From the NCBI RefSeq assembly GCF_018603515.1, contig NZ_JACATN010000004.1:186001-250000 (forward strand): a DNA stretch of 64,000 bases, in the 5' to 3' direction. Shown here one piece after another: positions 1-64,000 of this stretch. The notes beneath the pieces were generated by a model that saw only the letters and a program-made list of their open reading frames with translations, did not search any database and had not been told where the DNA came from. This DNA is from Zobellia barbeyronii (GTDB taxonomy: Bacteria; Bacteroidota; Bacteroidia; Flavobacteriales; Flavobacteriaceae). Made by a program: the position numbers and the translations under genes. Every line of letters starts with the position of its first letter. Positions within the stretch are counted from its first letter, which is position 1.

Positions 1-2891
1 GTGGCTTGATAAGCATCTCCCAAAGCATAGAAGTTCTTGGCCATAATAATTAAACCTTTCCCTCCCCATTCTTTATAACCTGAATAGTCTTTTGCCAACT
101 TCTGAACAGATATGTTGGAGTTTTCATAATCCTGTGCCTTACTTTTAAAATAAGCATCATAGTAAAGTGCTTCAGCTGCAGTAGAACCAGACGCAATTTT
201 CAATACATCGCCGTAGGCCGTTTCTGCTTTCGCTTCATCTCCCGTAGCAATTGCAGAACGTGCAATCATTATCTGTGCATCACTTTTAATACGGTTATCT
301 ATTGTAGGTGTAGCCAATACTTTTTCTGCATAAGCCAATGTCTTACCATAGTCTTTCTGCTCATAGTATCCTTTCATTAAGTTAGATTGAGCAAAAATTC
401 TGTTTTGCTGAATATCCGCTTGATTTTCCAAACGTTGTAAATAAGGCAAGGCCGAAGCATAATCCTTTTTACCAATGTAGACTTCACAAACTCTAGTCAA
501 CGCCTGCTCTGCATATTCGCTTCCCATTTTATCGGCAACGAATTTATAGTTTGGCAATGCCTTTTCCTTTTCGCCTTTAGCAAAATACAGTTGTGCTAAG
601 TTGAAATTGGCTTTAACGGAATTTAATCCTTTAGGGAATTGCTTGATGTAACTCTCATACCCTTTAATGGCGGCATCTTTATTACCTTCCATGTTTTGTT
701 TATCGGCAGATTCAAAAGTGGCGTTGTCCAACTCACTATCCGTTACCTCAACAAAATCTAATTTTGATACCCATTCTCCGTACTCATCAACTCGGCCTAA
801 ATCAACATAAATCAATTTTGCCGTAGACACCGCCTGAATCGCCTCTTGTGTATCTGGGAAATTATGAACCACAGCTTTAAACTCTGTTAACGCTTGTTCG
901 TTTCGGTTTGCATTATAGTGAACCAAACCTTGACGCATCATTGCCTGCGGCACTAAAGAACTAGCTTTGTACTCCGTAATTACACGTTGGTACGTCTGCA
1001 GACCTTGTTGCTCTTGTCCAGCAGCTATTAAGGTATTTGCCAATTCAAATAGAGCATCATCCTTTAAACTTGACTTTGGATATGCCGAAACAAATGTTCT
1101 TAACTCTTCAATTTTAGTATCACGTCTATCTACAAAACCGTAGCTGATCGCTTTTTGATAAGCCGCATAATCCTTTTCTGTTCCAGTAAGTGAAAGTGCT
1201 TTATTGTACGTTTCTATAGCTGGCCAATATTTACTGGTCACAAAATAGCTATCTCCTAAACGAAGGTAACCGTCGTACAATTTCTGTGTATCGCTAGAAC
1301 CCGCATTGGCGAAATTTTCAAAATAAGAAATAGCGTTACTATAATCTCTTAACTTAAAATAGGTGTACGCTAAATTGTAATCTAGCTCTTTATATTCCTC
1401 CGTAGATTTAGCCGATGGATTTTGCTGAAACTGAATATAGTCTACCAATGCTTTACTGAAATTATTTAGGGCATATTCCGCTTCGGCTTTCCAATAGTTA
1501 GCTTTTGCACGGAACATATTATCCTCGGCACTATCAAGCGACTTTCCTAAATTCTCTGCTGCACCTTGGTAATCAGCATTCATGAACAATTCAATACCAC
1601 GGTAGTATGCTACTTTCTGGTAGGTAGCCTTACTGGCGTAGTTCTTGTTTTTCTCAAGAAGTTCCATGGCTCCTGCAAAGTTTTTAGAGGTGATATATGA
1701 ATCTACCAATAACTCTTGCATCTCTTCTTTGTTGGCACTGTCTGGGTATTTTGCCAAGTAATCAGTGATAACCTGAGGAACTGGTTCGTAAGCATTACCA
1801 ACTTCGTAGCTTAAACGTGCATAATTTAAATACGCATCTTTCTGAATTTCTTGGGAGAAGTCCATTTGAGAAGCATTTCTAAACGCATTCAATGCTTCTT
1901 GCTTTTTATCCAACTTCAGATAACATTCCGCTAAATGGTAATATGCATTTTGAGAAACGCTATTGGTACCTCCTATAATTTTATTGAATTGCTGGACAGC
2001 ATTGGCATAGTCGCCTTGCTTGTAGTACGAATATCCTAAAAGGTAATAATCCGTATTACTCCACTTGCCTTTTTTACCTTGATAATCTTCTAGGTACGGA
2101 ATGGCGTTGGAATATTCTTTTAAGTTGAAATAGCTCTCGCCAATAATTTTGCTAAGCTCCGACTTCTCTTTACGATCACCCTTTGCCATTTGCTTCTTTG
2201 CCAAACCTATGGCTTGATCAAACTTACCAAGCTTAAAGTTCATATCGGCTTGATAATAATCCATCTTCTCTTCAAGAATATCAGGATCTTTTATCTGATC
2301 AAAACGCTGGTTGGCCGTTTCGTAATCATCTTGCTGATAAGCAATGTAGCCCATATAATATTTAGCCTGAGAAGCATAAACAGGAGAATTCTCTACTTTT
2401 TGAAGATAGCTTTCTGCTTCTTTTTGTTTTCCTGATGAATACAGAGAATACCCGTAATTAAAGTTAAACTTGTCCATCTCTTTACGAGACAGAGCACTTT
2501 GCTCAACCTTATTGTACCATTTTAAAGCATACGGATACTTTCCAGTTTCAAAATAATACTCGGCAACATCTACATAAGCAGAGTTCCTTTTGGTAGACGT
2601 TGGATAATTGGCTACGAAGTCTTCCATTAACCGATCAGCTCCCAATTGGTTCAACCGAACCGCAGCATTGGCCTCATAATATGCACTATTGGCCTTGGTC
2701 TCTAGATTCTTGGTATTATCCTTAACCTTAGCAAATATAGACTGCGCCGCTTGGTACTGCTCATTATTATAGAGCGACAAGGCATCTTGATATTGTTTCT
2801 GATCGTGGGTGTAAATTTTAGTTTCTTGAGCGATTCCCATAGAAACCATCCCCAGAAAAACAGGGATAAGCGCGGTGATTTTTTTTAGCAT
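1..2891 (-). CDS. Tetratricopeptide-repeat protein, C-terminus beyond window
   Basis: The reading frame opens at an ATG complementary to 2889-2891 and stays open to the left edge (963 codons seen), so the C-terminus is missing. Residues 1-22 form a signal peptide ending in GIAQ. The rest is a near-continuous array of degenerate TPR helices with recurring Y-x-G-Y-x-x-Y and A-x-x-Y-x-x-A patterns, for example around the Tyr-rich units in the first 300 residues. TPR proteins of this size in Bacteroidota are exported and usually serve as periplasmic or outer-membrane scaffolds; the partner cannot be named from sequence. It is divergent from the FtsE-like gene, with a 288-bp spacer between the starts. 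Sure of the family, unsure of the role. Confidence 0.85.
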   Translation of the reverse strand, partial: MLKKITALIPVFLGMVSMGIAQETKIYTHDQKQYQDALSLYNNEQYQAAQSIFAKVKDNTKNLETKANSAYYEANAAVRLNQLGADRLMEDFVANYPTSTKRNSAYVDVAEYYFETGKYPYALKWYNKVEQSALSRKEMDKFNFNYGYSLYSSGKQKEAESYLQKVENSPVYASQAKYYMGYIAYQQDDYETANQRFDQIKDPDILEEKMDYYQADMNFKLGKFDQAIGLAKKQMAKGDRKEKSELSKIIGESYFNLKEYSNAIPYLEDYQGKKGKWSNTDYYLLGYSYYKQGDYANAVQQFNKIIGGTNSVSQNAYYHLAECYLKLDKKQEALNAFRNASQMDFSQEIQKDAYLNYARLSYEVGNAYEPVPQVITDYLAKYPDSANKEEMQELLVDSYITSKNFAGAMELLEKNKNYASKATYQKVAYYRGIELFMNADYQGAAENLGKSLDSAEDNMFRAKANYWKAEAEYALNNFSKALVDYIQFQQNPSAKSTEEYKELDYNLAYTYFKLRDYSNAISYFENFANAGSSDTQKLYDGYLRLGDSYFVTSKYWPAIETYNKALSLTGTEKDYAAYQKAISYGFVDRRDTKIEELRTFVSAYPKSSLKDDALFELANTLIAAGQEQQGLQTYQRVITEYKASSLVPQAMMRQGLVHYNANRNEQALTEFKAVVHNFPDTQEAIQAVSTAKLIYVDLGRVDEYGEWVSKLDFVEVTDSELDNATFESADKQNMEGNKDAAIKGYESYIKQFPKGLNSVKANFNLAQLYFAKGEKEKALPNYKFVADKMGSEYAEQALTRVCEVYIGKKDYASALPYLQRLENQADIQQNRIFAQSNLMKGYYEQKDYGKTLAYAEKVLATPTIDNRIKSDAQIMIARSAIATGDEAKAETAYGDVLKIASGSTAAEALYYDAYFKSKAQDYENSNISVQKLAKDYSGYKEWGGKGLIIMAKNFYALGDAYQA

Positions 2892-3179
2892 AGTGTTCTA
2901 ACTAGAAATATGTATTACCGTTAATTAATTTTAATAACGTTGAATATTGCATCTAAGTATATAATAAGGGGTGTTTTCATCTTAATAATTTAACACCACG
3001 GGCAATCTTTAAAAAAGCAAAAAGATTTTATCAGTGCCTGCCGTACGTTAATCTTTAACTTATTACTTTTATATTATTATTTAGATTCAAAGTTCGAGAT
3101 TTGGCGATCACTATACAGAACTACGCCCTACCTTTAACGATTGATTAACAAATTAAACTTATAACCCGGTACCTTAAAG

Positions 3180-3863
3180 ATGTCAGAAACGATTTTAGAG
3201 CTAAAGGATGTAGCTATTTTTCAAAAAGATAGTCTTATTTTAAATGAGGTAACACTTGATGTACTTAAAGGCGAATTTGTTTATTTGATAGGAAAAACGG
3301 GAAGTGGAAAAAGTAGTTTTATGAAAACACTCTACGGAGACCTTCCTCTTAAACAAGGCACAGGTAGCATTGTAGATTTTGACCTCACCAAATTACGAGA
3401 AAAAGACATTCCATTTCTACGCCGTAAAATTGGTATTGTATTTCAGGATTTTAAATTATTACCAGACCGTACCATTAATAAAAACCTACACTTTGTTCTT
3501 AAAGCTACCGGCTGGAAAGACAGCCATAAAATGAGCCAAAAGATAGAGGACGTTTTGGATAAGGTAGGTATGAAAACAAAAGGGTTTAAATTTCCGCATC
3601 AGCTTTCTGGTGGTGAACAACAACGTGTTGCTATCGCAAGGGCCCTTCTGAATGACCCTGATTTAATCCTAGCAGATGAGCCTACAGGAAACCTAGACCC
3701 ACAAACCAGTGTAGAGGTCATGAAAGTTCTACAAGAAATACACAAATCTGGTCGTTCTATTTTAATGGCTACTCATGATTACGCACTTATTCTAAAATAT
3801 CCGTCAAAAACTCTTAAATGCGACGGCAACAAAATCTTTGAAGTCGTACAACGGGCTGTGTAG
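3180..3863 (+). CDS. ftsE: Cell-division ABC ATPase FtsE-like
   Basis: This 227-residue single-domain ABC ATPase has Walker [10 protein letters not shown] (about residues 39-47), a Q-loop in VFQDFKLLP, signature [16 protein letters not shown], Walker B LILADEP with the catalytic Glu, and an H-loop His in MATHDY. Length and the [11 protein letters not shown] segment fit FtsE, which pairs with the membrane protein FtsX to regulate peptidoglycan hydrolysis at division; LolD-type ATPases are the close alternative. No ftsX lies next to it, so the partner must be encoded elsewhere. It appears to be monocistronic, with 155 bp to the next gene. Confidence 0.8.
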
Positions 3864-4018
3864 ATTTAAGTGCCAACTACACATAAAACAACCTTATCCT
3901 TACAGAAGAGTACTATAGAAGGCTGTTAATTTTCATAACTTTATGGCAAGCCGCTGCTATCTCATTTTTTGATAGCCTTATACTACGGTGGTAACATAAA
4001 TTCTTAAAACGAGACGTT

Positions 4019-5104
4019 ATGCCCCATATCAATTTTGCTTGGTGGAATCTTCAGAATTTTTTTGATACTGATGACGACCCTATTTCAAATGACTTTAGCT
4101 TTACACCCGCAGCAGGCTGGACAGATAGTGTATTCAATAAGAAAAAAGAAAATCTAGCCGAAGGTCTTAATCTTATTTGGCCCAATGAGCAAATTGACTT
4201 ACTGACCGTTTGTGAAATAGAAAAAGATACGCTTCTTCAAGAATTATTGGAAGAGGCTGGTATGGACCACCTTAGTGTTGTTTTTGATGCTGCCGGCACA
4301 AGTGACTTAAGAGGCATTGATGTTGCCATGGCGTACAACCCTAGCAAGCTTACGGTTGTTTCAAGAACCTCACACCTTGTTCATCTCAGGTATCGTACGC
4401 GAGATATTTTTGAAGTGGTTTTTAGAATTAATGACACAGGCGAAGAGTTCGTGGTCATTGCATCTCACTGGCCATCACGTAGCAGAGGTCAATATCATTC
4501 AGAACCTTTACGTATTGCCGTTGCCGAACACATTGCATTTTTAGTGGAGGCCCACACCAAAGTAGATTCTACTACTTATGAAACGCTTCAAGCAAATGAT
4601 GACCTGGCAGCTATTCAAGCTAAATGGGAAAGTAAAGTTTTGGTAGTGGGCGATTTTAACGATGAACCTTTTGACCGCAGTATCATACAGCATTTAAAAG
4701 CCTCTAGAGACTTAGATAAAGTAAAAGGCGCCACTAATGATTTTGATAAATTCGTACACACCTATAAATACAGGGCCAGAGAAACTTTTCTCTATAATTT
4801 AAGTACCACTCTTTTAAATAAATCTGCTTCTGGAAACACAGGAACTTATTTTTTAAGCGGATTATTTGACGGCACAGTCTTTACTAACCGTTACCAAATG
4901 TTAGATCAGCTAGTGGTAACGCGTGGATTTTTATCCGGTAGCGGCATTACTGCTGAAATAGACACTTTTGACATTGTGGATGACGGCACATTGGCTACCT
5001 CTAGCGGAAGGCCACGATCGTTTAAATACAAATCTTCAAAACCTAATTTTGTACCCAGTGGGTATTCAGATCACCTACCCTTAAAGTTGAAACTTAATTA
5101 CTGA
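4019..5104 (+). CDS. Endonuclease/exonuclease/phosphatase family protein
   Basis: This 361-residue protein has no evident signal peptide. It shows the metal-dependent EEP fold motifs in order: WWNLQNFF at residues 8-15 (Asn ligand), CEIEKD with the metal-binding Glu near residue 66, HWPSRSRGQ with a catalytic His near residue 150, VGDFNDEP near residue 210 (Asp/Asn pair), and a C-terminal SDHLPL with the catalytic Asp-His. All catalytic positions look intact, so it should be an active Mg-dependent phosphodiesterase. The substrate (DNA, RNA, phospholipid or nucleotide) cannot be decided from sequence. It stands alone between ftsE and the Nudix-like gene. Confidence 0.85.
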   Translation: MPHINFAWWNLQNFFDTDDDPISNDFSFTPAAGWTDSVFNKKKENLAEGLNLIWPNEQIDLLTVCEIEKDTLLQELLEEAGMDHLSVVFDAAGTSDLRGIDVAMAYNPSKLTVVSRTSHLVHLRYRTRDIFEVVFRINDTGEEFVVIASHWPSRSRGQYHSEPLRIAVAEHIAFLVEAHTKVDSTTYETLQANDDLAAIQAKWESKVLVVGDFNDEPFDRSIIQHLKASRDLDKVKGATNDFDKFVHTYKYRARETFLYNLSTTLLNKSASGNTGTYFLSGLFDGTVFTNRYQMLDQLVVTRGFLSGSGITAEIDTFDIVDDGTLATSSGRPRSFKYKSSKPNFVPSGYSDHLPLKLKLNY

Positions 5105-5197
5105 GAATAGACCATAAAATGTGTTCTAATAAACTGAAACGGGTATCTTTAAAATGAAATTATAGATTTGCCGCTTAGGCAACCTCAACCCGTTATC

Positions 5198-6013
5198 ATG
5201 ATCTTAAAAAAGCAAACCTACAGACCGGACAAGCCCACAAACCCTTTTATTGGGGCACTCCTTTTTTTAATCTCCATTATCCTATTAGTAATAACCGGGC
5301 CACTTGGCTTTGTTTACGGTATTTTCCACAGTCTATTTACCCGAGGGATTAAAGGTGTTGGTGAGTATTTTTTAAAAATTGCTATTTCCATAGATCAATT
5401 GGGAAATGTAATGATGCAGCATTTAATGAATATACTTTGGACAGATAAGAACGGTTATAAATTTGGCAATAGGGATGAGACTATTTCAAGCGCATTAGGG
5501 CGTAACAAAAAACTTGGGACACTTACCGCAGCAGGAAGACTTATAGACAGGATTTTAGATATTATTGACCCCAATCATTCGCTCAACTCCATTGATTATT
5601 ATGTGGAACCTTCCGAGAATATTATAGACCATTTAGCATGGATACATATTGAAGAAGAACAAATTCTCTGTCTAAAAAAAATAAACGAAGATTTCTATTT
5701 TATTCCCAAAGGGATGCGCACTATTGGCGATACCGATTCTCAAACCCTAGTAAAAAGCACCAAGAAAATTTTTAATGTAGATATTGATGTGTCATCAATG
5801 GAATTCGTTGGTATTTTTGAGGCTCAAGCTAACGGGAAGAAACCTGGTATTCTTTCTCGTATGACCTGCTATACGGCTACACATAAAGGCGAGCTACAAT
5901 CGGACTCTAAAACCAACGAAATAGCCTGGCTAACCTATGAAGACAAAGCTAACATGAGCGAAGTAGATCAGTTAATTTTTGATGTTTTATATCAAAACGG
6001 TGAGCTTACCTAA
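5198..6013 (+). CDS. Membrane-anchored Nudix-like protein with degenerate Nudix box
   Basis: The ATG at 5198 is preferred; a longer reading from a TTG at 5168 is less likely. The roughly 270-residue protein has a strongly hydrophobic segment at residues about 18-45, then a soluble linker, then a C-terminal half resembling a Nudix alpha/beta domain (DHLAWIHIEE, LCLKKINEDFYFIPKG). Where the Nudix box should read G-x5-E-x7-REUxEExGU, the sequence after FIPKG lacks the REUxEE core glutamates, so hydrolase activity is doubtful. It could be a ligand-sensing Nudix relative. The gene ends 40 nt before the sulfatase start and may be cotranscribed with it. Confidence 0.6.
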   Translation: MILKKQTYRPDKPTNPFIGALLFLISIILLVITGPLGFVYGIFHSLFTRGIKGVGEYFLKIAISIDQLGNVMMQHLMNILWTDKNGYKFGNRDETISSALGRNKKLGTLTAAGRLIDRILDIIDPNHSLNSIDYYVEPSENIIDHLAWIHIEEEQILCLKKINEDFYFIPKGMRTIGDTDSQTLVKSTKKIFNVDIDVSSMEFVGIFEAQANGKKPGILSRMTCYTATHKGELQSDSKTNEIAWLTYEDKANMSEVDQLIFDVLYQNGELT

Positions 6014-6053
6014 AATCTGTATCTTTAGTTTCCATTCACCAAACCCGCTTAAA

Positions 6054-7538
6054 ATGCTTAAATATTTTGCCGCTTTATTTTTCCTAATAGGCCTTACGGA
6101 CCACAACCATTTATCCGCTCAAAATAAAGAAAAACCTAATGTGCTATTTATCTGCGTAGACGACCTTCGTACGGAATTGGGAGCTTACGGAAAACACTAC
6201 GTGAAATCTCCAAATATGGATGCCCTCGCCAAAAGTGGCGCATTATTCACCAATCATTACGTTCAAGTCCCTACTTGTGGTGCTTCAAGGCATGCTATAC
6301 TTACTGGTATGCGACCTTCAAAACCTATTCATATAGCCAATAACGCTATTGTAGAGGAAATATCAGGTCAGCCTGAAAAATCTATTCCAGAAACATTTAT
6401 TCATCGCTTTAAACAAGATGGATATCATACGGTAGGGATAGGAAAAATAAGTCATTCAGCGGATGGACTTGTTTACGGTTACGAAGAACAACCCACAGAA
6501 AAAAGAGAGCTCCCCTATAGTTGGAGTGAACTGCTCTTTGACCCGGGCAAATGGGAAACCGGCTGGAATGCCTTTTTTGCTTATGCGAATGGTGAAAACA
6601 GACAAAGCCTTAAAAAACAAGTAAAGCCTTACGAAGCTGGTGAAACTGATGATCAAGGATATCCGGATGGACTAACTACCAACCTTGCTATTTCAAAATT
6701 AAAAGAATTGAAAAAGAATGGAGAACCCTTTTTTATGGGCGTAGGATTTTTTAAACCTCACCTTCCTTTTAATGCTCCAAAGAAATATTGGGACCTTTAT
6801 GATGAAGCTAAAATTCCGTTGTCTTCAAATCCCGAAATTCCAGAAAACATCAACTTAAAAAGCCTGCATACCAGTGGTGAATTCAACCAATATGCTTTAG
6901 GTGAAGAAAAGGCCGGTCTTAACAAACAGGTTTCAGATGCCTATGCCAGAAAACTGAGACATGGGTACCTTGCCTCTATAAGCTATATTGACGCGCAAAT
7001 TGGCAAGCTCTATCAAGAATTAAAAGACTTAGAATTAGACCAAAATACCATCATCGTAATCTGGGGAGATCATGGTTGGCATTTGGGAGACCAGCGTGTC
7101 TGGGGAAAACATACCCTTTTTGAAAATGCATTAAAAAGCACGCTAATAATAAATTCGCCTTATTCCCAGCACAAAGCAAAAAAAGTACGCGCTATTGTTG
7201 AGAGTATAGACATCTACCCTACCCTTTTAGATATGTGCGACATTAAACAAACGAAATCTACGGATGGCGAAAGTTTTGAAAAACACATAAAATATAATAT
7301 TCCAGATACCGAAGAAGTTGCATACAGTTATTTCAGGAACGGAATTTCTATGCGAACCAAAAATTACAGGTTAACAAAATACTTTAGAAAGGACCAACCC
7401 GTTATTGAACTTTACGACCATCACGCGGGCAATGCCAAAGAGGATAAAAACATTGCGGAAGTAAACCCAGAGGTTGTAAATGAATTGATGCCACTTTTAG
7501 AAAAAGGTGACACGGGTATTTTCACTATTACCAAATAA
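6054..7538 (+). CDS. Type I sulfatase, iduronate-2-sulfatase-like
   Basis: The start at 6054 places a signal peptide (hydrophobic core, SAQ cleavage) right at the N-terminus; the frame extends upstream to 5979 but would overlap the preceding gene. The 494-residue enzyme begins its catalytic domain with NVLFICVDDLR (metal-binding Asp pair). The formylglycine motif is C-G-A-S-R with Cys75, a variant of the usual C-x-P-S-R, and WGDHGWHLGD supplies the second metal Asp-His. These features place it with alkaline-phosphatase-fold sulfatases close to iduronate-2-sulfatases. In marine flavobacteria such enzymes remove sulfate from algal polysaccharides in the periplasm. It needs an FGE or anSME maturase, which is not in the window. 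Confidence 0.88.
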   Translation: MLKYFAALFFLIGLTDHNHLSAQNKEKPNVLFICVDDLRTELGAYGKHYVKSPNMDALAKSGALFTNHYVQVPTCGASRHAILTGMRPSKPIHIANNAIVEEISGQPEKSIPETFIHRFKQDGYHTVGIGKISHSADGLVYGYEEQPTEKRELPYSWSELLFDPGKWETGWNAFFAYANGENRQSLKKQVKPYEAGETDDQGYPDGLTTNLAISKLKELKKNGEPFFMGVGFFKPHLPFNAPKKYWDLYDEAKIPLSSNPEIPENINLKSLHTSGEFNQYALGEEKAGLNKQVSDAYARKLRHGYLASISYIDAQIGKLYQELKDLELDQNTIIVIWGDHGWHLGDQRVWGKHTLFENALKSTLIINSPYSQHKAKKVRAIVESIDIYPTLLDMCDIKQTKSTDGESFEKHIKYNIPDTEEVAYSYFRNGISMRTKNYRLTKYFRKDQPVIELYDHHAGNAKEDKNIAEVNPEVVNELMPLLEKGDTGIFTITK

Positions 7539-7616
7539 AATGGAAGCAAGTGCGTATCGTTCGATTACTCTGAAAAGTTTTTGTTACTTTGGCGCTATAA
7601 ATATTAAAATAAAATA

Positions 7617-8366
7617 ATGGAAGTTTTAGGTATTGATGTAGGAGGTTCTGGTATAAAAGGTGCCATTGTAAATATCGAAACCGGAAAATTAGTTACGAAA
7701 CGCCATCGTATACCTACCCCTGAGTCGCGCAAGCCTGAAGATATGGCCAAGGTAGTTGCTCAAATTGTAAAGCATTTTGATTACAAAGGAAAAGTAGGCT
7801 GTGGTTTTCCGACCGTTATAAAAAGAGGAGTCTGTAAATCTCCTGGAAACCTTCACAAAAGCTGGCTGAATACAAACGTAGAAGAGCTTTTCAAGAAAAA
7901 AACCGGTCTTGATTTTACCGTAGTTAACGATGCTGATATAGCTGGTTATGCCTCTATGAACTATGGCACCGGCAAAGACATGGAAGGCCTTGTTATAATG
8001 CTTACAATTGGCACTGGACTAGGTAGCGGTGCTTTTCTAGATGGAAAATTGATTCCTAATTTTGAACTAGGACAAATTCCATATAAAAAATACAAGAAAA
8101 TAGAACTTTGGGCTGCAGGTTCTGCTAAAGACCGTGAAGGGTTGACCTATAAGAAATGGGGTAAACGTTTTAACAAGTTTTTGAAATTGGTAGATTTAAT
8201 TGTTTCTCCAGACACCATTCTTTTAGGTGGTGGTGCTTCAAAAGATTTTGACGAATTCAAAGATTGCATCACTATTGACACACCGGTAATACCTGCTGGG
8301 TTACAAAACCATGCCGGAATCATAGGTGCGGCTGCCGCAGCTTTTCACAATATATCATACCATTAA
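7617..8366 (+). CDS. ppgK: ROK-family polyphosphate glucokinase
   Basis: This 249-residue cytosolic kinase starts with DVGGSGIKGA (phosphate 1 loop) and carries VVNDADIAGY (catalytic Asp) and IGTGLGSGAF (phosphate 2). Length and the TPESRKPEDM segment after the first strand fit polyphosphate-glucose phosphotransferases, which phosphorylate glucose with polyphosphate or ATP. A general ROK glucokinase is the alternative. It sits 78 nt after the sulfatase and is followed by a strong bidirectional terminator. Confidence 0.8.
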   Translation: MEVLGIDVGGSGIKGAIVNIETGKLVTKRHRIPTPESRKPEDMAKVVAQIVKHFDYKGKVGCGFPTVIKRGVCKSPGNLHKSWLNTNVEELFKKKTGLDFTVVNDADIAGYASMNYGTGKDMEGLVIMLTIGTGLGSGAFLDGKLIPNFELGQIPYKKYKKIELWAAGSAKDREGLTYKKWGKRFNKFLKLVDLIVSPDTILLGGGASKDFDEFKDCITIDTPVIPAGLQNHAGIIGAAAAAFHNISYH

Positions 8367-8385
8367 AGAACGCCCTCTATAAAAC

Positions 8386-8420
8386 AAAAAAGGCCTTAAT
8401 TCTCAATTAAGGCCTTTTTT
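8386..8420. terminator. Bidirectional intrinsic terminator
   Basis: A perfect 15-bp inverted repeat (AAAAAAGGCCTTAAT with its complement) surrounds a TCTCA loop and gives U-tracts on both strands. It sits between the convergent ROK kinase and the minus-strand lipoprotein gene and can serve both. Confidence 0.9.
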
Positions 8421-8422
8421 GT

Positions 8423-9325
8423 TTATTCAATCTTTGCATTCTCTGGAACTGCAAAAAAGTCTTGGTCAATATCTTTTACAAAATGAATATCTGAGATATC
8501 TATTTGAGTGACATATTCACCTTGCTTACCTTCTTTAGTACTCCAATGAGTTTTTAGTTCTTTTGGCAACAATACTCCACTCACGTTTACCAATTCACCA
8601 ACTTCCATGAACTTTTCAGGATTGTGACCTCCATCTTTAAAATACTCAGGATATGAAACTATATATCTGGTGGCAGTCAATAAATGTGATTCTTTATCAA
8701 ACTGAAGGATATAATAATCATCCGGAGCATCTCCTGTTCCAGCAGCAAAAGTAACTTTAACCACATCGTTAGTTTTATTCTTATAGGTTGTTTCTGGCAA
8801 CAACTCTAGATTTACACCTTCACCATCTAACACAAATGGGTGTGCAAAAAGATAAAGAGGTGTCAATGCCCAAAATTTAGTATCATATGCAAAGGCCGTA
8901 GAATCCTTAGCCTGTACCCAAGCAGTTTCACCATCCCAACCAAATGTTGCTGTACTGTCCGTAACACTTGTATGTACGGCTTTATTACGCCATGCATCTA
9001 CTACTTCATAACTATCACGTACCGTGCTACCATCTAAAGGCTGGTAGTTAAAACGAAAAGACAATGCTCCGTTACCATACCAGTTTTTAAGTCCACCGTG
9101 AGCTTCCATTCCTGCCCAAACAATTTTACCTGCGTCTGATTTTTCCAGCTTACTTTTAGCCTTCTCTACACGCTTGTTAACCCAAGCTTCAGGTATTACA
9201 TAATCTTCTGTAACTGCTTCCGTAACAACTTCAGTTGCTTCTTTCTTTTCCTTTGGTTGCTCGTTACATGATGATAACAATGTACCGATTATTAAAAAAC
9301 CGGCTACTTGAATATTAAATTTCAT
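8423..9325 (-). CDS. Lipoprotein with LolA-like fold, DUF6503-type
   Basis: This 300-residue protein has a lipoprotein signal ending in LLSSC (Cys20), a charged low-complexity linker rich in Glu and Val, and a C-terminal domain with AHGGLKNW and a series of beta-rich segments typical of LolA/LppX-like folds. The AHGGL..W motif recalls proteins annotated as DUF6503 in Bacteroidota; the assignment is from memory and uncertain. It is probably envelope-located and may bind lipid or another hydrophobic ligand. It is transcribed alone and ends 2 nt from a shared terminator. Confidence 0.6.
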   Translation of the reverse strand: MKFNIQVAGFLIIGTLLSSCNEQPKEKKEATEVVTEAVTEDYVIPEAWVNKRVEKAKSKLEKSDAGKIVWAGMEAHGGLKNWYGNGALSFRFNYQPLDGSTVRDSYEVVDAWRNKAVHTSVTDSTATFGWDGETAWVQAKDSTAFAYDTKFWALTPLYLFAHPFVLDGEGVNLELLPETTYKNKTNDVVKVTFAAGTGDAPDDYYILQFDKESHLLTATRYIVSYPEYFKDGGHNPEKFMEVGELVNVSGVLLPKELKTHWSTKEGKQGEYVTQIDISDIHFVKDIDQDFFAVPENAKIE

Positions 9326-9392
9326 AGGTATTCTTTTTGGGTTAAAACTTTAAGTCGAATCAATACGCTATACCTTTCAAAAAAAGGTAAAA

Positions 9393-9424
9393 AAAAAGCC
9401 CTGAATTAAAATTCAGGGCTTTTT
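9393..9424 (-). terminator. Intrinsic terminator of typA
   Basis: The 14-bp perfect stem AAAAAGCCCTGAAT pairs with its complement across a TAAA loop and gives a U-tract on the minus strand. It lies 3 nt after the typA stop codon. The symmetric A/T flanks could also stop plus-strand transcription. Confidence 0.9.
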
Positions 9425-9427
9425 AAA

Positions 9428-11227
9428 TTATGCTATTTTATATCTCTTTCGATCTACTTCCTTTAGATACACTTTTCTAATTCGCAGAAAGTGCGGTGTT
9501 ACCTCTACATATTCATCTTTCTGAATATATTCTAACGCTTCCTCTAATGAGAATTTGATAGCAGGAACAATCTTAGCTTTATCATCAGCACCTGATGAAC
9601 GTACGTTAGACATCTTTTTAGTCTTAGTGATATTCACCGTCATATCATCACCACGAGAATTCTCACCAATTACTTGACCTTCGTAAATATCTTCACCTGG
9701 TTCAACAAAAAACTTACCACGATCCTGAAGTTTATCAATAGAATAAGGAATTGCTTTTCCATTCTCCATAGAAACCAATGAACCATTCTGACGCTGTGGA
9801 ATAACACCTTTCATAGGTTGGTACTCCAAGAAACGGTGTGACATAATTGCCTCTCCAGCTGTAGCAGTCAATAATTGGTTACGAAGACCAATGATACCTC
9901 TAGAAGGAATCAAGAATTCACAAACCATACGGTTGCCTTTAGCTTCCATACTAGTCATTTCACCTTTTCTAATAGAAACCATTTCTACTGCCTTTCCAGA
10001 AACATTTTCTGGTAAATCAATAGTCAGTGCCTCTATTGGCTCACATTTAACGCCATCAATTTCTTTTATGATAACCTGTGGTTGACCAATTTGAAGTTCG
10101 TAACCTTCACGACGCATGGTCTCAATTAATACAGAAAGGTGCAATACACCACGACCGAAAACCAAAAACTTATCTGCACTATCTGTTTCGTTAACACGAA
10201 GCGCTAAGTTCTTTTCTAGTTCACGCTCTAAACGCTCCTTAATATGTCTTGAAGTAACAAATTTACCATCTTGACCAAAAAATGGACTATCGTTAATAGT
10301 AAACAACATGCTCATTGTTGGCTCATCAATAGCAATGGTCTTTAAACCTTCAGGTTCTTCAATATCAGCAACAGTGTCACCAATTTCAAAACCTTCAATA
10401 CCTGTTATAGCACAAATATCTCCTGTAACTACTTCTTTTACTTTAAGCCTTCCTAGACCTTCAAAAATAAAGAGTTCTTTTATTTTTGATTTTACGATAG
10501 ACCCATCTCTTTTTACCAAAGAAATTTGTTGTCCTTCTTTTAAACCACCTCTTATTAATCTTCCAATAGCAATACGTCCTGTAAAAGAAGAGAAATCTAA
10601 AGATGTAATTAACATTTGAGTGTTACCCTCTTTTGGTTCAAAAGTTGGGATATGCTCAATAACCATATCTAACAATGGCTCTATATTGTCTGTTTCGTTT
10701 TTCCAATCATCACTCATCCAGTTGTTCTTTGCCGAACCGTAAACGGTAGGGAAATCTAACTGCCATTCTTCTGCACCTAATTCATACATAAGATCAAAGA
10801 CCTTTTCATGAACTTCTTCTGGAGTACAGTTTTCTTTATCAACCTTATTAACAACCACACAAGGTTTCAAACCTAAGTCAATTGCTTTTTGAAGTACAAA
10901 ACGCGTCTGAGGCATAGGACCTTCAAAAGCATCTACTAATAACAAAACACCATCTGCCATGTTCAAAACACGTTCTACTTCACCACCAAAATCGGCGTGA
11001 CCAGGAGTATCAATGATATTTATTTTTGTTCCTTTATATACAACAGATACGTTCTTTGAGGTAATGGTGATACCACGTTCACGTTCCAAGTCGTTGTTAT
11101 CCAAAATTAAATCTCCTGTGTTTTGATTCTCACGAAACAATTGACAGTGATACATAATTTTATCTACCAAGGTTGTCTTACCGTGGTCTACGTGTGCGAT
11201 AATCGCAATGTTTTTAGTTATTGGCAT
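9428..11227 (-). CDS. typA: Ribosome-associated GTPase TypA/BipA
   Basis: This 599-residue translational GTPase carries G1 AHVDHGKTTL, the G2 switch region (RERGITITSKN), G3 DTPGHADFGGEVERV and G4 NKVD, followed by EF-G-like domains II, III and V and the BipA-specific C-terminal domain (GEDIYEGQVIGE, MSNVRSS). Length matches the family (about 600). BipA binds the ribosome and assists large-subunit assembly under stress or cold. The sequence is complete and canonical. Confidence 0.97.
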   Translation of the reverse strand: MPITKNIAIIAHVDHGKTTLVDKIMYHCQLFRENQNTGDLILDNNDLERERGITITSKNVSVVYKGTKINIIDTPGHADFGGEVERVLNMADGVLLLVDAFEGPMPQTRFVLQKAIDLGLKPCVVVNKVDKENCTPEEVHEKVFDLMYELGAEEWQLDFPTVYGSAKNNWMSDDWKNETDNIEPLLDMVIEHIPTFEPKEGNTQMLITSLDFSSFTGRIAIGRLIRGGLKEGQQISLVKRDGSIVKSKIKELFIFEGLGRLKVKEVVTGDICAITGIEGFEIGDTVADIEEPEGLKTIAIDEPTMSMLFTINDSPFFGQDGKFVTSRHIKERLERELEKNLALRVNETDSADKFLVFGRGVLHLSVLIETMRREGYELQIGQPQVIIKEIDGVKCEPIEALTIDLPENVSGKAVEMVSIRKGEMTSMEAKGNRMVCEFLIPSRGIIGLRNQLLTATAGEAIMSHRFLEYQPMKGVIPQRQNGSLVSMENGKAIPYSIDKLQDRGKFFVEPGEDIYEGQVIGENSRGDDMTVNITKTKKMSNVRSSGADDKAKIVPAIKFSLEEALEYIQKDEYVEVTPHFLRIRKVYLKEVDRKRYKIA

Positions 11228-11418
11228 ATGTAATTATTTAATAGCAGTCAGCCGCTATTTTAAGCGTGCAAAGATACTGCTATTTTCCATGCAGTAACAC
11301 AAACTTATGTTATTTTTATGTTGTTGATTTCTAGTCAGTTCGCTCTAATTAAGACAAGCGACTATAGGTGATGCTCTTTTTCGCACAAAAAGTGTCCATA
11401 AAAAACCCAATTAATAGC

Positions 11419-11958
11419 TTAACGCCGTTTTCCTAATACCCAACCTACACGTGCTGATAGAATGGGGCCCAAACCATTGTCGGATTGCGTACTAAAATAC
11501 CCTACTCCACCCTCTAAGCGATAGAAAAACCCACGCTTATAGGTTCGTTGTAAGCCGTATACCGGACCAACACCAATAATACTTTCAGCCAATTCTAAAT
11601 CTCCGAATATTGGATTTGCATCTTGATAGACCATTACCGCAGCTATATAATTCCCTGAATTACCAGAGATATTTTTCCCTTTGTCCAATCTTCTCTCCAT
11701 ATTGTAATAATAACGGAACTGCCCCCTTAGCGTAGGATAAATACCAAAATCTGTTTCACAACCGCTACACCCTCTTAAGCCAAAACCAACAACAAGCTCT
11801 AAACTAGCCGTTGTATTTTTTCCTAATCCTTTTTCATAGAGAATTGCAGGCACAGGCAATCCTAACTGAACTTGATGATTCTCAACATTTTTTTGTGTTT
11901 GAGCATTTACGTAAACCGTGCAGACGAAAAAAATAAATAAAAAATTGAAGTTTTTCAT
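11419..11958 (-). CDS. Predicted exported outer-membrane beta-barrel protein, paralogue 1
   Basis: This 179-residue protein has a signal peptide ending near VNAQ and then alternating amphipathic beta-segments (QFRYYYNMERR, YGLQRTYKRGFFYRLEGGVGYF, ARVGWVLG) typical of a small outer-membrane barrel. It is clearly paralogous to the next gene (12138-12704): both share the RYYYN.E.R block, a GNS.NY(I/V)A segment and the VG(P/V).YG(L/V)QR region in the same order. No function is recognised. A Cys-Ser-Gly-Cys pair near residue 60 is absent from the paralogue. Confidence 0.6.
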   Translation of the reverse strand: MKNFNFLFIFFVCTVYVNAQTQKNVENHQVQLGLPVPAILYEKGLGKNTTASLELVVGFGLRGCSGCETDFGIYPTLRGQFRYYYNMERRLDKGKNISGNSGNYIAAVMVYQDANPIFGDLELAESIIGVGPVYGLQRTYKRGFFYRLEGGVGYFSTQSDNGLGPILSARVGWVLGKRR

Positions 11959-12137
11959 AAGAGTGTTCTAGTGTTTATTAAGCTTTAGAAGTTATCAAAT
12001 ATCAAGCCAAAAACACATTTTTCCTAACGTATCTGTAAGAAAAAAGAACCTCATTAAGTCTATCTATAACAAATACTCAGAGACATCATTTTTTTGCTTT
12101 TCGAATATTATGTATGCTCCCTTCTAATCAAGAACAT

Positions 12138-12704
12138 CTATCTACCCACGCACCATCGTTTTTCGCTTATAATCCACCCGATACTTAAATTAGCTACAGG
12201 GTAAACTCCACCTTTAAACTGACCAGCATAATAAGCAGCACCAACATCAACGGAGAAATTGAATCCCGAATCATAACTACGCTGCACACCGGTTACCAAA
12301 CCTGCATAACCAAAAGCACCCTTTACCTCCTTACTTTCTATAGTTCTTGCGCCAGGGAAAAATACTGCAGCAGCAGGCGCCACATAATTTGCCGAATTGC
12401 CATAAATCTGTCTCCTATTCCGTTGCCTTTTTTCAAAATTATAATAATACCTATACTGCCCAGCTATGGCAGGAAAAAAACCTAACTCTTCATAAATATT
12501 AGATACTAAAGGGTCTAGTGCGACTTGCATTCCTGCTTTGACATCAAAGGTAGTATTGGTGCCAATTGCCATTTCATATTCAAACCCAGGATTTACAAGG
12601 TTAATTTTCATCTGTCTTAATTCGCAATTTTTACCGAATTGAGCATTGACTTGACTCGCAAGCAACAGCAGTAAGAAAAAGGGTAGGCTTTGTTTGAAAT
12701 ACAT
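12138..12704 (-). CDS. Predicted exported outer-membrane beta-barrel protein, paralogue 2
   Basis: This 188-residue protein has an N-terminal signal peptide (hydrophobic LLLLLASQVNAQ) and the same block order as its neighbour: YRYYYNFEKR, GNSANYVAP, GVQRSYDSGFNFSVDVGAAYY and a C-terminal aromatic strand. The two genes are 179 bp apart on the same strand and probably arose by tandem duplication. It is divergent from kdsA with an 82-bp shared promoter region. Function unknown. Confidence 0.6.
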   Translation of the reverse strand: MYFKQSLPFFLLLLLASQVNAQFGKNCELRQMKINLVNPGFEYEMAIGTNTTFDVKAGMQVALDPLVSNIYEELGFFPAIAGQYRYYYNFEKRQRNRRQIYGNSANYVAPAAAVFFPGARTIESKEVKGAFGYAGLVTGVQRSYDSGFNFSVDVGAAYYAGQFKGGVYPVANLSIGWIISEKRWCVGR

Positions 12705-12761
12705 TTTGATTTGGGTTTACGACAATCTTATCCAAATACAACCGTAAGCTGCTTAAAATAG

Positions 12762-12769
12762 TATCTTTG
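12762..12769 (+). promoter_or_regulatory. Putative -7 promoter element for kdsA
   Basis: TATCTTTG matches the Bacteroidota -7 consensus TAnnTTTG and ends 17 nt before the kdsA ATG, implying a very short leader. A clear TTTG -33 element at the right distance is not visible. Confidence 0.5.
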
Positions 12770-12786
12770 TTTAAAATATTCGACGA

Positions 12787-13608
12787 ATGGACTTATCCTT
12801 AATACCTCAAATAAAACATACAGATAGCAACAACTTTTTTCTACTTTCTGGTCCTTGCGCTATTGAAGGCGAAGATATGGCGATGCGGATTGCAGAGCAT
12901 ATTGTTACGATTACTAGCGACTTAAAAATACCTTACGTATTTAAGGGTAGTTTTAAAAAAGCAAACAGGAGCAGGCTAGATTCTTTTACTGGTATTGGGG
13001 ATGAGAAGGCATTAAAAATATTACGGAAAGTTTCTGAGACCTTTAAAGTACCCACCGTAACCGATATTCATACGGAACAAGATGCTGTTATGGCTGCAGA
13101 ATATGTAGATGTATTACAAATCCCAGCTTTTTTGGCGCGTCAAACAGATTTAGTGGTTGCAGCTGCTGAAACAGGAAAAACCGTAAACATCAAAAAAGGA
13201 CAGTTCATGAGTCCAGAAAGCATGAAACATGCGGTTAATAAAGTTACGGAAACAGGTAACCAACAAGCTATGATTACGGATCGTGGTACCATGTTTGGTT
13301 ATCATGATATGGTAGTTGATTTTAGAGGCGTGCCTACCATGAAACAATTTGCCCCCGTTGTTTTAGATGTTACCCATTCATTACAACAACCAAACCAATC
13401 TTCGGGTGTTACAGGCGGCAGGCCCTCATTAATTGGCACAATGGCGCGAGCAGGAATGGCTGCAGGTGTTGACGGTCTTTTTATAGAAACTCATTTTGAT
13501 TGTGCCAACGCAAAAAGTGATGGCGCCAATATGCTTGACTTAGGCTTGATGAGAAAATTATTGACCGATTTGACTGCTATTAGAAACACCATAAATGGGC
13601 TTGTTTAA
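12787..13608 (+). CDS. kdsA: 3-deoxy-8-phosphooctulonate synthase (KDO-8-P synthase)
   Basis: This 273-residue enzyme condenses phosphoenolpyruvate with arabinose-5-phosphate to KDO-8-phosphate for the lipopolysaccharide inner core. Family motifs are visible: SGPCAIEGED near residue 20 (PEP site), FKGSFKKANRSR, DIHTEQD, QIPAFLARQTDL, NIKKGQF, and DVTHSLQQPN followed by a GG(R)P segment. The Asn in FKKANRS and the lack of the N-terminal Cys of metal-dependent forms suggest the metal-independent type; this is inference. It is followed 21 nt later by a sulfatase gene. Confidence 0.96.
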   Translation: MDLSLIPQIKHTDSNNFFLLSGPCAIEGEDMAMRIAEHIVTITSDLKIPYVFKGSFKKANRSRLDSFTGIGDEKALKILRKVSETFKVPTVTDIHTEQDAVMAAEYVDVLQIPAFLARQTDLVVAAAETGKTVNIKKGQFMSPESMKHAVNKVTETGNQQAMITDRGTMFGYHDMVVDFRGVPTMKQFAPVVLDVTHSLQQPNQSSGVTGGRPSLIGTMARAGMAAGVDGLFIETHFDCANAKSDGANMLDLGLMRKLLTDLTAIRNTINGLV

Positions 13609-13629
13609 TTCTTATCTTTTTTTAATTAA

Positions 13630-15234
13630 ATGAAATTATACCGACACACCTTTCTAGTACTATTAATAGCTGTCTACTCTTGTCAAACCGAACCAGATGT
13701 ACCTGTCAAAAAACGCCCTAACATTGTTTTCATCATGTCTGATGATCACGCTTATCAAGCTATTAGTGCTTACGATGATCGGTTAATCAACACACCAAAT
13801 ATTGACCGTATTGCCAAAGAGGGAATGCTTTTTACAAATGCCTCGGTAACCAACTCAATCTGCGCTCCTTCAAGAGCAGTAATATTGACTGGTAAACATT
13901 CGCACATCAACGGAAAGATTGATAACATCTCCCCTTTTGACACGACCAATGTTACTTTCCCGCAACTACTAAGAAAAGCGGGATACCAAACGGCCATGTT
14001 CGGGAAATTACATTTTGGAAACAATCCCAAAGGCTTTGACGAGTTTAAAATCTTACCAGGACAGGGCGATTATTACAACCCAAAATTCATCACTGCTACT
14101 GGCGACACTACGATTACAGGATATGTCACCGATATTATTACCGACCTAGCGATCGACTGGTTTGAAAACCGAAGAGATAGTGAAAAACCTTTTATGTTGA
14201 TGTATCTGCACAAGGCACCACATAGAACTTGGATGCCCGCGGAACGTCATTACAAAGATTTTACCCAAAAGACTTCCCCCCTTCCTGAAACACTTTTTGA
14301 TGATTATGTGAGCCGAGAAACTACTGCTGGTCCGGCTGAAATGAACATCTTAAAACATATGCAGCTTTCATACGATTTAAAGGTCACCGACAGTGTAGCC
14401 AAACAACTTGATATTAAAAACTGGAATACCATTGGAAACAGAATAGGCCGTCTCAACCCAGAACAAAAAAAATCTTGGGATGCTGTTTACGACCCTATCA
14501 ACGAAGATTTTGCTAAGCGTTTTCCTAATATGAACGATAGCACTTTAATGGTGTGGAAATATCAACGTTATATGCAAGACTACTTAGGCACCATTGCTGG
14601 AGTGGATGAAAATGTTGGTCGTTTGTTAGATTATTTGGACGAAAACAACCTGAGTGAAAATACTCTTGTGGTTTATACCTCCGATCAAGGATTTTACTTG
14701 GGGGAACACGGTTGGTTCGATAAACGTTTTATGTACAATGAATCTTTTAAAACACCTTTATTGATTAAATGGCCCCATGTCATTACTCCTGGAACAACAG
14801 AGGATGAAATGGTTCAAAACCTCGATTTCGCCCAGACCTTTTTAGAAGTTGCAGGTGTTGTCCCACCGGAAGACATGCAAGGTGAAAGCCTAGTGCCCCT
14901 ATTAACGGGAGAAAAAGAAAAATGGAACAGAGACGGCGTATACTACCATTTTTACGAATACCCTGCTGAACATGCTGTGAAAAGACATTATGGTATTGCT
15001 ACAAAAGAATACAAACTCATTCATTTTTATTATGATGTGGATGTATGGGAGCTTTATGACCAATCAAAAGACCCCAATGAAATTAACAATGTATACGAAG
15101 ACCCAGAATATGCCGATGTAGTTACCGATATGAAAGAAAAACTTGAGGAGTTACGGAAAAAATATAAAGATTCCGATGAACTTAATACCCAATTCATTGA
15201 GCATTACAAAAGCGAAGGGTTAATCACTGAATAA
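13630..15234 (+). CDS. Sulfatase lipoprotein, N-acetylglucosamine-6-sulfatase-like
   Basis: This 534-residue type I sulfatase has a lipoprotein-like signal (AVYSC, Cys18). The catalytic domain shows NIVFIMSDDHAYQA (metal Asp pair), the intact formylglycine motif C-A-P-S-R with Cys78, KAPHRTW and TSDQGFYLGEHGWFDK. The overall pattern resembles S1_11/S1_8-type sulfatases such as glucosamine-6-sulfatase relatives; the sugar specificity is inferred only. Being a lipoprotein it is probably anchored to the outer membrane, unlike the soluble exported sulfatase at 6054. It sits just after kdsA, though no functional link is expected. Confidence 0.87.
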   Translation: MKLYRHTFLVLLIAVYSCQTEPDVPVKKRPNIVFIMSDDHAYQAISAYDDRLINTPNIDRIAKEGMLFTNASVTNSICAPSRAVILTGKHSHINGKIDNISPFDTTNVTFPQLLRKAGYQTAMFGKLHFGNNPKGFDEFKILPGQGDYYNPKFITATGDTTITGYVTDIITDLAIDWFENRRDSEKPFMLMYLHKAPHRTWMPAERHYKDFTQKTSPLPETLFDDYVSRETTAGPAEMNILKHMQLSYDLKVTDSVAKQLDIKNWNTIGNRIGRLNPEQKKSWDAVYDPINEDFAKRFPNMNDSTLMVWKYQRYMQDYLGTIAGVDENVGRLLDYLDENNLSENTLVVYTSDQGFYLGEHGWFDKRFMYNESFKTPLLIKWPHVITPGTTEDEMVQNLDFAQTFLEVAGVVPPEDMQGESLVPLLTGEKEKWNRDGVYYHFYEYPAEHAVKRHYGIATKEYKLIHFYYDVDVWELYDQSKDPNEINNVYEDPEYADVVTDMKEKLEELRKKYKDSDELNTQFIEHYKSEGLITE

Positions 15235-15279
15235 TTAAACCTCATCTTTTTTACTCTAATATAGTGTTGAATTTAGGTT

Positions 15280-15639
15280 TCACTTATAAAACTTAGCATC
15301 CCTAACTGCATATGCCTCTTTAAGAACCGCTAAGAGAACAGAATCATTTATGCTTTCTAAGGAAGTATAGCGCAAAGACCTAATCACCTTACGACCTTCG
15401 GTAACCATATGTTCTTGATGTACCGTAAAGTGTGCACCCTTCCAAAAACCTAAATCTATATAATCTTTGGTTTGGTTCAAATAACAGAATGGCGTTCCAT
15501 TAATATAATAAAAGGGAACTCTATATTTGAACTTTAAATTAACCTATGGAACCGTTCGCTCAATTACCGATTGCAAATGCATTAGCATACTCCTAAAAGG
15601 CTCAGGCTTATCGAGTATGTAATTTTCTGCAGGGTTCAT
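15280..15639 (-). pseudogene. DUF1801/YdhG-like gene interrupted by one nonsense codon
   Basis: Read as 120 codons from the ATG complementary to 15637-15639, the frame encodes MNPAENYILDKPEPFR..., continues through KYRVPFYYINGTPFCYL and DLGFWKG, and matches the DUF1801 layout from start to end. Codon 32 is TAG (complement of 15544-15546) in the segment ERTVP-stop-VNLKF, where relatives usually have Glu, so a single GAG-to-TAG change explains it. No frameshift is needed. Downstream residues remain well conserved, so inactivation looks recent, or it is a sequencing error. Convergent with the sulfatase. Confidence 0.75.
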
Positions 15640-15716
15640 GGGTTAAAATCAGGTTAAATAACAACAAATATAACTACCGCCCGTTGTACTTTATAGACTA
15701 AATTTTTATTTTTTTC

Positions 15717-16388
15717 ATGATTATCAGCGCATTAAAAAACAATTTGTTCCACAAAAGATTACTGTTGCTCACCGCACTGGGCACAGTACTTTTAGCCTTA
15801 AGGGTGTATTTGACGCAGTCCATAGACTTCACCTTTTTATTGTGGAATCTTTTTTTAGCGCTAATTCCACTTTTTCTATCCAAACAGTTTTTATTTAATG
15901 TTCAGGTTGGAAAATCAAAAACATTACGCGTTATAATACTTTTGCTATGGGTTCTATTTTTACCTAATAGCCCTTATATCATTACAGATTTTGTTCATTT
16001 AGATAGCGCTAGACCTACCTTTTGGTTAGACCTTTTATTATTTTTTGTCTTTTCCTTAAACGGATTGATTTTAGGGGTCCTCTCTATGATGGATGTCTTT
16101 AGTTACCTCAGAAAAAGAAACCATCCCGTTTTAGCCAACGCAATATTACTTTTCGTGAGCTTACTTAGTGGCTATGGTGTCTTCTTAGGCCGTTTTTTAC
16201 GTTTTAACTCTTGGGACATTGTAACCAAGCCTTTAGTTCTAGCCCAGAGTCTATTCAACTCATTATTTTTAGTAGATGCCTGGTTGTGGATTTTTGGTTT
16301 CGGAAGTTTTATCTGGGTTTCATTTTGGGCCCTCAAACCTTTCTTACGTGGCCACGGAACAATGGCTATTAACAACCAAAAAGTTTAA
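15717..16388 (+). CDS. DUF1361 integral membrane protein
   Basis: This 223-residue protein has about six hydrophobic helices and the DUF1361 hallmark LPNSPYIITDFVHL (about residues 80-93) followed by FWLDLLL and GRFLRFNSWD. The function of the family is unknown. It is isolated, with no neighbour suggesting a role. Confidence 0.8.
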   Translation: MIISALKNNLFHKRLLLLTALGTVLLALRVYLTQSIDFTFLLWNLFLALIPLFLSKQFLFNVQVGKSKTLRVIILLLWVLFLPNSPYIITDFVHLDSARPTFWLDLLLFFVFSLNGLILGVLSMMDVFSYLRKRNHPVLANAILLFVSLLSGYGVFLGRFLRFNSWDIVTKPLVLAQSLFNSLFLVDAWLWIFGFGSFIWVSFWALKPFLRGHGTMAINNQKV

Positions 16389-16535
16389 TTTCACCTCATA
16401 CAAGTTGTAAAAGGTTTTGATTTCAGATTTCAGCAACTCAAAATATGTTTTTCAATAGGTAACTCATATTTAAGCTACCAACAACAAAGAAATTATTGAT
16501 AATTCTTGGGTGCTATTACCGAAATAATCTCTGAA

Positions 16536-17735
16536 TTAGCTTCCCACGTAGTCAGACAAATACTGATAACGTGGCGTGAGTTTCCCGTTTTGGGTCATTC
16601 TTGCACGTTCTAAAACCCCATCTTTATCCCCGTTAAAAAATGCAGGAATTACATTTTTAACAAAAGCCTGTCCAAAGCCCTCACTTGCATCTTGTGGAAT
16701 CTCGCAAGGTAAATTGTCCACTGCCATAACAGCTATAGCAGATTCGTTTTTAAAATCGGTTTCAGATTCTGTTTTAGGGTCATACCCATAAATAGGGTCT
16801 GCAATGGTAGAAGGTCGTATTGTAGTAGCCACAGGGCCATCTATATCACAACTAACATCGGCAACCACTTTTATTTTGAAATCTTCCTGTTTAGCATCTT
16901 CCCGTGTGAAAAGATAAGGTGCTCCTTGACCATAAAAATGACCTGCAATGAAAAAATCAGAAACTTGGGTAAAGCGAAAAAAGTTGCTTTTATATTCTTC
17001 GGGATTAGCAAAAAAATCGGCTTTATTTCCTCTTACTCCATCTTTACGTTTGTTGTAATCTGAAGCATCTATTTGGCAATAAACGGGCTCATCAAAAGTC
17101 TCCTCAAGGTATGGCGTAACGTTTACCTTTCTAATATTCATAGCATCGAGCATTTCTTTTGCTCCATTACCGACTCTACCCCTACCTGTCAAAATAATTT
17201 TGATATTCGGCAGTTTTATCTTTTTCAACTCTTGAATCAATTCTTGTTGATTGGCTAGATTTTCAGCCTTTGGTAATTGGTATAAGTCGTATTTCAGTCC
17301 GTACGTACGTAGTCCATTATACGCGCCAACTATACCGGCATAACGTCCAAAAGCAACCAAACGCTGTTCTTTTTGATTGGTTATAACTTCATGATCATAT
17401 AATTCAATGTTCTTTTCTAACACCGCTCTCAATAATTTTTTATTGTACGGTTGTTCTTTTATGGTATGTGAAAAGAAAAAGTATTTTTTATTGGGGATCA
17501 AACTTTTTATAGGCACTTCCTTTACACCCAAAAGCACATCGCACTCCTCCATTTTAGAAGCTACTACAAAGCCTTTAGCCTTATACTCTTCATCAGAGAA
17601 AACGCGAATTGGAGAAGGCTCTACAATAATTTCTGCCTTTGACTGATGGGCTACAACTTTTTGACAGGCCTCCGGTGATAATACAACACGGCGGTCTGGT
17701 GGACTTTTACGCTCTCGAATGATTCCGAACTTCAT
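16536..17735 (-). CDS. NAD(P)-dependent oxidoreductase, saccharopine/alanine dehydrogenase-like
   Basis: This 399-residue cytosolic protein opens with GIIRERKSPPDRRVVLSPE, the hallmark N-terminal substrate domain of the alanine dehydrogenase/LYS1 family, followed by the HTIKEQPYNK segment and a Rossmann nucleotide loop G-R-G-R-V-G-N-G near residue 185. Closest in character to LYS1-type saccharopine dehydrogenase (NAD, lysine-forming) relatives common in Bacteroidota. Whether the substrate is saccharopine, another opine or an amino acid cannot be told. Confidence 0.8.
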   Translation of the reverse strand: MKFGIIRERKSPPDRRVVLSPEACQKVVAHQSKAEIIVEPSPIRVFSDEEYKAKGFVVASKMEECDVLLGVKEVPIKSLIPNKKYFFFSHTIKEQPYNKKLLRAVLEKNIELYDHEVITNQKEQRLVAFGRYAGIVGAYNGLRTYGLKYDLYQLPKAENLANQQELIQELKKIKLPNIKIILTGRGRVGNGAKEMLDAMNIRKVNVTPYLEETFDEPVYCQIDASDYNKRKDGVRGNKADFFANPEEYKSNFFRFTQVSDFFIAGHFYGQGAPYLFTREDAKQEDFKIKVVADVSCDIDGPVATTIRPSTIADPIYGYDPKTESETDFKNESAIAVMAVDNLPCEIPQDASEGFGQAFVKNVIPAFFNGDKDGVLERARMTQNGKLTPRYQYLSDYVGS

Positions 17736-17830
17736 GATAATGGACTTTTACAACTTATGAGTGGACTATGGTTTCAAATGTAACTTATGATTGGAGCCTA
17801 TCAAAACTTTTTTTGGAATACTTTTTGGGG

Positions 17831-17838
17831 TATCTTTG
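17831..17838 (+). promoter_or_regulatory. Putative -7 promoter element for ssrA
   Basis: TATCTTTG fits TAnnTTTG; a TTTG at 17812-17815 lies upstream at slightly short spacing (15 nt). It would start a precursor with about 30 nt of leader for RNase P to remove. Confidence 0.5.
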
Positions 17839-17877
17839 CCGACCGCAGTAGTTTTTACTGTTGTGGATTTTTTTTAC

Positions 17878-18272
17878 GGGGCCGACTGGTTTTGACAGCG
17901 AGACCAATGGTATTGTAAGCATGTCGAGCGCTGAGAAACAGCTCGTTAATATCATTTTTCACACTTTTAATTGGCGATAATAACTACGCTCTTGCCGCTT
18001 AATCTGAATTATAGTAAGATTAGCCTCGTCTCTACTAGGTAGAGAAGCGAGATGTTCCTGAATAGCCTCTGTCGACGGCGATTCAATCCGGAGCACCATA
18101 AATGTCGATATAAGGCCATTATTGCTTTGGTAGTGGCACCAAAACTTTAAGAAGCTAAGCGTATATTGGGCCGTTTCCGGTCAGGTATGCGTCGAAAACT
18201 AATCGGAAACTAAACATGTAGAAAGCTTTGTTATTGCTTGTTTGGACGAGGGTTCGAATCCCTCCGGCTCCA
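17878..18272 (+). ncRNA. ssrA: Transfer-messenger RNA
   Basis: The 5' end GGGGCCGACTGG pairs with the 3' CGGCTCC to form the tRNA-like acceptor stem, and the 3' end shows the T-arm consensus GGTTCGAATCCC. The internal reading frame at 17973-18002 encodes G-D-N-N-Y-A-L-A-A followed by TAA, the ribosome-rescue degradation tag. Length is about 395 nt. The terminal CCA is not encoded (sequence reads CTCC-A-CAA). tmRNA frees stalled ribosomes together with SmpB. Confidence 0.95.
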
Positions 18273-18280
18273 CAAACAAA

Positions 18281-18303
18281 AAACCACCCAAAGGGTGGTT
18301 TTT
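18281..18303. terminator. Terminator after ssrA
   Basis: AAACCACCC - AAA - GGGTGGTTT is a perfect 9-bp stem followed by a U-run. It begins 8 nt after the tmRNA and can also act on the convergent tesA-like gene. Confidence 0.85.
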
Positions 18304-18327
18304 ACATTTTATCTCAGTTAGAAATCT

Positions 18328-19074
18328 CTAACCCCTAAGCAACGGCTGTAAAGTCTCCCATACCGTATTTGCTACAATTTTATGCCCCTTAATAGTTGGG
18401 TGGATACCATCAGCTTGATTTAATGCCGCTATTCCACCCACGTCTTTCAAAATAAATGGAATAAATTCTATGTCATTTTTTTCGGCTAAGTCTATGAACA
18501 GCTGTCTAAATTCTGTAGTATATTTTTCTCCCATATTTGGGGGTAGCTGCATACCGGCAAGAATGATTGTGATAGCTGGGCTTTTTTCTCTTACCACGTC
18601 TATTATTCCTTGCAAATTTGACCGTGTTTCAGATAAATCCACTCCACGTAGGCCGTCATTGGCACCAAGTTCCAATACGAAAATATCAAGATCTTGTTTT
18701 ATCACCCAATCAATTCGGCTTCTACCTCCAGCGCTTGTTTCGCCACTTACTCCGGAATTGATTACAGTATAATCTAGGTTTAAAGAATCAATCTTTTGTT
18801 GCACTACCGCTGGATACGCATCATCGCTATCATCAAGACCATAACCTGCTGTGATACTATCACCAAAAAATAAAATACTTTTTGTTGCAGTATCTGTTAC
18901 GACTGTATCTTCAACCTGTTCTGAATCATTTTTAACCTCAGCAGTTTTTTCCTTTTTTGCATCACCACAAGAAAGAAAAAATAAGGCTATAAAAAAATAA
19001 CTAAACTTTATGAGTTTCTGCCCTAATGGCACTGGTAATTTAGAGTGGAAATCTTTATTATGCGGCTTGAACAT
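18328..19074 (-). CDS. tesA: SGNH/GDSL hydrolase (arylesterase/thioesterase I, TesA-like)
   Basis: This 248-residue predicted lipoprotein has a hydrophobic signal ending LFFLSC about 35 residues in, after a long charged N-terminus. The SGNH blocks are all present: FFGDSITAGYG (nucleophile Ser), SGVSGETSAGG (Gly), LELGANDGLRG (Asn), and DGIHPTIKGH (catalytic Asp-x-x-His). E. coli TesA hydrolyses acyl-CoA and lysophospholipid esters. The gene is divergent from a YbbA/YbbP-type ABC pair with only 22 bp between starts, the same arrangement as tesA/ybbAP in E. coli, which strengthens the assignment. Confidence 0.88.
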   Translation of the reverse strand: MFKPHNKDFHSKLPVPLGQKLIKFSYFFIALFFLSCGDAKKEKTAEVKNDSEQVEDTVVTDTATKSILFFGDSITAGYGLDDSDDAYPAVVQQKIDSLNLDYTVINSGVSGETSAGGRSRIDWVIKQDLDIFVLELGANDGLRGVDLSETRSNLQGIIDVVREKSPAITIILAGMQLPPNMGEKYTTEFRQLFIDLAEKNDIEFIPFILKDVGGIAALNQADGIHPTIKGHKIVANTVWETLQPLLRG

Positions 19075-19096
19075 AAATGGTATTTAAATTAAGATA

Positions 19097-19786
19097 ATGT
19101 CAAAGATATTAAAGATTACCGGTTTGGAGAGAACATACACCAGCGGTAACAAGCAATTAACAGTTTTGCACGACATCTCTTTTGATGTTGAGAAAGGCCA
19201 GACTTTTTCAATCGTAGGACCATCGGGAAGTGGGAAGACAACTTTATTGGGCTTATGTGCTGGTTTGGATGCGCCAAATGCGGGTTCGGTAGAATTATGT
19301 GGACAGGATTTAAACACCTTAAATGAAGACCAACGTGCCCAATTACGAAATAAGGAGGTTGGTTTTATATTTCAGAATTTTCAGTTGTTACCTACACTTA
19401 CAGCACTAGAAAATGTGAGCGTTCCTTTAGAACTTCAAGGTGCCAAAGACGCTACTCAAAAAGGTACCGAATTATTGGAAAAAGTAGGTTTAAAAGACCG
19501 CTTACATCATTATCCTTCTCAGTTATCCGGTGGCGAGCAGCAACGTGTGGCATTGGCAAGAGCTTTTGCGAATGCACCTTCTATCTTATTTGCAGATGAA
19601 CCTACGGGAAACCTAGATACTGAAACCGGGGAAAAGGTAATTCAGTTGTTGTTAGACCTGAACAAGGAAAACGGAACAACATTGGTTATTATAACCCACG
19701 ATTTAGAATTAGCCAACCGTACGCAGCAAATATTGCGACTTAAAGGAGGAAAAATAGTAACCAATCAACCTACTGCTTCAATTTGA
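19097..19786 (+). CDS. ybbA: ABC transporter ATPase, YbbA/LolD-like
   Basis: This 229-residue ATPase carries Walker [11 protein letters not shown]-loop IFQNFQLLP, signature [15 protein letters not shown], Walker [13 protein letters not shown] and H-loop ITHD, all intact. It belongs to the MacB/LolD/YbbA group. It is coupled to the following permease gene through a TGATG overlap and lies divergent from the tesA-like gene, which together indicates YbbA. Confidence 0.88.
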
Positions 19787-22329
19787 TGAATTCTAAATCT
19801 AACGAAAGTTTACGGACACCTTGGCTTTTTAAAATGGCGTGGCGCGATGCCAAAGCTAGCAAAGTGCGCTTACTGCTATTTATGGCCTCGATTATTTTGG
19901 GCATTGCAGCAGTAGTTTCCATTCAATTATTCAGCACGAATTTAAAGGACAATATACAGCGTCAATCAAAAGCATTGATGGGTGCCGATTTCAAAATCGA
20001 CTCTAAGCAAATACCCACAGAACGGGCACAGGCTATTATCGATTCGCTAAAGCCAGATGCATATGAAGTCAACTTTGTATCCATGGCCGTTTTCCCAAAG
20101 AATGGTGGCACCAAATTGGTGAAAATACAAGGCCTGGACGGTGATTTTCCGTTTTATGGGGACATAGAAACGCAACCATCCGCTGTAGCTAACACCTATC
20201 AAGAATCAGGTGGTGCGTTGGTAGATGCTACGCTAATGCTTCAATTTGATATTAACCCAGGTGATTCTATAAAAATAGGCGAACTAACCATCCCCATTGC
20301 TGGTGCATTAAAAGCAATTCCGGGAAGCACTGCCATCTCAACTTCTGTGGCTCCTCCTGTAATCATTCCGTACCGATATATAAAGGCCACGAATCTCTTG
20401 CAATTCGGAAGCCGAAAGGAATACCAATATTATTATAAGACACAAGATACGGTCAATCTAAAACGACTACAAGATAAACTAGAACCTGAACTGGAGCTAG
20501 AAAATGCAGATTTAGACACACATACCAGCACCACAAAACGCTTGGGCAGCCGTTATGACAATGTTGGGAAATTCTTGAACCTAGCTGCCTTTATAGCCTT
20601 GCTTTTAGGATGTATTGGTATTGCCAGTTCCGTACATATTTACATCAAAGAAAAGCTAAAAGCCATTGCTATTTTAAAATGCATGGGTGCTTCCAGACTA
20701 CAAAGTTTTCTGATTTTCTTGATACAGATTGCTGGGATAGGCATCGTTGGAGGTCTTATCGGTTCACTCATAGGCATTGGTATTCAAGAGCTATTTCCAT
20801 ATTTACTTAAAGAATTTTTGCCCTTTGACCTTGAAATCACCATCACTGCACAACCTTTGATAATCGGTGTGTTGCTTGGGCTATTTATGTCCGTTTTATT
20901 CGCGCTTCTTCCCTTATTGAGAACTTGGTATGTATCGCCTTTAGACGTATTACGGGTCGATGAAAATTCGTCGCAAGAGCCGCAATCCATACGATTGTTG
21001 GTGTTCGGAGTTATTCTGGTATTCTTGTTTTTATTTTCCTTTTGGCTGATAAAAGATGCCATGTACGCCTTAGCATTTGTTGCTGGTACGCTTATCACTT
21101 TTGCAATTCTAGCGGTTGTAGCTTCGCTTTTCACAAGGATGGTTAAACGCTTTTTTCCAAAACATTGGAGCTTTACGGCACGCCAAAGTTTACTCAACCT
21201 GTTTAGGCCAAACAACCAAACAGTTGTATTGGTAGTTGCCATAGGTTTGGGAACCTTCTTGATTAGCACTTTATATTTCACCAAAGATATTCTATTGGCA
21301 AAAGCAGAAATTGGACAGACTTCCGAAAACGCCAATATTATTATCTTGGATATTCAGCCTAAACAGCGCGATTCGGTTGCAAAAAGTATAAAGGACCAAG
21401 GTTTTCCTGTTCTTAAAAACATTCCTTTGGTCACCATGCGCATGCATAACATTAATGGTAAATCAGTCAACGAGCTCCGAAAAGACACCACACACCAAAT
21501 TCGCCGTTGGATTTTGAACCATGAGTTCAGAACCACATACCGCGATTCCCTCGCTCCTTCTGAAAAATTGTTGGAAGGCACATGGACTCCTGAGATAAAA
21601 GAGGGCGAACCTGTGTACATTTCTATTTCCGATAATCTTTCCAGAGATGCTAAAATAGGCGTGGACGACCCTGTTGTTTTTAATGTTCAGGGTGTATTAA
21701 TGGAAACTACAGTCGGTAGCATCCGTGAAGTGGATTGGGCACAAATGCAACTTAATTTTTCCGTGGTGTTTCCTAAAGGAGTTTTGGAAAAAGCACCTCA
21801 ATTCAATGTTTTTACCAGCAATATTCCGGATGAAAAAGGCTCAGCGTTAATGCAACGGGATTTAGTCGCTAAATTTCCGAATGTGACCATTATAGATTTA
21901 CGACAGGTTTCTTCTTTAATAGAAGGTATACTAGACCAAGTATCTTGGATTATCAATTTCATGGCCTTCTTTAGCATTTTCACGGGTATTATTGTCCTTA
22001 TCGGTTCCGTTAGAACAAGTAAATACCAACGTATTAAAGAGAGTGTTTTGCTTCGTACGTTGGGCGCCAAGAACAACCAGATTTTAAAAATATCTGCCTT
22101 AGAGTATATCTTTTTAGGTCTACTGGGTAGTTTAGTGGGGATCATACTTGCTTTGGTAAGTAGCCTTTGCTTGGCGGTGTTTATTTTCAAGGAACCGTTT
22201 GTACCTTCCTTGATTCCATTTTTGGTGTTTTTACCTGGAATTACATTGCTGGTTTTGGCAATTGGCTTAAGCAACATACAAACTGTATTGCGCAGTTCGC
22301 CTTTGGAAGTTTTAAGGAGGGAATCCTGA
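19786..22329 (+). CDS. ybbP: FtsX-like ABC permease, YbbP-like
   Basis: The ATG at 19786 overlaps the ybbA stop (TGATG), so translation is coupled; a TTG one codon earlier is an unlikely start. The roughly 847-residue protein contains an N-terminal helix, a periplasmic domain, a first FtsX block (about residues 255-385 with LKAIAILKCMGAS), a central pair of helices, a second periplasmic domain and a C-terminal FtsX block (IKESVLLRTLGAKNNQI, then LEVLRRES). The duplicated FtsX architecture of about 800 residues is typical of YbbP rather than LolC/E or MacB. The substrate of the pair is not established. Confidence 0.88.
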   Translation: MNSKSNESLRTPWLFKMAWRDAKASKVRLLLFMASIILGIAAVVSIQLFSTNLKDNIQRQSKALMGADFKIDSKQIPTERAQAIIDSLKPDAYEVNFVSMAVFPKNGGTKLVKIQGLDGDFPFYGDIETQPSAVANTYQESGGALVDATLMLQFDINPGDSIKIGELTIPIAGALKAIPGSTAISTSVAPPVIIPYRYIKATNLLQFGSRKEYQYYYKTQDTVNLKRLQDKLEPELELENADLDTHTSTTKRLGSRYDNVGKFLNLAAFIALLLGCIGIASSVHIYIKEKLKAIAILKCMGASRLQSFLIFLIQIAGIGIVGGLIGSLIGIGIQELFPYLLKEFLPFDLEITITAQPLIIGVLLGLFMSVLFALLPLLRTWYVSPLDVLRVDENSSQEPQSIRLLVFGVILVFLFLFSFWLIKDAMYALAFVAGTLITFAILAVVASLFTRMVKRFFPKHWSFTARQSLLNLFRPNNQTVVLVVAIGLGTFLISTLYFTKDILLAKAEIGQTSENANIIILDIQPKQRDSVAKSIKDQGFPVLKNIPLVTMRMHNINGKSVNELRKDTTHQIRRWILNHEFRTTYRDSLAPSEKLLEGTWTPEIKEGEPVYISISDNLSRDAKIGVDDPVVFNVQGVLMETTVGSIREVDWAQMQLNFSVVFPKGVLEKAPQFNVFTSNIPDEKGSALMQRDLVAKFPNVTIIDLRQVSSLIEGILDQVSWIINFMAFFSIFTGIIVLIGSVRTSKYQRIKESVLLRTLGAKNNQILKISALEYIFLGLLGSLVGIILALVSSLCLAVFIFKEPFVPSLIPFLVFLPGITLLVLAIGLSNIQTVLRSSPLEVLRRES

Positions 22330-22442
22330 TATTGCCCCCTCCTCTATTCTAAGGTTTCAAATAGAGTTAAAGAAAAAGCAGTACTTTAGAAAGACCATAA
22401 CATTTATGCCGTTGGGGTAAAACTCGCGTTCAAAAAGCAAAT

Positions 22443-22946
22443 ATGAAACAAGCAATTCATTCCAAAATACTGCTTCTTGTTTTCTTTCTACTAACCTGTG
22501 GTTCCTTTGCTCAGCAGCAAAAAAACAGTCAGGAAAGCATAGTATCACAGAACCAAAATGAAGTTTTGTTTACCGCTGTTCTTACCAAGCATTTAAACGC
22601 TGTTACCACTAAAAACTTAGAGGCCTTAAAAGCTACACTGTCTCCCAATGGAGCTATGGAACTGATCCAACCTAGTTCAGAAATTGTGTATTCTGTTGAT
22701 GGATTTATAAAGTTTCACGAAGATTGGTTTAAGATGCCTAACTGGACGGTAAGCACGAAAATACTGAGTACCGATGTTGGTGATACTATTGGCGTAGCTA
22801 CAACGGAATTTATGTACAAAGAGCCTGAGAGAAATGGCAAACCCTATTTTAATAGATTGATTGTAAGCTATACTTTGGAGAAAACAAACGGCAATTGGTA
22901 TGTGATTAAAGACCATGCTAGTTCCGTTGAAAAAACTGAAAATTAA
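22443..22946 (+). CDS. Exported SnoaL/DUF4440-like protein
   Basis: This 167-residue protein has a signal peptide with cleavage near GSFAQ and an NTF2-like cone fold pattern: LTKHLNAVTTKNLEALKATLS..G, FIKFHEDWFKMPNW, GVATTEFMYKE and a C-terminal NWYVIKDHAS. Proteins of this kind bind small ligands or catalyse simple reactions in the periplasm; the substrate is unknown. It precedes an AraC-type regulator by 46 nt. Confidence 0.65.
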   Translation: MKQAIHSKILLLVFFLLTCGSFAQQQKNSQESIVSQNQNEVLFTAVLTKHLNAVTTKNLEALKATLSPNGAMELIQPSSEIVYSVDGFIKFHEDWFKMPNWTVSTKILSTDVGDTIGVATTEFMYKEPERNGKPYFNRLIVSYTLEKTNGNWYVIKDHASSVEKTEN

Positions 22947-22992
22947 ATAGCCTACGGACGTATTTCAAAAGCATCCCTATTACCCAGAAAAA

Positions 22993-23805
22993 ATGGGAAT
23001 TGAGCCAAATAAATTCACGAGTAAAAGAATAGAAGTCCCTGAAACTTTTCAGGATATTTTTACGCATTTCTATAGAGCTGAAAACCGTTCAGATTACCCC
23101 ATTACCAAAACGCTCGTTCCCAGCTTTCAAATTATTATGGTTTTTAGTTTTGGTGCGCCTGTTCAATTTAAAACAGAGCGCAATACTCAAATGATAATTG
23201 AAAAATGCCTTGTCCTTGGCCCCATAAAAAAAGCTTTTGATTATACTTTACCTGCTGGTTCGGATATGCTGGTCGCCAATTTTAAAGACGATGCCTTTTA
23301 TCGCTTTTTTGGTAAAGTGATTTTATCCGATTACCTACCTACAAATCCAGATTCGCTTTTAACCGAGAATTGCTTTACTAATCTCTGGCAGCTTATTAAA
23401 AAAGTAACCCCAAAAGAGCGTGTAAACCTGATTCTAGATTTCTGCAAACCCTATTTAAAACAAAGTGAAACAGCTTTTCAAAAATTAGCTGATTATACAG
23501 GCGACTATACAGTCTTTAACCCCATTAAAATTATAGCTCAGGAAACCCAACAGAGCGAAAGAACTATTCAGCTCAACCATAAAAAATACTTTGGTTATAC
23601 CGCCAAAGAAAAGAGCCGGTACGAGAAATTTATAAAAGCAATCGGGTTGCTACAAAACCAATCCTCCAAAGTAAATTGGTTCGCTATTATTGAGGCTTGC
23701 GGTTATTATGACCAAAGTCAATTGATACACGACTTCAAACACTTCTCGGGCCACACGCCTACTCAATACCTCAAATTCTCACAGGATATTTGCCAAACGG
23801 AATAG
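22993..23805 (+). CDS. AraC-family transcriptional regulator
   Basis: This 270-residue regulator has a DUF6597-like N-terminal sensor domain (PSFQIIMVFSFGAP) and a C-terminal two-helix-turn-helix domain (QSERTIQLNHKKYFGYTAKEKSR..., then GYYDQSQLIHDFKHFSGHTPTQYL). The second HTH is the canonical AraC signature. The next plus-strand gene, a flavodoxin-fold quinone reductase, is a likely target because such regulators often control adjacent oxidoreductases; this is inference. Confidence 0.85.
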   Translation: MGIEPNKFTSKRIEVPETFQDIFTHFYRAENRSDYPITKTLVPSFQIIMVFSFGAPVQFKTERNTQMIIEKCLVLGPIKKAFDYTLPAGSDMLVANFKDDAFYRFFGKVILSDYLPTNPDSLLTENCFTNLWQLIKKVTPKERVNLILDFCKPYLKQSETAFQKLADYTGDYTVFNPIKIIAQETQQSERTIQLNHKKYFGYTAKEKSRYEKFIKAIGLLQNQSSKVNWFAIIEACGYYDQSQLIHDFKHFSGHTPTQYLKFSQDICQTE

Positions 23806-23878
23806 CATTTCGTTTTCTTACAATTACAGCCCAAAGGACAGAGCTAAATTTGCTTCATCAATCTAAAATCCATAGAAA

Positions 23879-24454
23879 ATGAAGCATCTTATTATCTACG
23901 CGCATCCCAATGCAGCCAGTCTAAACTTCCATTTAAAACAGACGGTTGCAGAAACCCTAAAACAGCAAAATCACGAAGTGGTCATTAGAAATCTGTACGA
24001 CCTCAACTTTAACCCTATTCTTTCTTTGGAAGACATGTCCGGGCAGCACATGGGTGAGGTTTCAAAAGATGTCAAAAAAGAACAAGAATACATTTCTTGG
24101 GCGGAGCACATCACCCTTATCTACCCTATTTGGTGGACCGGAATGCCCGCCATAATGAAAGGGTATATAGATCGTGTTTTTAGTTATGGCTTTGCTTACC
24201 GCTATGATGCTGGTATTCAAAAAGGACTCCTCAAAAAAAAGCAAACGACTATAATCAATACCCATGGAAAATCGCAAGCAGAATACGAAAGCATTGGCAT
24301 GGACAAAGCCCTTTCCCTAACATCTGACACAGGTATTTTTAAGTATTGTGGACTGGAAGTAGCACAACATTTCTTTTTTGACCAAGCGGATAGACCATCG
24401 CCTGAACGCATACAAGAATGGATGGAAATGCTCATAGCTGCATATCAAATATAG
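23879..24454 (+). CDS. NAD(P)H oxidoreductase, flavodoxin-like fold (MdaB/KefF/NQO type)
   Basis: This 191-residue cytosolic protein shows the family layout: IIYAHPNAASLNFHLK at the N-terminus (FMN phosphate loop), a YPIWWTGMPAIMKGYIDRVFSYGFAY block that binds FMN and quinone near residues 81-106, and a C-terminal CGLEVAQHFFFDQ. It likely reduces quinones by two electrons and protects against electrophiles. It follows the AraC-type gene with 73 nt between. Confidence 0.87.
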   Translation: MKHLIIYAHPNAASLNFHLKQTVAETLKQQNHEVVIRNLYDLNFNPILSLEDMSGQHMGEVSKDVKKEQEYISWAEHITLIYPIWWTGMPAIMKGYIDRVFSYGFAYRYDAGIQKGLLKKKQTTIINTHGKSQAEYESIGMDKALSLTSDTGIFKYCGLEVAQHFFFDQADRPSPERIQEWMEMLIAAYQI

Positions 24455-24552
24455 TCTTGACATTAAAGGAGTTCAAAATTGGTATATTTATACTTCCGGT
24501 TTTAGTTTTATAGAAGTTACAACCGGAGACCACAACCCATACCTATACCAAC

Positions 24553-25965
24553 ATGAAACTACCAATTACCTTAGTATTGCTTACTCTCGGGCTTTTTTCT
24601 GGCGCTGCCCAAAACGAAGCGAATGTCTATTTTACCACCGGATTCAAAATTGGAGAAGTAACGGATTCTTCCGCTATTATTCTGACTAGACTTTGTAAAA
24701 CGGAACAACCCGTGGCGGTATACCACAAGCAAGTGGATAAAGTGTTCCGACCTCCCATCGATTTTGATAACAACATGCCTATTTCTGAGATGGAAGGTGC
24801 GGTTGACGGTTCCTCGGGACAAGTGAAAATCAACCTGAAATCAAAAGACACGCTGATCAGTACGGAATGGGAATATGTTTCCGGTTACAGAGATTTTACA
24901 CTGAAACAGAAGTTTGAAGGCTTACGCCCCAACACCCATTATGACATACAAATACAAGGGAGAAAAAGTGAAGACGCCCCAGTAGCTGAAATAAAAGGGT
25001 CATTTTCTACCGCGCCGTCTGCAGACCAAGTGGTACCGGTGTTTTTCACCTCATCTACTTGTCAATTTTATTGGTCTCATGATGATGCGGTTCGTGGTTT
25101 TAAAATCTATGACAGCATGCTTAAAATGAATCCGCTGTTCCATTGCCAAACGGGAGATTACGTGTATTATGACAAACCCGGCCCTATGGCCTACACCGTA
25201 GAATTGGCAAGGCACAAATGGCACGCCATGAATTCTTGGCCTGCCCTATTCGACTTTTATAAAAACACGCCAGCTTACTTACAAAAGGACGATCACGATT
25301 TATTGAAAGACGACGCGACTTCGTATTCCACACCTTTTGGCGAATTAAGCTATGAGGACGGTCTTGATATTTGGCGCGAGCAAGTACCCATTATTGACAG
25401 GCCTTACCGAACATTTAGATGGGGTAAAGATGTACAAATATGGAACGTAGAGGTACGCGAATACCGCAGTGACAATAAATCTCCGGACGGAAAGGAAAAA
25501 ACCATTTGGGGAAAAGAACAGATTGCTTGGTTTAAGGAAACCGTAGAAGCATCAGATGCTACATTTAAAATTCTAGTTTCGCCCACTCCTATAGTTGGGC
25601 CTGACCGCTCAAAAGGGAAATATGACAACCACTCCAATACCTCATTTGCAACAGAAGGAAAATGGCTGCGCCAGTATTTGGCCGACCAAAATGTACTGGT
25701 CATTAATGGTGATAGGCATTGGCAATATGTTTCCGTAGATCCTGTAACAGGGCTACGCGAATTCAGTCAAGGGCCGGTGAGTGATTTTCATGCCCAAGGT
25801 TGGAATCAGGAAGACAAACGTCCCGAACATAAATTCTTAAGAGTACAAGGTGGATTTTTAGCGGTAAAGGTGTACCGCGAGAAAAAAGAAGCAGTAATTG
25901 AATTTACCCATTATGATGTGGATGGGAACGAAGTAAATAAAGAGGTCATAAAAGTAGCTGTATAA
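24553..25965 (+). CDS. PhoD-like alkaline phosphatase/phosphodiesterase
   Basis: This 470-residue exported protein has a signal peptide ending SGAAQ, an N-terminal fibronectin-like domain (GLRPNTHYDIQIQGR) and a PhoD-type metallophosphatase domain: QTGDYVYYD, QKDDHDLLKDD, VSPTPIVGP and NGDRHWQYVS carry the expected Asp/His metal ligands. The family cleaves phosphomonoesters or phosphodiesters with Ca/Fe. It probably acts in the periplasm or on the surface. It stands alone. Confidence 0.83.
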   Translation: MKLPITLVLLTLGLFSGAAQNEANVYFTTGFKIGEVTDSSAIILTRLCKTEQPVAVYHKQVDKVFRPPIDFDNNMPISEMEGAVDGSSGQVKINLKSKDTLISTEWEYVSGYRDFTLKQKFEGLRPNTHYDIQIQGRKSEDAPVAEIKGSFSTAPSADQVVPVFFTSSTCQFYWSHDDAVRGFKIYDSMLKMNPLFHCQTGDYVYYDKPGPMAYTVELARHKWHAMNSWPALFDFYKNTPAYLQKDDHDLLKDDATSYSTPFGELSYEDGLDIWREQVPIIDRPYRTFRWGKDVQIWNVEVREYRSDNKSPDGKEKTIWGKEQIAWFKETVEASDATFKILVSPTPIVGPDRSKGKYDNHSNTSFATEGKWLRQYLADQNVLVINGDRHWQYVSVDPVTGLREFSQGPVSDFHAQGWNQEDKRPEHKFLRVQGGFLAVKVYREKKEAVIEFTHYDVDGNEVNKEVIKVAV

Positions 25966-25990
25966 CCTCCCATATGCTAATAAATAGCGG

Positions 25991-26122
25991 CTATAAGGGT
26001 ATTTCCCTATTCAACACTTTCATAATAAAGAATACGGTCAGGGAAATGGAGAAACAGACAATCATTGCCAAGGTGTCCTCCCCTTCTATACGGGTTTTAA
26101 GCTTTGTATAAATTGCTTTCAT
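25991..26122 (-). CDS. Possible 43-residue single-helix membrane peptide
   Basis: In the 324-bp gap between the PhoD-like gene and tolC, an ATG complementary to 26120-26122 opens a 43-codon frame with a basic N-terminus (MKAIYTKLKTRIEG), one hydrophobic helix (MIVCFSISLTVFFIM) and a charged tail. The charge layout is credible for a small membrane protein, but no family is recognised and length alone gives little support. Nothing else was seen in the gap. Confidence 0.3.
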   Translation of the reverse strand: MKAIYTKLKTRIEGEDTLAMIVCFSISLTVFFIMKVLNREIPL

Positions 26123-26289
26123 AACAAGTAATTTGCTACAAAGTTCTCTCTTATTTCATGTCAGCGAGCAGAAACCCGTCCAACCGAAACTATTGAGGAC
26201 AAGCGGTATACGATATTTACATGGTCGTAAAACCTATACCGCATAGCGAATTTATTCTCTTGCTTAAAAAGTGAAGCTCTTAAATTCTA

Positions 26290-27696
26290 CTACAAATTCT
26301 TAGGATTCACCCCAATAGAATTAAACAACTTGGCTTTTGCGGAGAAAAACTTGTTCTGAACTGCATTTCTTTTCAGTTCTGCATCTATGAGTTTACTTTC
26401 CCTAGAATTCACCAAAAACAAAGAACTCTCCCCAAAACCGAACTTCCGTTCTTCAGCGGCGACCATGGTGTTGTAATTAAAAACCACATCGTCTATTAAA
26501 ACATTTTGCTTTTCAAAAGATTCCAATTCCCGGTACAGTCCCACTATTTTGTTCTTGATCCGTATTTCAGCATCGTCCATTTCAAACTCGGCATTTTGTA
26601 ATTTCAGTTTCGCCAGTTTTAAATCGCCGCGTTCTTTCCTTAGAAAAAGGGGCACGCTAAAAGCTACACCACCTTTGTAAGCTTCTGTGGTAAAACTGGA
26701 AATGTATTCCGGTTTCTGCGTCAAAAAATTATACTGCAATTCAATTTTAGGCAAAAGCTTGTTGGCTTTCAATCGCTTTTCTACGGTGAGCCCATCAATC
26801 TTATACCCCAAAGATTTTAACTTCGGGTGGTTCTCTATAGAAAAGCTATCCAAGGGCATGCCCATAATTTCTAGTGTCGTATCAATATCACCTGCCAAAT
26901 TGGTCTCCGGTGTTACATTGGCCTGTAGCTCCACCGGCATATTATCGCCCATCCAAAGAAAATTAGAAAGCTCCAATGCACTTTTCATAAAGCGGACTTT
27001 TGCCTGCTCCAAATTCAGCTCACGGTCTTGCATGGCTATTTTAGCTTCCACCGTATCAATTGCGGCAACCTCCCCAACTTGGGCACTCTTTTTCACTCCT
27101 TCAAAACGCATTTCGGCATTCGCCAAAAAATCAGCATATACTTGCGCATCTTGGTAAGCATGCAACCAATCAAAATACGCCAAAGAAGCCTCAAAAAGCA
27201 CCTCGTTCACCTGTAAATCGCGCTCTACTAATGAACGCTCTTTAAAAATCTTGGCCTGTTTTAAAGTAGCCATACGTTGGTTTATCCAAAGTCCCTGCCC
27301 TACGGACATAGAAATTCCGGCACTATACAACCCATCTTCTGGAACCGTATTCTCTGGGTTTAAATACACTCCTTCATTCTGCTCAAAGTTTCCTTTCAGC
27401 TCCACACCGTACCAAGTAGGTATTTTAAAAGTAGCGTTCAGGCGGTCATAATATTCCGTGCCCTTAAATTCCTTGCGGTCATAATCTACCTCTATCTTAG
27501 GATCAAAACCACCACGCGAACTCATGAGTTGCGCCTGCCCCATTCCTATATTCAGTTGGGCCTGTTTGGCTATGGGATGGTACTTTTTTACGTATCCCAG
27601 ATATTCGTTAAAACCTAAAACCACCTCTCCGGGCTGTTGGGCCTGCGCACCAAAACAGCATACAACAAAGAGATAAAACAGTAATTTCTTCATCAT
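26290..27696 (-). CDS. TolC-family outer-membrane efflux protein
   Basis: This 468-residue protein has a signal peptide (CFGAQAQ) and the long amphipathic, Glu/Lys/Ala-rich helical hairpins of the OEP family in two repeats (for example AKIAMQDRELNLEQAKVRF and LKLAKLKLQNAEFEMDDAEI). It would form the trimeric outer-membrane channel of the export system encoded upstream. Its ATG overlaps the hlyD-like stop by 4 nt, so the two genes are translationally coupled. It is last in a tetR-ABC-hlyD-tolC operon. Confidence 0.88.
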   Translation of the reverse strand: MMKKLLFYLFVVCCFGAQAQQPGEVVLGFNEYLGYVKKYHPIAKQAQLNIGMGQAQLMSSRGGFDPKIEVDYDRKEFKGTEYYDRLNATFKIPTWYGVELKGNFEQNEGVYLNPENTVPEDGLYSAGISMSVGQGLWINQRMATLKQAKIFKERSLVERDLQVNEVLFEASLAYFDWLHAYQDAQVYADFLANAEMRFEGVKKSAQVGEVAAIDTVEAKIAMQDRELNLEQAKVRFMKSALELSNFLWMGDNMPVELQANVTPETNLAGDIDTTLEIMGMPLDSFSIENHPKLKSLGYKIDGLTVEKRLKANKLLPKIELQYNFLTQKPEYISSFTTEAYKGGVAFSVPLFLRKERGDLKLAKLKLQNAEFEMDDAEIRIKNKIVGLYRELESFEKQNVLIDDVVFNYNTMVAAEERKFGFGESSLFLVNSRESKLIDAELKRNAVQNKFFSAKAKLFNSIGVNPKNL

Positions 27697-29048
27697 TTTT
27701 CCTTTTTAGCAGTCGTTTCTTTTGGCTGATAATAGTTAGGTGGGAATCCGTTTATCTGGCGCCATAACTCAAACCAAATAGGTACATCGTCTAAAAGTGA
27801 TATGGTATTGGCACCGGAACCAACACGAATATCCTTTGGCCAAGGTTCTGCCTCCGGGTCATCGTCCGGAGCAACCAATACGCGGTATTTTCCACTGGTA
27901 TCTATAAAAGTTTCCACGGCTACAATTTTCCCTGCAAAAGTTCCATAGGAAGCATTGGGCCAACCGCTGAAAACAATTGCCGGCCAACCATCAAACTGAA
28001 TCCGTACTTTTTCGCCTACGTGTACCAAAGGCAAGTCTATAGGGGCCACAAAAGTTTCTACTGCCTTTTCAAACTCGGATGGCATAATACCCACCAAACG
28101 GTCTCCCTCTTTAAAATTCTGACCTATGCCGCCTTGCACCGCTTTATTGATATAACCGCTCTGTGGTGCCTTTATATAATACATACCTGTACGTATCTCA
28201 TAATTGGCAAATTGGTTCTCTAGCTTGCTCACCTGCGCCTCAGAATCAAACTGATTGGATTGTGCCGTGTACATATCACTCTGTGCTTTAGAAATCTTGT
28301 CCGTGTAGGATACTCGTACCCGGTTAATTTCCATGGTGGCATTGAGGACTTCGTTTTTAGCGGCCAAGACTTTATTTTCCTGAGAAATGAGCTTGGCTTG
28401 CGTTTCTTGAAGCTTCAATCTTTTCTCCTCCACATCGGTCATGGCTTTTAGGCCTTCTTGTTGCAATTGCTCTATACGGCCGTATTGGCGCTCGGCAATC
28501 TCAAGATTTGTACGTGCGGCCTCCAAGTCTATACTATCGCTCTTTACCTTCAGTTTGGATTGCAACAGTTTGTTTCTGGATTGCTCCAATTTTAGGTTCC
28601 GCTCGTTACCCAATGCAGCAATCTGATTGTTTAATGCACCCACTTTACCCTGATACGATTCTACGGACATATTCTTTGCCGCTATCTGCTGCCCTGTTCT
28701 TTCCACTAAACGTGGGTCAAAATACTCGTTCTTTACTTCGGAAATATGTAAAATGGTATCCCCTTTTTTTACATAATCACCCTCTTGCACGTACCATTTT
28801 TCTATACGTCCGGGAATGGGCGATTGTATGCTCTGCGGCCGGTGTTCCGGACTTAGCGTAGTTAGACTTCCCGTACCCCGCACGCTCTGCGTCCACGGTA
28901 GGAACAAAAGAATAAATCCAAAAAGTGCGGACCCCAACAAGAACCGGTTAAAGTGCTTGTAGTGCCTTTGGTGAAAAACCTTATCGGTAGATTTGTATCC
29001 CGTTAGGTGCACCGTTTTATTTATAGGATTAGTAGATATATTTAGCAT
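27693..29048 (-). CDS. HlyD-family periplasmic adaptor protein
   Basis: This 451-residue membrane-fusion protein has one N-terminal helix (about residues 33-51), a biotinyl-lipoyl-like half (IPGRIEKWYVQEGDYVKKGDTIL), a long coiled-coil hairpin (about residues 120-270) and the returning lipoyl/beta-barrel part (IKAPQSGYINKAVQGGIGQ, GEKVRIQFDGWPA). The length and single anchor fit type-I-secretion-like adaptors that join an inner-membrane ABC exporter to TolC. It begins 6 nt after the ABC gene. Confidence 0.9.
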   Translation of the reverse strand: MLNISTNPINKTVHLTGYKSTDKVFHQRHYKHFNRFLLGSALFGFILLFLPWTQSVRGTGSLTTLSPEHRPQSIQSPIPGRIEKWYVQEGDYVKKGDTILHISEVKNEYFDPRLVERTGQQIAAKNMSVESYQGKVGALNNQIAALGNERNLKLEQSRNKLLQSKLKVKSDSIDLEAARTNLEIAERQYGRIEQLQQEGLKAMTDVEEKRLKLQETQAKLISQENKVLAAKNEVLNATMEINRVRVSYTDKISKAQSDMYTAQSNQFDSEAQVSKLENQFANYEIRTGMYYIKAPQSGYINKAVQGGIGQNFKEGDRLVGIMPSEFEKAVETFVAPIDLPLVHVGEKVRIQFDGWPAIVFSGWPNASYGTFAGKIVAVETFIDTSGKYRVLVAPDDDPEAEPWPKDIRVGSGANTISLLDDVPIWFELWRQINGFPPNYYQPKETTAKKEK

Positions 29049-29054
29049 AGCTTC

Positions 29055-30719
29055 TTAGGTTATGGAAACAAGTTGCCCCTGGTTCAACGTAATTATTTTT
29101 TGGCATGCTTTTAACCATCTCAGGTCATTGCTTACAACTATTAATGCCCATGGGTTTGACTTGTTGGTCAGAAACTTCATGATTCGCTCCGCTTCTACCT
29201 CATCAAACTGGTCCAAAGGATCATCTAATAAGAGTAGTTTTGGCATGTGCACAATACTTCTTGCCAAGACTATTTTACGAGATATGGTATAGGGTATGTG
29301 TTGCCCTTCCGGATAAATCATAGAGTTGAGTCCGTTGGGCTGTTCTTTTATGAACTGTAGCAAACCAACATTCTCCAATACCCAATGCAGGTCTACATGC
29401 GGAATTCGTTTATCGCCAAAAGTGATGTTCTCCAAAATAGTCCCTTCAAACGGACTCTCTTCTGGAATACTCTGCCCTAGGAAAGACCTATAATGGTTAG
29501 GATTAATACCCTTTAGCGAAAAATCGTTCGCATAGATATTACCCTCGGTAGGCTCTATAATACCCGCAATCAAGCGCAGTAAAGTAGATTTACCGGAACC
29601 GTTCTCGCCAATGATCAGCTGTCTGCTTCCCGGCTCTATTTTAAATGAAATATCATGTAAGATGTTTTTCCTATTGCCCGTACTAAAAGAAACCTTATCC
29701 AGTTCTACCGTTAAATTATCATCATCTCGCAAGGGCATTTCACCACCTTGGTTCTCTAATTCGCGATCAACCACCTGACCAATTTTTTCAAGAGAGGTCA
29801 ACAAATCATAGAAGGTTTCAAAACCACGTATAAGCTTTTCAACAGAAGTAATAACCAATAGAATAATAATTTCCGCCGCTACAAATTGCCCAATGTTCAT
29901 TTCTTGGTTGAGTACCAGCAAGCCACCAATAACAAGCAGCCCAGCGGTAACCAGAACCTTAAACCCGATCATTTGTATAAATTGCATCAACAATACCCTA
30001 AAGTGGCTTTCCCTAGACTTTAAGTATTCCGTAACCAGGTTATCGTTCTTATCTACGGCAAGACTTGTCCGGCCAGATAGTTTAAAACTTACTTGCGAAC
30101 GGGCCACTTCCTGTATCCAATGGGCTACTTTGTATTTCAATTTTGACTCCTCTAAGCTGGTATCCATCCCTTTTTGTACCGTAAAACGGAAAACGAGGTA
30201 GACCAATAACAGCAATAGAATTCCGTAGATAATAAAAAACGGATGATAGAAAGACAGCAGCAACAACCCAAATATAATTTGTAAGATGGCTGCAGGCACA
30301 TCTAGCAAAAGCTTGGAAAGGCCCTTTTGTACGGTTATGGTATCAAAAAAACGGTTGGCCAGTTCTGGCGGATAATAATCCCGTATTTCGCTCATCTTAA
30401 TTTTTGGAAACCGGTAGGTAAACTCAAAAGAAGCCCGTGTAAATATTTTCTGTTGCATATTCTCCACAATGCGTATTTGCATGATCTGGAGAATACCGGC
30501 AAAGGCCACACCACCCGTAACCAGGACTACCAAAAGAATCCACGAAGTACTAATTTCCGCACCCTGTATAAGGTTTATAATAGATTGTATACCCAGCGGA
30601 AGCGAGAGGTTTACCAAACCCGCAAAAATGGCATAATAAAAAGTTTGTAGTACGTCTCTTTTATCTAGTTTAAGCAAGCCCATAAGGCGTTGCCAAGAGG
30701 TAAGTATTTTTTTAGCCAT
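29055..30719 (-). CDS. ABC exporter (TMD-NBD half transporter) with non-canonical ATPase motifs
   Basis: This 554-residue half-transporter has six hydrophobic helices in residues about 20-305, with no N-terminal peptidase domain, and a C-terminal ATPase. Walker A GENGSGKST and the Q-loop (FLGQS) are canonical. The signature is Y-T-I-S-R-K in place of LSGGQ, Walker B ends L-L-L-D-D-P with Asp where the catalytic Glu is expected, and the H-loop reads V-V-S-N-D with Asn instead of His. This suggests slow or altered ATP hydrolysis, or a specialised clade. It shares an 8-nt overlap with the tetR-like gene. Confidence 0.87.
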   Translation of the reverse strand: MAKKILTSWQRLMGLLKLDKRDVLQTFYYAIFAGLVNLSLPLGIQSIINLIQGAEISTSWILLVVLVTGGVAFAGILQIMQIRIVENMQQKIFTRASFEFTYRFPKIKMSEIRDYYPPELANRFFDTITVQKGLSKLLLDVPAAILQIIFGLLLLSFYHPFFIIYGILLLLLVYLVFRFTVQKGMDTSLEESKLKYKVAHWIQEVARSQVSFKLSGRTSLAVDKNDNLVTEYLKSRESHFRVLLMQFIQMIGFKVLVTAGLLVIGGLLVLNQEMNIGQFVAAEIIILLVITSVEKLIRGFETFYDLLTSLEKIGQVVDRELENQGGEMPLRDDDNLTVELDKVSFSTGNRKNILHDISFKIEPGSRQLIIGENGSGKSTLLRLIAGIIEPTEGNIYANDFSLKGINPNHYRSFLGQSIPEESPFEGTILENITFGDKRIPHVDLHWVLENVGLLQFIKEQPNGLNSMIYPEGQHIPYTISRKIVLARSIVHMPKLLLLDDPLDQFDEVEAERIMKFLTNKSNPWALIVVSNDLRWLKACQKIITLNQGQLVSIT

Positions 30720-31407
30720 TCAGTTTATTATTTAAAGAATTAAATACCAGTTCTGTAAAGTAGTTGGTTGGGTCTCCTTTTTCATGACAGTCCGTTAAGG
30801 AGGCAAAATGGTCTTTTAGAAAATGTTGGTGCAGCGAGCCTTCCAATACCGTACTGGCCAAACTGCTAGGATATGTATAAGCTGCATCTACCGCATAAAT
30901 CATAGTGCTTAAGCGGTTTACCAATCTTTTGTAGATCACAAAATACCCCTCTTTATTATCTGCATCTACCTCTTTGGTCAAATAAGATTTAGAATACTCG
31001 TTGATAACAATATTGTTCAAAAGCACCTCATTAATATGCGAGAAGTTAGAATCTATCTCCGTGGGTTTGGTAACGATCTCCAAGGCCTTTTTTAATTTTT
31101 CCTGTGGGTCCTGTATGCTATTGGTAGAGAAAACCAATTTGTATTCTAACCAACCCCAATACCAAGAAGCTAGGTACAATAACAATTTATGCTTGTTCTC
31201 AAAATAACGGTAGATAGAACTTTCATTGCTCTTTATTCTAACGCCCAACTTTTTAAAAGTGAAGGTCTCAAAACCCATTTCTTGGATCAGTAAAATGCTC
31301 TGCTCCACAATGCGTTTTCCCAAAGCGGTAGACTCTGGGTCTTTAATATATATCTTCTCGTTAATTCCTATTTTAATAGATTGTAATAGCCGATCCATAT
31401 GCTTCAA
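30712..31407 (-). CDS. TetR/AcrR-family transcriptional regulator
   Basis: This 231-residue protein has an N-terminal TetR helix-turn-helix (about residues 30-75): IVEQSILLIQEMGFETFTFKKLGVRI..., then SESSIYRYFENKHKLLLYL. The C-terminal ligand domain is unlike any I can name. As first gene of the operon it probably autoregulates the export genes in response to a substrate; no operator palindrome was identified confidently in the upstream region. Confidence 0.88.
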   Translation of the reverse strand: MKHMDRLLQSIKIGINEKIYIKDPESTALGKRIVEQSILLIQEMGFETFTFKKLGVRIKSNESSIYRYFENKHKLLLYLASWYWGWLEYKLVFSTNSIQDPQEKLKKALEIVTKPTEIDSNFSHINEVLLNNIVINEYSKSYLTKEVDADNKEGYFVIYKRLVNRLSTMIYAVDAAYTYPSSLASTVLEGSLHQHFLKDHFASLTDCHEKGDPTNYFTELVFNSLNNKLNG

Positions 31408-31998
31408 ATAATAGTTACAGGGGCAAATATAATAGTATTACTATTATAACTCAATAGTTTAACTTTTATTTTTGATACAAATACTATCTTTATTAACTCA
31501 TTTACTACTGTTTGTAGGTTTCAATTCTTCTTTTTATAGGCCGATGAAATAGGGATTATAGCCCAATACTAGCACACCCTAGACCATTGGGAGTACTGTA
31601 AAATAAAAGAAGTACGAGAAGAAGACCATACATACAATTGAAAAACGAACCCCACCGAAGCAGCACAAAAACCACCAAAATGCCGATGCTCTTATATTTT
31701 TGTAAAAAGTGTGCTGGAATCTTAAAAAAAACTCTTCTACGTCGATAAATTCGTACGTTTTGTCGAATAACTGTCAGAAAGAAGCAATTGTAAAACGGAC
31801 ACTTGCCGTATCTCAACTTAAATATTGATATTTAAAGTTCTGTACGAAAAAGGCTCTGAGTTTTGAGAGTGGAGTAAGTTCAATTAAGGGTGTAAATACT
31901 TTGTTTTAGTAATAAATAGATTCTGTATGGATTCATTTAACGTCTAACGTCAAAAAAACAAGTGGCAAGTAACTTCAAAAATAAATCACAAAATCAAA
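31408..31998. other. 591-bp AT-rich spacer
   Basis: The spacer lies between the divergent tetR-like gene and the first accessory gene. It should contain both promoters. An 86-codon minus-strand frame at 31556-31816 lacks coding character and is not accepted. The segment near 31940 reads AACGTCTAACG just before the first accessory gene. No other structure was recognised. Confidence 0.5.
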
Positions 31999-32652
31999 AT
32001 GGAACAAAAAACGTTAAAACAATTACGACTATTACTTCCAGGAATATTTGCAGTAATAATTGGTACGTATTATTATTTTATAATTGCAAATAAAGAATTT
32101 TCTGAAATTGAATTTAAAGAGTTTTCTATTCCTTTTCTAATTGCTATAGCTTTTGGCGCATTATTTTATTTGACAGATATTAGATTTCTAGTAACCAATT
32201 ATTCTCATAAGAAAATTGATTTAAATATTAAAAATCATATACTTAAACTCTACACAAAGCCCTTAAGTGACAAGCAAAAACAGTTTTTATATCAAAAAAA
32301 TAGGCTAAAGAATGTATTTTATAACATTATTGATAACGATGAATCATTAAAGAAAAAACAAACAAATGTTTTCCTTAATGGATTAATCTGGACTTCTACC
32401 GCTGATTTACTCATAATCTGCTTCCTTTTTTCAATATTATTTTTAATTTCAATATTCATTTTCAATAAATCATCTAACCTATTACTTATGGGTGGATTTA
32501 TAATGATTTTAATTGCTTTAATATCTCTATTCGCCCACATATTAGCCTTTCTTAAACACGTAAAATTATCCAATGAACAAATCGAATATATAGAAACTCA
32601 TCACATCAATAGAGTTGACGAAATAATTGATGGATTGATTAGTAATATTTGA
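31999..32652 (+). CDS. Four-helix membrane protein paired with a DndC-like gene
   Basis: This 217-residue protein has no recognised family. Hydropathy suggests four membrane helices: about residues 10-30, 42-60, 132-155 and 160-185, with a basic cytosolic loop (residues about 75-125, many Lys/Asn) between helix pairs 2 and 3 and a short His/Glu-rich C-terminal tail. The gene ends 4 nt before the DndC-like gene on the same strand, so they are almost surely cotranscribed. In two-gene defence units a membrane protein is often the effector; that role here is inference. Confidence 0.7.
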   Translation: MEQKTLKQLRLLLPGIFAVIIGTYYYFIIANKEFSEIEFKEFSIPFLIAIAFGALFYLTDIRFLVTNYSHKKIDLNIKNHILKLYTKPLSDKQKQFLYQKNRLKNVFYNIIDNDESLKKKQTNVFLNGLIWTSTADLLIICFLFSILFLISIFIFNKSSNLLLMGGFIMILIALISLFAHILAFLKHVKLSNEQIEYIETHHINRVDEIIDGLISNI

Positions 32653-32656
32653 TTTA

Positions 32657-33709
32657 ATGATTAAAGGAGATACAAATGCAATTGAGGTTATAATTCAAGA
32701 ATATCAAAAAAATGATATTCCTTGGTTCATAGGATATAGTGGAGGAAAAGATTCTTCTTCTATGCTTTCCTTAGTATTTAGGGCCTTTATGAAAATTAAT
32801 AAATTTCATAAAGATGTAACAGTCATGTATTGTGATACTGGTGTTGAAAATCCAATTGTAACAGATTACGTATACGAAACGTTTGAAAAACTTAAAAAAG
32901 AATGTTTAATACATAAAATACCTCTAAAATTTAAAATCCTTAAACCAAAATTAAATGACAGATTCTTTGTCAAAGTAATTGGTCGTGGGTATCCAACACC
33001 GACAAATATTTTTAGGTGGTGTACTGATAAATTAAGAATAAACCCAGTAAAACAATTGATTGAAAAAGATGATAAGGCCATTATTCTACTTGGAATCAGA
33101 AATACCGAAAGCGAACAAAGAGATAGAACAATTGAAAAACATAAAACTTCTAACGAATATTATTTAAAGCAAAACGGATCTTCAAATAAGTTAATTTTCA
33201 GCCCAATTATTAATCACACTCTTGAAGATGTTTGGCTTACTTTACGTTATGCAGATTTACCTAAAAGTATAGACTTTGCAACTATTAGAGATATATACCA
33301 AGATGCAGAATCTGAATGTCCTGTTTACAGAGAAACGAAAGGTTCTTCTTGCGGGAATTCTCGCTTTGGATGTTGGACTTGCACTGTAGTTAGAAAAGAT
33401 AAGTCTATGGGAAATTTAATAGAGAACGGCTATTCTGAGTTAAAAGAATTATACGAATTCCGTAACTGGATTTCAGAATTTAGAGATAATGAAAAGTATC
33501 GTTGTGATTATCGCCGTAATGGTATAAAAGGTTTAGGACCAATAACTTTAGAAGGGAGAGAAATTATCTTAATGAAGTTATTGACCGCCGAAAGAATCAG
33601 CGGACTAAATCTAATTAGTGATGAAGAGATTAAAAGAATATATGAACTCTGGGAAATTGATAAATGCAACGAAAAATATGTGGAAAAAACATCCTTTAAG
33701 ATTAATTGA
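32657..33709 (+). CDS. DndC-like PP-loop sulfurtransferase (PAPS-reductase fold)
   Basis: This 350-residue protein has the PP-loop S-G-G-K-D-S at residues 28-33, VMYCDTGVENP (about 57-66), FRWCTDKLRINP (Cys122) and LLGIRNTESEQRDR, the pattern of DndC and related sulfurtransferases that activate substrates with ATP and transfer sulfur. C221, C232, C239 and C242, in the segment SSCGNSRFGCWTCTVV followed by KDKSM, are probable [4Fe-4S] ligands as in DndC. It is shorter than classical DndC (about 500 residues), and no dndA, B, D or E lies nearby. Only a four-helix membrane protein gene is attached. DNA phosphorothioation is therefore not assured; tRNA, nucleotide or cofactor sulfuration are alternatives. 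Confidence 0.82.
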   Translation: MIKGDTNAIEVIIQEYQKNDIPWFIGYSGGKDSSSMLSLVFRAFMKINKFHKDVTVMYCDTGVENPIVTDYVYETFEKLKKECLIHKIPLKFKILKPKLNDRFFVKVIGRGYPTPTNIFRWCTDKLRINPVKQLIEKDDKAIILLGIRNTESEQRDRTIEKHKTSNEYYLKQNGSSNKLIFSPIINHTLEDVWLTLRYADLPKSIDFATIRDIYQDAESECPVYRETKGSSCGNSRFGCWTCTVVRKDKSMGNLIENGYSELKELYEFRNWISEFRDNEKYRCDYRRNGIKGLGPITLEGREIILMKLLTAERISGLNLISDEEIKRIYELWEIDKCNEKYVEKTSFKIN

Positions 33710-33842
33710 TGGAACAAGTCCTACTTAATTATACTCTAGCGAATTTTCTGTTTAGTCAGTATTTGTAAGGTTATATTCTAAACAAAACAACAAACCATAC
33801 ACAAATACGTTAGCACAAAGTTCGAAAACAGAATTATTAAAC

Positions 33843-34085
33843 ATGAAATTTAGCACAAAAAATTGGTTTGGTTTATTTCGGTATCTTATCGTAATGTGGA
33901 CAGGATCATGCATTTTTGCTTTAATAGTAATATTTTTTATCTCTCCAGCTGATTTCATTAATTATACTTTTAGTTCTTCGCATGACCCGAAAGATGTAAA
34001 AAAGGCAGTTAATATGTGCATCGTCTCAATAATTATAGGGTTACCCATATCAATCAAAATATTAAACGAAATTCTAGAAGAATAG
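33843..34085 (+). CDS. Small two-helix membrane protein, unknown
   Basis: This 80-residue protein has two hydrophobic stretches (about residues 13-36 and 57-73) joined by a polar segment with SSSHDPKDVKKAV. No family recognised. It is AT-rich, sits alone in the accessory stretch, and is preceded by a 133-bp spacer containing ACGTTAGCAC. Confidence 0.5.
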   Translation: MKFSTKNWFGLFRYLIVMWTGSCIFALIVIFFISPADFINYTFSSSHDPKDVKKAVNMCIVSIIIGLPISIKILNEILEE

Positions 34086-34107
34086 TGAAATTAAGTTAAA
34101 ACAGAGG

Positions 34108-34220
34108 ATGGGAGAAAAACTTAAAAGAATATTGTCTTTGATTCAATTGCAACCCTCGTAGTGATTTTTTATATTTTTATAATTTCCCTAATAATAGTCT
34201 ATTTTTTTTTAGATAATTGA
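34108..34220 (+). pseudogene. Possible frameshifted small membrane-protein fragment
   Basis: An ATG at 34108 reads MGEKLKRILSL before meeting a stop, while another frame of the same segment reads FDSIATLVVIFYIFIISL and continues hydrophobic to a TGA ending at 34220. Together they look like a basic N-terminus and one membrane helix split by a frameshift. The fragment is too short to be sure. Confidence 0.3.
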
Positions 34221-34290
34221 TCTTAGAAAAACCTGCAAAATTAACTCAAGAACTTTAGGCTTACCAAGAATATATAACCACACTTACTAA

Positions 34291-34899
34291 ATGAAAATTA
34301 AAAGCACCATATTTTTATTTTTGTTTATAGTTTCCTGTTCAATTAATAAAAAGAACTCCGAAAAAAGCGAATCGGAATCAAATTTTATCGACTCAACTGA
34401 TTTTAAATACTTTGGACTCAAAAAATTTGATATTCAAGATTGGTACGATGGAAAAATTGAATTAAAAACTTTATCAAAAGAAGATGCTAGCAAATATTAT
34501 CAGCACCGTTTGAGACCTAATACTTCTGATAATAAAACTTATTATCAATTCTATTCAATTCAAAAAAATACCGATGAATTAAAAATAATTACCATAATTG
34601 ACGGTGCAACTGGTAAATTTCCGGATTTAAGAATGCTTATTTATAATAAGAAAGATAGCTTAATCGGATTTTATCCCGTTGCTGGAATTGGAAATGAGCC
34701 TGACTGGAATTTAAAATACCGAGTGACTTCAAACAGAATTAATGACACAACATACCTTAGTACCAGAATAGAAGAATACGTTGGGGAATTTGATTTAGAA
34801 AAATTAAGGCGAGATTCAACTATAACCAAGTTCGCAATTGGATTAGGATATAAGATGGAAGCTAAAGTTCTTGAAAAACAGAAATACGAACTGGAATGA
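34291..34899 (+). CDS. Lipoprotein, unknown
   Basis: This 202-residue protein has a lipoprotein signal (FLFIVSCS, Cys16) and a Lys/Ser/Glu-rich linker followed by a globular domain (YFGLKKFDIQDWYDG, VAGIGNEPDWNLKYRV). No family recognised. It is probably envelope-anchored. Confidence 0.55.
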   Translation: MKIKSTIFLFLFIVSCSINKKNSEKSESESNFIDSTDFKYFGLKKFDIQDWYDGKIELKTLSKEDASKYYQHRLRPNTSDNKTYYQFYSIQKNTDELKIITIIDGATGKFPDLRMLIYNKKDSLIGFYPVAGIGNEPDWNLKYRVTSNRINDTTYLSTRIEEYVGEFDLEKLRRDSTITKFAIGLGYKMEAKVLEKQKYELE

Positions 34900-35021
34900 A
34901 AATCCCTGCTATCGCAAGCGTCACACTCGTGCCAGCTTGCTCCACCAACAAATTTGTAACGACCAGATATATCAACTACTTTTTATAACTAGACCTTAGG
35001 CTGTAATTTGAAAAAACACAA

Positions 35022-36071
35022 ATGGCAAGAATATACGGGACAATAGAATCATTAAAATCCTTAAAGTCCAAATTAGAGAATAAAGGAATTTCAAGGTTTA
35101 GTTCTGTAAAAGAAATTAAAGGTTTTTTATCAAATTATAAGTCAGAAAAACAATTAATTCTCGATGCCACTTCAGCGCAGTTGGATGCAGAATATTTTAA
35201 AACTTGCAAAAGCCTAGAACTTAAAATCAAGAAAAAAACTGAAATAATCAATTTCCAAGAACAAACAGTAAAGAATAAAACCAACGAAATACAGCGAAAA
35301 ATTGATTTAATTCAAAATAAGAACGGAGAGAACTTTTTAAAAAAGATGCTTTCGAGTATCAATCTCGTCTTTTTAAAAAAAGAATCGAACCGTTATCTCA
35401 AAAAGACAACTGAACTGACAAATTCATCTCTTAACAATATATCTAGAGGTATTGAAAATGATCAAGCTTTTATAAGAGAATATGAAACGGAAAAGCAATA
35501 CTTAATTGAAAAAAGAGCAAAACCTAAAACCGAAAAATTAGAATATACCCTGAGTGTAATAGAAAACTCAAAGAATCTAATTTCAGGGGCAATTGGGGAA
35601 AATTTGGTCGTTAAGGAAATAAAAAAACTATCTGATGATTATGTTTTAATTAATGACTTTAACTTAAATTTTGCTCGTCCCATTTTTTACAAAAAACATA
35701 ATCAAAGAATCTATTCCATACAAATTGACCATCTTTTAATATCCAAAGCAGGAATTTTTATAATTGAAACAAAAAACTGGAGTACATCATCAGTAGAGTC
35801 AATCAGTTTAAGGTCACCAATAGAACAAATCGAAAGGGCAAATTTTGCGCTTTACATCTATATTTCTGAAAACATAACTTTAAATGGTCATCATTGGGGT
35901 GAACAACAAATTCCAATACGAAATCTTATTGTTATGATAAATAACAAACCAAAAGGTAAGTTCAAATATGTAAAAGTTAAACTCTTAAATGAAATGAACG
36001 ATTACATAAAATATTTTGAACCTGTTTTAACGGAAAACCAAGTAAACAGAATAACTAATATTTTAAATTGA
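35022..36071 (+). CDS. NERD-domain protein with N-terminal coiled coil
   Basis: This 349-residue protein has a long Lys/Glu-rich coiled-coil region (about residues 20-180) and a NERD (nuclease-related) domain from about residue 188: GAIGENLVVKEI, the QIDHLLISKAGIFIIETKNW block near residues 225-245 and a Tyr/Ile-rich end. The Asp in QIDHLL and the Glu-x-Lys in ETKNW match the restriction-endonuclease-like active site D-(E/Q)xK. It is presumably a nucleic-acid-processing or defence-linked protein; the actual role is unknown. No signal peptide is visible. Confidence 0.75.
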   Translation: MARIYGTIESLKSLKSKLENKGISRFSSVKEIKGFLSNYKSEKQLILDATSAQLDAEYFKTCKSLELKIKKKTEIINFQEQTVKNKTNEIQRKIDLIQNKNGENFLKKMLSSINLVFLKKESNRYLKKTTELTNSSLNNISRGIENDQAFIREYETEKQYLIEKRAKPKTEKLEYTLSVIENSKNLISGAIGENLVVKEIKKLSDDYVLINDFNLNFARPIFYKKHNQRIYSIQIDHLLISKAGIFIIETKNWSTSSVESISLRSPIEQIERANFALYIYISENITLNGHHWGEQQIPIRNLIVMINNKPKGKFKYVKVKLLNEMNDYIKYFEPVLTENQVNRITNILN

Positions 36072-36117
36072 TGAGAAATTAGTGCTAGCAATGTATAACC
36101 GCAATTACGGCAGATTC

Positions 36118-36149
36118 GACTACCCAACAACCAATTAGGTTTGGAGTAA
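36118..36149 (+). repeat. Copy 1 of a 30-bp direct repeat; fragment of a gene 3' end
   Basis: 36118-36147 repeats exactly at 37093-37122. At the second site the bases encode the last residues (RLPNNQLGLE) of the gene at 36660-37124. Here, the same residues are followed by TAA, but the rest of the gene is absent. This looks like the 3' remnant of a paralogue left by duplication and deletion. Confidence 0.8.
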
Positions 36150-36197
36150 ACTAAGCAGTGCGAAACTCTATATCTAAATTGAAATACTTTAAAACGT

Positions 36198-36440
36198 ATG
36201 ATAACTGAATTAGTCTTAACAGATTACAAAGTCCAACAGACTGGAGCTGATGGTGGTCATCATTACATTTCCACAGAAATTGAGCATAAAGGAGAAATAA
36301 GAAAGTTGGTTGTTTTATTCGCTAATAAATCCGACGAAAGTGAGCTAAAAGACAACAAGCAAATTCGCATAAAAGGACAGCTCGTTGATGAAGGAAATAA
36401 TGTTGATTTAATGATGACCGATACAACTCTGGAAAAGTAG
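36198..36440 (+). CDS. Small hypothetical protein
   Basis: This 80-residue protein has no signal or helix and a beta-rich pattern (ELVLTDYKVQQ, HYISTEIEHKG, KLVVLFANKSDE, IRIKGQLVDEGNN). An OB-like barrel is conceivable but unproven. It lies between the two copies of the 30-bp repeat. Confidence 0.5.
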   Translation: MITELVLTDYKVQQTGADGGHHYISTEIEHKGEIRKLVVLFANKSDESELKDNKQIRIKGQLVDEGNNVDLMMTDTTLEK

Positions 36441-36518
36441 AAAATTGTAACCTTGTAATTAGTCAATCTAAACTTAAAACTTACCAAGAAGGTACTGCAA
36501 TAGCTATACTAAATAAAA

Positions 36519-36615
36519 ATAAGAAGACCATTACATATTTAAAACCTGTTTCGCTTTAATTGTTTTAGGTGTCCTTTCTTCGGTAGTCATGTATCGTATT
36601 GGAAAAAAGAAATAA
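36519..36615 (+). pseudogene. Possible C-terminal membrane-helix fragment
   Basis: An open stretch without start codon reads IFKTCFALIVLGVLSSVV and ends in a basic tail (YRIGKKK) before TAA at 36613-36615. It resembles the C-terminus of a tail-anchored or multi-helix protein whose 5' part is gone. Very short; tentative. Confidence 0.25.
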
Positions 36616-36659
36616 AACAACCAATTGGTTACGGCGCAATTTTTGAAGCTACAATCAAC

Positions 36660-37124
36660 ATGAAAAAAGCCCTACTTCTTTCTTTACTTTTTCTTTTTAC
36701 TGGTTGGTTCGCTAACGCGCAAGATGCTCCTATCCCAGAATTTAATTTATATGGCACGTGGGTGTTTGAATGGAATGACCGTGAAGACCCGCCAGAAAGG
36801 TTGTATTACTCCAAAAGAATTGATTCTGAACCCATTTTGAGTGAAAATTGGATGAGCATAACACTTTTGGCCCATAATGCATGTAAAACCGGAGAAAGCT
36901 ACAGTGTTAATGGATGGTGCGCAACCGGTACAAGTGCTTCCTCAGCAACCCCACAGTATTGGCTCTACACTCCCGAAAATGAAACTGTACTCATTTTTTC
37001 TAACAATGAACCTGAAAAGAAAATGAGCAAAACGGAGCTTAAGAAAAATGCCGTTTCCAACCCAGAGCTATGGACGGAATACCAAATTGTAAGACTACCC
37101 AACAACCAATTAGGTTTGGAGTGA
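36660..37124 (+). CDS. Exported hypothetical protein
   Basis: This 154-residue protein has a clear signal peptide (LLSLLFLFTGWFANAQ) and a mature part rich in aromatic residues (LYGTWVFEWNDREDPPERLYYSKR), with two cysteines that could form a disulfide. A lipocalin-like beta-barrel is conceivable. Its last 10 codons occur again at 36118-36147. No named family. Confidence 0.55.
   Translation: MKKALLLSLLFLFTGWFANAQDAPIPEFNLYGTWVFEWNDREDPPERLYYSKRIDSEPILSENWMSITLLAHNACKTGESYSVNGWCATGTSASSATPQYWLYTPENETVLIFSNNEPEKKMSKTELKKNAVSNPELWTEYQIVRLPNNQLGLE
37093..37122 (+). repeat. Copy 2 of the 30-bp direct repeat
   Basis: It is identical to 36118-36147 and forms the 3' end of the exported-protein gene. 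The two copies are 975 bp apart in direct orientation. Confidence 0.85.
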
Positions 37125-37248
37125 GCTACTTTTTATTAAAACTAAAAAGTAATAGCTCAAAGATTTTCGAGAAGAGTAACCCAAAGCTTTTTATAAATTA
37201 GTCAATATTTTCTTACATTAGAGAAACGAATCATTTCCTGTAAGTACA

Positions 37249-37962
37249 ATGAAATACGAAATAAAAATACCAAAACCCTGTAATTCTAAATGGAGCGAAA
37301 TGACGCCTACAGAAAAAGGTATGTTTTGTTCCTCCTGTGAAAAAGAGGTTATAGATTTTACGAATACATCTAACTATCAATTAGCCCAACTTTTAGATAG
37401 CAACCAAAAGATATGTGGCAAATTTAAAGCCAAACAACTAAATCGGGAAATTTTATCTACAGAGCATAATCAGTTTTCAAAAGCGGGGCTTCTCGTCGGC
37501 ATATCAACTTTACTATCCATTGCAACGCCAGCATTTGGCCAAAATAAAGTAACTGAAATCAGTATTATTGAGCAACTAAATCAAAAAGGAGAACAATCGG
37601 TTTTACCTAAAAAAGAATCAGATTCAATTCAGATTAAAGGGAACGCGTTTGATACTAGCGGTGGTTTAGCCAGTATAAATATTATGATAAAAGGTTCTTC
37701 TTACGGTACGCAAACAGATACTGACGGGAATTTTTCAATACCTATTGCCACTAAAGAATTCGGTAATAACCCCACTCTTGTCTTCTCTTTTATTGGTTTT
37801 AAAATGCAAGAGATAGAAGTCACTGCCCAAACTGGGTTTCTAAAGGTAAAAATGGTAGAAGATGATACCGTACTTGGAGACGTTGAATTTATTAAAAAAC
37901 AAAGTTTCTTTAGAAAAGTTGGCAACTTGTTCAGAAAAAAGGAGGATAAAAATTGTCACTAA
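37249..37962 (+). CDS. Carboxypeptidase-regulatory-domain membrane protein with N-terminal Cys motif
   Basis: This 237-residue protein begins with a conserved Bacteroidota domain (CNSKWSEMTPTEKGMFCSSC, Cys pair C-x-x-C), then a single helix (about residues 78-96) and an extracytoplasmic CarboxypepD_reg domain (IKGNAFDTSGGLASINIMIKG, ending in a basic tail). Such proteins are widespread but of unknown role; the beta-sandwich resembles the plug-preceding domain of TonB receptors. Well-formed and probably functional. Confidence 0.7.
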   Translation: MKYEIKIPKPCNSKWSEMTPTEKGMFCSSCEKEVIDFTNTSNYQLAQLLDSNQKICGKFKAKQLNREILSTEHNQFSKAGLLVGISTLLSIATPAFGQNKVTEISIIEQLNQKGEQSVLPKKESDSIQIKGNAFDTSGGLASINIMIKGSSYGTQTDTDGNFSIPIATKEFGNNPTLVFSFIGFKMQEIEVTAQTGFLKVKMVEDDTVLGDVEFIKKQSFFRKVGNLFRKKEDKNCH

Positions 37963-38100
37963 AAAACTAAAGGCTTCCATATTCATTGTTTTCTTAAAGG
38001 GTAACTATTCAACTGGATGTATTGAAAAAATAACCTGTTCAAAACAGTAACTATTCTTTTTTTAATTTCTTCACTTACGTAAGAATATACTTTCTTTTTA

Positions 38101-38194
38101 TTCGTTCTGTTCTAATCACAGTCGGTTTTTAGTAATCTAAAAACAACGGTCTGGGACTAGATAAAAGACTTACGGGTTAGACCAAAAAGGATTC
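38101..38194 (+). repeat. Degraded copy of the promoter and start of the 40012 gene
   Basis: These bases align almost without gaps with 39962-40056, which covers the upstream region and first 15 codons of the 223-residue gene. In this copy the ATG is CTG (38151), there is a one-base deletion, and an in-frame TAG occurs at 38178-38180. The rest of the gene is absent. It is a vestige of a duplication. Confidence 0.75.
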
Positions 38195-38271
38195 AGATTT
38201 ATGGAATATCATATTTCAAATTAAACCTTTGCCCCACCCTTTTGTCTTACTGAACATAAAATATAAAAGAA

Positions 38272-39240
38272 ATGAATTTTATAAGACCTACTGCATTCCT
38301 TTCGCTATTGCTAGCATTACACAGTTGTAGCGATGACAACACCACTTCTGACGAGACCGCGGTTATAGACCCTACGGAAGAAGCCTGTACTACAGACCAA
38401 GTTTTGGACAGCAGTAGAGGTCCTTGTGATGTAACCTTGCCTTACGCTTCTGAATATGAGGAATCTACTTCAGAAACTACGCGCACCATAGCCTCCAATT
38501 CTATACCGGAACATCTGGTGGGACTCTTTGGTGGTGGTTCCGGTTCTTTGAACCCCAATGCCATTTCCGAACAATCTGAAACTTACGAGTTACCCTTGAA
38601 CCCTACTGAAGCGACTGATTTTACATCGCTTTTAAATCAAAATACAGGCCCACAATATTCTTTTGGTGTGCTTTTAAACGGGGTGGAGTTAGATCCCGTT
38701 GCTGCAGAGCCCTTTCCGCATGAGGGTGCTTTGAGCGCCAATGTAAATTGGGAATGGAACTTAGAGGCCTTGAACGTAAACTTGGGCTTGGATTGCAATA
38801 ATGCACACGTACAACCTACGGGAAAATACCATTATCACGGTTCGCCTATACTTTTTCTAGAAAACCTGGATATTCCTGACAATGAAATGACCATGATCGG
38901 CTATGCTGCGGATGGTTTTCCTATTTATTACAAATATGCGTACGAGGATGCTACCGATGCTTCTTCCGCCGTAATTACAATGACACCTAGCTACGAATTA
39001 AAATCAGGAAACAGACCCGGAGATGGTGTTACGGCTCCTTGCGATGTGTACAACGGAATTTATTCTAACGATTATGAATTTATTGAAACTGCAGGCATTT
39101 TAGATAGGGCCAATGGAAGAAACGGTGTAACGCCAGAGTATCCTGATGGCACGTATTATTATGTGATTACAGATGCTTTTCCAAGTGTGCCAAGGTATTT
39201 TAGAGGTACGCCTTCCAACGATTTTAAATTAGGGCGATAA
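38272..39240 (+). CDS. YHYH-domain lipoprotein
   Basis: This 322-residue protein has a lipoprotein signal (LALHSC) followed by Ser/Asp/Glu-rich residues as in Bacteroidota surface-export signals (CSDDN). The core contains the YHYH signature in PTGKYHYHGSP, with IGYAADGFPIYYKY and GTYYYVITDAFPSVPRYF downstream. The YHYH domain is thought to bind metal, but its biochemical role is unsettled. The next gene starts immediately at the stop codon, indicating cotranscription. Confidence 0.82.
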   Translation: MNFIRPTAFLSLLLALHSCSDDNTTSDETAVIDPTEEACTTDQVLDSSRGPCDVTLPYASEYEESTSETTRTIASNSIPEHLVGLFGGGSGSLNPNAISEQSETYELPLNPTEATDFTSLLNQNTGPQYSFGVLLNGVELDPVAAEPFPHEGALSANVNWEWNLEALNVNLGLDCNNAHVQPTGKYHYHGSPILFLENLDIPDNEMTMIGYAADGFPIYYKYAYEDATDASSAVITMTPSYELKSGNRPGDGVTAPCDVYNGIYSNDYEFIETAGILDRANGRNGVTPEYPDGTYYYVITDAFPSVPRYFRGTPSNDFKLGR

Positions 39241-39807
39241 ATGAAATATGTTATTCTCCTGCTTCTATGGAGTATGCCCTTTTCTAATGCATGGGCACAT
39301 GAAGCCAATGAGGCTTTTTTTAAATTCACCCAAACGGAAAATACCATTGTGGTAGAAGCCGAATTTCCGTGGACATTAAGAAACGCGCTCCTTGCTTACA
39401 AACCTTCCTTAAAAGAGGCGGTGAACAACCGTGATTTTGAAACTACCTTTTTAGAATACCTGAGGGAAAATCTTATCCTGAAAGATGAAAACGGCGTGGT
39501 TCTGGAGTTGCAGAGTTTTGAAGAATTGGATAATAACCAGCATGCCCATCAAAACACCTACAACATCACTTTTAAGGGAACCAGTCTATCTGAGGTAACG
39601 AATACCACTTTATGCAACCTTAACGGAAATCAGGTAAACTATAACACTCTTGCTCTAGGTGAAGAAAATGAAACGTTCCAAACGGGAAGCCAGAAAGGTA
39701 CTTTTCAATTGAAAAAAGAGAATAATACTCCGTACCTATTGCTATTATTGATTCCTGTGTTTTATTTCCTTTATAAGAAATTCGGTAAAAAATCGGTTTC
39801 TCACTAA
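39241..39807 (+). CDS. Exported membrane-anchored protein next to YHYH gene
   Basis: This 188-residue protein has a signal peptide (NAWAHEANEA), a beta-rich periplasmic part and a C-terminal helix (YLLLLLIPVFYFLY) with a basic tail, suggesting a type I membrane protein. It resembles DUF6702-like proteins in layout, but this is not certain. The adjacency to the YHYH gene (zero spacing) suggests a shared function in the envelope, perhaps metal-linked. Confidence 0.55.
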   Translation: MKYVILLLLWSMPFSNAWAHEANEAFFKFTQTENTIVVEAEFPWTLRNALLAYKPSLKEAVNNRDFETTFLEYLRENLILKDENGVVLELQSFEELDNNQHAHQNTYNITFKGTSLSEVTNTTLCNLNGNQVNYNTLALGEENETFQTGSQKGTFQLKKENNTPYLLLLLIPVFYFLYKKFGKKSVSH

Positions 39808-40011
39808 AACTAATGGACGCCACGGCTATGTTATTTGGGTTGTTTTTGGTGTAAATCGGTTTACTTCTACCCTCTTCTAGTATCTATAGAAAATGGAAAA
39901 ATAGAGATGAAATTTCTTGAAAAAATTCTCTTTGTTCACCTAAAAATATCCTCTTCTTTTTTTCGTTCTATTGTAATCAAAATCAGCTTTTAGTAATTAA
40001 AAAACAACCGC

Positions 40012-40683
40012 ATGGGATTAGACATGCGTCCTATGGGCAAGCCCCAAAAAGGATTCGAAAAAAGGTTTAAAGAAATTTTTGAAATGGTGAGTTCCGATAC
40101 TATCCCTAAACCTAGTTTTATGGATAAACTCAGGGGAATTAAACAACCTACAAAAGAAGAATTGATTCAAGAATGGTTTGACAACCAAATATCGACCTAC
40201 GAAACCATAAAAGCGCCCATGGTAGGAAAAGACCAAGAGGCCGAAAGTTGGATCAAAGAACGGTATGAGGAAATGGAACCAAAACCACCTTTGGAAGATT
40301 TTCTAAAAGAACACCACGGGTACTATGTTATTCCGCTTGCCAAAGAACAAGATGGCGTTCCTTGCTATAAAGCTCTTGGGCAGGACGAAAATGTTTTTAG
40401 GGGGCAGTTTTTAAAAGATTGCGTTGACCTGATCGGAGAAGATTTGGTAAGTGAGGCTTGGAGTACAAAACAAGCGGATGAAACACTAGATTATGGCAAT
40501 CGGTTAATGAGTGCTGCCAATACTATTGCAAAAGAGCATAACCTGGAGCATTTAAAAGACCAGCAAACTGCTCCCAATACGGACGAAAACCAAATAGAAT
40601 CTAAACTTCATATTGTATATTCCGCTGCCAAATGGCTCACTTTCTACGGAAAAAATGGGCATGGGTATGAGGCGGATTTTTAG
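40012..40683 (+). CDS. Cytosolic hypothetical protein
   Basis: This 223-residue soluble protein starts MGLDMRPMGKPQKGFEKRF and is rich in charged residues. It has no signal or helix and no recognised family. Its upstream region and first codons occur as a decayed duplicate at 38101-38194, so the family has been duplicated locally. Confidence 0.6.
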   Translation: MGLDMRPMGKPQKGFEKRFKEIFEMVSSDTIPKPSFMDKLRGIKQPTKEELIQEWFDNQISTYETIKAPMVGKDQEAESWIKERYEEMEPKPPLEDFLKEHHGYYVIPLAKEQDGVPCYKALGQDENVFRGQFLKDCVDLIGEDLVSEAWSTKQADETLDYGNRLMSAANTIAKEHNLEHLKDQQTAPNTDENQIESKLHIVYSAAKWLTFYGKNGHGYEADF

Positions 40684-40740
40684 TGGGAGGTAGTTACATA
40701 GAATATGATTTAACCAATTATTTTACCCAATTTCTTAATT

Positions 40741-41098
40741 ATGGAAAACTATAACCGAGCCTTAACCATCAAAAATTATTTCAATGAAATAACTTCTGGG
40801 AAACTGGAATTTTCAGATTTAAGACAAAAGCTTGAAAACCTAGGCATAGAACAAGAAGAAATTACTGTAGTCATAAGGCAGGTTGACAAAAAAGTACAAA
40901 GAAATATAGGCAATAAATGCAACTGGTAAAAATTTATTTTATGGAGGTTTGATTGTAGCCCTTTTCGGATTGGTTTTAACTATTGGAACTCTAACAGGCT
41001 TAGTAAACTTAAAAGGAATTGGAATTATGGCATATGGCCCTATTGCAGGAGGACTTATAACAGCCATGACCGGAAAATCTCAAATGAACCCCAATTAA
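40741..41098 (+). pseudogene. Frameshifted small membrane protein
   Basis: Frame 1 from 40741 gives 62 residues (coiled, charged: NYFNEITSGKLEFSDLRQKL...) and stops at 40929. The +1 frame is open from 40910 and continues seamlessly with NATGKNLFYGGLIVALFGL, a second hydrophobic segment (GIMAYGPIAGGLITA) and TAA at 41096-41098. Together this matches a flavobacterial layout of N-terminal helical domain plus two membrane helices, so one indel between 40910 and 40929 splits the gene. Sequencing error is possible. Confidence 0.65.
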
Positions 41099-41307
41099 AC
41101 AAAATTTCATCCTCTTTTAACCCAACACCTAAATACTATTTGGATACATCTAATGGACCTAGCTATTCTTGAAGCCCAGGAACCAAAACAAAAGTGGTTG
41201 GATTGAAAAGGAGAGATGAAATTTAAAAAACCGCTATATTTCTTAAGAAATATAATGTATTTTGCAAGCTAAATCATTACTAATTAGTCTAGATTATTAA
41301 AACGAGA

Positions 41308-42636
41308 ATGAAATTTTTAAAACCAATTGCATTAATCATTTTTGTTTTTCTAATAACCGTCAGCTGTTCTGAAAATGAGACCACTACAGTGGAGCCTCCT
41401 GTAAACAAGGGAGAACAAGAAGAGCCAGCTGAACCAGTTTCAGTAATTTATTTTACGCTGACCGTGGATGCATCGACAAATACCAAAGAAACTGAAGATT
41501 GGATTATCATTCACAATGATACCGGAGAAATATTAGACTTCAAATCCTACGAAGCTGGAGATGTACTTACTTTTGAATCTTTGGAAACAGAAGTAACGAA
41601 TAAGATTACAGTTAGCCATTTAAGAAGGATATTAAATTTAACAGAAGATGGTTATTTCATACAGACTTATACCGATATTGATAACGGCAGTAATTGGAAA
41701 TTTACCGAAGGTACTGCTATTAATCTAACGCCTAGTATTGGCACCTTTGATATCAACATAACTAATATCCCAAGTAGATCAACTAAAATACCGCATGCAG
41801 TTTCCAGCTTAGAACATATTCCATACCAATTTGTTTATGCTGGGTCGCTTATAAATTCTAGCTATGTAGATTTTCGCATAAATAATATTGACTTAAGAAC
41901 TGAAACAGACATTATTGTATCTATTATGGACGATAATTTTGATATGAAATATCGTTTTGTAAATGATGTCAAAGTAGGTGATGCGTACAACTTTGATTAT
42001 TCTGAATTTATGGCTTTTGACAGTAGTTTAATTATAGACTTACCGGCAACTACAAAAACACTAGTCTATGACGTATTCACAATTAATGAAAACACACTAC
42101 GAAAAGGTTATCATTTGAACTCATACGGTTATTGGTCGTACGGTATACCTGATAAAATAAAACTAGGCTATCTAAATAAGTTTAATAATTATCTATCAGA
42201 TATTATACTTACGTTTGATAAAACACAATACCGATACATATCAATCGGTCCAAAACCCGAAAGTTTAATTATTAGAGAGGACTTATTCTTTACCCCTGAA
42301 AATTCATCTATTTTCGAATTTACTTTTACTACTAACGTAGATACCATAATTAGGAAAAATAACAGTTGGTATACCTCTACAGGTAAACATAACATAGATT
42401 TTGCATATTTACGATGGTCAATTACTTCTCCTGGACACGATTACCCTGTAATTGGAGAGATACCTGATGAGTTAAAAAAAATGTATCCCGCTATGAAAAT
42501 TAATGATCTCAAATATGATTATTCAACTATACAGATTAAATCAATTCCATATCAGGAGTGGATTACCAAATGGTACGTTGATTATGATTCATCGTTTACA
42601 AAAACTGAAAGGGAAGAATATGTATTCCTTGAATAA
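41308..42636 (+). CDS. Large lipoprotein, unknown
   Basis: This 442-residue protein has a lipobox (LITVSC) followed by an acidic Pro-rich linker (PPVNKGEQEEPAEP), consistent with display on the cell surface. The remainder is beta-rich with recurring Asn/Asp/Tyr. No family recognised; adhesion or polysaccharide-binding is only a guess. It ends before a strong terminator. Confidence 0.6.
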   Translation: MKFLKPIALIIFVFLITVSCSENETTTVEPPVNKGEQEEPAEPVSVIYFTLTVDASTNTKETEDWIIIHNDTGEILDFKSYEAGDVLTFESLETEVTNKITVSHLRRILNLTEDGYFIQTYTDIDNGSNWKFTEGTAINLTPSIGTFDINITNIPSRSTKIPHAVSSLEHIPYQFVYAGSLINSSYVDFRINNIDLRTETDIIVSIMDDNFDMKYRFVNDVKVGDAYNFDYSEFMAFDSSLIIDLPATTKTLVYDVFTINENTLRKGYHLNSYGYWSYGIPDKIKLGYLNKFNNYLSDIILTFDKTQYRYISIGPKPESLIIREDLFFTPENSSIFEFTFTTNVDTIIRKNNSWYTSTGKHNIDFAYLRWSITSPGHDYPVIGEIPDELKKMYPAMKINDLKYDYSTIQIKSIPYQEWITKWYVDYDSSFTKTEREEYVFLE

Positions 42637-42667
42637 ATGACTTCAGCACGTACTTATGGCACGCCAA

Positions 42668-42705
42668 AAAAAGGAACATTTCGGTAAAACGGAATGTTCC
42701 TTTTT
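42668..42705 (+). terminator. Intrinsic terminator
   Basis: A 16-bp stem (AAAAAGGAACATTTCG against its near-complement, one G-U pair) with loop GTAAAA ends in a T-run. It closes the accessory stretch after the large lipoprotein gene. Confidence 0.85.
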
Positions 42706-42889
42706 CGGTTTATAAATGAAAATACAAGGTTTTGGTAAAGGCTCTATTAGAAAGTTCCTTACTTTTATCTTTCGCACAAACCCGCACTCAAACTACTTGT
42801 TTAATTTCATTCTTTTGGGTCATGATGTGTTTTTTCCGCAATTAGCACATAAGAAACACATCACTTTAAAAACTGAAGAACAGCTACAC

Positions 42890-44695
42890 ATGAAACACAT
42901 TAAAACCCTCCTATTTGTATTCCTCTTAACGCTAAGCACAACTATAAAGGCACAGGAGGCTCCGTTTTCCGATTTATTACAGAACATAGATTCTAGAGAG
43001 AAAACCAGTTTAAATGGCCTATGGGACATGATTGTTGACCCGCTAGAAAACGGATATTACAACCACAGGTTACAACCCAAAGAAGACGGCTATTTTATGA
43101 ATGCCCAAATGCAATCTCCGTCTGACTTAATAGAATACAATTTTGATACCAGCAAGCAACTTATGGTTCCTGGGGATTGGAATACGCAAATGGACAAATT
43201 GTATTACTACGAGGGCACTGTTTGGTCCAAAAAAGACTTTACCTATACCGCCAAGAATGACGAGGCCGCTTTTTTATATTTTGAGGCCGTAAATTATGAG
43301 GCCATAGTTTACCTGAACGGCGAACGTATTGGTAGGCATGTGGGTGGATATACCCCGTTTCAGTTTGAGGTTACGGACAAGCTAAAAGAAGGCAACAACT
43401 TTGTGGTCGTAAAAGTGGATAACAAACGAAAAAGAGAAAACGTACCAACGGTAAACCAAGATTGGTGGAACTACGGCGGCATTACCAGATCGGTTCATTT
43501 AATTACTGTGCCAAAATCTCATATTAATGATTACTCGGTTCAATTACCAAAAGGCGTAACCAATGCCATTAAAGGTTGGGTTTCGGTTGCCAACGGTAAA
43601 GATGGTGATGCCGTGAGCATAGCTATTCCTGAACTAAAGAAAACAGTAAACACCGTTCTTAAAAATGGAAAAGCTGAATTTTCTATTAAAGCGAAACCAA
43701 AACTTTGGAGTCCAACTAGCCCCAAGACCTATGAAGTTGTTTTAAAAACGGCAACCGATGAAATTACGGATCAGATCGGTTTTAGAACCATAGCTACGGA
43801 AGGGTCTAAAATCTTATTGAACGGAAAACAGATATTCTTAAAAGGGATAAGCATTCACGAAGAAGCCCCCTTTAAAACGGGACGTGTAGTTTCTGTAGAG
43901 GAATGTAAAATATTGTTGGAATGGGCCAAAGAATTGGGCTGTAATTTTATCCGTCTGGCGCACTACCCTCATAGCGAAGCTATGGTACGTGAGGCAGAGA
44001 AAATGGGCTTTTTAATATGGTCCGAAATACCGGTGTATTGGACTATTCAGTTTGACAATGAAGATACTTATGCCAATGCAAAAAACCAGCTTACGGAAAT
44101 GATTTCTAGGGATAAAAACCGTGCAGCCGTGGTACTATGGTCTATGGCGAATGAAACTCCTGAAGGCGAATCTAGATTGAATTTTATAGGAAACCTTGCC
44201 GAACAAGCCCGAAAGCTAGATGATACCCGTCTTATTACAGCTGCACTAGATACACAAGCACAAGGGGATGATGGCAACTTAATTGAAGACCCACTGGGCG
44301 AAGTGGTAGATGTTATAGGTATTAATGCCTATTGTGGTTGGTACGCCGGCGCAACCGATACTTGTGCGCAATTAAAATGGGCAAGTGCGTACAACAAGCC
44401 TATGATTATGAGTGAAGTTGGTGGAGGTGCTCTTTATGGTCATCATGGTGAAAAAAATGAACGATGGACGGAAGAATACCAAGCAGAGGTTTTTAAAACC
44501 AATATTGAAATGATGCGTAACATTGATTTCCTATCTGGTTTATCTCCGTGGATTTTGATGGATTTCCGCTCTTCTAGACGTCCGTTAAGAAGAATCCAAG
44601 ACGACTTTAATAGAAAAGGATTGATCTCTGAACAGGGAATGAAGAAACAAGCTTTTTTTATCCTTCAAGAGTATTACGAGAAAGAAAATAACTAA
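42890..44695 (+). CDS. Glycoside hydrolase family 2, beta-glucuronidase/galactosidase-like
   Basis: The start at 42890 begins directly with a signal peptide (TTIKAQ cleavage); the frame extends to 42716 without coding character. The roughly 601-residue enzyme has the GH2 layout: sugar-binding domain (VNYEAIVYLNGERIGRHVGGYTPF), immunoglobulin-like domain and TIM barrel. The acid/base is Glu422 in WSMANE and the nucleophile Glu509 in IMSEVGGG. The N-terminal NGLWDMIVDP...GYYNHR pattern recalls beta-glucuronidases in Bacteroidota. The specificity is uncertain, and beta-galactosidase or other uronic-acid activity is possible. Confidence 0.87.
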   Translation: MKHIKTLLFVFLLTLSTTIKAQEAPFSDLLQNIDSREKTSLNGLWDMIVDPLENGYYNHRLQPKEDGYFMNAQMQSPSDLIEYNFDTSKQLMVPGDWNTQMDKLYYYEGTVWSKKDFTYTAKNDEAAFLYFEAVNYEAIVYLNGERIGRHVGGYTPFQFEVTDKLKEGNNFVVVKVDNKRKRENVPTVNQDWWNYGGITRSVHLITVPKSHINDYSVQLPKGVTNAIKGWVSVANGKDGDAVSIAIPELKKTVNTVLKNGKAEFSIKAKPKLWSPTSPKTYEVVLKTATDEITDQIGFRTIATEGSKILLNGKQIFLKGISIHEEAPFKTGRVVSVEECKILLEWAKELGCNFIRLAHYPHSEAMVREAEKMGFLIWSEIPVYWTIQFDNEDTYANAKNQLTEMISRDKNRAAVVLWSMANETPEGESRLNFIGNLAEQARKLDDTRLITAALDTQAQGDDGNLIEDPLGEVVDVIGINAYCGWYAGATDTCAQLKWASAYNKPMIMSEVGGGALYGHHGEKNERWTEEYQAEVFKTNIEMMRNIDFLSGLSPWILMDFRSSRRPLRRIQDDFNRKGLISEQGMKKQAFFILQEYYEKENN

Positions 44696-44744
44696 TATTT
44701 TGTACGCCGCTGATTTTATAAGTTAGCGTACTTTTAGTATTTAG

Positions 44745-44783
44745 AAAAGCACTCCTTTGTTTAAAAAAGGAGTGCTTTTTTTT
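44745..44783 (+). terminator. Intrinsic terminator after GH2
   Basis: AAAAGCACTCCTTT pairs with AAAGGAGTGCTTTT across a 7-nt loop and is followed by a T-run. It lies about 50 nt after the GH2 stop codon. Confidence 0.87.
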
Positions 44784-44927
44784 ATGCTACGCTTCTGCTC
44801 TACACACAAAACATCCCAAATCTGACTGCATTTTCCATAAATAGCAGCAGTCTTCAAAAACACCAACCCTATAAAACGACAGTAAACCAAGGGGTTAAAT
44901 TTTATTATTTAGATTTATTATAAATAA

Positions 44928-44959
44928 TTTGGCAGATTAAACATGCATAGATACATTTG
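44928..44959 (+). promoter_or_regulatory. Canonical Bacteroidota promoter of the TonB receptor gene
   Basis: TTTG at 44928-44931 is followed by 20 nt and TACATTTG at 44952-44959, matching TTTG-N19-20-TAnnTTTG. Transcription would start near 44966, about 30 nt before the ATG. Confidence 0.7.
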
Positions 44960-44998
44960 TCGCAAATTAACTATTCATATCAAGTCTAAATAAATATA

Positions 44999-47398
44999 AT
45001 GAAATATTTTGTAGCAACCTTAGCGTTAGTATTCCTGTCTCACGTTGGTTTTTCCCAAGAAGCGACCGTAACAGGAAAAGTAACGGATAACACCAAAATG
45101 CCCCTTTTTGGTGTAAACGTCCTCCTAAAAAATACGAGTACCGGAACCCAAACTAACGAAGCGGGTTCTTTTGAACTTAACCATCTTAGCAACGGCAACT
45201 ATGTGTTGTCTCTCTCCTACCTCGGGTTCAAAACCAAGGAAATTCCATTCTCGGTTGCTAACAACCAAAATGTAACCTTACCCGAGATTGTACTTTACGA
45301 AGGAAATGAAATCCTGAACGAAGTAATCGTTGAAGCAGAACGACGGAACAAATTTTCTAGAAAGCAAACGGCCTATGTTTCTAAAATGCCCCTAAAGAAC
45401 ATAGAAAACCCCCAAGTTTACAACACCATTACGAATCAATTACTTATCTCCCAGTCCGTTAACACCTTCCAGGATGCATTAGTAAATGCTGCGGGTATTA
45501 CGCAATTATGGTCCTCTACAGGTAGAAGTGGCGATGGTGCCGGGTATTATTCTAGCCGTGGTTTTGCAGTGCAACCACAATTGGTAAATGGCGTTGCCGG
45601 AATTACAAATGGGTTTATCAACCCTTCTAATGTAGAACGTGTGGAAGTTATAAAAGGTCCTTCTGGAACTTTATTTGGTAGCTCAGTTACCTCTTACGGC
45701 GGCTTGATTAATATTGTTACCAAAAAACCCTATAACAGCACTGGAGGAGAGGTAACGGTATCTGGCGGTTCTAATGATTTTGCAAAACTAAATGTAGATG
45801 TAAATATCTCTGATGGCGAAAAATTATCCTTCCGCTTAAATGGTGGTTTCCAAAAGGACAACAGCTTTCAAGATGCAGGTTTTAAGAAGTCGGTTTTTAT
45901 AGCGCCATCGCTTTCGTATAAGGTTAACAACAACCTATCCTTGAACTTCTCCTATGAAGCATCAGGGAATGAGCAGACCAATGAAACGTTCCTATTCTTA
46001 AACAGATCTAGTCCCATAGCGTTTAATTCTATTGCCGATTTAAATTACGACACCAATTTATCCTTTACCAACAATGATGTTACCATAGATAATATCACCC
46101 AGAATTACAGGGGAGAAATTGCTTGGAAAATAACGGATAACTGGTCTTCTCAAACCTTAATAGCAGGCGGATTGGCTAAATCTTTAGGTTACTATACCTA
46201 TTTATGGAACACGGCAGATTATACAGACCCGGCAGCTCCCATAGGTACAGAAAACTTTAGCTTGTATGCACAAGACACGGATTCTAGAACAAAGACCTTA
46301 AACCTGCAGCAAAACTTTAATGGAACCTTTCATTTAGGAGATTTGGAAAATAAGTTATTAGTTGGTTTAGATTACTTGGATTCTAAAACAATAGACAATA
46401 GCTCTAATTGGGGATACCTGCATTCTATAAATCTACAGGGCGATTTAATATATGGTGAGCCAGCAATTAATGCCCAGAATTTAAGTACTGCATTAACAGG
46501 CTTAGGGAATCTAGATTCTGATGTGCGCCAAAATGTATTTGGAGCCTATATCTCAGATGTTATCCACATTATACCTTCTTTATCCGTAATGGCGAGTGTA
46601 CGTTATGACCGGTTTGATTATGAAGGTGATGTAAATACCGTAGCTGATGATGATTCCGAATATACTGAATCTACTTTCTCTCCAAAATTTGGTATCGTTT
46701 TTCAGCCTATTATAGATCAATTGTCCGTTTTTGCGAATTATCAGAATGGATTTTCATATGTAAATCCGCAATACATCACCGACTTTTCTTCAGGTGAAAC
46801 CGTATTACAATCCTATGATGTTGAAGAAGCAAATCAATTTGAAGTGGGGATGAAATCTAATCTATTCCACAATAAATTAGAAGCTACATTAAGCTATTAC
46901 AACATAAACGTAGACAACAAATATTACTGGGCGACAAAAACACAGGATTTAGAAATAAACAGCCAGGGTATTGAGCTTGAAGTAAACGCCAACCCAATTG
47001 AAGGGTTACACATACATACCGGTTTTAGTTACAACGATTCTGAAATTACGGATTCTCCTTCTGCCATGGAATTAGTAGGTAATAGGTATGGCGAATCTGG
47101 TCCAGATATAACCTATAACTTTTGGACCGATTATAAGTTTCTAAAAAACTTTGGAGTTGGAGCCGGTTTTAACGGTGCTTCGGAATATGATACCATGGTT
47201 GACTATAAAGCAACCACCGGAAGTTTTTACATTCCTTCTTATACCGTTTTTAACGCTTCTGTCTATTATGAAACAGACAAGTACAGGTTTAGTATTAAAG
47301 GGAATAACCTAGCGGATAAATCCTATTATTCTGGATGGAGTACGGTAACTCCACAGCAAAGAAGAGCACTTCTGGGCACCTTCAGTTTTAAATTTTAA
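44999..47398 (+). CDS. TonB-dependent siderophore-type receptor
   Basis: This 799-residue outer-membrane receptor has a signal peptide, an N-terminal CarboxypepD_reg domain (TGKVTDNTKMPLFGVNVLLK), a plug (about residues 140-240, with a VERVEVIKGPSGTLFGS motif) and a 22-strand barrel ending in an aromatic residue (FSFKF). The plug type fits FecA/ferrichrome receptors rather than SusC. The next gene encodes a PepSY-helix protein typical of iron-siderophore systems, so the ligand is likely a ferric siderophore; no Fur box was identified. Confidence 0.9.
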   Translation: MKYFVATLALVFLSHVGFSQEATVTGKVTDNTKMPLFGVNVLLKNTSTGTQTNEAGSFELNHLSNGNYVLSLSYLGFKTKEIPFSVANNQNVTLPEIVLYEGNEILNEVIVEAERRNKFSRKQTAYVSKMPLKNIENPQVYNTITNQLLISQSVNTFQDALVNAAGITQLWSSTGRSGDGAGYYSSRGFAVQPQLVNGVAGITNGFINPSNVERVEVIKGPSGTLFGSSVTSYGGLINIVTKKPYNSTGGEVTVSGGSNDFAKLNVDVNISDGEKLSFRLNGGFQKDNSFQDAGFKKSVFIAPSLSYKVNNNLSLNFSYEASGNEQTNETFLFLNRSSPIAFNSIADLNYDTNLSFTNNDVTIDNITQNYRGEIAWKITDNWSSQTLIAGGLAKSLGYYTYLWNTADYTDPAAPIGTENFSLYAQDTDSRTKTLNLQQNFNGTFHLGDLENKLLVGLDYLDSKTIDNSSNWGYLHSINLQGDLIYGEPAINAQNLSTALTGLGNLDSDVRQNVFGAYISDVIHIIPSLSVMASVRYDRFDYEGDVNTVADDDSEYTESTFSPKFGIVFQPIIDQLSVFANYQNGFSYVNPQYITDFSSGETVLQSYDVEEANQFEVGMKSNLFHNKLEATLSYYNINVDNKYYWATKTQDLEINSQGIELEVNANPIEGLHIHTGFSYNDSEITDSPSAMELVGNRYGESGPDITYNFWTDYKFLKNFGVGAGFNGASEYDTMVDYKATTGSFYIPSYTVFNASVYYETDKYRFSIKGNNLADKSYYSGWSTVTPQQRRALLGTFSFKF

Positions 47399-47449
47399 AA
47401 TATAATCCATAAAGGCAACTCATACAGGTTGCCTTATTCTTTGTATCCT

Positions 47450-48601
47450 ATGGCACTAAAAAAACATATTCTTACCCTACACAAAATCTTAGGTCTAGCT
47501 ACCGGAATTGTAGTTTTTATTGTATCCGTTACCGGTTGTTGTTGGGCATTTAGAGAAGAGATTGAAAGTACCTATGATCAATACAAAAAAGTGGTTCCCC
47601 AGGACCAACCTATTTTAACGCCAACACAAGCAAAGGAACTTGCTAAAGAAATTTTTCCTGATAACCATGTTCACGGTACGCTATTTAAGAAAGCCGATGA
47701 TGCCATAGAGGTTATTTTTTATGATGCGGAACCTGAGTTTTATCAAAGTGTATTTTTAAATCCCTATTCCGGAGAGGTTATTCAAGTTGATAACCACCTT
47801 ACCGGTTTTTTTGCTTTTATCCTTAAAGGTCATATGCGGTTATGGTTGCCCAAAGACATTGGCGAACAGGTGGTAGGTGTTTCCATTCTCCTTTTTATTT
47901 TTATTATTATTTCCGGCTTTATTCTGTGGTTACCTAAAAAACGGAAGAATCTAAAACAACGCCTAAAATTTGACTGGAAGAAAACTACCCGCTGGAAACG
48001 TAAAAACTTTGACTTGCATTCCATTGTTGGCTTCTACGTCTGTTCCCTTGCTTTAATATTAGCTTTCACAGGTTCTATGATGTCTTATAAATGGCTAATG
48101 TATGGCGTTTACGTAGCAACTGGCGGTAAAAAGGAAGCTGCATTTAATATCCCAAAAAATAATAGTGAAACCCCAGAGGATACTACTGCAAAACCATGGG
48201 ATAATCTAATTGTAAAATTAATGAAGGAATCCCCAGAAGCAGAAGCCTACGAACTACACTACCCTACTACAGCAGATGAAAGCGTTTATGTAGAAGTTTC
48301 CAATAGTAAGGGTCTTTTTTATGATTCCGATTTTCGGTTTTTTGACCAAAACACACTTGAAGAAATAGAAACAGAAAGTGTTTACGGCAAATATAAAAAT
48401 GCCCAAATACCGGATAAGATTGTTCGGATGACCTATGACATTCACATTGGGTCTATAGGAGGTCTTCCCGGAAAAATCATTGCTTTTCTGGTAAGCCTAC
48501 TTACCGCTAGTTTACCAGTTACAGGTATTTTATTGTGGTATGGACGTAAGTATAAAAAGAAAGAAACCCCGTCTGTTCGTACTCGGGAGTTGGTTGATTA
48601 A
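47450..48601 (+). CDS. PepSY-associated membrane protein (iron-siderophore reductase-like)
   Basis: The ATG at 47450 is preferred over a TTG seven codons upstream. The roughly 383-residue protein has four hydrophobic segments (GIVVFIVSVTGCCWAF, VGVSILLFIFIIISGFILWLP, FYVCSLALILAFTGSM and a C-terminal LLTASLPVTGILLWY) with a periplasmic domain between. The architecture is that of PiuB/FhuF-like PepSY_TM proteins that take part in release of iron from siderophores at the inner membrane. It follows the receptor by 51 nt, so they probably share a transcript. Confidence 0.83.
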   Translation: MALKKHILTLHKILGLATGIVVFIVSVTGCCWAFREEIESTYDQYKKVVPQDQPILTPTQAKELAKEIFPDNHVHGTLFKKADDAIEVIFYDAEPEFYQSVFLNPYSGEVIQVDNHLTGFFAFILKGHMRLWLPKDIGEQVVGVSILLFIFIIISGFILWLPKKRKNLKQRLKFDWKKTTRWKRKNFDLHSIVGFYVCSLALILAFTGSMMSYKWLMYGVYVATGGKKEAAFNIPKNNSETPEDTTAKPWDNLIVKLMKESPEAEAYELHYPTTADESVYVEVSNSKGLFYDSDFRFFDQNTLEEIETESVYGKYKNAQIPDKIVRMTYDIHIGSIGGLPGKIIAFLVSLLTASLPVTGILLWYGRKYKKKETPSVRTRELVD

Positions 48602-48612
48602 GAGTGCTATTT

Positions 48613-49689
48613 TCAATTACTTTTTATTCTTTCGTAGGTATCATTTTCAAAACTGATTTTATAATCCGATTTAAAAAATGTACTGGGGAGATAGTAATCT
48701 GTCGTGATTACCTGCGCACCAGATGCCTTGGCTTTTTCAAACCTACTATAATCATTTGTTCTTGCTTCTTTGGTATCTGCATCTGCACGTGTACGGACCA
48801 TGTATCCTAAAGCTACGAGATTTTTAATTTTCTCAAAATCCACTACTGGGTCGTTTATAACCCTAAAAGCTGAATTTGGATTTCCTTCTTCTTTATTTAC
48901 GAATAATGCCGCTCCTTTTGAATTTGAAAAATTGGATAAGTAGGCATCTGTTTTTTCTTCTCCCTCATCCAAAACAAATAAAAACTTGTTTTTCACCTTA
49001 GTCAATTCTGGCCAACCTTTATCTAAAATCGCTTTCTCTAAAGTATCATAATCGCCCTTTACAAAATCAGGTGTAATTAAGTTTTCTTCAGAAAATATGT
49101 CTCGTATTTCTGTATTCAAATTTTGTAACGCCTGAGCATCAAAAGGTAACGGTTTTCTTGTCTCTGGTACTTCGTTATCCTTGGTATTGATGGTGATGAT
49201 AATTGGAGTGTGTCCCAAATTAGCATTGGACCACGCTTTTAATTCCATCAAAGCCTCTTTAAATAGTAATTGATGGCTTCTAAAATCTACTTCCTGAACA
49301 TGAAATATTTTAAGACCTGGTGTTTTCAACTTTTGTTCCACATCAAAAGGTCTTGGCTCCAGCCCCATAGATTTAATGATTTCCAAACCTTTAGGGTTTG
49401 AAAAATGACCTCCTTCTGGATCATGAAAAACATCGAGCTCCAAATTACGAAGTCCTAAATCTAATTGCGCAGATAACGGAATATGGTCATATTCCAAACT
49501 ACTTAATTTAGGTTCCTTTTTCAGCAAATACTCAAATAGCGGTTTCTCAATTGCCACCTTATAGCTATTATGGCTACCAATAATTTGAATATCATTTAAC
49601 CTTGCCTCTTTTGGGCTTTTATTGTCTACAGAATTATTAAAGAACAAGACAGATGTAATCAGTACTACTAAGGTGTAAGCTATTTTCAT
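48613..49689 (-). CDS. Calcium-dependent phosphoinositide phospholipase C-like protein
   Basis: This 358-residue protein has an N-terminal signal (VLFFNNS) and a PI-PLC X-type TIM barrel: IQIIGSHNSYK (catalytic His) near residue 35, LGLRNLELDVFHDPEGGHF (metal and second His) near residues 83-100, and TRADADTKEARTND near the C-terminus. Bacterial homologues are exported and cleave glycerophosphodiester bonds; the substrate is unproven. It is convergent with the PepSY gene and upstream of the RraA-like gene but separated by 91 bp. Confidence 0.8.
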   Translation of the reverse strand: MKIAYTLVVLITSVLFFNNSVDNKSPKEARLNDIQIIGSHNSYKVAIEKPLFEYLLKKEPKLSSLEYDHIPLSAQLDLGLRNLELDVFHDPEGGHFSNPKGLEIIKSMGLEPRPFDVEQKLKTPGLKIFHVQEVDFRSHQLLFKEALMELKAWSNANLGHTPIIITINTKDNEVPETRKPLPFDAQALQNLNTEIRDIFSEENLITPDFVKGDYDTLEKAILDKGWPELTKVKNKFLFVLDEGEEKTDAYLSNFSNSKGAALFVNKEEGNPNSAFRVINDPVVDFEKIKNLVALGYMVRTRADADTKEARTNDYSRFEKAKASGAQVITTDYYLPSTFFKSDYKISFENDTYERIKSN

Positions 49690-49780
49690 AAAGCAGAGAT
49701 TAGCGCGTAATTTAACTCTTTTAATTTATGGTTTATTAGTATCCATTTTATCCATCCAAGAATCTTCGTCTTCGTTAAAA

Positions 49781-50503
49781 CTATGCCTTACCGTTCAAAG
49801 CCTTCCATTCTTCAAAACTAGTTTTGTATGCTTCATTTGTTAGTGGATAAAGTCCTACTATGGATGTTCCACTTTCAACTTCGCCCATCACATACTCTTC
49901 AAAAAGTGTCATTGTAGTACATTCATCAGCAACCTCATCTGCAATGCCAGCTGGTATGACCATAATACCATCATCATCACCTACAATAAAATCCCCTGGA
50001 AATACAGCTACATCACCACAACCAATAGGCTCATTAATAGCAATAGCCTGGTGCAGGGTTAGATTGGTAGGAGCTGTAGGTCTGTTGTGATAAGATGCAA
50101 AATTAAGATTGGCAATTTCAGCCGAATCACGGAACCCGCCATCCGTAACTATACCTTCTACCCCACGCACCATTAATCGTGTAGCCAAGATAGAACCTGC
50201 AGAAGCGGCACGGGCATCTTTTCTACTATCTATAACCATTACATACCCTTTTGGGCATTCTTCTACGGCAACACGCTGTAAATGCTTAGGGTCTCTAAAC
50301 ACCTCTATAGGATTCAAATCTTCCCGAGCAGGAATATAACGCAACGTATAGGCCTTACCTACCATGGTGGGCTTGCCATTTTTTAACGGCTTAACATCCT
50401 GTATAAATTGATTTTTTAAGCCTTTTTTAAATAGACAAGTGGCAATAGTTGCCGTACTGACCTTTCTTAGTTTTTCTGTTGTGGTTGCTACTTTTGCTGT
50501 CAT
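49781..50503 (-). CDS. RraA-like protein (HMG/CHA aldolase fold)
   Basis: This 240-residue cytosolic protein has the RraA family layout: an SVxDxL-like start (STATIATCLF), AYTLRYIP, GYVMVIDSRKDARAASAGSILATRLMVRGVEGIVTDGGFRD (substrate Arg/Asp) and a VFPGDFIVGDDDGIMVIPA end. Members are either RNase E regulators or aldolases acting on 4-hydroxy-4-methyl-2-oxoglutarate and related oxo-acids. Gene context with sugar-acid genes favours a retro-aldolase role (inference). It follows the TIM-barrel gene by 22 nt. Confidence 0.8.
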   Translation of the reverse strand: MTAKVATTTEKLRKVSTATIATCLFKKGLKNQFIQDVKPLKNGKPTMVGKAYTLRYIPAREDLNPIEVFRDPKHLQRVAVEECPKGYVMVIDSRKDARAASAGSILATRLMVRGVEGIVTDGGFRDSAEIANLNFASYHNRPTAPTNLTLHQAIAINEPIGCGDVAVFPGDFIVGDDDGIMVIPAGIADEVADECTTMTLFEEYVMGEVESGTSIVGLYPLTNEAYKTSFEEWKALNGKA

Positions 50504-50525
50504 ACTGTGCTTCAGTTATTTTTTA

Positions 50526-51494
50526 TTATTCCGCTTTGTTCCAAGTATCTTTTAGGAAAGTCAAATCTTTTTTCATTTTGGCAAAAACCTCATCTTTATC
50601 TATGGTAATTTCCGTAGCGCCATGCTCGGCACCGCCAAGGTCATATTCTAAATGTAGAGATATAGGTACGTTAATTTTGTATTTTTTCAGCAATGAAAAG
50701 TAACGTCCAAAATCTATCATTCCCTCTCCTAGAGGGGTGTTGATTGGTTTCCACTTACCTTCTTCCATTCCCCATTTAAAATCCTTTATAACAATACTTC
50801 TTATGTAGGGTGCGATATAGCGTAAGTCTAATTCCCAACTCATACCGCCTTCCACTACAGCATGCCGTATATCATACTGGCTACCCAAATGTTTGCTATC
50901 CGGAGATGGTAATATAGGAGGTAAATCCCAAATAGGTGCGCCAACATGATTACCAGCATGATTTTGGTAACAGCCTATTAATCCCAATTCTTTATTGGCT
51001 GTTTCCAGTTCTTTAAAAAGTTCACGATACTTTTCCTGACTTTCCTGAATACTTAGCTCTTCTGGATAGGTAAGCCATCCGGTTCTATAATGTGTAATTC
51101 CTAATTTACTAGCCGTTTCCAAAACCTGCCTGTCCAAATCTTCATTTGCATTCAGCACATTGGTTGTCATCATTTTTGACTTTAAACCATATTTCTTCAT
51201 GGCTTCCATAGCCTTTGGTAAATCGCGTTCAACATTTTCTGGCAAGACATGTCCTTTTGGTCTTACCGTTAAATCCAATCCATCAAAACCGATTTCGGCG
51301 GCAGCCTTAGCCATATCATCAAATCCCAAAAATTGTAAGTGTTTTGAAAAAAGATGTACCTGAAGCCCTTCATTAAAAAAGTTAGTAGCTAAAGAAAATG
51401 GGTCTGAAAGTGGAAATAATGGAACTGCCAGCGCTGCAGAACTAGATTTCTTAATAAAATTTCTACGACTGACTTGAGGTTTGTAAATGGCCAT
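50526..51494 (-). CDS. Tat-exported sugar phosphate isomerase/epimerase-like TIM-barrel protein
   Basis: This 322-residue protein begins with a twin-arginine motif S-R-R-N-F-I-K-K followed by SSSAALAVPLFPLS, indicating Tat export. The AP-endonuclease-2-like barrel shows IGFDGLDLTVRPKGHVLP, CYQNHAGNHVGAPIWD, LGSQYDIRHA and SLHLEYDLGG with metal-binding Glu/Asp/His. It is related to hydroxypyruvate isomerases and xylose-isomerase-like proteins. Its start is 66 bp from the bidirectional promoter it shares with the kinase gene. Confidence 0.82.
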   Translation of the reverse strand: MAIYKPQVSRRNFIKKSSSAALAVPLFPLSDPFSLATNFFNEGLQVHLFSKHLQFLGFDDMAKAAAEIGFDGLDLTVRPKGHVLPENVERDLPKAMEAMKKYGLKSKMMTTNVLNANEDLDRQVLETASKLGITHYRTGWLTYPEELSIQESQEKYRELFKELETANKELGLIGCYQNHAGNHVGAPIWDLPPILPSPDSKHLGSQYDIRHAVVEGGMSWELDLRYIAPYIRSIVIKDFKWGMEEGKWKPINTPLGEGMIDFGRYFSLLKKYKINVPISLHLEYDLGGAEHGATEITIDKDEVFAKMKKDLTFLKDTWNKAE

Positions 51495-51532
51495 AATTGG
51501 ATGGTTTTAAAAATGGTTTTAACACTTGAAAT

Positions 51533-51584
51533 TTTGATAACAGTCAAATATAACTATATTTGGTAAACCAATTTGGTAAACCAA
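51533..51584. promoter_or_regulatory. Bidirectional promoter with tandem GntR-type operators
   Basis: On the plus strand TTTG (51533-51536) precedes TATATTTG (51555-51562). A mirrored TATATTTG on the minus strand (51545-51552) makes the palindrome CAAATATA-AC-TATATTTG at 51545-51562. Two copies of TTGGTAAACCAA lie at 51560-51571 and 51573-51584, starting 13 bp apart; the first overlaps the plus -7 element. Together these would let one repressor control the kinase gene and the divergent isomerase-RraA pair. The palindrome resembles hexuronate-regulator operators (TTGGTATACCAA, from memory). Confidence 0.78.
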
Positions 51585-51595
51585 TTATTTAACAG

Positions 51596-52096
51596 ATGAG
51601 TAAAAAAGATAATTTTATAGTTGTTTTAGTGGGCGTTTGCGGAACCGGTAAAAGTGTTGTTGGTGAGAAGGTAGCTAAAAAATTAGACATCCCATTTTTT
51701 GATGCAGATGCACTATTCAATGAACAGCTAATTGCCGATAAGGAAAATACCAATACGGAATCTAACACATGGTTACCAGCTATTACAAGCTTAATTAGTG
51801 AGCAATTCAATAAAGATGGTTGTGTAGTTTCTTGTTCTATTTTAAAAAAAGAGCAACGTTTAGAGCTGGCTAAAAATCTAGATTTAAATATTGACTGGGT
51901 TTTTATGAACGGTACTTATGACGAGGTTAACCAACGTCTAGACAAAGGGCACTCAAACAACCAAACTGAGTCTTCCCTAGAATCGGACTTTGAGCTACTA
52001 GAAATTCCTAAAAGGGCACTAACTGTAGATATTACCCATCCGGAACAAGAAATAGTGGACACCATTTTAAAGTACTTAGCTAGAAAATATGGTTGA
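51596..52096 (+). CDS. Gluconokinase-like P-loop kinase
   Basis: This 166-residue kinase has Walker A GVCGTGKSVVGEK at about residues 13-25, a NMP-binding segment (FFDADALFNEQL), TWLPAITSLI, VVSCSILKKEQR, and MNGTYDEVNQRLDKG followed by a VDITHPEQEIVDTIL end. This is the GntK (gluconokinase) layout. The canonical GVSGSGKS is G-V-C-G-T-G-K-S here. Given the alginate-linked operator, the substrate might be another sugar acid. The gene starts 12 nt after the operator. Confidence 0.82.
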   Translation: MSKKDNFIVVLVGVCGTGKSVVGEKVAKKLDIPFFDADALFNEQLIADKENTNTESNTWLPAITSLISEQFNKDGCVVSCSILKKEQRLELAKNLDLNIDWVFMNGTYDEVNQRLDKGHSNNQTESSLESDFELLEIPKRALTVDITHPEQEIVDTILKYLARKYG

Positions 52097-52152
52097 TACG
52101 TGTTTTTTTTGACACGTTTACACCTTAAATTCAGCATATAGGCTCCCTATAA

Positions 52153-52205
52153 TTTGTTCGGTTAAAAAATATTTCTATTTTTGGTAAACCAAATTGGTTA
52201 ACCAA
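52153..52205 (+). promoter_or_regulatory. Promoter of the PL17 gene with tandem GntR-type operators
   Basis: TTTG at 52153-52156, 19 nt, then TATTTTTG at 52176-52183 matches the consensus. TTGGTAAACCAA at 52181-52192 shares the last bases of the -7 element. A second copy TTGGTTAACCAA lies at 52194-52205, again 13 bp later. Binding would cover the promoter and start site. The start is near 52190, leaving a leader of about 340 nt before PL17. Confidence 0.78.
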
Positions 52206-52530
52206 TTGAATTGTTCAACGTTCAAATCATAGTCTGCCATTTTACTTTATGGTTTACATTATATAGATACAACAGACAATATATTTAAAGATAGCAGAGC
52301 CATTAACATGCAGTTGGTCGTCGGTGAGCCAATTTTGAAAAACAGGAATAAACCCCTGAGTACTTCAGAAAAACAGAGATGATCGGCGACCAAAATTATC
52401 GTGTTAAAAACCAAATAGAACGGCCCTATTTTACTGGTGATTCAGATTACAACTTAAATGCCTATTCTACTTTCAACGTAATAAGCACTAACTAATACAA
52501 TTTAGGCATACTACATAACTCAATTCAAAT
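52206..52530 (+). other. Long structured leader of the PL17 transcript
   Basis: No reading frame is found in this 325-nt stretch. It includes a 12-bp stem of 52314-52325 against 52382-52393 (two G-U pairs) closing a 56-nt loop, inside which CTGA-GTACT-TCAG forms a small hairpin. It could be an RNA regulator, an RNA stability element or a spacer. No known riboswitch family was recognised. Confidence 0.5.
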
Positions 52531-54780
52531 ATGACCAAACATATAAGAGTATTACAAATTTTTATCTGCGTATTGTTAATCTCCTTTAGTGGACATTCAC
52601 AAGACCATCCCAGCTTAATTTTAACCAAAGAAGGCGTTCAAAAGATAAGAGCAGAATTAGGTAACGTTCCTCTTTTTGATGCTACTTTAGAAAAAGTAAA
52701 AGCCGAGGTAGATGCCGAAATAGCATTGGGAATTGAAACCCCAATACCTAAAGATTTTTCTGGTGGATATACACACTCTCGTCACAAACTTAATTTTCAG
52801 ACGCTTCAAAAAGCCGGTGTATTGTATCAGATTTTAGACGATGAAAAATATGCCATATATATTAAAGACATGTTATTTCAATATGAAAGCATGTATAAAG
52901 ATTTACCGGTACACCCGCAAACGCGTTCATACGCTAGAGGAAAGTTATTCTGGCAGTGCCTTAATGATTCCAATTGGTTGGTTTATGTAAGTCAGGCTTA
53001 TGACTGTGTTTATGACTACCTATCTAAAAAAGAACGCAAGCAACTTGAAAAAAATCTTTTCAGACCTTTTGCAGATTTCATATCTATAGAAAACCCTCAA
53101 TTCTACAACCGTGTTCACAACCATAGTACATGGGGTAATGCTGCCGTTGGTATGATCGGGTTGGTAATGAATGATGATGAATTAATCCAAAGAGCATTAT
53201 ACGGGATAGAAGACGACGGATTACCTGTTGGAGCTAAAGACAATGATGGTGGGTTTATAAAAATAGAAGGCCAAGAGGTTGGCTTTCTTGCCAATGTAGA
53301 TGAGCCATTTTCTCCTGATGGTTATTATACCGAAGGACCTTACTACCAAAGATATGCTATGTATCCTTTCTTAATTTTTGCCGAGGCATTGCACAATGTG
53401 AAGCCCGAGCAAAAGATTTTTGAACATAAGGATAGCGTGTTGCTAAAGTCAGTAAACATACTCGTAAATCTTTCTGATGCGGACGGGGATTTTTTCCCTC
53501 TGAACGATGCTCAGAAAGGAATGTCGTACAAATCACCTGACGTAGTCACTGCTCTTGATATTGCATATCATTATGGAGGACACAATCCACAATTATTGAG
53601 TATTGCAGAAGAGCAAGGTAAAGTTTTATTGGATGATTCAGGTCTTGCCGTTGCTATAGGCATTAGAGATGGGAAGGCTGAACCTTTTCAAAAAAAATCA
53701 ATAAACCTAACTGATGGCACCAAGGGCGACGAAGGCGGTGTTGGTATACTTAGGTATGGTAATGAAGATATGACCTTGGTTTTTAAATATGCCGCGCAAG
53801 GTTTAAGCCACGGACATTATGATAAGCTGTCATTTTCGCTTTACGAAAAAGGCACGGAGATATTACAAGACTACGGACTAGCTCGCTTTGTAAATATTGA
53901 GCAAAAAGGTGGTGGTAATTATTTAAAAGAAAATAAGACCTGGGCCAAACAAACAATAGCTCACAATACACTTGTACAAAATGAAACTTCTCATTTTGGC
54001 GGTAAATATGAAGTAGGTAGCAAATTCCATTCAGAGCTTTACTTTTTTGACACTTCCAATCCAGAAGTACAAGTAGTAAGTGCTAAAGAAAAGAACGCAT
54101 ATCCCGGTACGGAAATGCAAAGAACCATGGCACTAATAAAAGCTGATGGTTTTGAAAAACCTTTTTTACTGGATATTTTAAAAGTGGTTTCTACTACTAA
54201 AAATAAATATGACCTTCCCTTCTACTTTAAAGGCCAGGTTATGAAAACTAATTTTGATTTCTCCACACCTAAAAGTTTAGAGACATTGGGTTCTGAACAT
54301 GGATACCAACATCTTTGGGCAGAAGGCACGGGGCAACCTAAAGAAGATAACTCAAAGTTAAGCTGGTTAGAAAACGGGCATTTTTATACATTAACCACTG
54401 CTAGCTTAAAAGATGACCAATTACAATTTGTGCGCATTGGCGCTAACGATCCGGAATTTAACTTAAGAAGAGATGCCGGTCTTGTCATCCGTAGAAAAAA
54501 TACACAGAACACAACATTCGTTTCGGTCGTGGAATCACACGGGCAGTACAGTCCGGTTTCTGAGTTTTCAGTAAACTCTAACAGTGCAATTTCCAAAATA
54601 GAACTTATGGAAGATAACAAAGAGTATACAGCGGTAGTCGTTGAAACAAAGGCTAATGGTAGTCAACTAATGTTGCTGTTGGCCAACGAAGACAAACAAA
54701 AAAATAAAGAACACACCTTAACAATAAAAAATAAGGAGTATAGCTGGACGGGTCCTTATGAATTCGTTAAGATTAACTAA
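52531..54780 (+). CDS. Alginate lyase PL17 (oligoalginate lyase)
   Basis: This 749-residue exported enzyme has a signal peptide (SFSGHSQ) and the PL17 two-domain fold: an N-terminal alpha/alpha toroid (residues about 30-370) and a C-terminal heparinase II/III-like beta-sandwich. Catalytic-type residues occur in VHNHSTWGN (Asn-His), FSPDGYYTEGPYYQRY (Tyr) and AAQGLSHGHYDKLSFSLY (His-Tyr). PL17 enzymes release monomeric unsaturated uronate from alginate oligomers. It sits in an operator-controlled unit of its own, apart from the SusC operon. It likely acts in the periplasm. Confidence 0.92.
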   Translation: MTKHIRVLQIFICVLLISFSGHSQDHPSLILTKEGVQKIRAELGNVPLFDATLEKVKAEVDAEIALGIETPIPKDFSGGYTHSRHKLNFQTLQKAGVLYQILDDEKYAIYIKDMLFQYESMYKDLPVHPQTRSYARGKLFWQCLNDSNWLVYVSQAYDCVYDYLSKKERKQLEKNLFRPFADFISIENPQFYNRVHNHSTWGNAAVGMIGLVMNDDELIQRALYGIEDDGLPVGAKDNDGGFIKIEGQEVGFLANVDEPFSPDGYYTEGPYYQRYAMYPFLIFAEALHNVKPEQKIFEHKDSVLLKSVNILVNLSDADGDFFPLNDAQKGMSYKSPDVVTALDIAYHYGGHNPQLLSIAEEQGKVLLDDSGLAVAIGIRDGKAEPFQKKSINLTDGTKGDEGGVGILRYGNEDMTLVFKYAAQGLSHGHYDKLSFSLYEKGTEILQDYGLARFVNIEQKGGGNYLKENKTWAKQTIAHNTLVQNETSHFGGKYEVGSKFHSELYFFDTSNPEVQVVSAKEKNAYPGTEMQRTMALIKADGFEKPFLLDILKVVSTTKNKYDLPFYFKGQVMKTNFDFSTPKSLETLGSEHGYQHLWAEGTGQPKEDNSKLSWLENGHFYTLTTASLKDDQLQFVRIGANDPEFNLRRDAGLVIRRKNTQNTTFVSVVESHGQYSPVSEFSVNSNSAISKIELMEDNKEYTAVVVETKANGSQLMLLLANEDKQKNKEHTLTIKNKEYSWTGPYEFVKIN

Positions 54781-55120
54781 AAGTAAGCGTATAAAAAGTC
54801 TTGGCGTGCTATCAATAATTTTTATAGAAAACGATATTTGGTTTACCTATGATTAATGGTAGGCGCAAGAAGACTAATTTCTAGAGTAAAACCAAACCTA
54901 TATACCTATAACTTTGTTGGCTTCTAGAACTTTTGAAACTCTAATTTATTCCTTTCAATTCATTCTATAATTTGATTTTCAAATATTTTCCAATTCAGGA
55001 CATGAAAACCAAATTATAGAATTTTATTAGTTACTTCTCTAAGTATTATATACCAAAGCAATATAATTGAGAAAACTATTTTTAACCTCCCGTTATAAGC
55101 TAAGAGAAGTTTTTTTATAC
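54781..55120. other. 340-bp spacer between PL17 and KdgF-like genes
   Basis: No gene is seen. A partial operator-like sequence TTGGTTTACCTA occurs at 54838-54849 (10 of 12 matches), but it is not in front of a gene on either strand. A 16-nt sequence TAAGCGTATAAAAAGT at 54784-54799 recurs at 56062-56077. Confidence 0.45.
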
Positions 55121-55495
55121 TTACTTTTTATCACCAAAATAAGATGGGCCTTCGCCAGTTAAGAAATCTTCTCTTACTGGGCTAAATGTATCAATTAGCT
55201 CTCCTTCTTCTAAGCAAACTGCACTATGCAATAAGTTAGGCTCAATATACACACCGTCTCCTGCTTCAACAATTTGTTTTACTCCATCAATTTCAAATTC
55301 AAATTTACCTGAAACACAGTAGGTAGCTTGTGTGTGAAAATGTTGATGTGGAGCACCTAAAGCACCACTGTCAAATTTCACTCTTACCATCATGATTTGA
55401 TTATCGTAGCCTAAGAATTTTCTTGACACTCCTCCACCAAGCACTTCCCATTCCATGTCTTTTGTGGTGATGTACTTTTCACTAAATCGTTTCAT
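55121..55495 (-). CDS. kdgF: KdgF-like cupin
   Basis: This 124-residue cupin has PHQHFHTQATYCVSGKFEFEI (metal-binding His-x-His and Gln) and PNLLHSAVCLEEGELIDTFSP with the third His and the C-terminal FSPVREDF typical of KdgF. KdgF accelerates linearisation of 4,5-unsaturated uronates to DEH after alginate or pectin lyases act. It is transcribed alone from the opposite strand and lacks the shared operator just upstream. The cupin is complete. Confidence 0.85.
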   Translation of the reverse strand: MKRFSEKYITTKDMEWEVLGGGVSRKFLGYDNQIMMVRVKFDSGALGAPHQHFHTQATYCVSGKFEFEIDGVKQIVEAGDGVYIEPNLLHSAVCLEEGELIDTFSPVREDFLTGEGPSYFGDKK

Positions 55496-56323
55496 TTTTT
55501 GTTTTTAGTTTATAAAAATAATTACCTAAGCAATATAATTTATTTCAAATAATTAGAGAGCTAAAAATTAGAAAATTTACGATTTTAATGCATATGTTTT
55601 GTTATTTTTTTAGGTTGACAGCCAACGGTTTATCTATTTATCTGTGATTAGTAAAGGAGAGTGTATTATATCCATAAAAAGCGTACATAAAACTATCATA
55701 ATTCTACTCTTTTTTGTCATTAAACTACGTCTGAAAAACCTTAGATAAGAATCTACCAATTTAAAATACGGGGAATTTAAAATGACAATTTCCGACGCAA
55801 TAAAAATGCTAAAAAGAGGTAATTAATTTTGTATACCACCATACGAAACTCATGGAATTTCTCAGAAAAAATGAAAACCTTTCTAATGGTGTTTTTAGTG
55901 TTTTCAGATAAGATTTTATCGCTAAGAAATTAATTAAATTCTAATTATAATAGCCATGCCAATAGCTCCATTTCTTTCTGAGCTAACAACAAAAAAATTT
56001 CTTTTTTGCTAATAAAATACGATGTAACCACAATTACTTTAACAATTCATTCACAACCCACTAAGCGTATAAAAAGTAGCTAATGTATGCTCACTCTGCA
56101 GAGAAGAAAACAAAAGAAATCATCAAGACAATAATATGACCAACTTCTAAAAACCCCAATATAATACAGGGACAGCGTAGTTATTAAAACCAAAATAGCT
56201 ATCTCTTAAACTTCGGTACTCTACAATTATCATTTTAGCAAATTGAGTCTCTTCAAAATATTATATGCGCAATAATCAATACCAATTTTCTTAATATTAT
56301 TTTTTTTTAACAAAGTATTAAGT

Positions 56324-56366
56324 TATATTTGGTAAACCAATTTGGTAAACCAGTATGGGTAACCAA
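56324..56366 (+). promoter_or_regulatory. Promoter of the SusC operon with three tandem GntR-type operators
   Basis: TATATTTG at 56324-56331 fits the -7 element; a clear -33 TTTG is not visible. TTGGTAAACCAA starts at 56329, overlapping it. TTGGTAAACCAG follows at 56342 and ATGGGTAACCAA at 56355, each 13 bp later. The third is weaker (10 of 12 against the PL17 copy). Same architecture as upstream of PL17 and the kinase. The leader to susC is about 300 nt. Confidence 0.78.
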
Positions 56367-56435
56367 TTGAAAAAGAGAATTACTAGCTAATATTAATTTA
56401 AGAAATATTTGATGAAAATATAAAGTACTTAAATA

Positions 56436-56466
56436 AAAAAAGGACGGGCGCACACCCATCCTTTTT
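56436..56466 (+). terminator. Hairpin with T-run inside the susC leader
   Basis: AAAAAGGACGGG pairs with CCCATCCTTTTT across CGCACAC, with one C-A mismatch, and ends in a T-run. It lies between the operators and susC, so it would terminate or attenuate the transcript started upstream, or serve a separate leader RNA. A second hairpin, TTACTTC with GAAGTAA, follows at about 56475-56498. Confidence 0.6.
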
Positions 56467-56640
56467 AACTAAAATTACTTCATTCTGAAGGGAAGTAACA
56501 CAACGAACACGTACACTTTACTATACACGCTCATTACAAAAATACAAAATTCAAAAACGTTAATGAGTTACGTGCTATAGTAAGTTGATGATTAAATGGA
56601 ATTCTCGCACAGTTTCATTTAGGCGTCGGGCCTTAAACCG

Positions 56641-59600
56641 ATGAACATTACTAACTTAACTTTAACACAAATGAATTTTAAAAACAAATTAGCACTAATA
56701 CTTGCGCTGTTTATAAACGCCGCAATATTTGCTCAAGACGCGTCTACTATATCGGGTACGATTGTAGATGACGCTAACGTACCAATTCCTGGCGTAAATG
56801 TCGTTATTTCCGGTACCACAACAGGTACTGCAACAGATTTTGACGGACTTTATACTATAGACGCTAATAGTGGCGACGTTCTTCAATTTTCCTATATCGG
56901 TTATGTAACTCAAAGTATAACTGTAGGAGACCAAGAGACTATTAATGTTGTAATGACCGAAGATGCTGCATTACTTGATGAAGTTGTCGTAGTAGGTTAT
57001 GGAACACAAAAAAAATCACACCTAACAGGTTCTATTTCAAAAGTTGTCAATGATGATTTAGGTCAGATAGCTGTATCTAGGGTTGATGAGGCTTTAGTAG
57101 GTCAGGTATCGGGGGTAAATATTCAAGCTACTGATGGTGAAGCCGGTGCTGCACCAACAATTAACATTAGAGGTGTTGGCTCTATGGCAGGTGACTCCAC
57201 TCCATTGGTTGTAGTAGATGGTGTGATTGTAAATGCTGATTTCTTAGGGTCCTTAAATATGAATGATGTAGAATCTTTTGAAATTTTAAAAGATGCTGCT
57301 TCATCTGCAATATATGGTTCTAAAGGTGCTAACGGCATCATTATGATCTCAATGAAAGCTGGAGTTGAAGGAAAGACTAAATTCAACTATAGCACTTTTA
57401 CTGGTTTTAAAGAGGCAAGACATAGTGATTCATATACTTTTTCAATTGAAGACACTGCTGCTGCAGAATTAGCAGCTACTGGTTCTATTTCTGACCGAAC
57501 TGCTTACAAGCAATTAATAGGTATAGATCGTTCTTGGCAAGATGAAATTTTTGATGGAGGTACAATAACCAGTCATTCATTAAGCGCAAGAGGTGGTAAT
57601 TCAAACACTAAATTTAGTACTGCAATTAACTTCTCAAATGATGAAGGTGTACTGTTAACTGATAATTTTAAGAAGTATGGCTTAAGATTAAAAGTAGATA
57701 CTAAGGTTAATGAAAAATTCTCTTTTGGTGCTAGTTTAACTCCTTCATATACTAACAGAAGACGTTTTGATGGTTCTACACATGATATTTTAAGACAAAC
57801 GAACTGGTTACCTGTGTATCATGATACAAATACTATCCAGTATGTGGATAGAGGGGTTTATCCAGATGTTGTTGTGGGAGATTATGCTCTTCAAAGACAT
57901 TTTGATAACTATGACTTATATGGTGATGGCAGTGCTTTAGTAGATATTAGTAATACATCAAACACAAATCCTGCTGCTAAAATTCTAGAAAGAGAGCGTA
58001 GTGACAAAAAATTTAAACTTTTTGGAAGTGTTTATGGTAATTATAATATTACTAAAAACTTAAGTTTTAGAACTACTTTATCTGGATCATATCAAGATAC
58101 GAAAAGAACAAGATGGCAAGGAGTTCTGTCTAACAGAAATGGTGCTTCCGCAGCCTCCATGAATGAAATTACGCAAAGAGAAACATATCTTTTAACAGAT
58201 AACTTCTTTTCTTACAACAACGAGTTTGGAAAGCATGAGATTGGAGTTATTCTAGGGGTAACAGGAGAAAGTAAGAAATCTTTTTATTCTAGTATTTCAG
58301 GTACTGGCTACACATCAGATGCTGTTAAACAAATTACAAATGCCACTGTAATTTCTGGCGCTGATGCGTTTGAATGGGAGAAAAATGGATTGTCTTATGT
58401 TACTAGGCTAAACTATGCGTATGACAATAAATACCTAGCTTCTTTTAGCTATAGAAGAGATGGTAGTTCTATTTTCGGTAATGAATTTAAGTACGGTAAC
58501 TTTATGGCAGCTTCTGTTGGTTGGAATGTTGCCGAAGAAGCTTTTTTAAGAGATAGCGATATTGTAAATAAACTTAAGTTTAGAGCTAGTTACGGTGTTA
58601 CTGGTAACGATTTATTAAATGTAGGTAGTGTTAATCCTGATACCAGTAGTAGTACTAGTTCTTTAAGTACTGGTAACTTACTTGTAGATAACTATCCTTA
58701 TCTAGCATTATTAGGCTCTACTACAGCAGTTGTTGATGGAGGTTTAGAAGCTGGTTTTAATCCATTAAATATTGCTAACCCTGATTTGAAATGGGAGCGT
58801 TTGGTAGAATTTAACCCTGGTATTGATTTTGGATTCTTTAATAATATACTGTCTGGTTCTGTAGATTATTATCAAAGAACTAGTGACCAATTACTTTTGA
58901 ATAACCCTATTTCGGTTACAACTGGTTTTAATAGTGCTTTAGTAAACTTAGGTGAAGTTAAAAATGAAGGTTTCGAAGTTGAGTTAAGAACTAAAAATAT
59001 TAATAAAGAAAATCTTAGATGGAGTTCTTCATTTATTTTTAGTACCAATAAAAACACTTTAGTAGATTTTGCTGATTCTGATGGGCAAATTCAAAATGTT
59101 GATAGTAAAAGAGCTGCAGAATGGGTTAACTTAGAAGGGCAACCTATATCAACTTTTTATGGTTGGGTTGTAGATGAAGATATTCCTTTGGAATACATAA
59201 ACAATCCATATCACCCAATTGGAGGAGAAGCACAAGATGTTTATGTGAAAGATTTAAATGGTGATGGCATTATTGATGACGAAGACAAAGCTGCATTAGG
59301 AGATCCTTATCCAGATTTTGTATGGAGTTTCACAAATGATTTTAAGTTTGGCAATATCGATTTCAGTTTTATGTTCCAAGGTTCTCACGGTGCGGAAGTT
59401 CGTAATATGGGTGACCAATATATCTTTAATCAGTTTAATGGAGGTCAAGATTTCAACCCAGATACTACACCTAATCAAGGTTTTATTAAGGAAAAAATAT
59501 TTACTAATGATATTATTCAAGATGCTTCTTATATAGCACTTCGTAATGTAAATATTGGTTATAATTTTGATAAAGACCTTTTATCTAAATACGGTGTTTC

Positions 59601-59772
59601 TGGATTAAGACTTTATGCTGCAGGACAGAACTTAATGTATAAAACAGCAGATGATTACACTGGTTTCAACCCAGAATCTATTGACCGTACCAGTCCTACT
59701 ACTTATGGATACCAACGTGCGGGTTCTCCAATTTTCAGAACAATATCTGTAGGTTTAAATCTTGATTTCTAA
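56641..59772 (+). CDS. SusC-type TonB-dependent alginate-oligomer receptor
   Basis: This 1043-residue receptor has a signal peptide (the more natural start may be the second ATG at 56671), a CarboxypepD_reg domain (SGTIVDDANVPIPGVNVVISG), a TonB-box/plug region with VVVGYGTQKKSHLTGSIS and a barrel ending LNLDF. The plug carries the SusC signature GANGIIMI. The following susD gene and two PL7 lyase genes assign it to alginate-oligomer import. The operon is susC-susD-PKD-PL7-PL7 with gaps of 8 to 34 nt. Confidence 0.93.
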   Translation: MNITNLTLTQMNFKNKLALILALFINAAIFAQDASTISGTIVDDANVPIPGVNVVISGTTTGTATDFDGLYTIDANSGDVLQFSYIGYVTQSITVGDQETINVVMTEDAALLDEVVVVGYGTQKKSHLTGSISKVVNDDLGQIAVSRVDEALVGQVSGVNIQATDGEAGAAPTINIRGVGSMAGDSTPLVVVDGVIVNADFLGSLNMNDVESFEILKDAASSAIYGSKGANGIIMISMKAGVEGKTKFNYSTFTGFKEARHSDSYTFSIEDTAAAELAATGSISDRTAYKQLIGIDRSWQDEIFDGGTITSHSLSARGGNSNTKFSTAINFSNDEGVLLTDNFKKYGLRLKVDTKVNEKFSFGASLTPSYTNRRRFDGSTHDILRQTNWLPVYHDTNTIQYVDRGVYPDVVVGDYALQRHFDNYDLYGDGSALVDISNTSNTNPAAKILERERSDKKFKLFGSVYGNYNITKNLSFRTTLSGSYQDTKRTRWQGVLSNRNGASAASMNEITQRETYLLTDNFFSYNNEFGKHEIGVILGVTGESKKSFYSSISGTGYTSDAVKQITNATVISGADAFEWEKNGLSYVTRLNYAYDNKYLASFSYRRDGSSIFGNEFKYGNFMAASVGWNVAEEAFLRDSDIVNKLKFRASYGVTGNDLLNVGSVNPDTSSSTSSLSTGNLLVDNYPYLALLGSTTAVVDGGLEAGFNPLNIANPDLKWERLVEFNPGIDFGFFNNILSGSVDYYQRTSDQLLLNNPISVTTGFNSALVNLGEVKNEGFEVELRTKNINKENLRWSSSFIFSTNKNTLVDFADSDGQIQNVDSKRAAEWVNLEGQPISTFYGWVVDEDIPLEYINNPYHPIGGEAQDVYVKDLNGDGIIDDEDKAALGDPYPDFVWSFTNDFKFGNIDFSFMFQGSHGAEVRNMGDQYIFNQFNGGQDFNPDTTPNQGFIKEKIFTNDIIQDASYIALRNVNIGYNFDKDLLSKYGVSGLRLYAAGQNLMYKTADDYTGFNPESIDRTSPTTYGYQRAGSPIFRTISVGLNLDF

Positions 59773-59801
59773 TTAGAAAATAACATAAAACAATATAAAT
59801 C

Positions 59802-61232
59802 ATGAAACAATATAAATATATAACCTTGCTTTTAATAGTAGCTGTATTAGCTTCTTGTCAAAGTGACTTTTTAGAACCAGCACCTTCATCTGGAGTAACT
59901 TCTGCAAATTATTACACAAATGCAGCAGAAGTTGAGACTGCAGTAGTTAATATGTACGATGGTATACAGGGTGTTAATAGCACCAGTTCAGGTGTTAATC
60001 ATGGTGTTATGTACGAATTTTACTTAACTGAAATGCGTAGTGACAACACTAGAACAAAAAGCCAAGAAGGTGAAGCTGCTCAATTTGAATCTTACACAAT
60101 TCAAGCTACTAACGGTATTGTAGCAGATTATTATTCAAGTTTTTACAATGTAATATTTAGAGCTAATGTAGTTTTGGACAATTTAAGCGTAGTGGAAGAT
60201 GCTTCCAAAGCTGTTTCTTTTGAAGCTGAAGCCAAATTTGTAAGAGCTTATGCGTATTTTAACTTAGTACGTTTGTTTGGAGATATACCATTAATTGATG
60301 GTGTAATTACTCCATTGGAAACTGAAGTTCAATTTAAGAGAGTTTCAAGCGCGCAAATTTATGATTTAATAGAAAGCGATTTAACTACTGCTATAGCAGG
60401 TTTGGATAATAGCTTTAAAACAAGAGGTTCTAAGGCAGCAGCACAAGCGTTGTTAGCCAAAGCATATCTTACGCAAGGTGAAAATTATGCTGATGCTCAG
60501 GGTTTGTGTGAAGATATAATGGCATCTGGTTTTGCATTAGAGCCTGATTTTAGTGATGTTTTTTACCAAGAGTTAAATGACGAGATTATTTTTGCTGTTG
60601 GTTATGCTTCTGCATTATCTAGTGACAGCCAACTATTTTCAGCAGAATGGATGAATGGTGTTGGTAGAAGTAGTGGTGTAAATTATGTTACCGCAGATGC
60701 GGTTGCTGCTTTAGATGTTTCTGGAGGAGATAGAACACAATTTTCGTATAGAATAGACCCTAGTCAAACTACACAAAATCAAGTTACTAAGTATTTACCA
60801 AATGGCGAAGACGGTGGAGCTGATGGTAAAACATTTTTATCAGATGCTACTTTAGCTGGAAACGATTGGATTGTACTGCGTTACGCAGATGTTTTATTAA
60901 TGCATGTTGAGGCTATTATGGCTGGTGGTGCAGAGACTTCTAGTTCTCCTGCAGTTGCTTCATTTCAAGCAATTAGAGATAGAGCTGGTTTAACAACTCC
61001 TGTTACTACTCCTATTACTAAAGCTGATTTACTTTTAGAAAGAAGAATGGAACTTGCATTTGAAAACCATAGATTTTTTGATTTAGTACGTTTAGGGGCT
61101 GCAGAATCTACTTTGTCTGCATTTTCAGCAACTAACGGTTTAGGGTATTCAACTTCAGATTTGCTATTACCATTTCCTCAAAGTGAAATAAATTTAAGTA
61201 ATGGGATATTAACTCAAAATCCAGGGTACTAA
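59802..61232 (+). CDS. SusD/RagB-family surface lipoprotein
   Basis: This 476-residue protein has a lipobox (VLASC, Cys19), the SusD TPR-like N-terminal half (EAKFVRAYAYFNLVRLFGDIPLI) and the RagB-type C-terminus (RRMELAFENHRFFDLVRLG). It forms the lid of the SusC transporter and binds alginate oligosaccharide. It lies 29 nt after susC. Confidence 0.93.
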   Translation: MKQYKYITLLLIVAVLASCQSDFLEPAPSSGVTSANYYTNAAEVETAVVNMYDGIQGVNSTSSGVNHGVMYEFYLTEMRSDNTRTKSQEGEAAQFESYTIQATNGIVADYYSSFYNVIFRANVVLDNLSVVEDASKAVSFEAEAKFVRAYAYFNLVRLFGDIPLIDGVITPLETEVQFKRVSSAQIYDLIESDLTTAIAGLDNSFKTRGSKAAAQALLAKAYLTQGENYADAQGLCEDIMASGFALEPDFSDVFYQELNDEIIFAVGYASALSSDSQLFSAEWMNGVGRSSGVNYVTADAVAALDVSGGDRTQFSYRIDPSQTTQNQVTKYLPNGEDGGADGKTFLSDATLAGNDWIVLRYADVLLMHVEAIMAGGAETSSSPAVASFQAIRDRAGLTTPVTTPITKADLLLERRMELAFENHRFFDLVRLGAAESTLSAFSATNGLGYSTSDLLLPFPQSEINLSNGILTQNPGY

Positions 61233-61266
61233 ATCATTCCCAAATTAATAAATAAAAAAGTTAAAA

Positions 61267-62199
61267 ATGGAAAATATAAAATCAATAAATAAACTTATAG
61301 CATCGCTATCTCTGTTGGCAATTGTGTCTTCATGCGACCCGACAATTGACAGTTTAAGTTACGATTTACCAGAAGCTAATTCAAAGGCTGATGAAACACC
61401 TCCAAGTGCTAGTTTTTCCGCAACGGAAACAGAAGATTATTTAACATATACTTTTGGTAACACTTCTTCTAGTGCTACAGCTTATACATGGAGTTATGGA
61501 GATGGTAACGCCTCAGGTGGTGTTGATGGAATGAATACATATTCAACCGTAGGAACTTATATTGTTACGTTAACCGCTTCGGATAATTTAGGAGTAACGA
61601 GTACTTCTACTTTGGAAATTGAAGTTGTTGAGCCAGAAGAACCTGCAGCGATTATACCAGAAATTTTGAATGGAGATTTTGCAAATGGACAGGATGATTG
61701 GAAGATTGCAGATTTTACTGGAGGAACAAGAGATCCTTTTAATGGTAGTAGTGATGGTTCTTTCTTTAATTATGACGGTTCGGATAATGGTTCTAAAACT
61801 GCTGGTGCAAAATGGACACAAGGAACTTCAGCTGGCGAATGGGTAAGTGCTAGTACTAGATATGCATACCAAGCATTAACTGTTACTCCTAATACAGAAT
61901 ATATTTTAGAATATGAATATGCCATAAAAGATGACACGGCTACTGATCCAACAGGAGGAAGAAGAATAGTTGGTGAAATATTGGATGGTCATTTTGCTGA
62001 TGGTGTTGATGCTGTTGCTAGTTCTGAGGCAGGTGCACGTGCAAGTCATGTTGGAACCAATGCTGGTGGAAAAACATCTTTTACTTTAGTAAAAGAACAA
62101 TTCACATCTAATGCTTCTGGTGAAATTTCAATTTGGATATATGGGGTTACACCTGTTGATGCTTATGTAGATAATGTTAAAGTTTACCCAGTAGATTAA
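61267..62199 (+). CDS. PKD-domain lipoprotein, probable surface glycan-binding protein
   Basis: This 310-residue protein has a lipoprotein signal (LLAIVSSC, Cys23), one PKD domain (about residues 42-120: SFSATETEDYLTYTFGNTS, WSYGDGNAS, YSTVGTYIVTLTASD), and a C-terminal beta-sandwich resembling a carbohydrate-binding module (ILNGDFANGQDDWKI through VYPVD). Position third in the operon fits SusE/SusF-like alginate binding. The enzymatic motif is absent. Confidence 0.85.
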   Translation: MENIKSINKLIASLSLLAIVSSCDPTIDSLSYDLPEANSKADETPPSASFSATETEDYLTYTFGNTSSSATAYTWSYGDGNASGGVDGMNTYSTVGTYIVTLTASDNLGVTSTSTLEIEVVEPEEPAAIIPEILNGDFANGQDDWKIADFTGGTRDPFNGSSDGSFFNYDGSDNGSKTAGAKWTQGTSAGEWVSASTRYAYQALTVTPNTEYILEYEYAIKDDTATDPTGGRRIVGEILDGHFADGVDAVASSEAGARASHVGTNAGGKTSFTLVKEQFTSNASGEISIWIYGVTPVDAYVDNVKVYPVD

Positions 62200-62207
62200 T
62201 TTTAGAA

Positions 62208-63110
62208 ATGACTAGTTTTCTAAAATATAAATTATCTGTCATAGTAATTATACTTGTATCTGTGAACGTGTCTTGTCAAACGACAAGGCACGGAACAGAT
62301 ACAAAAATTAAAAAAGAAAAGTCTAAAAAAAAGAAGGTTAAACTTTCTAAAATAGATCTTAGTTATTGGAAAGTTACCATACCAGAGGGTACAGGAAAAG
62401 GAGGAGCAATTAGTGTTGAGCCACCAGAGATTTTAAATTATGCTACAAATAAGACTTTAAAACCTTATATGTATAATGACTCTACAAAAGGAGCGCTAAC
62501 ATTTTATGCCTACCCTACCTCAGCTACTACAGCCAATACAAAATATTCCAGATCAGAACTTAGAGAACAAATGGTTCCAGGTGACGATAATACAAATTGG
62601 ACTTTTAAACAAGGAGGATCATTAAAAGCAAAACTTGCTGTTGATGAAGTTTCTCGTGATGAAAATGGTAAATATCATAAAATTATCATTTTGCAAATAC
62701 ATGGACGTCTAACAAATGAACAACGAGATTTAATTGGCCAGAAAGACAATAACGCCCCTCCAGTATTAAAGATTTACTGGCAGAATGGTAAGGTTAGAGT
62801 TAAGACCAAAAAACTAAAATACGCAGGTGCAAATTCAATAGGAATATTACATGAAGAGGCTTGGACAGATGATGAAGGATTCAATTTTGAAGAAGAAGTA
62901 GGTTTTAGAAAATTTCAGATTGAAGTGAAAGTTTCCGATGGAAAAATGGTGGTTTCATTAAACAAAACTGAATTCGCCGTTTATGATGATTTCAATATGA
63001 AACGTTGGGGCATTTTCGAAAATTACTTCAAAGCAGGTAATTATTTTCAAAGCAGGGATGAAGGTTCTTTTGCTAAAGTTAGTTTTTATGAACTTGAAGT
63101 AAACCATTAA
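62208..63110 (+). CDS. Alginate lyase PL7, predicted lipoprotein or exported
   Basis: This 300-residue enzyme has an N-terminal hydrophobic stretch ending NVSC, a non-standard lipobox, and a Lys-rich linker before the PL7 jelly-roll. PL7 blocks are intact: YSRSELREQM (catalytic Arg), IILQIHGRL (Gln-His), and YFKAGNYFQ with the catalytic Tyr. It endolytically cleaves alginate by beta-elimination. Its linker is basic, whereas the next paralogue has an acidic one, so the two may be placed or targeted differently. Gap to the PKD gene is 8 nt. Confidence 0.93.
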   Translation: MTSFLKYKLSVIVIILVSVNVSCQTTRHGTDTKIKKEKSKKKKVKLSKIDLSYWKVTIPEGTGKGGAISVEPPEILNYATNKTLKPYMYNDSTKGALTFYAYPTSATTANTKYSRSELREQMVPGDDNTNWTFKQGGSLKAKLAVDEVSRDENGKYHKIIILQIHGRLTNEQRDLIGQKDNNAPPVLKIYWQNGKVRVKTKKLKYAGANSIGILHEEAWTDDEGFNFEEEVGFRKFQIEVKVSDGKMVVSLNKTEFAVYDDFNMKRWGIFENYFKAGNYFQSRDEGSFAKVSFYELEVNH

Positions 63111-63121
63111 TAACAATACTT

Positions 63122-64000
63122 ATGAATTTCAACAGTGTTCAATATTTTTTTAAACAAGCAATTATTAAAAATTGCTTGTTTCTTATTGTACTGTTCAGTT
63201 TATGGAGTTGCGACAATTCTTCTGATGCTATTGAAAAAGAGGTTGAAGAGGAAATGGTTGAACAAGAAGAGATTCAAGAAGAAGTTGAAATTATAGAAGA
63301 GACACCTGAAGAGGTTGTTGAAGAAACATTTTTATTACCAAATATTGATTTAAGTAATTGGAAAGTTACCCTCCCAACTGGTAGTCCAGATGAAGTAGAG
63401 CCACCAGAAATATCTGACTACGCTACTGATGATCGCTTACTACCATATATGTATAATGACTCAACAGATGGAGCACTGGTTTTTTATACATCGCCAGGTT
63501 CATCAACCAACAATTCTTCTTACTCGCGAACAGAGCTGAGAGAGCAACTCGTTCCAGGAAGTAATAGCACAAACTGGACTTTTACCGAAGGTGGAACTAT
63601 GAAAGGAACTTTGGCCGTTGATGAAATTTCAAAAGATGCTGAAGGTAAATATCACCGTACCATAATTATGCAAATACACGGTAGACTTACTAATGCCCAG
63701 CGAGATTTAATAGAAGAAGATGATAATAATGCGCCACCAATTTTAAAAATTTATTGGCAGAATGGAAAAATCAGGGTATTAACCAAAGTGCTTAATGACC
63801 TCACTGCATCTGATGAAGAAATACTACATACGGATGCCTGGAGTGATAATGACGGCTATACTTTTTCAGAAGAAATTGGAACTAACAAATTCATTTTAGA
63901 AATAATTGCTTCAGAAGGTAGACTGGAAATCATTTTGAATGAAACAGAGTCCATTATTTACGAAGATATTCATATGGAAAAATGGGGCGTTTTCGAAAAT
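63122..64000 (+). CDS. Alginate lyase PL7 lipoprotein, partial (window end)
   Basis: The frame runs from the ATG at 63122 to the window edge (293 codons seen), so the last part of the PL7 domain is missing. It has a lipoprotein signal (LFSLWSC), followed by a long acidic Glu/Val-rich linker (about residues 35-80) typical of outer-membrane display, then YSRTELREQL, IIMQIHGRL and a PL7 core. It is a clear paralogue of the previous gene and 11 nt after it. Probably the surface-exposed endolyase. Confidence 0.9.
   Translation, partial: MNFNSVQYFFKQAIIKNCLFLIVLFSLWSCDNSSDAIEKEVEEEMVEQEEIQEEVEIIEETPEEVVEETFLLPNIDLSNWKVTLPTGSPDEVEPPEISDYATDDRLLPYMYNDSTDGALVFYTSPGSSTNNSSYSRTELREQLVPGSNSTNWTFTEGGTMKGTLAVDEISKDAEGKYHRTIIMQIHGRLTNAQRDLIEEDDNNAPPILKIYWQNGKIRVLTKVLNDLTASDEEILHTDAWSDNDGYTFSEEIGTNKFILEIIASEGRLEIILNETESIIYEDIHMEKWGVFEN

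What the first reader, a model, noticed from the sequence alone, without database searches (positions are those of the whole stretch)
51533..56366. Three alginate-locus promoters share a -7 element fused to tandem 13-bp-phased GntR-like operators
Seen in sequence: TTGGT-N2-ACCAA palindromes at 51560, 51573, 52181, 52194, 56329, 56342 and (weaker) 56355, always 13 bp apart, each first copy sharing its TTG with the preceding TAnnTTTG. They sit before a gluconokinase-like gene, PL17 and SusC. Established knowledge: FadR/UxuR-type GntR proteins bind TTGGT..ACCAA palindromes. Inference: one repressor, probably encoded outside the window, represses all three units and is released by an alginate-derived uronate. 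The tandem 13-bp phasing, instead of a single palindrome, is unusual.
Basis: partly seen in the sequence, partly recalled or inferred. Interest (0 to 1): 0.82.

Follow-up and report, generated by a model that had tools for sequence, protein, structure and literature searches.

The report
Alginate repressor operators plus antisense RNA
A seaweed-degrading marine bacterium appears to keep its alginate genes off with paired repressor sites built into their promoters, a switch already described in its close relatives, and the main uptake gene also seems to carry a conserved antisense RNA as a second lock.

Summary
TTGGT-N2-ACCAA palindromes stand 13 bp apart at 51560/51573, 52181/52194 and 56329/56342/(56355), each first copy fused to a flavobacterial -7 box. 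At zero mismatch the tandem occurs at 8 places in the 4.98-Mb genome, before PL17, PL6 (two), PL7, SusC (two), a small kinase and an NRAMP-type transporter. In relatives the 13-bp phasing and fused -7 are the rule. Two FadR-type GntR paralogues, 90% identical, begin 0.3 and 10.7 kb past the window end. This matches the AusR alginate regulon of Zobellia, reported to bind single, double or triple operators: real, and essentially known.

The SusC leader led further. It carries a conserved two-hairpin element (56435-56507) that reads best as a ~97-nt antisense RNA ending in a terminator. Of 40 hits in 199 Flavobacteriaceae genomes, 38 (36 genomes) lie just downstream of an AusR-type tandem. It resembles the DonS antisense RNAs of Bacteroides PULs; I found no description of it in Rfam or in my searches. 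There are no expression data, and part of the strand evidence is equivocal.

The parts
51555..51562 (+). -7 box TATATTTG of the kinase promoter, fused to operator 1
   Evidence: sequence
51560..51571 (+). AusR-type operator 1 before the gluconokinase-like gene
   Evidence: exact TTGGTNNACCAA
51573..51584 (+). operator 2, 13 bp on
   Evidence: exact
51545..51552 (-). possible divergent -7 box (TATATTTG on minus) for the TIM-barrel gene 50526-51494, next to operator 1
51596..52096 (+). 166-aa gluconokinase/shikimate-kinase-like P-loop kinase
   Evidence: SKI 2e-7; GntK-type models match below their cut-offs
52176..52183 (+). -7 box TATTTTTG of the PL17 promoter
52181..52192 (+). operator 1 before PL17
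   Evidence: exact
52194..52205 (+). operator 2 before PL17
   Evidence: exact
52531..54780 (+). PL17-type oligoalginate lyase
   Evidence: Hepar_II_III_C and Alginate_lyase; NF042990 687 bits, below its 1400 cut-off
56324..56331 (+). -7 box TATATTTG of the SusC promoter
56329..56340 (+). operator 1 before SusC (predicted -7 to +5)
   Evidence: exact; -7 box position taken from PMC9723704
56342..56353 (+). operator 2 before SusC
   Evidence: 1 mismatch
56355..56366 (+). operator 3 before SusC
   Evidence: 2 mismatches; third copies also seen in relatives
56435..56507 (-). conserved two-hairpin RNA element (H2, then terminator-like hairpin H1 and U tract)
   Evidence: model R1 90 bits, E 3.8e-15 (the window sequence is one of the 19 in the model); terminator called on minus only
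56436..56532 (-). predicted ~97-nt antisense RNA against the susC leader
   Evidence: -7 box plus terminator; no transcript data
56537..56544 (-). -7 box TATTTTTG of the predicted antisense RNA
   Evidence: such a box lies at a similar place in 30 of 38 loci
56641..59772 (+). SusC-like TonB-dependent transporter (start codon as listed by the ORF tool)
59802..61232 (+). SusD-like protein
61267..62199 (+). PKD-domain protein
62208..63110 (+). PL7-type alginate lyase (Alginate_lyase2)

Best explanation
The sites are operators of an AusR-type repressor (GntR family, FadR subfamily with an FCD effector domain), encoded twice in the same alginate locus just past the window end. With TAnnTTTG at -12 to -5 (published for F. 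psychrophilum), operator 1 covers about -7 to +5 and operator 2 about +7 to +18. Dimers side by side would sit on the -7 box and the start site and block transcription of the kinase, PL17 and SusC-SusD-PKD-PL7 units. Alginate breakdown products would release them. On the SusC unit I infer a second lock: a ~97-nt RNA made on the opposite strand inside the ~275-nt susC leader, from its own -7 box at 56537-56544 to a terminator at 56437-56466. It would pair with the leader and damp leaky susC transcripts. Shown here: operators, phasing, fused -7 boxes, regulator genes, genes behind the operators, conserved hairpins and conserved antisense -7 box. Inferred: binding, repression, effector, extent of the operons, transcription of the antisense RNA and its action.
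For: Tandem at 8 places only: 4 before lyases, 2 before SusC of this locus, 1 before the kinase, 1 before NRAMP-PMI. Two GntR genes in the locus, FCD shown for one, the other 90% identical. Fused -7 in 54 of 59 tandem clusters by script, three of the five misses being wrong-strand readings. Tandems in other genomes stand mostly before alginate-type or SusC-type genes (24 of 30 ORFs; 27 with the kinase, PfkB and NRAMP genes). AusR reported to bind single, double or triple operators and duplicated in some Zobellia. Antisense RNA: model R1 finds 2 places in the genome below E 1e-3, both susC leaders of this locus; 40 hits in 38 of 199 family genomes, 38 of the 40 with a tandem upstream. L078 and L081, not used in the model, score 76 bits. 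Stems 97.0% paired read on minus, 90.6% on plus; 53 G-U cells on minus against 5 on plus in 43 sequences. Antisense -7 box in 30 of 38 loci against 3 for the reversed pattern. Terminator called on minus only.
Against: No binding, transcript or start-site data. No operator with up to 3 mismatches lies within 120 nt before the first regulator gene, and 15 of 24 homologous genes have none with at most 1 mismatch within 90 nt. The loop-closing position of H1, left out of my stem, is C-A on minus (U-G on plus) in 31 of 43 sequences; counted as a pair it makes the G-U tally 56 to 36. The two strands fold about equally well (mean -20.5 on minus, -20.6 on plus; z -4.56 and -4.13). 8 of 38 loci lack an exact antisense -7 box, the second SusC of this genome among them. 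Some susC leaders behind tandems lack the element or hold only a part (L055, L064, L069, L077). By my tally of handles G000-G198, 46 genomes have an exact tandem, but only 34 of these have a model hit with a tandem; 11 have none and G121 a chance hit; the sets of the two scans are assumed to be the same genomes.
Confidence: 0.85

Rival explanations
1. The susC leader element works on the mRNA (plus) strand, as an attenuator or riboswitch-like leader, and is no antisense RNA.
For: The hairpins also fold on plus (mean -20.6 kcal/mol, z -4.13); a short T tract follows H1 on plus; the loop-closing C-A is U-G on plus in 31 of 43; loops are conserved in sequence, which a pure antisense would not need.
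Against: Stem pairing 90.6% on plus against 97.0% on minus; terminator called on minus only; an antisense -7 box at a similar distance in 30 of 38.
Confidence: 0.22
2. The tandem sites serve another uronate regulator of the FadR/UxuR kind, not the AusR paralogues of this locus.
For: Recalled: UxuR/ExuR operators look like TTGGTnnACCAA. The genome has four further GntR-domain genes. The first regulator gene has no operator close upstream.
Against: The two best-scoring GntR genes of the genome lie in this locus, one with an operator-like site (1 mismatch) 32 bp before its start; 9 of 24 homologous genes have an operator with at most 1 mismatch within 90 nt upstream; AusR is reported to do this job in Zobellia.
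Confidence: 0.05
3. The tandem sites are a chance or repeat-derived pattern without function.
For: Single palindromes are near chance (34 against 26), and the tandem is too once 3 mismatches are allowed.
Against: The exact tandem has no match in the own-genome control, sits before alginate-type genes, and is fused to the -7 box across the family.
Confidence: 0.01

Closest known systems
AusR alginate regulon of Zobellia galactanivorans (Dudek et al. 2020, NAR 48:7786; paper not held, known here only from passages of PMC7874173, PMC8286568 and PMC8073546)
   Same: GntR-family repressor encoded in the alginate PUL; single, double or triple operator copies at promoters; most alginate-use genes repressed; AusR duplication in some Zobellia
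   Different: Here a second SusCD and a PL6 in the locus, and an NRAMP-PMI unit with an operator on another contig. I could not check which of these the paper covers.
DonS family of PUL-associated cis-antisense RNAs in Bacteroides (Cao et al. 2016, not seen; known from passages of PMC7366714, PMC10994844 and PMC11697453)
   Same: Short antisense RNA at a susC homologue; DonS family 78-128 nt, predicted here 80-103 nt (97 in the window)
   Different: Marine Flavobacteriaceae, found at alginate-locus susC, strongly conserved sequence and terminator, paired with a GntR operator promoter; no Rfam match at gathering score; no experiment; not compared with DonS in sequence
UxuR/ExuR/FadR-type GntR operators (recalled)
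   Same: Palindrome TTGGT/ACCAA and FadR-subfamily regulator
   Different: Tandem 13-bp arrays fused to a TAnnTTTG box

Membership tests
AusR regulon | GntR-family regulator with FCD domain encoded in the alginate PUL | tested here: met
   PF00392 and PF07729 in the gene at C32:260705; 90% identical paralogue at C32:250283
AusR regulon | Single, double or triple operators at promoters of alginate genes | tested here: met
   double and triple; single before 9 of 24 ausR homologues:
AusR regulon | Regulator orthologous to Z. galactanivorans AusR | tested here: inconclusive
   78-91% identity to regulators of other Zobellia and of Pseudozobellia; the Z. galactanivorans protein itself was not compared
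AusR regulon | Binding to the operator and release by alginate products | not testable with these tools
   needs gel shift and effector assay
DonS-like PUL antisense RNA | Encoded opposite the 5' region of a susC homologue | tested here: met
   a SusC-type ORF (judged by eye from its first residues) follows in 30 of 31 hits and 5 of the other 9
DonS-like PUL antisense RNA | Length 78-128 nt with own promoter and terminator | tested here: met
   predicted 80-103 nt in 30 of 38 loci; terminator on minus in the window; prediction only
DonS-like PUL antisense RNA | Transcribed, and represses its susC | not testable with these tools
   no expression data
Any Rfam family | Match at gathering score | tested here: not met
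   only tmRNA in the whole window; the best sub-threshold match over the leader had 23.4 bits against a gathering score of 58.7
Sense-strand attenuator or riboswitch | Pairs better preserved on the sense strand | tested here: not met
   90.6% on plus against 97.0% on minus, with the loop-closing exception

The most novel reading that the evidence does not exclude
Marine Flavobacteriaceae put two locks on one alginate susC: an AusR roadblock over the start site and, a little further on, a dedicated antisense RNA with its own promoter and terminator, conserved over 30 or more genera and reserved for this one PUL. Its nearly invariant UACUUCCC stretch would suggest that it also meets a protein or other RNAs, not only its own leader.
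Probability: 0.45. Interest if true: 0.7.

Novelty: new variant of a known kind. Interest (0 to 1): 0.52.

Why it matters
The operator part shows that a published regulatory code (AusR sites, here as pairs fused to the -7 box) can be read from sequence and used to find alginate regulon genes, including an NRAMP-type transporter and a small kinase of unknown role. If the antisense RNA is made, it extends PUL antisense control from gut Bacteroides to marine alginate degraders, as a defined RNA of one or two copies per genome, shared by many genera, that can be deleted and tested. It may bear on how the alginate uptake gene is kept silent and switched on quickly.

Tried and rejected
A third hairpin around the antisense -7 box, striking by eye in Zobellia, is weak across loci (sense strand mean z -1.38, below -2 in 10 of 31; antisense -1.02, 5 of 31): dropped. 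Trans targets of the conserved loop: its 12-nt complement with at most 1 mismatch occurs 22 times in the genome, the two susC leaders included, against 31 for the reversed control, so no support. Known RNA family: none at gathering score. Model hits outside the family: of 296 order genomes, many of them of the same family, one hit (L134) lay in another family; it has no tandem and is taken as chance. Of 296 phylum genomes 5 had hits, all 5 in the same family. Two family hits (L140, L143) have no tandem and are counted as misses. The generic sigma-70 scan is not suited to this phylum. Scans of over 40 genomes use stricter filters and may lose weak hits.

Rows left out: L064, L069 and L077 (of 22 leaders) were left out of alignments A2/A3 because their element is partial; therefore rest on chosen sequences. 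Near-identical rows were dropped before the count of 43. Of the 32 downstream ORFs listed, 30 were scanned: the short ORF L053:1979-2290 and L069 were left out. L063 gave no ORF. PL numbers are my reading of Pfam names. One search did not list all its matches, and only 30 loci were taken from it.

Full report
Observation. A lone palindrome is near chance in this genome (34 sites against 26 in the reversed control). The tandem at zero mismatch is found at 8 places and the reversed control gives none (own row). The 8 places precede: the 166-aa kinase, PL17 and SusC in the window; a second SusC (L026); two PL6-type genes, one followed by a PL7-type gene (L027); a CBM6-PL7 gene (L032, triple array); and an NRAMP-type transporter followed by a mannose-6-phosphate-isomerase-like gene (L033).

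Regulator. The window is G000:C32:186001-250000. Two GntR genes start at C32:250283 and C32:260705, the two strongest of six GntR matches in the genome, 90% identical to each other, the second shown to carry an FCD domain. Residues D151, H155, H200 and H222 line up with like residues of two solved FCD regulators (alignments); that such residues bind metal is recalled. The second gene has an operator-like site with 1 mismatch 32 bp before its start; the first has none with up to 3 mismatches within 120 nt; 9 of 24 homologous genes have one with at most 1 mismatch within 90 nt. The locus goes on with PL6, NRAMP, SusCD, MFS, SDR, LacI-like, KDG-kinase-like and KDPG-aldolase genes (LacI, the second SusC and SusD by eye). 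The organism is most likely a Zobellia: the nearest named regulators are from Z. amurskyensis (91%) and Z. uliginosa (88% and 85%) (which may leave out the window's own genome), and the gene content fits a locus type described for that genus (passage).

Conservation. In 25 loci around regulator homologues the close spacings are 13 (23), 26 (3), 14 (1) and 27 (1). Of 59 tandem clusters, 54 have the exact -7 box fused at the same offset by script. Of the five misses, window 51560, L040:1922 and L041:2119 were read on the wrong strand by the script, L092 has the box at an extra upstream copy, and the PL7 array of L032 is a true near-miss, TAATATTG. The tandem pattern is present in 93 of 397 family genomes. 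Of 30 downstream ORFs scanned from the loci of that search, 6 are PL17-type, 4 PL6-type, 3 PL7-type, 11 SusC-type, and 1 each SKI-type kinase, PfkB and NRAMP; 3 got no alginate assignment.

Mechanism. In F. psychrophilum the TAnnTTTG box lies at -12 to -5 (passage). By that ruler operator 1 spans -7 to +5 and operator 2 +7 to +18, so a bound repressor covers the start site. This step is inference. The published system matches: AusR, a GntR repressor of Z. galactanivorans, binds promoters through single, double or triple operator copies, and breakdown products stop it from binding (passages). I could not read the original paper.

The susC leader. Between operator 3 and the listed start codon lie about 275 nt. 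In the window, some 70 nt after the operators, comes a block better conserved than its surroundings: hairpin H1 with a flanking A run, then hairpin H2. It is present in both SusC leaders of this genome and in leaders of Pseudozobellia, Wenyingzhuangia and Maribacter relatives. Covariance model R1, built from 19 sequences, finds in this genome only these two places below E 1e-3; the next hit, E 0.004, is the same place on the other strand. In 199 family genomes it gives 40 hits in 38 genomes at E up to 0.001. I inspected all 40: 38, in 36 genomes, have a 13-bp tandem of operator-like copies (at most 2 mismatches each) upstream with a fused -7 box (31 of 31; 7 of 9); the other two, L140 and L143, are probably chance terminators. 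A SusC-type ORF, judged by eye, follows in 30 of the first 31 and in 5 of the last 9. The converse does not hold: by my tally of handles G000-G198, 12 of 46 genomes with an exact tandem have no such hit.

Which strand. Read on minus, 97.0% of stem cells pair; on plus, 90.6%. Over 43 sequences the stems hold 53 G-U cells on minus and 5 on plus, in 15 against 5 positions. Against this, the position closing the H1 loop, which I left out of the stem, is C-A on minus (U-G on plus) in 31 of 43; counting it gives 56 to 36. Many of these cells are shared by descent. The two strands fold about equally well. The terminator scan of the window calls the hairpin on minus only, where a longer T run follows. 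An antisense -7 box lies 10-40 nt beyond H2 in 30 of 38 loci, against 3 for the reversed pattern and a mean of 1.5 in upstream windows of the same size. Together they predict an RNA of 80-103 nt (97 in the window, 56532 to 56436). I put the antisense reading at about 0.7.

What is known of such RNAs. Bacteroides PULs have cis-antisense RNAs of 78-128 nt at susC homologues (DonS family), with repression shown for one (passages). The F. psychrophilum transcriptome paper lists antisense RNAs and names the Bacteroides case as a starting point for work in flavobacteria (section read). Searches for antisense or small RNAs with susC, alginate, flavobacteria, Zobellia or DonS (the last noisy, 15 of 259 listed) showed no listing that describes one at an alginate susC; most subscription papers are not in that library. 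Rfam has no match at gathering score.

Verdict. Its added value is the route to the leader RNA, a conserved and testable second element in the same promoter-leader unit.

Noticed in passing
window 51494-51560: A second possible -7 box on the minus strand (51545-51552) stands back to back with the kinase promoter, so the divergent TIM-barrel gene (50526-51494) and the RraA-like gene after it may share the AusR operators; Pseudozobellia L075 has a similar-looking divergent gene there, L054 showed none.
   Followed up: partly
L033:4623-7197 (C36): AusR tandem before an NRAMP-type transporter and a mannose-6-phosphate-isomerase-like gene; another NRAMP-type gene lies in the alginate locus (L026:3510-4784) and one behind a tandem in another genome (L049). 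Role in alginate use unclear.
   Followed up: partly
window 51596-52096: The 166-aa gluconokinase-like kinase has a SKI-type counterpart behind a tandem in L054 and a 165-aa ORF in L075, but scores well below the gluconokinase models; substrate unknown.
   Followed up: partly
L071:14857-14894: A triple operator with fused -7 box stands about 280 nt before a regulator gene with neither susC nor a model hit between, as if a second SusC unit had been lost.
   Followed up: no
window 55121-55495: Small cupin protein on the minus strand between PL17 and SusC, perhaps KdgF-like (recalled); the region before it shows only a site with 2 mismatches at 55828.
   Followed up: no
window 63123-64000 and L026:1-87: A second PL7-like gene (by eye, not scanned) runs across the window end, just before the first regulator gene.
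   Followed up: no
L097 and the other antisense-element loci: The antisense H2 is nearly invariant in sequence (UUACUUCCCU, each position 41 to 43 of 43 rows), more than pairing with its own leader would require.
   Followed up: partly
window 17878-18275: tmRNA gene (Rfam).
   Followed up: no
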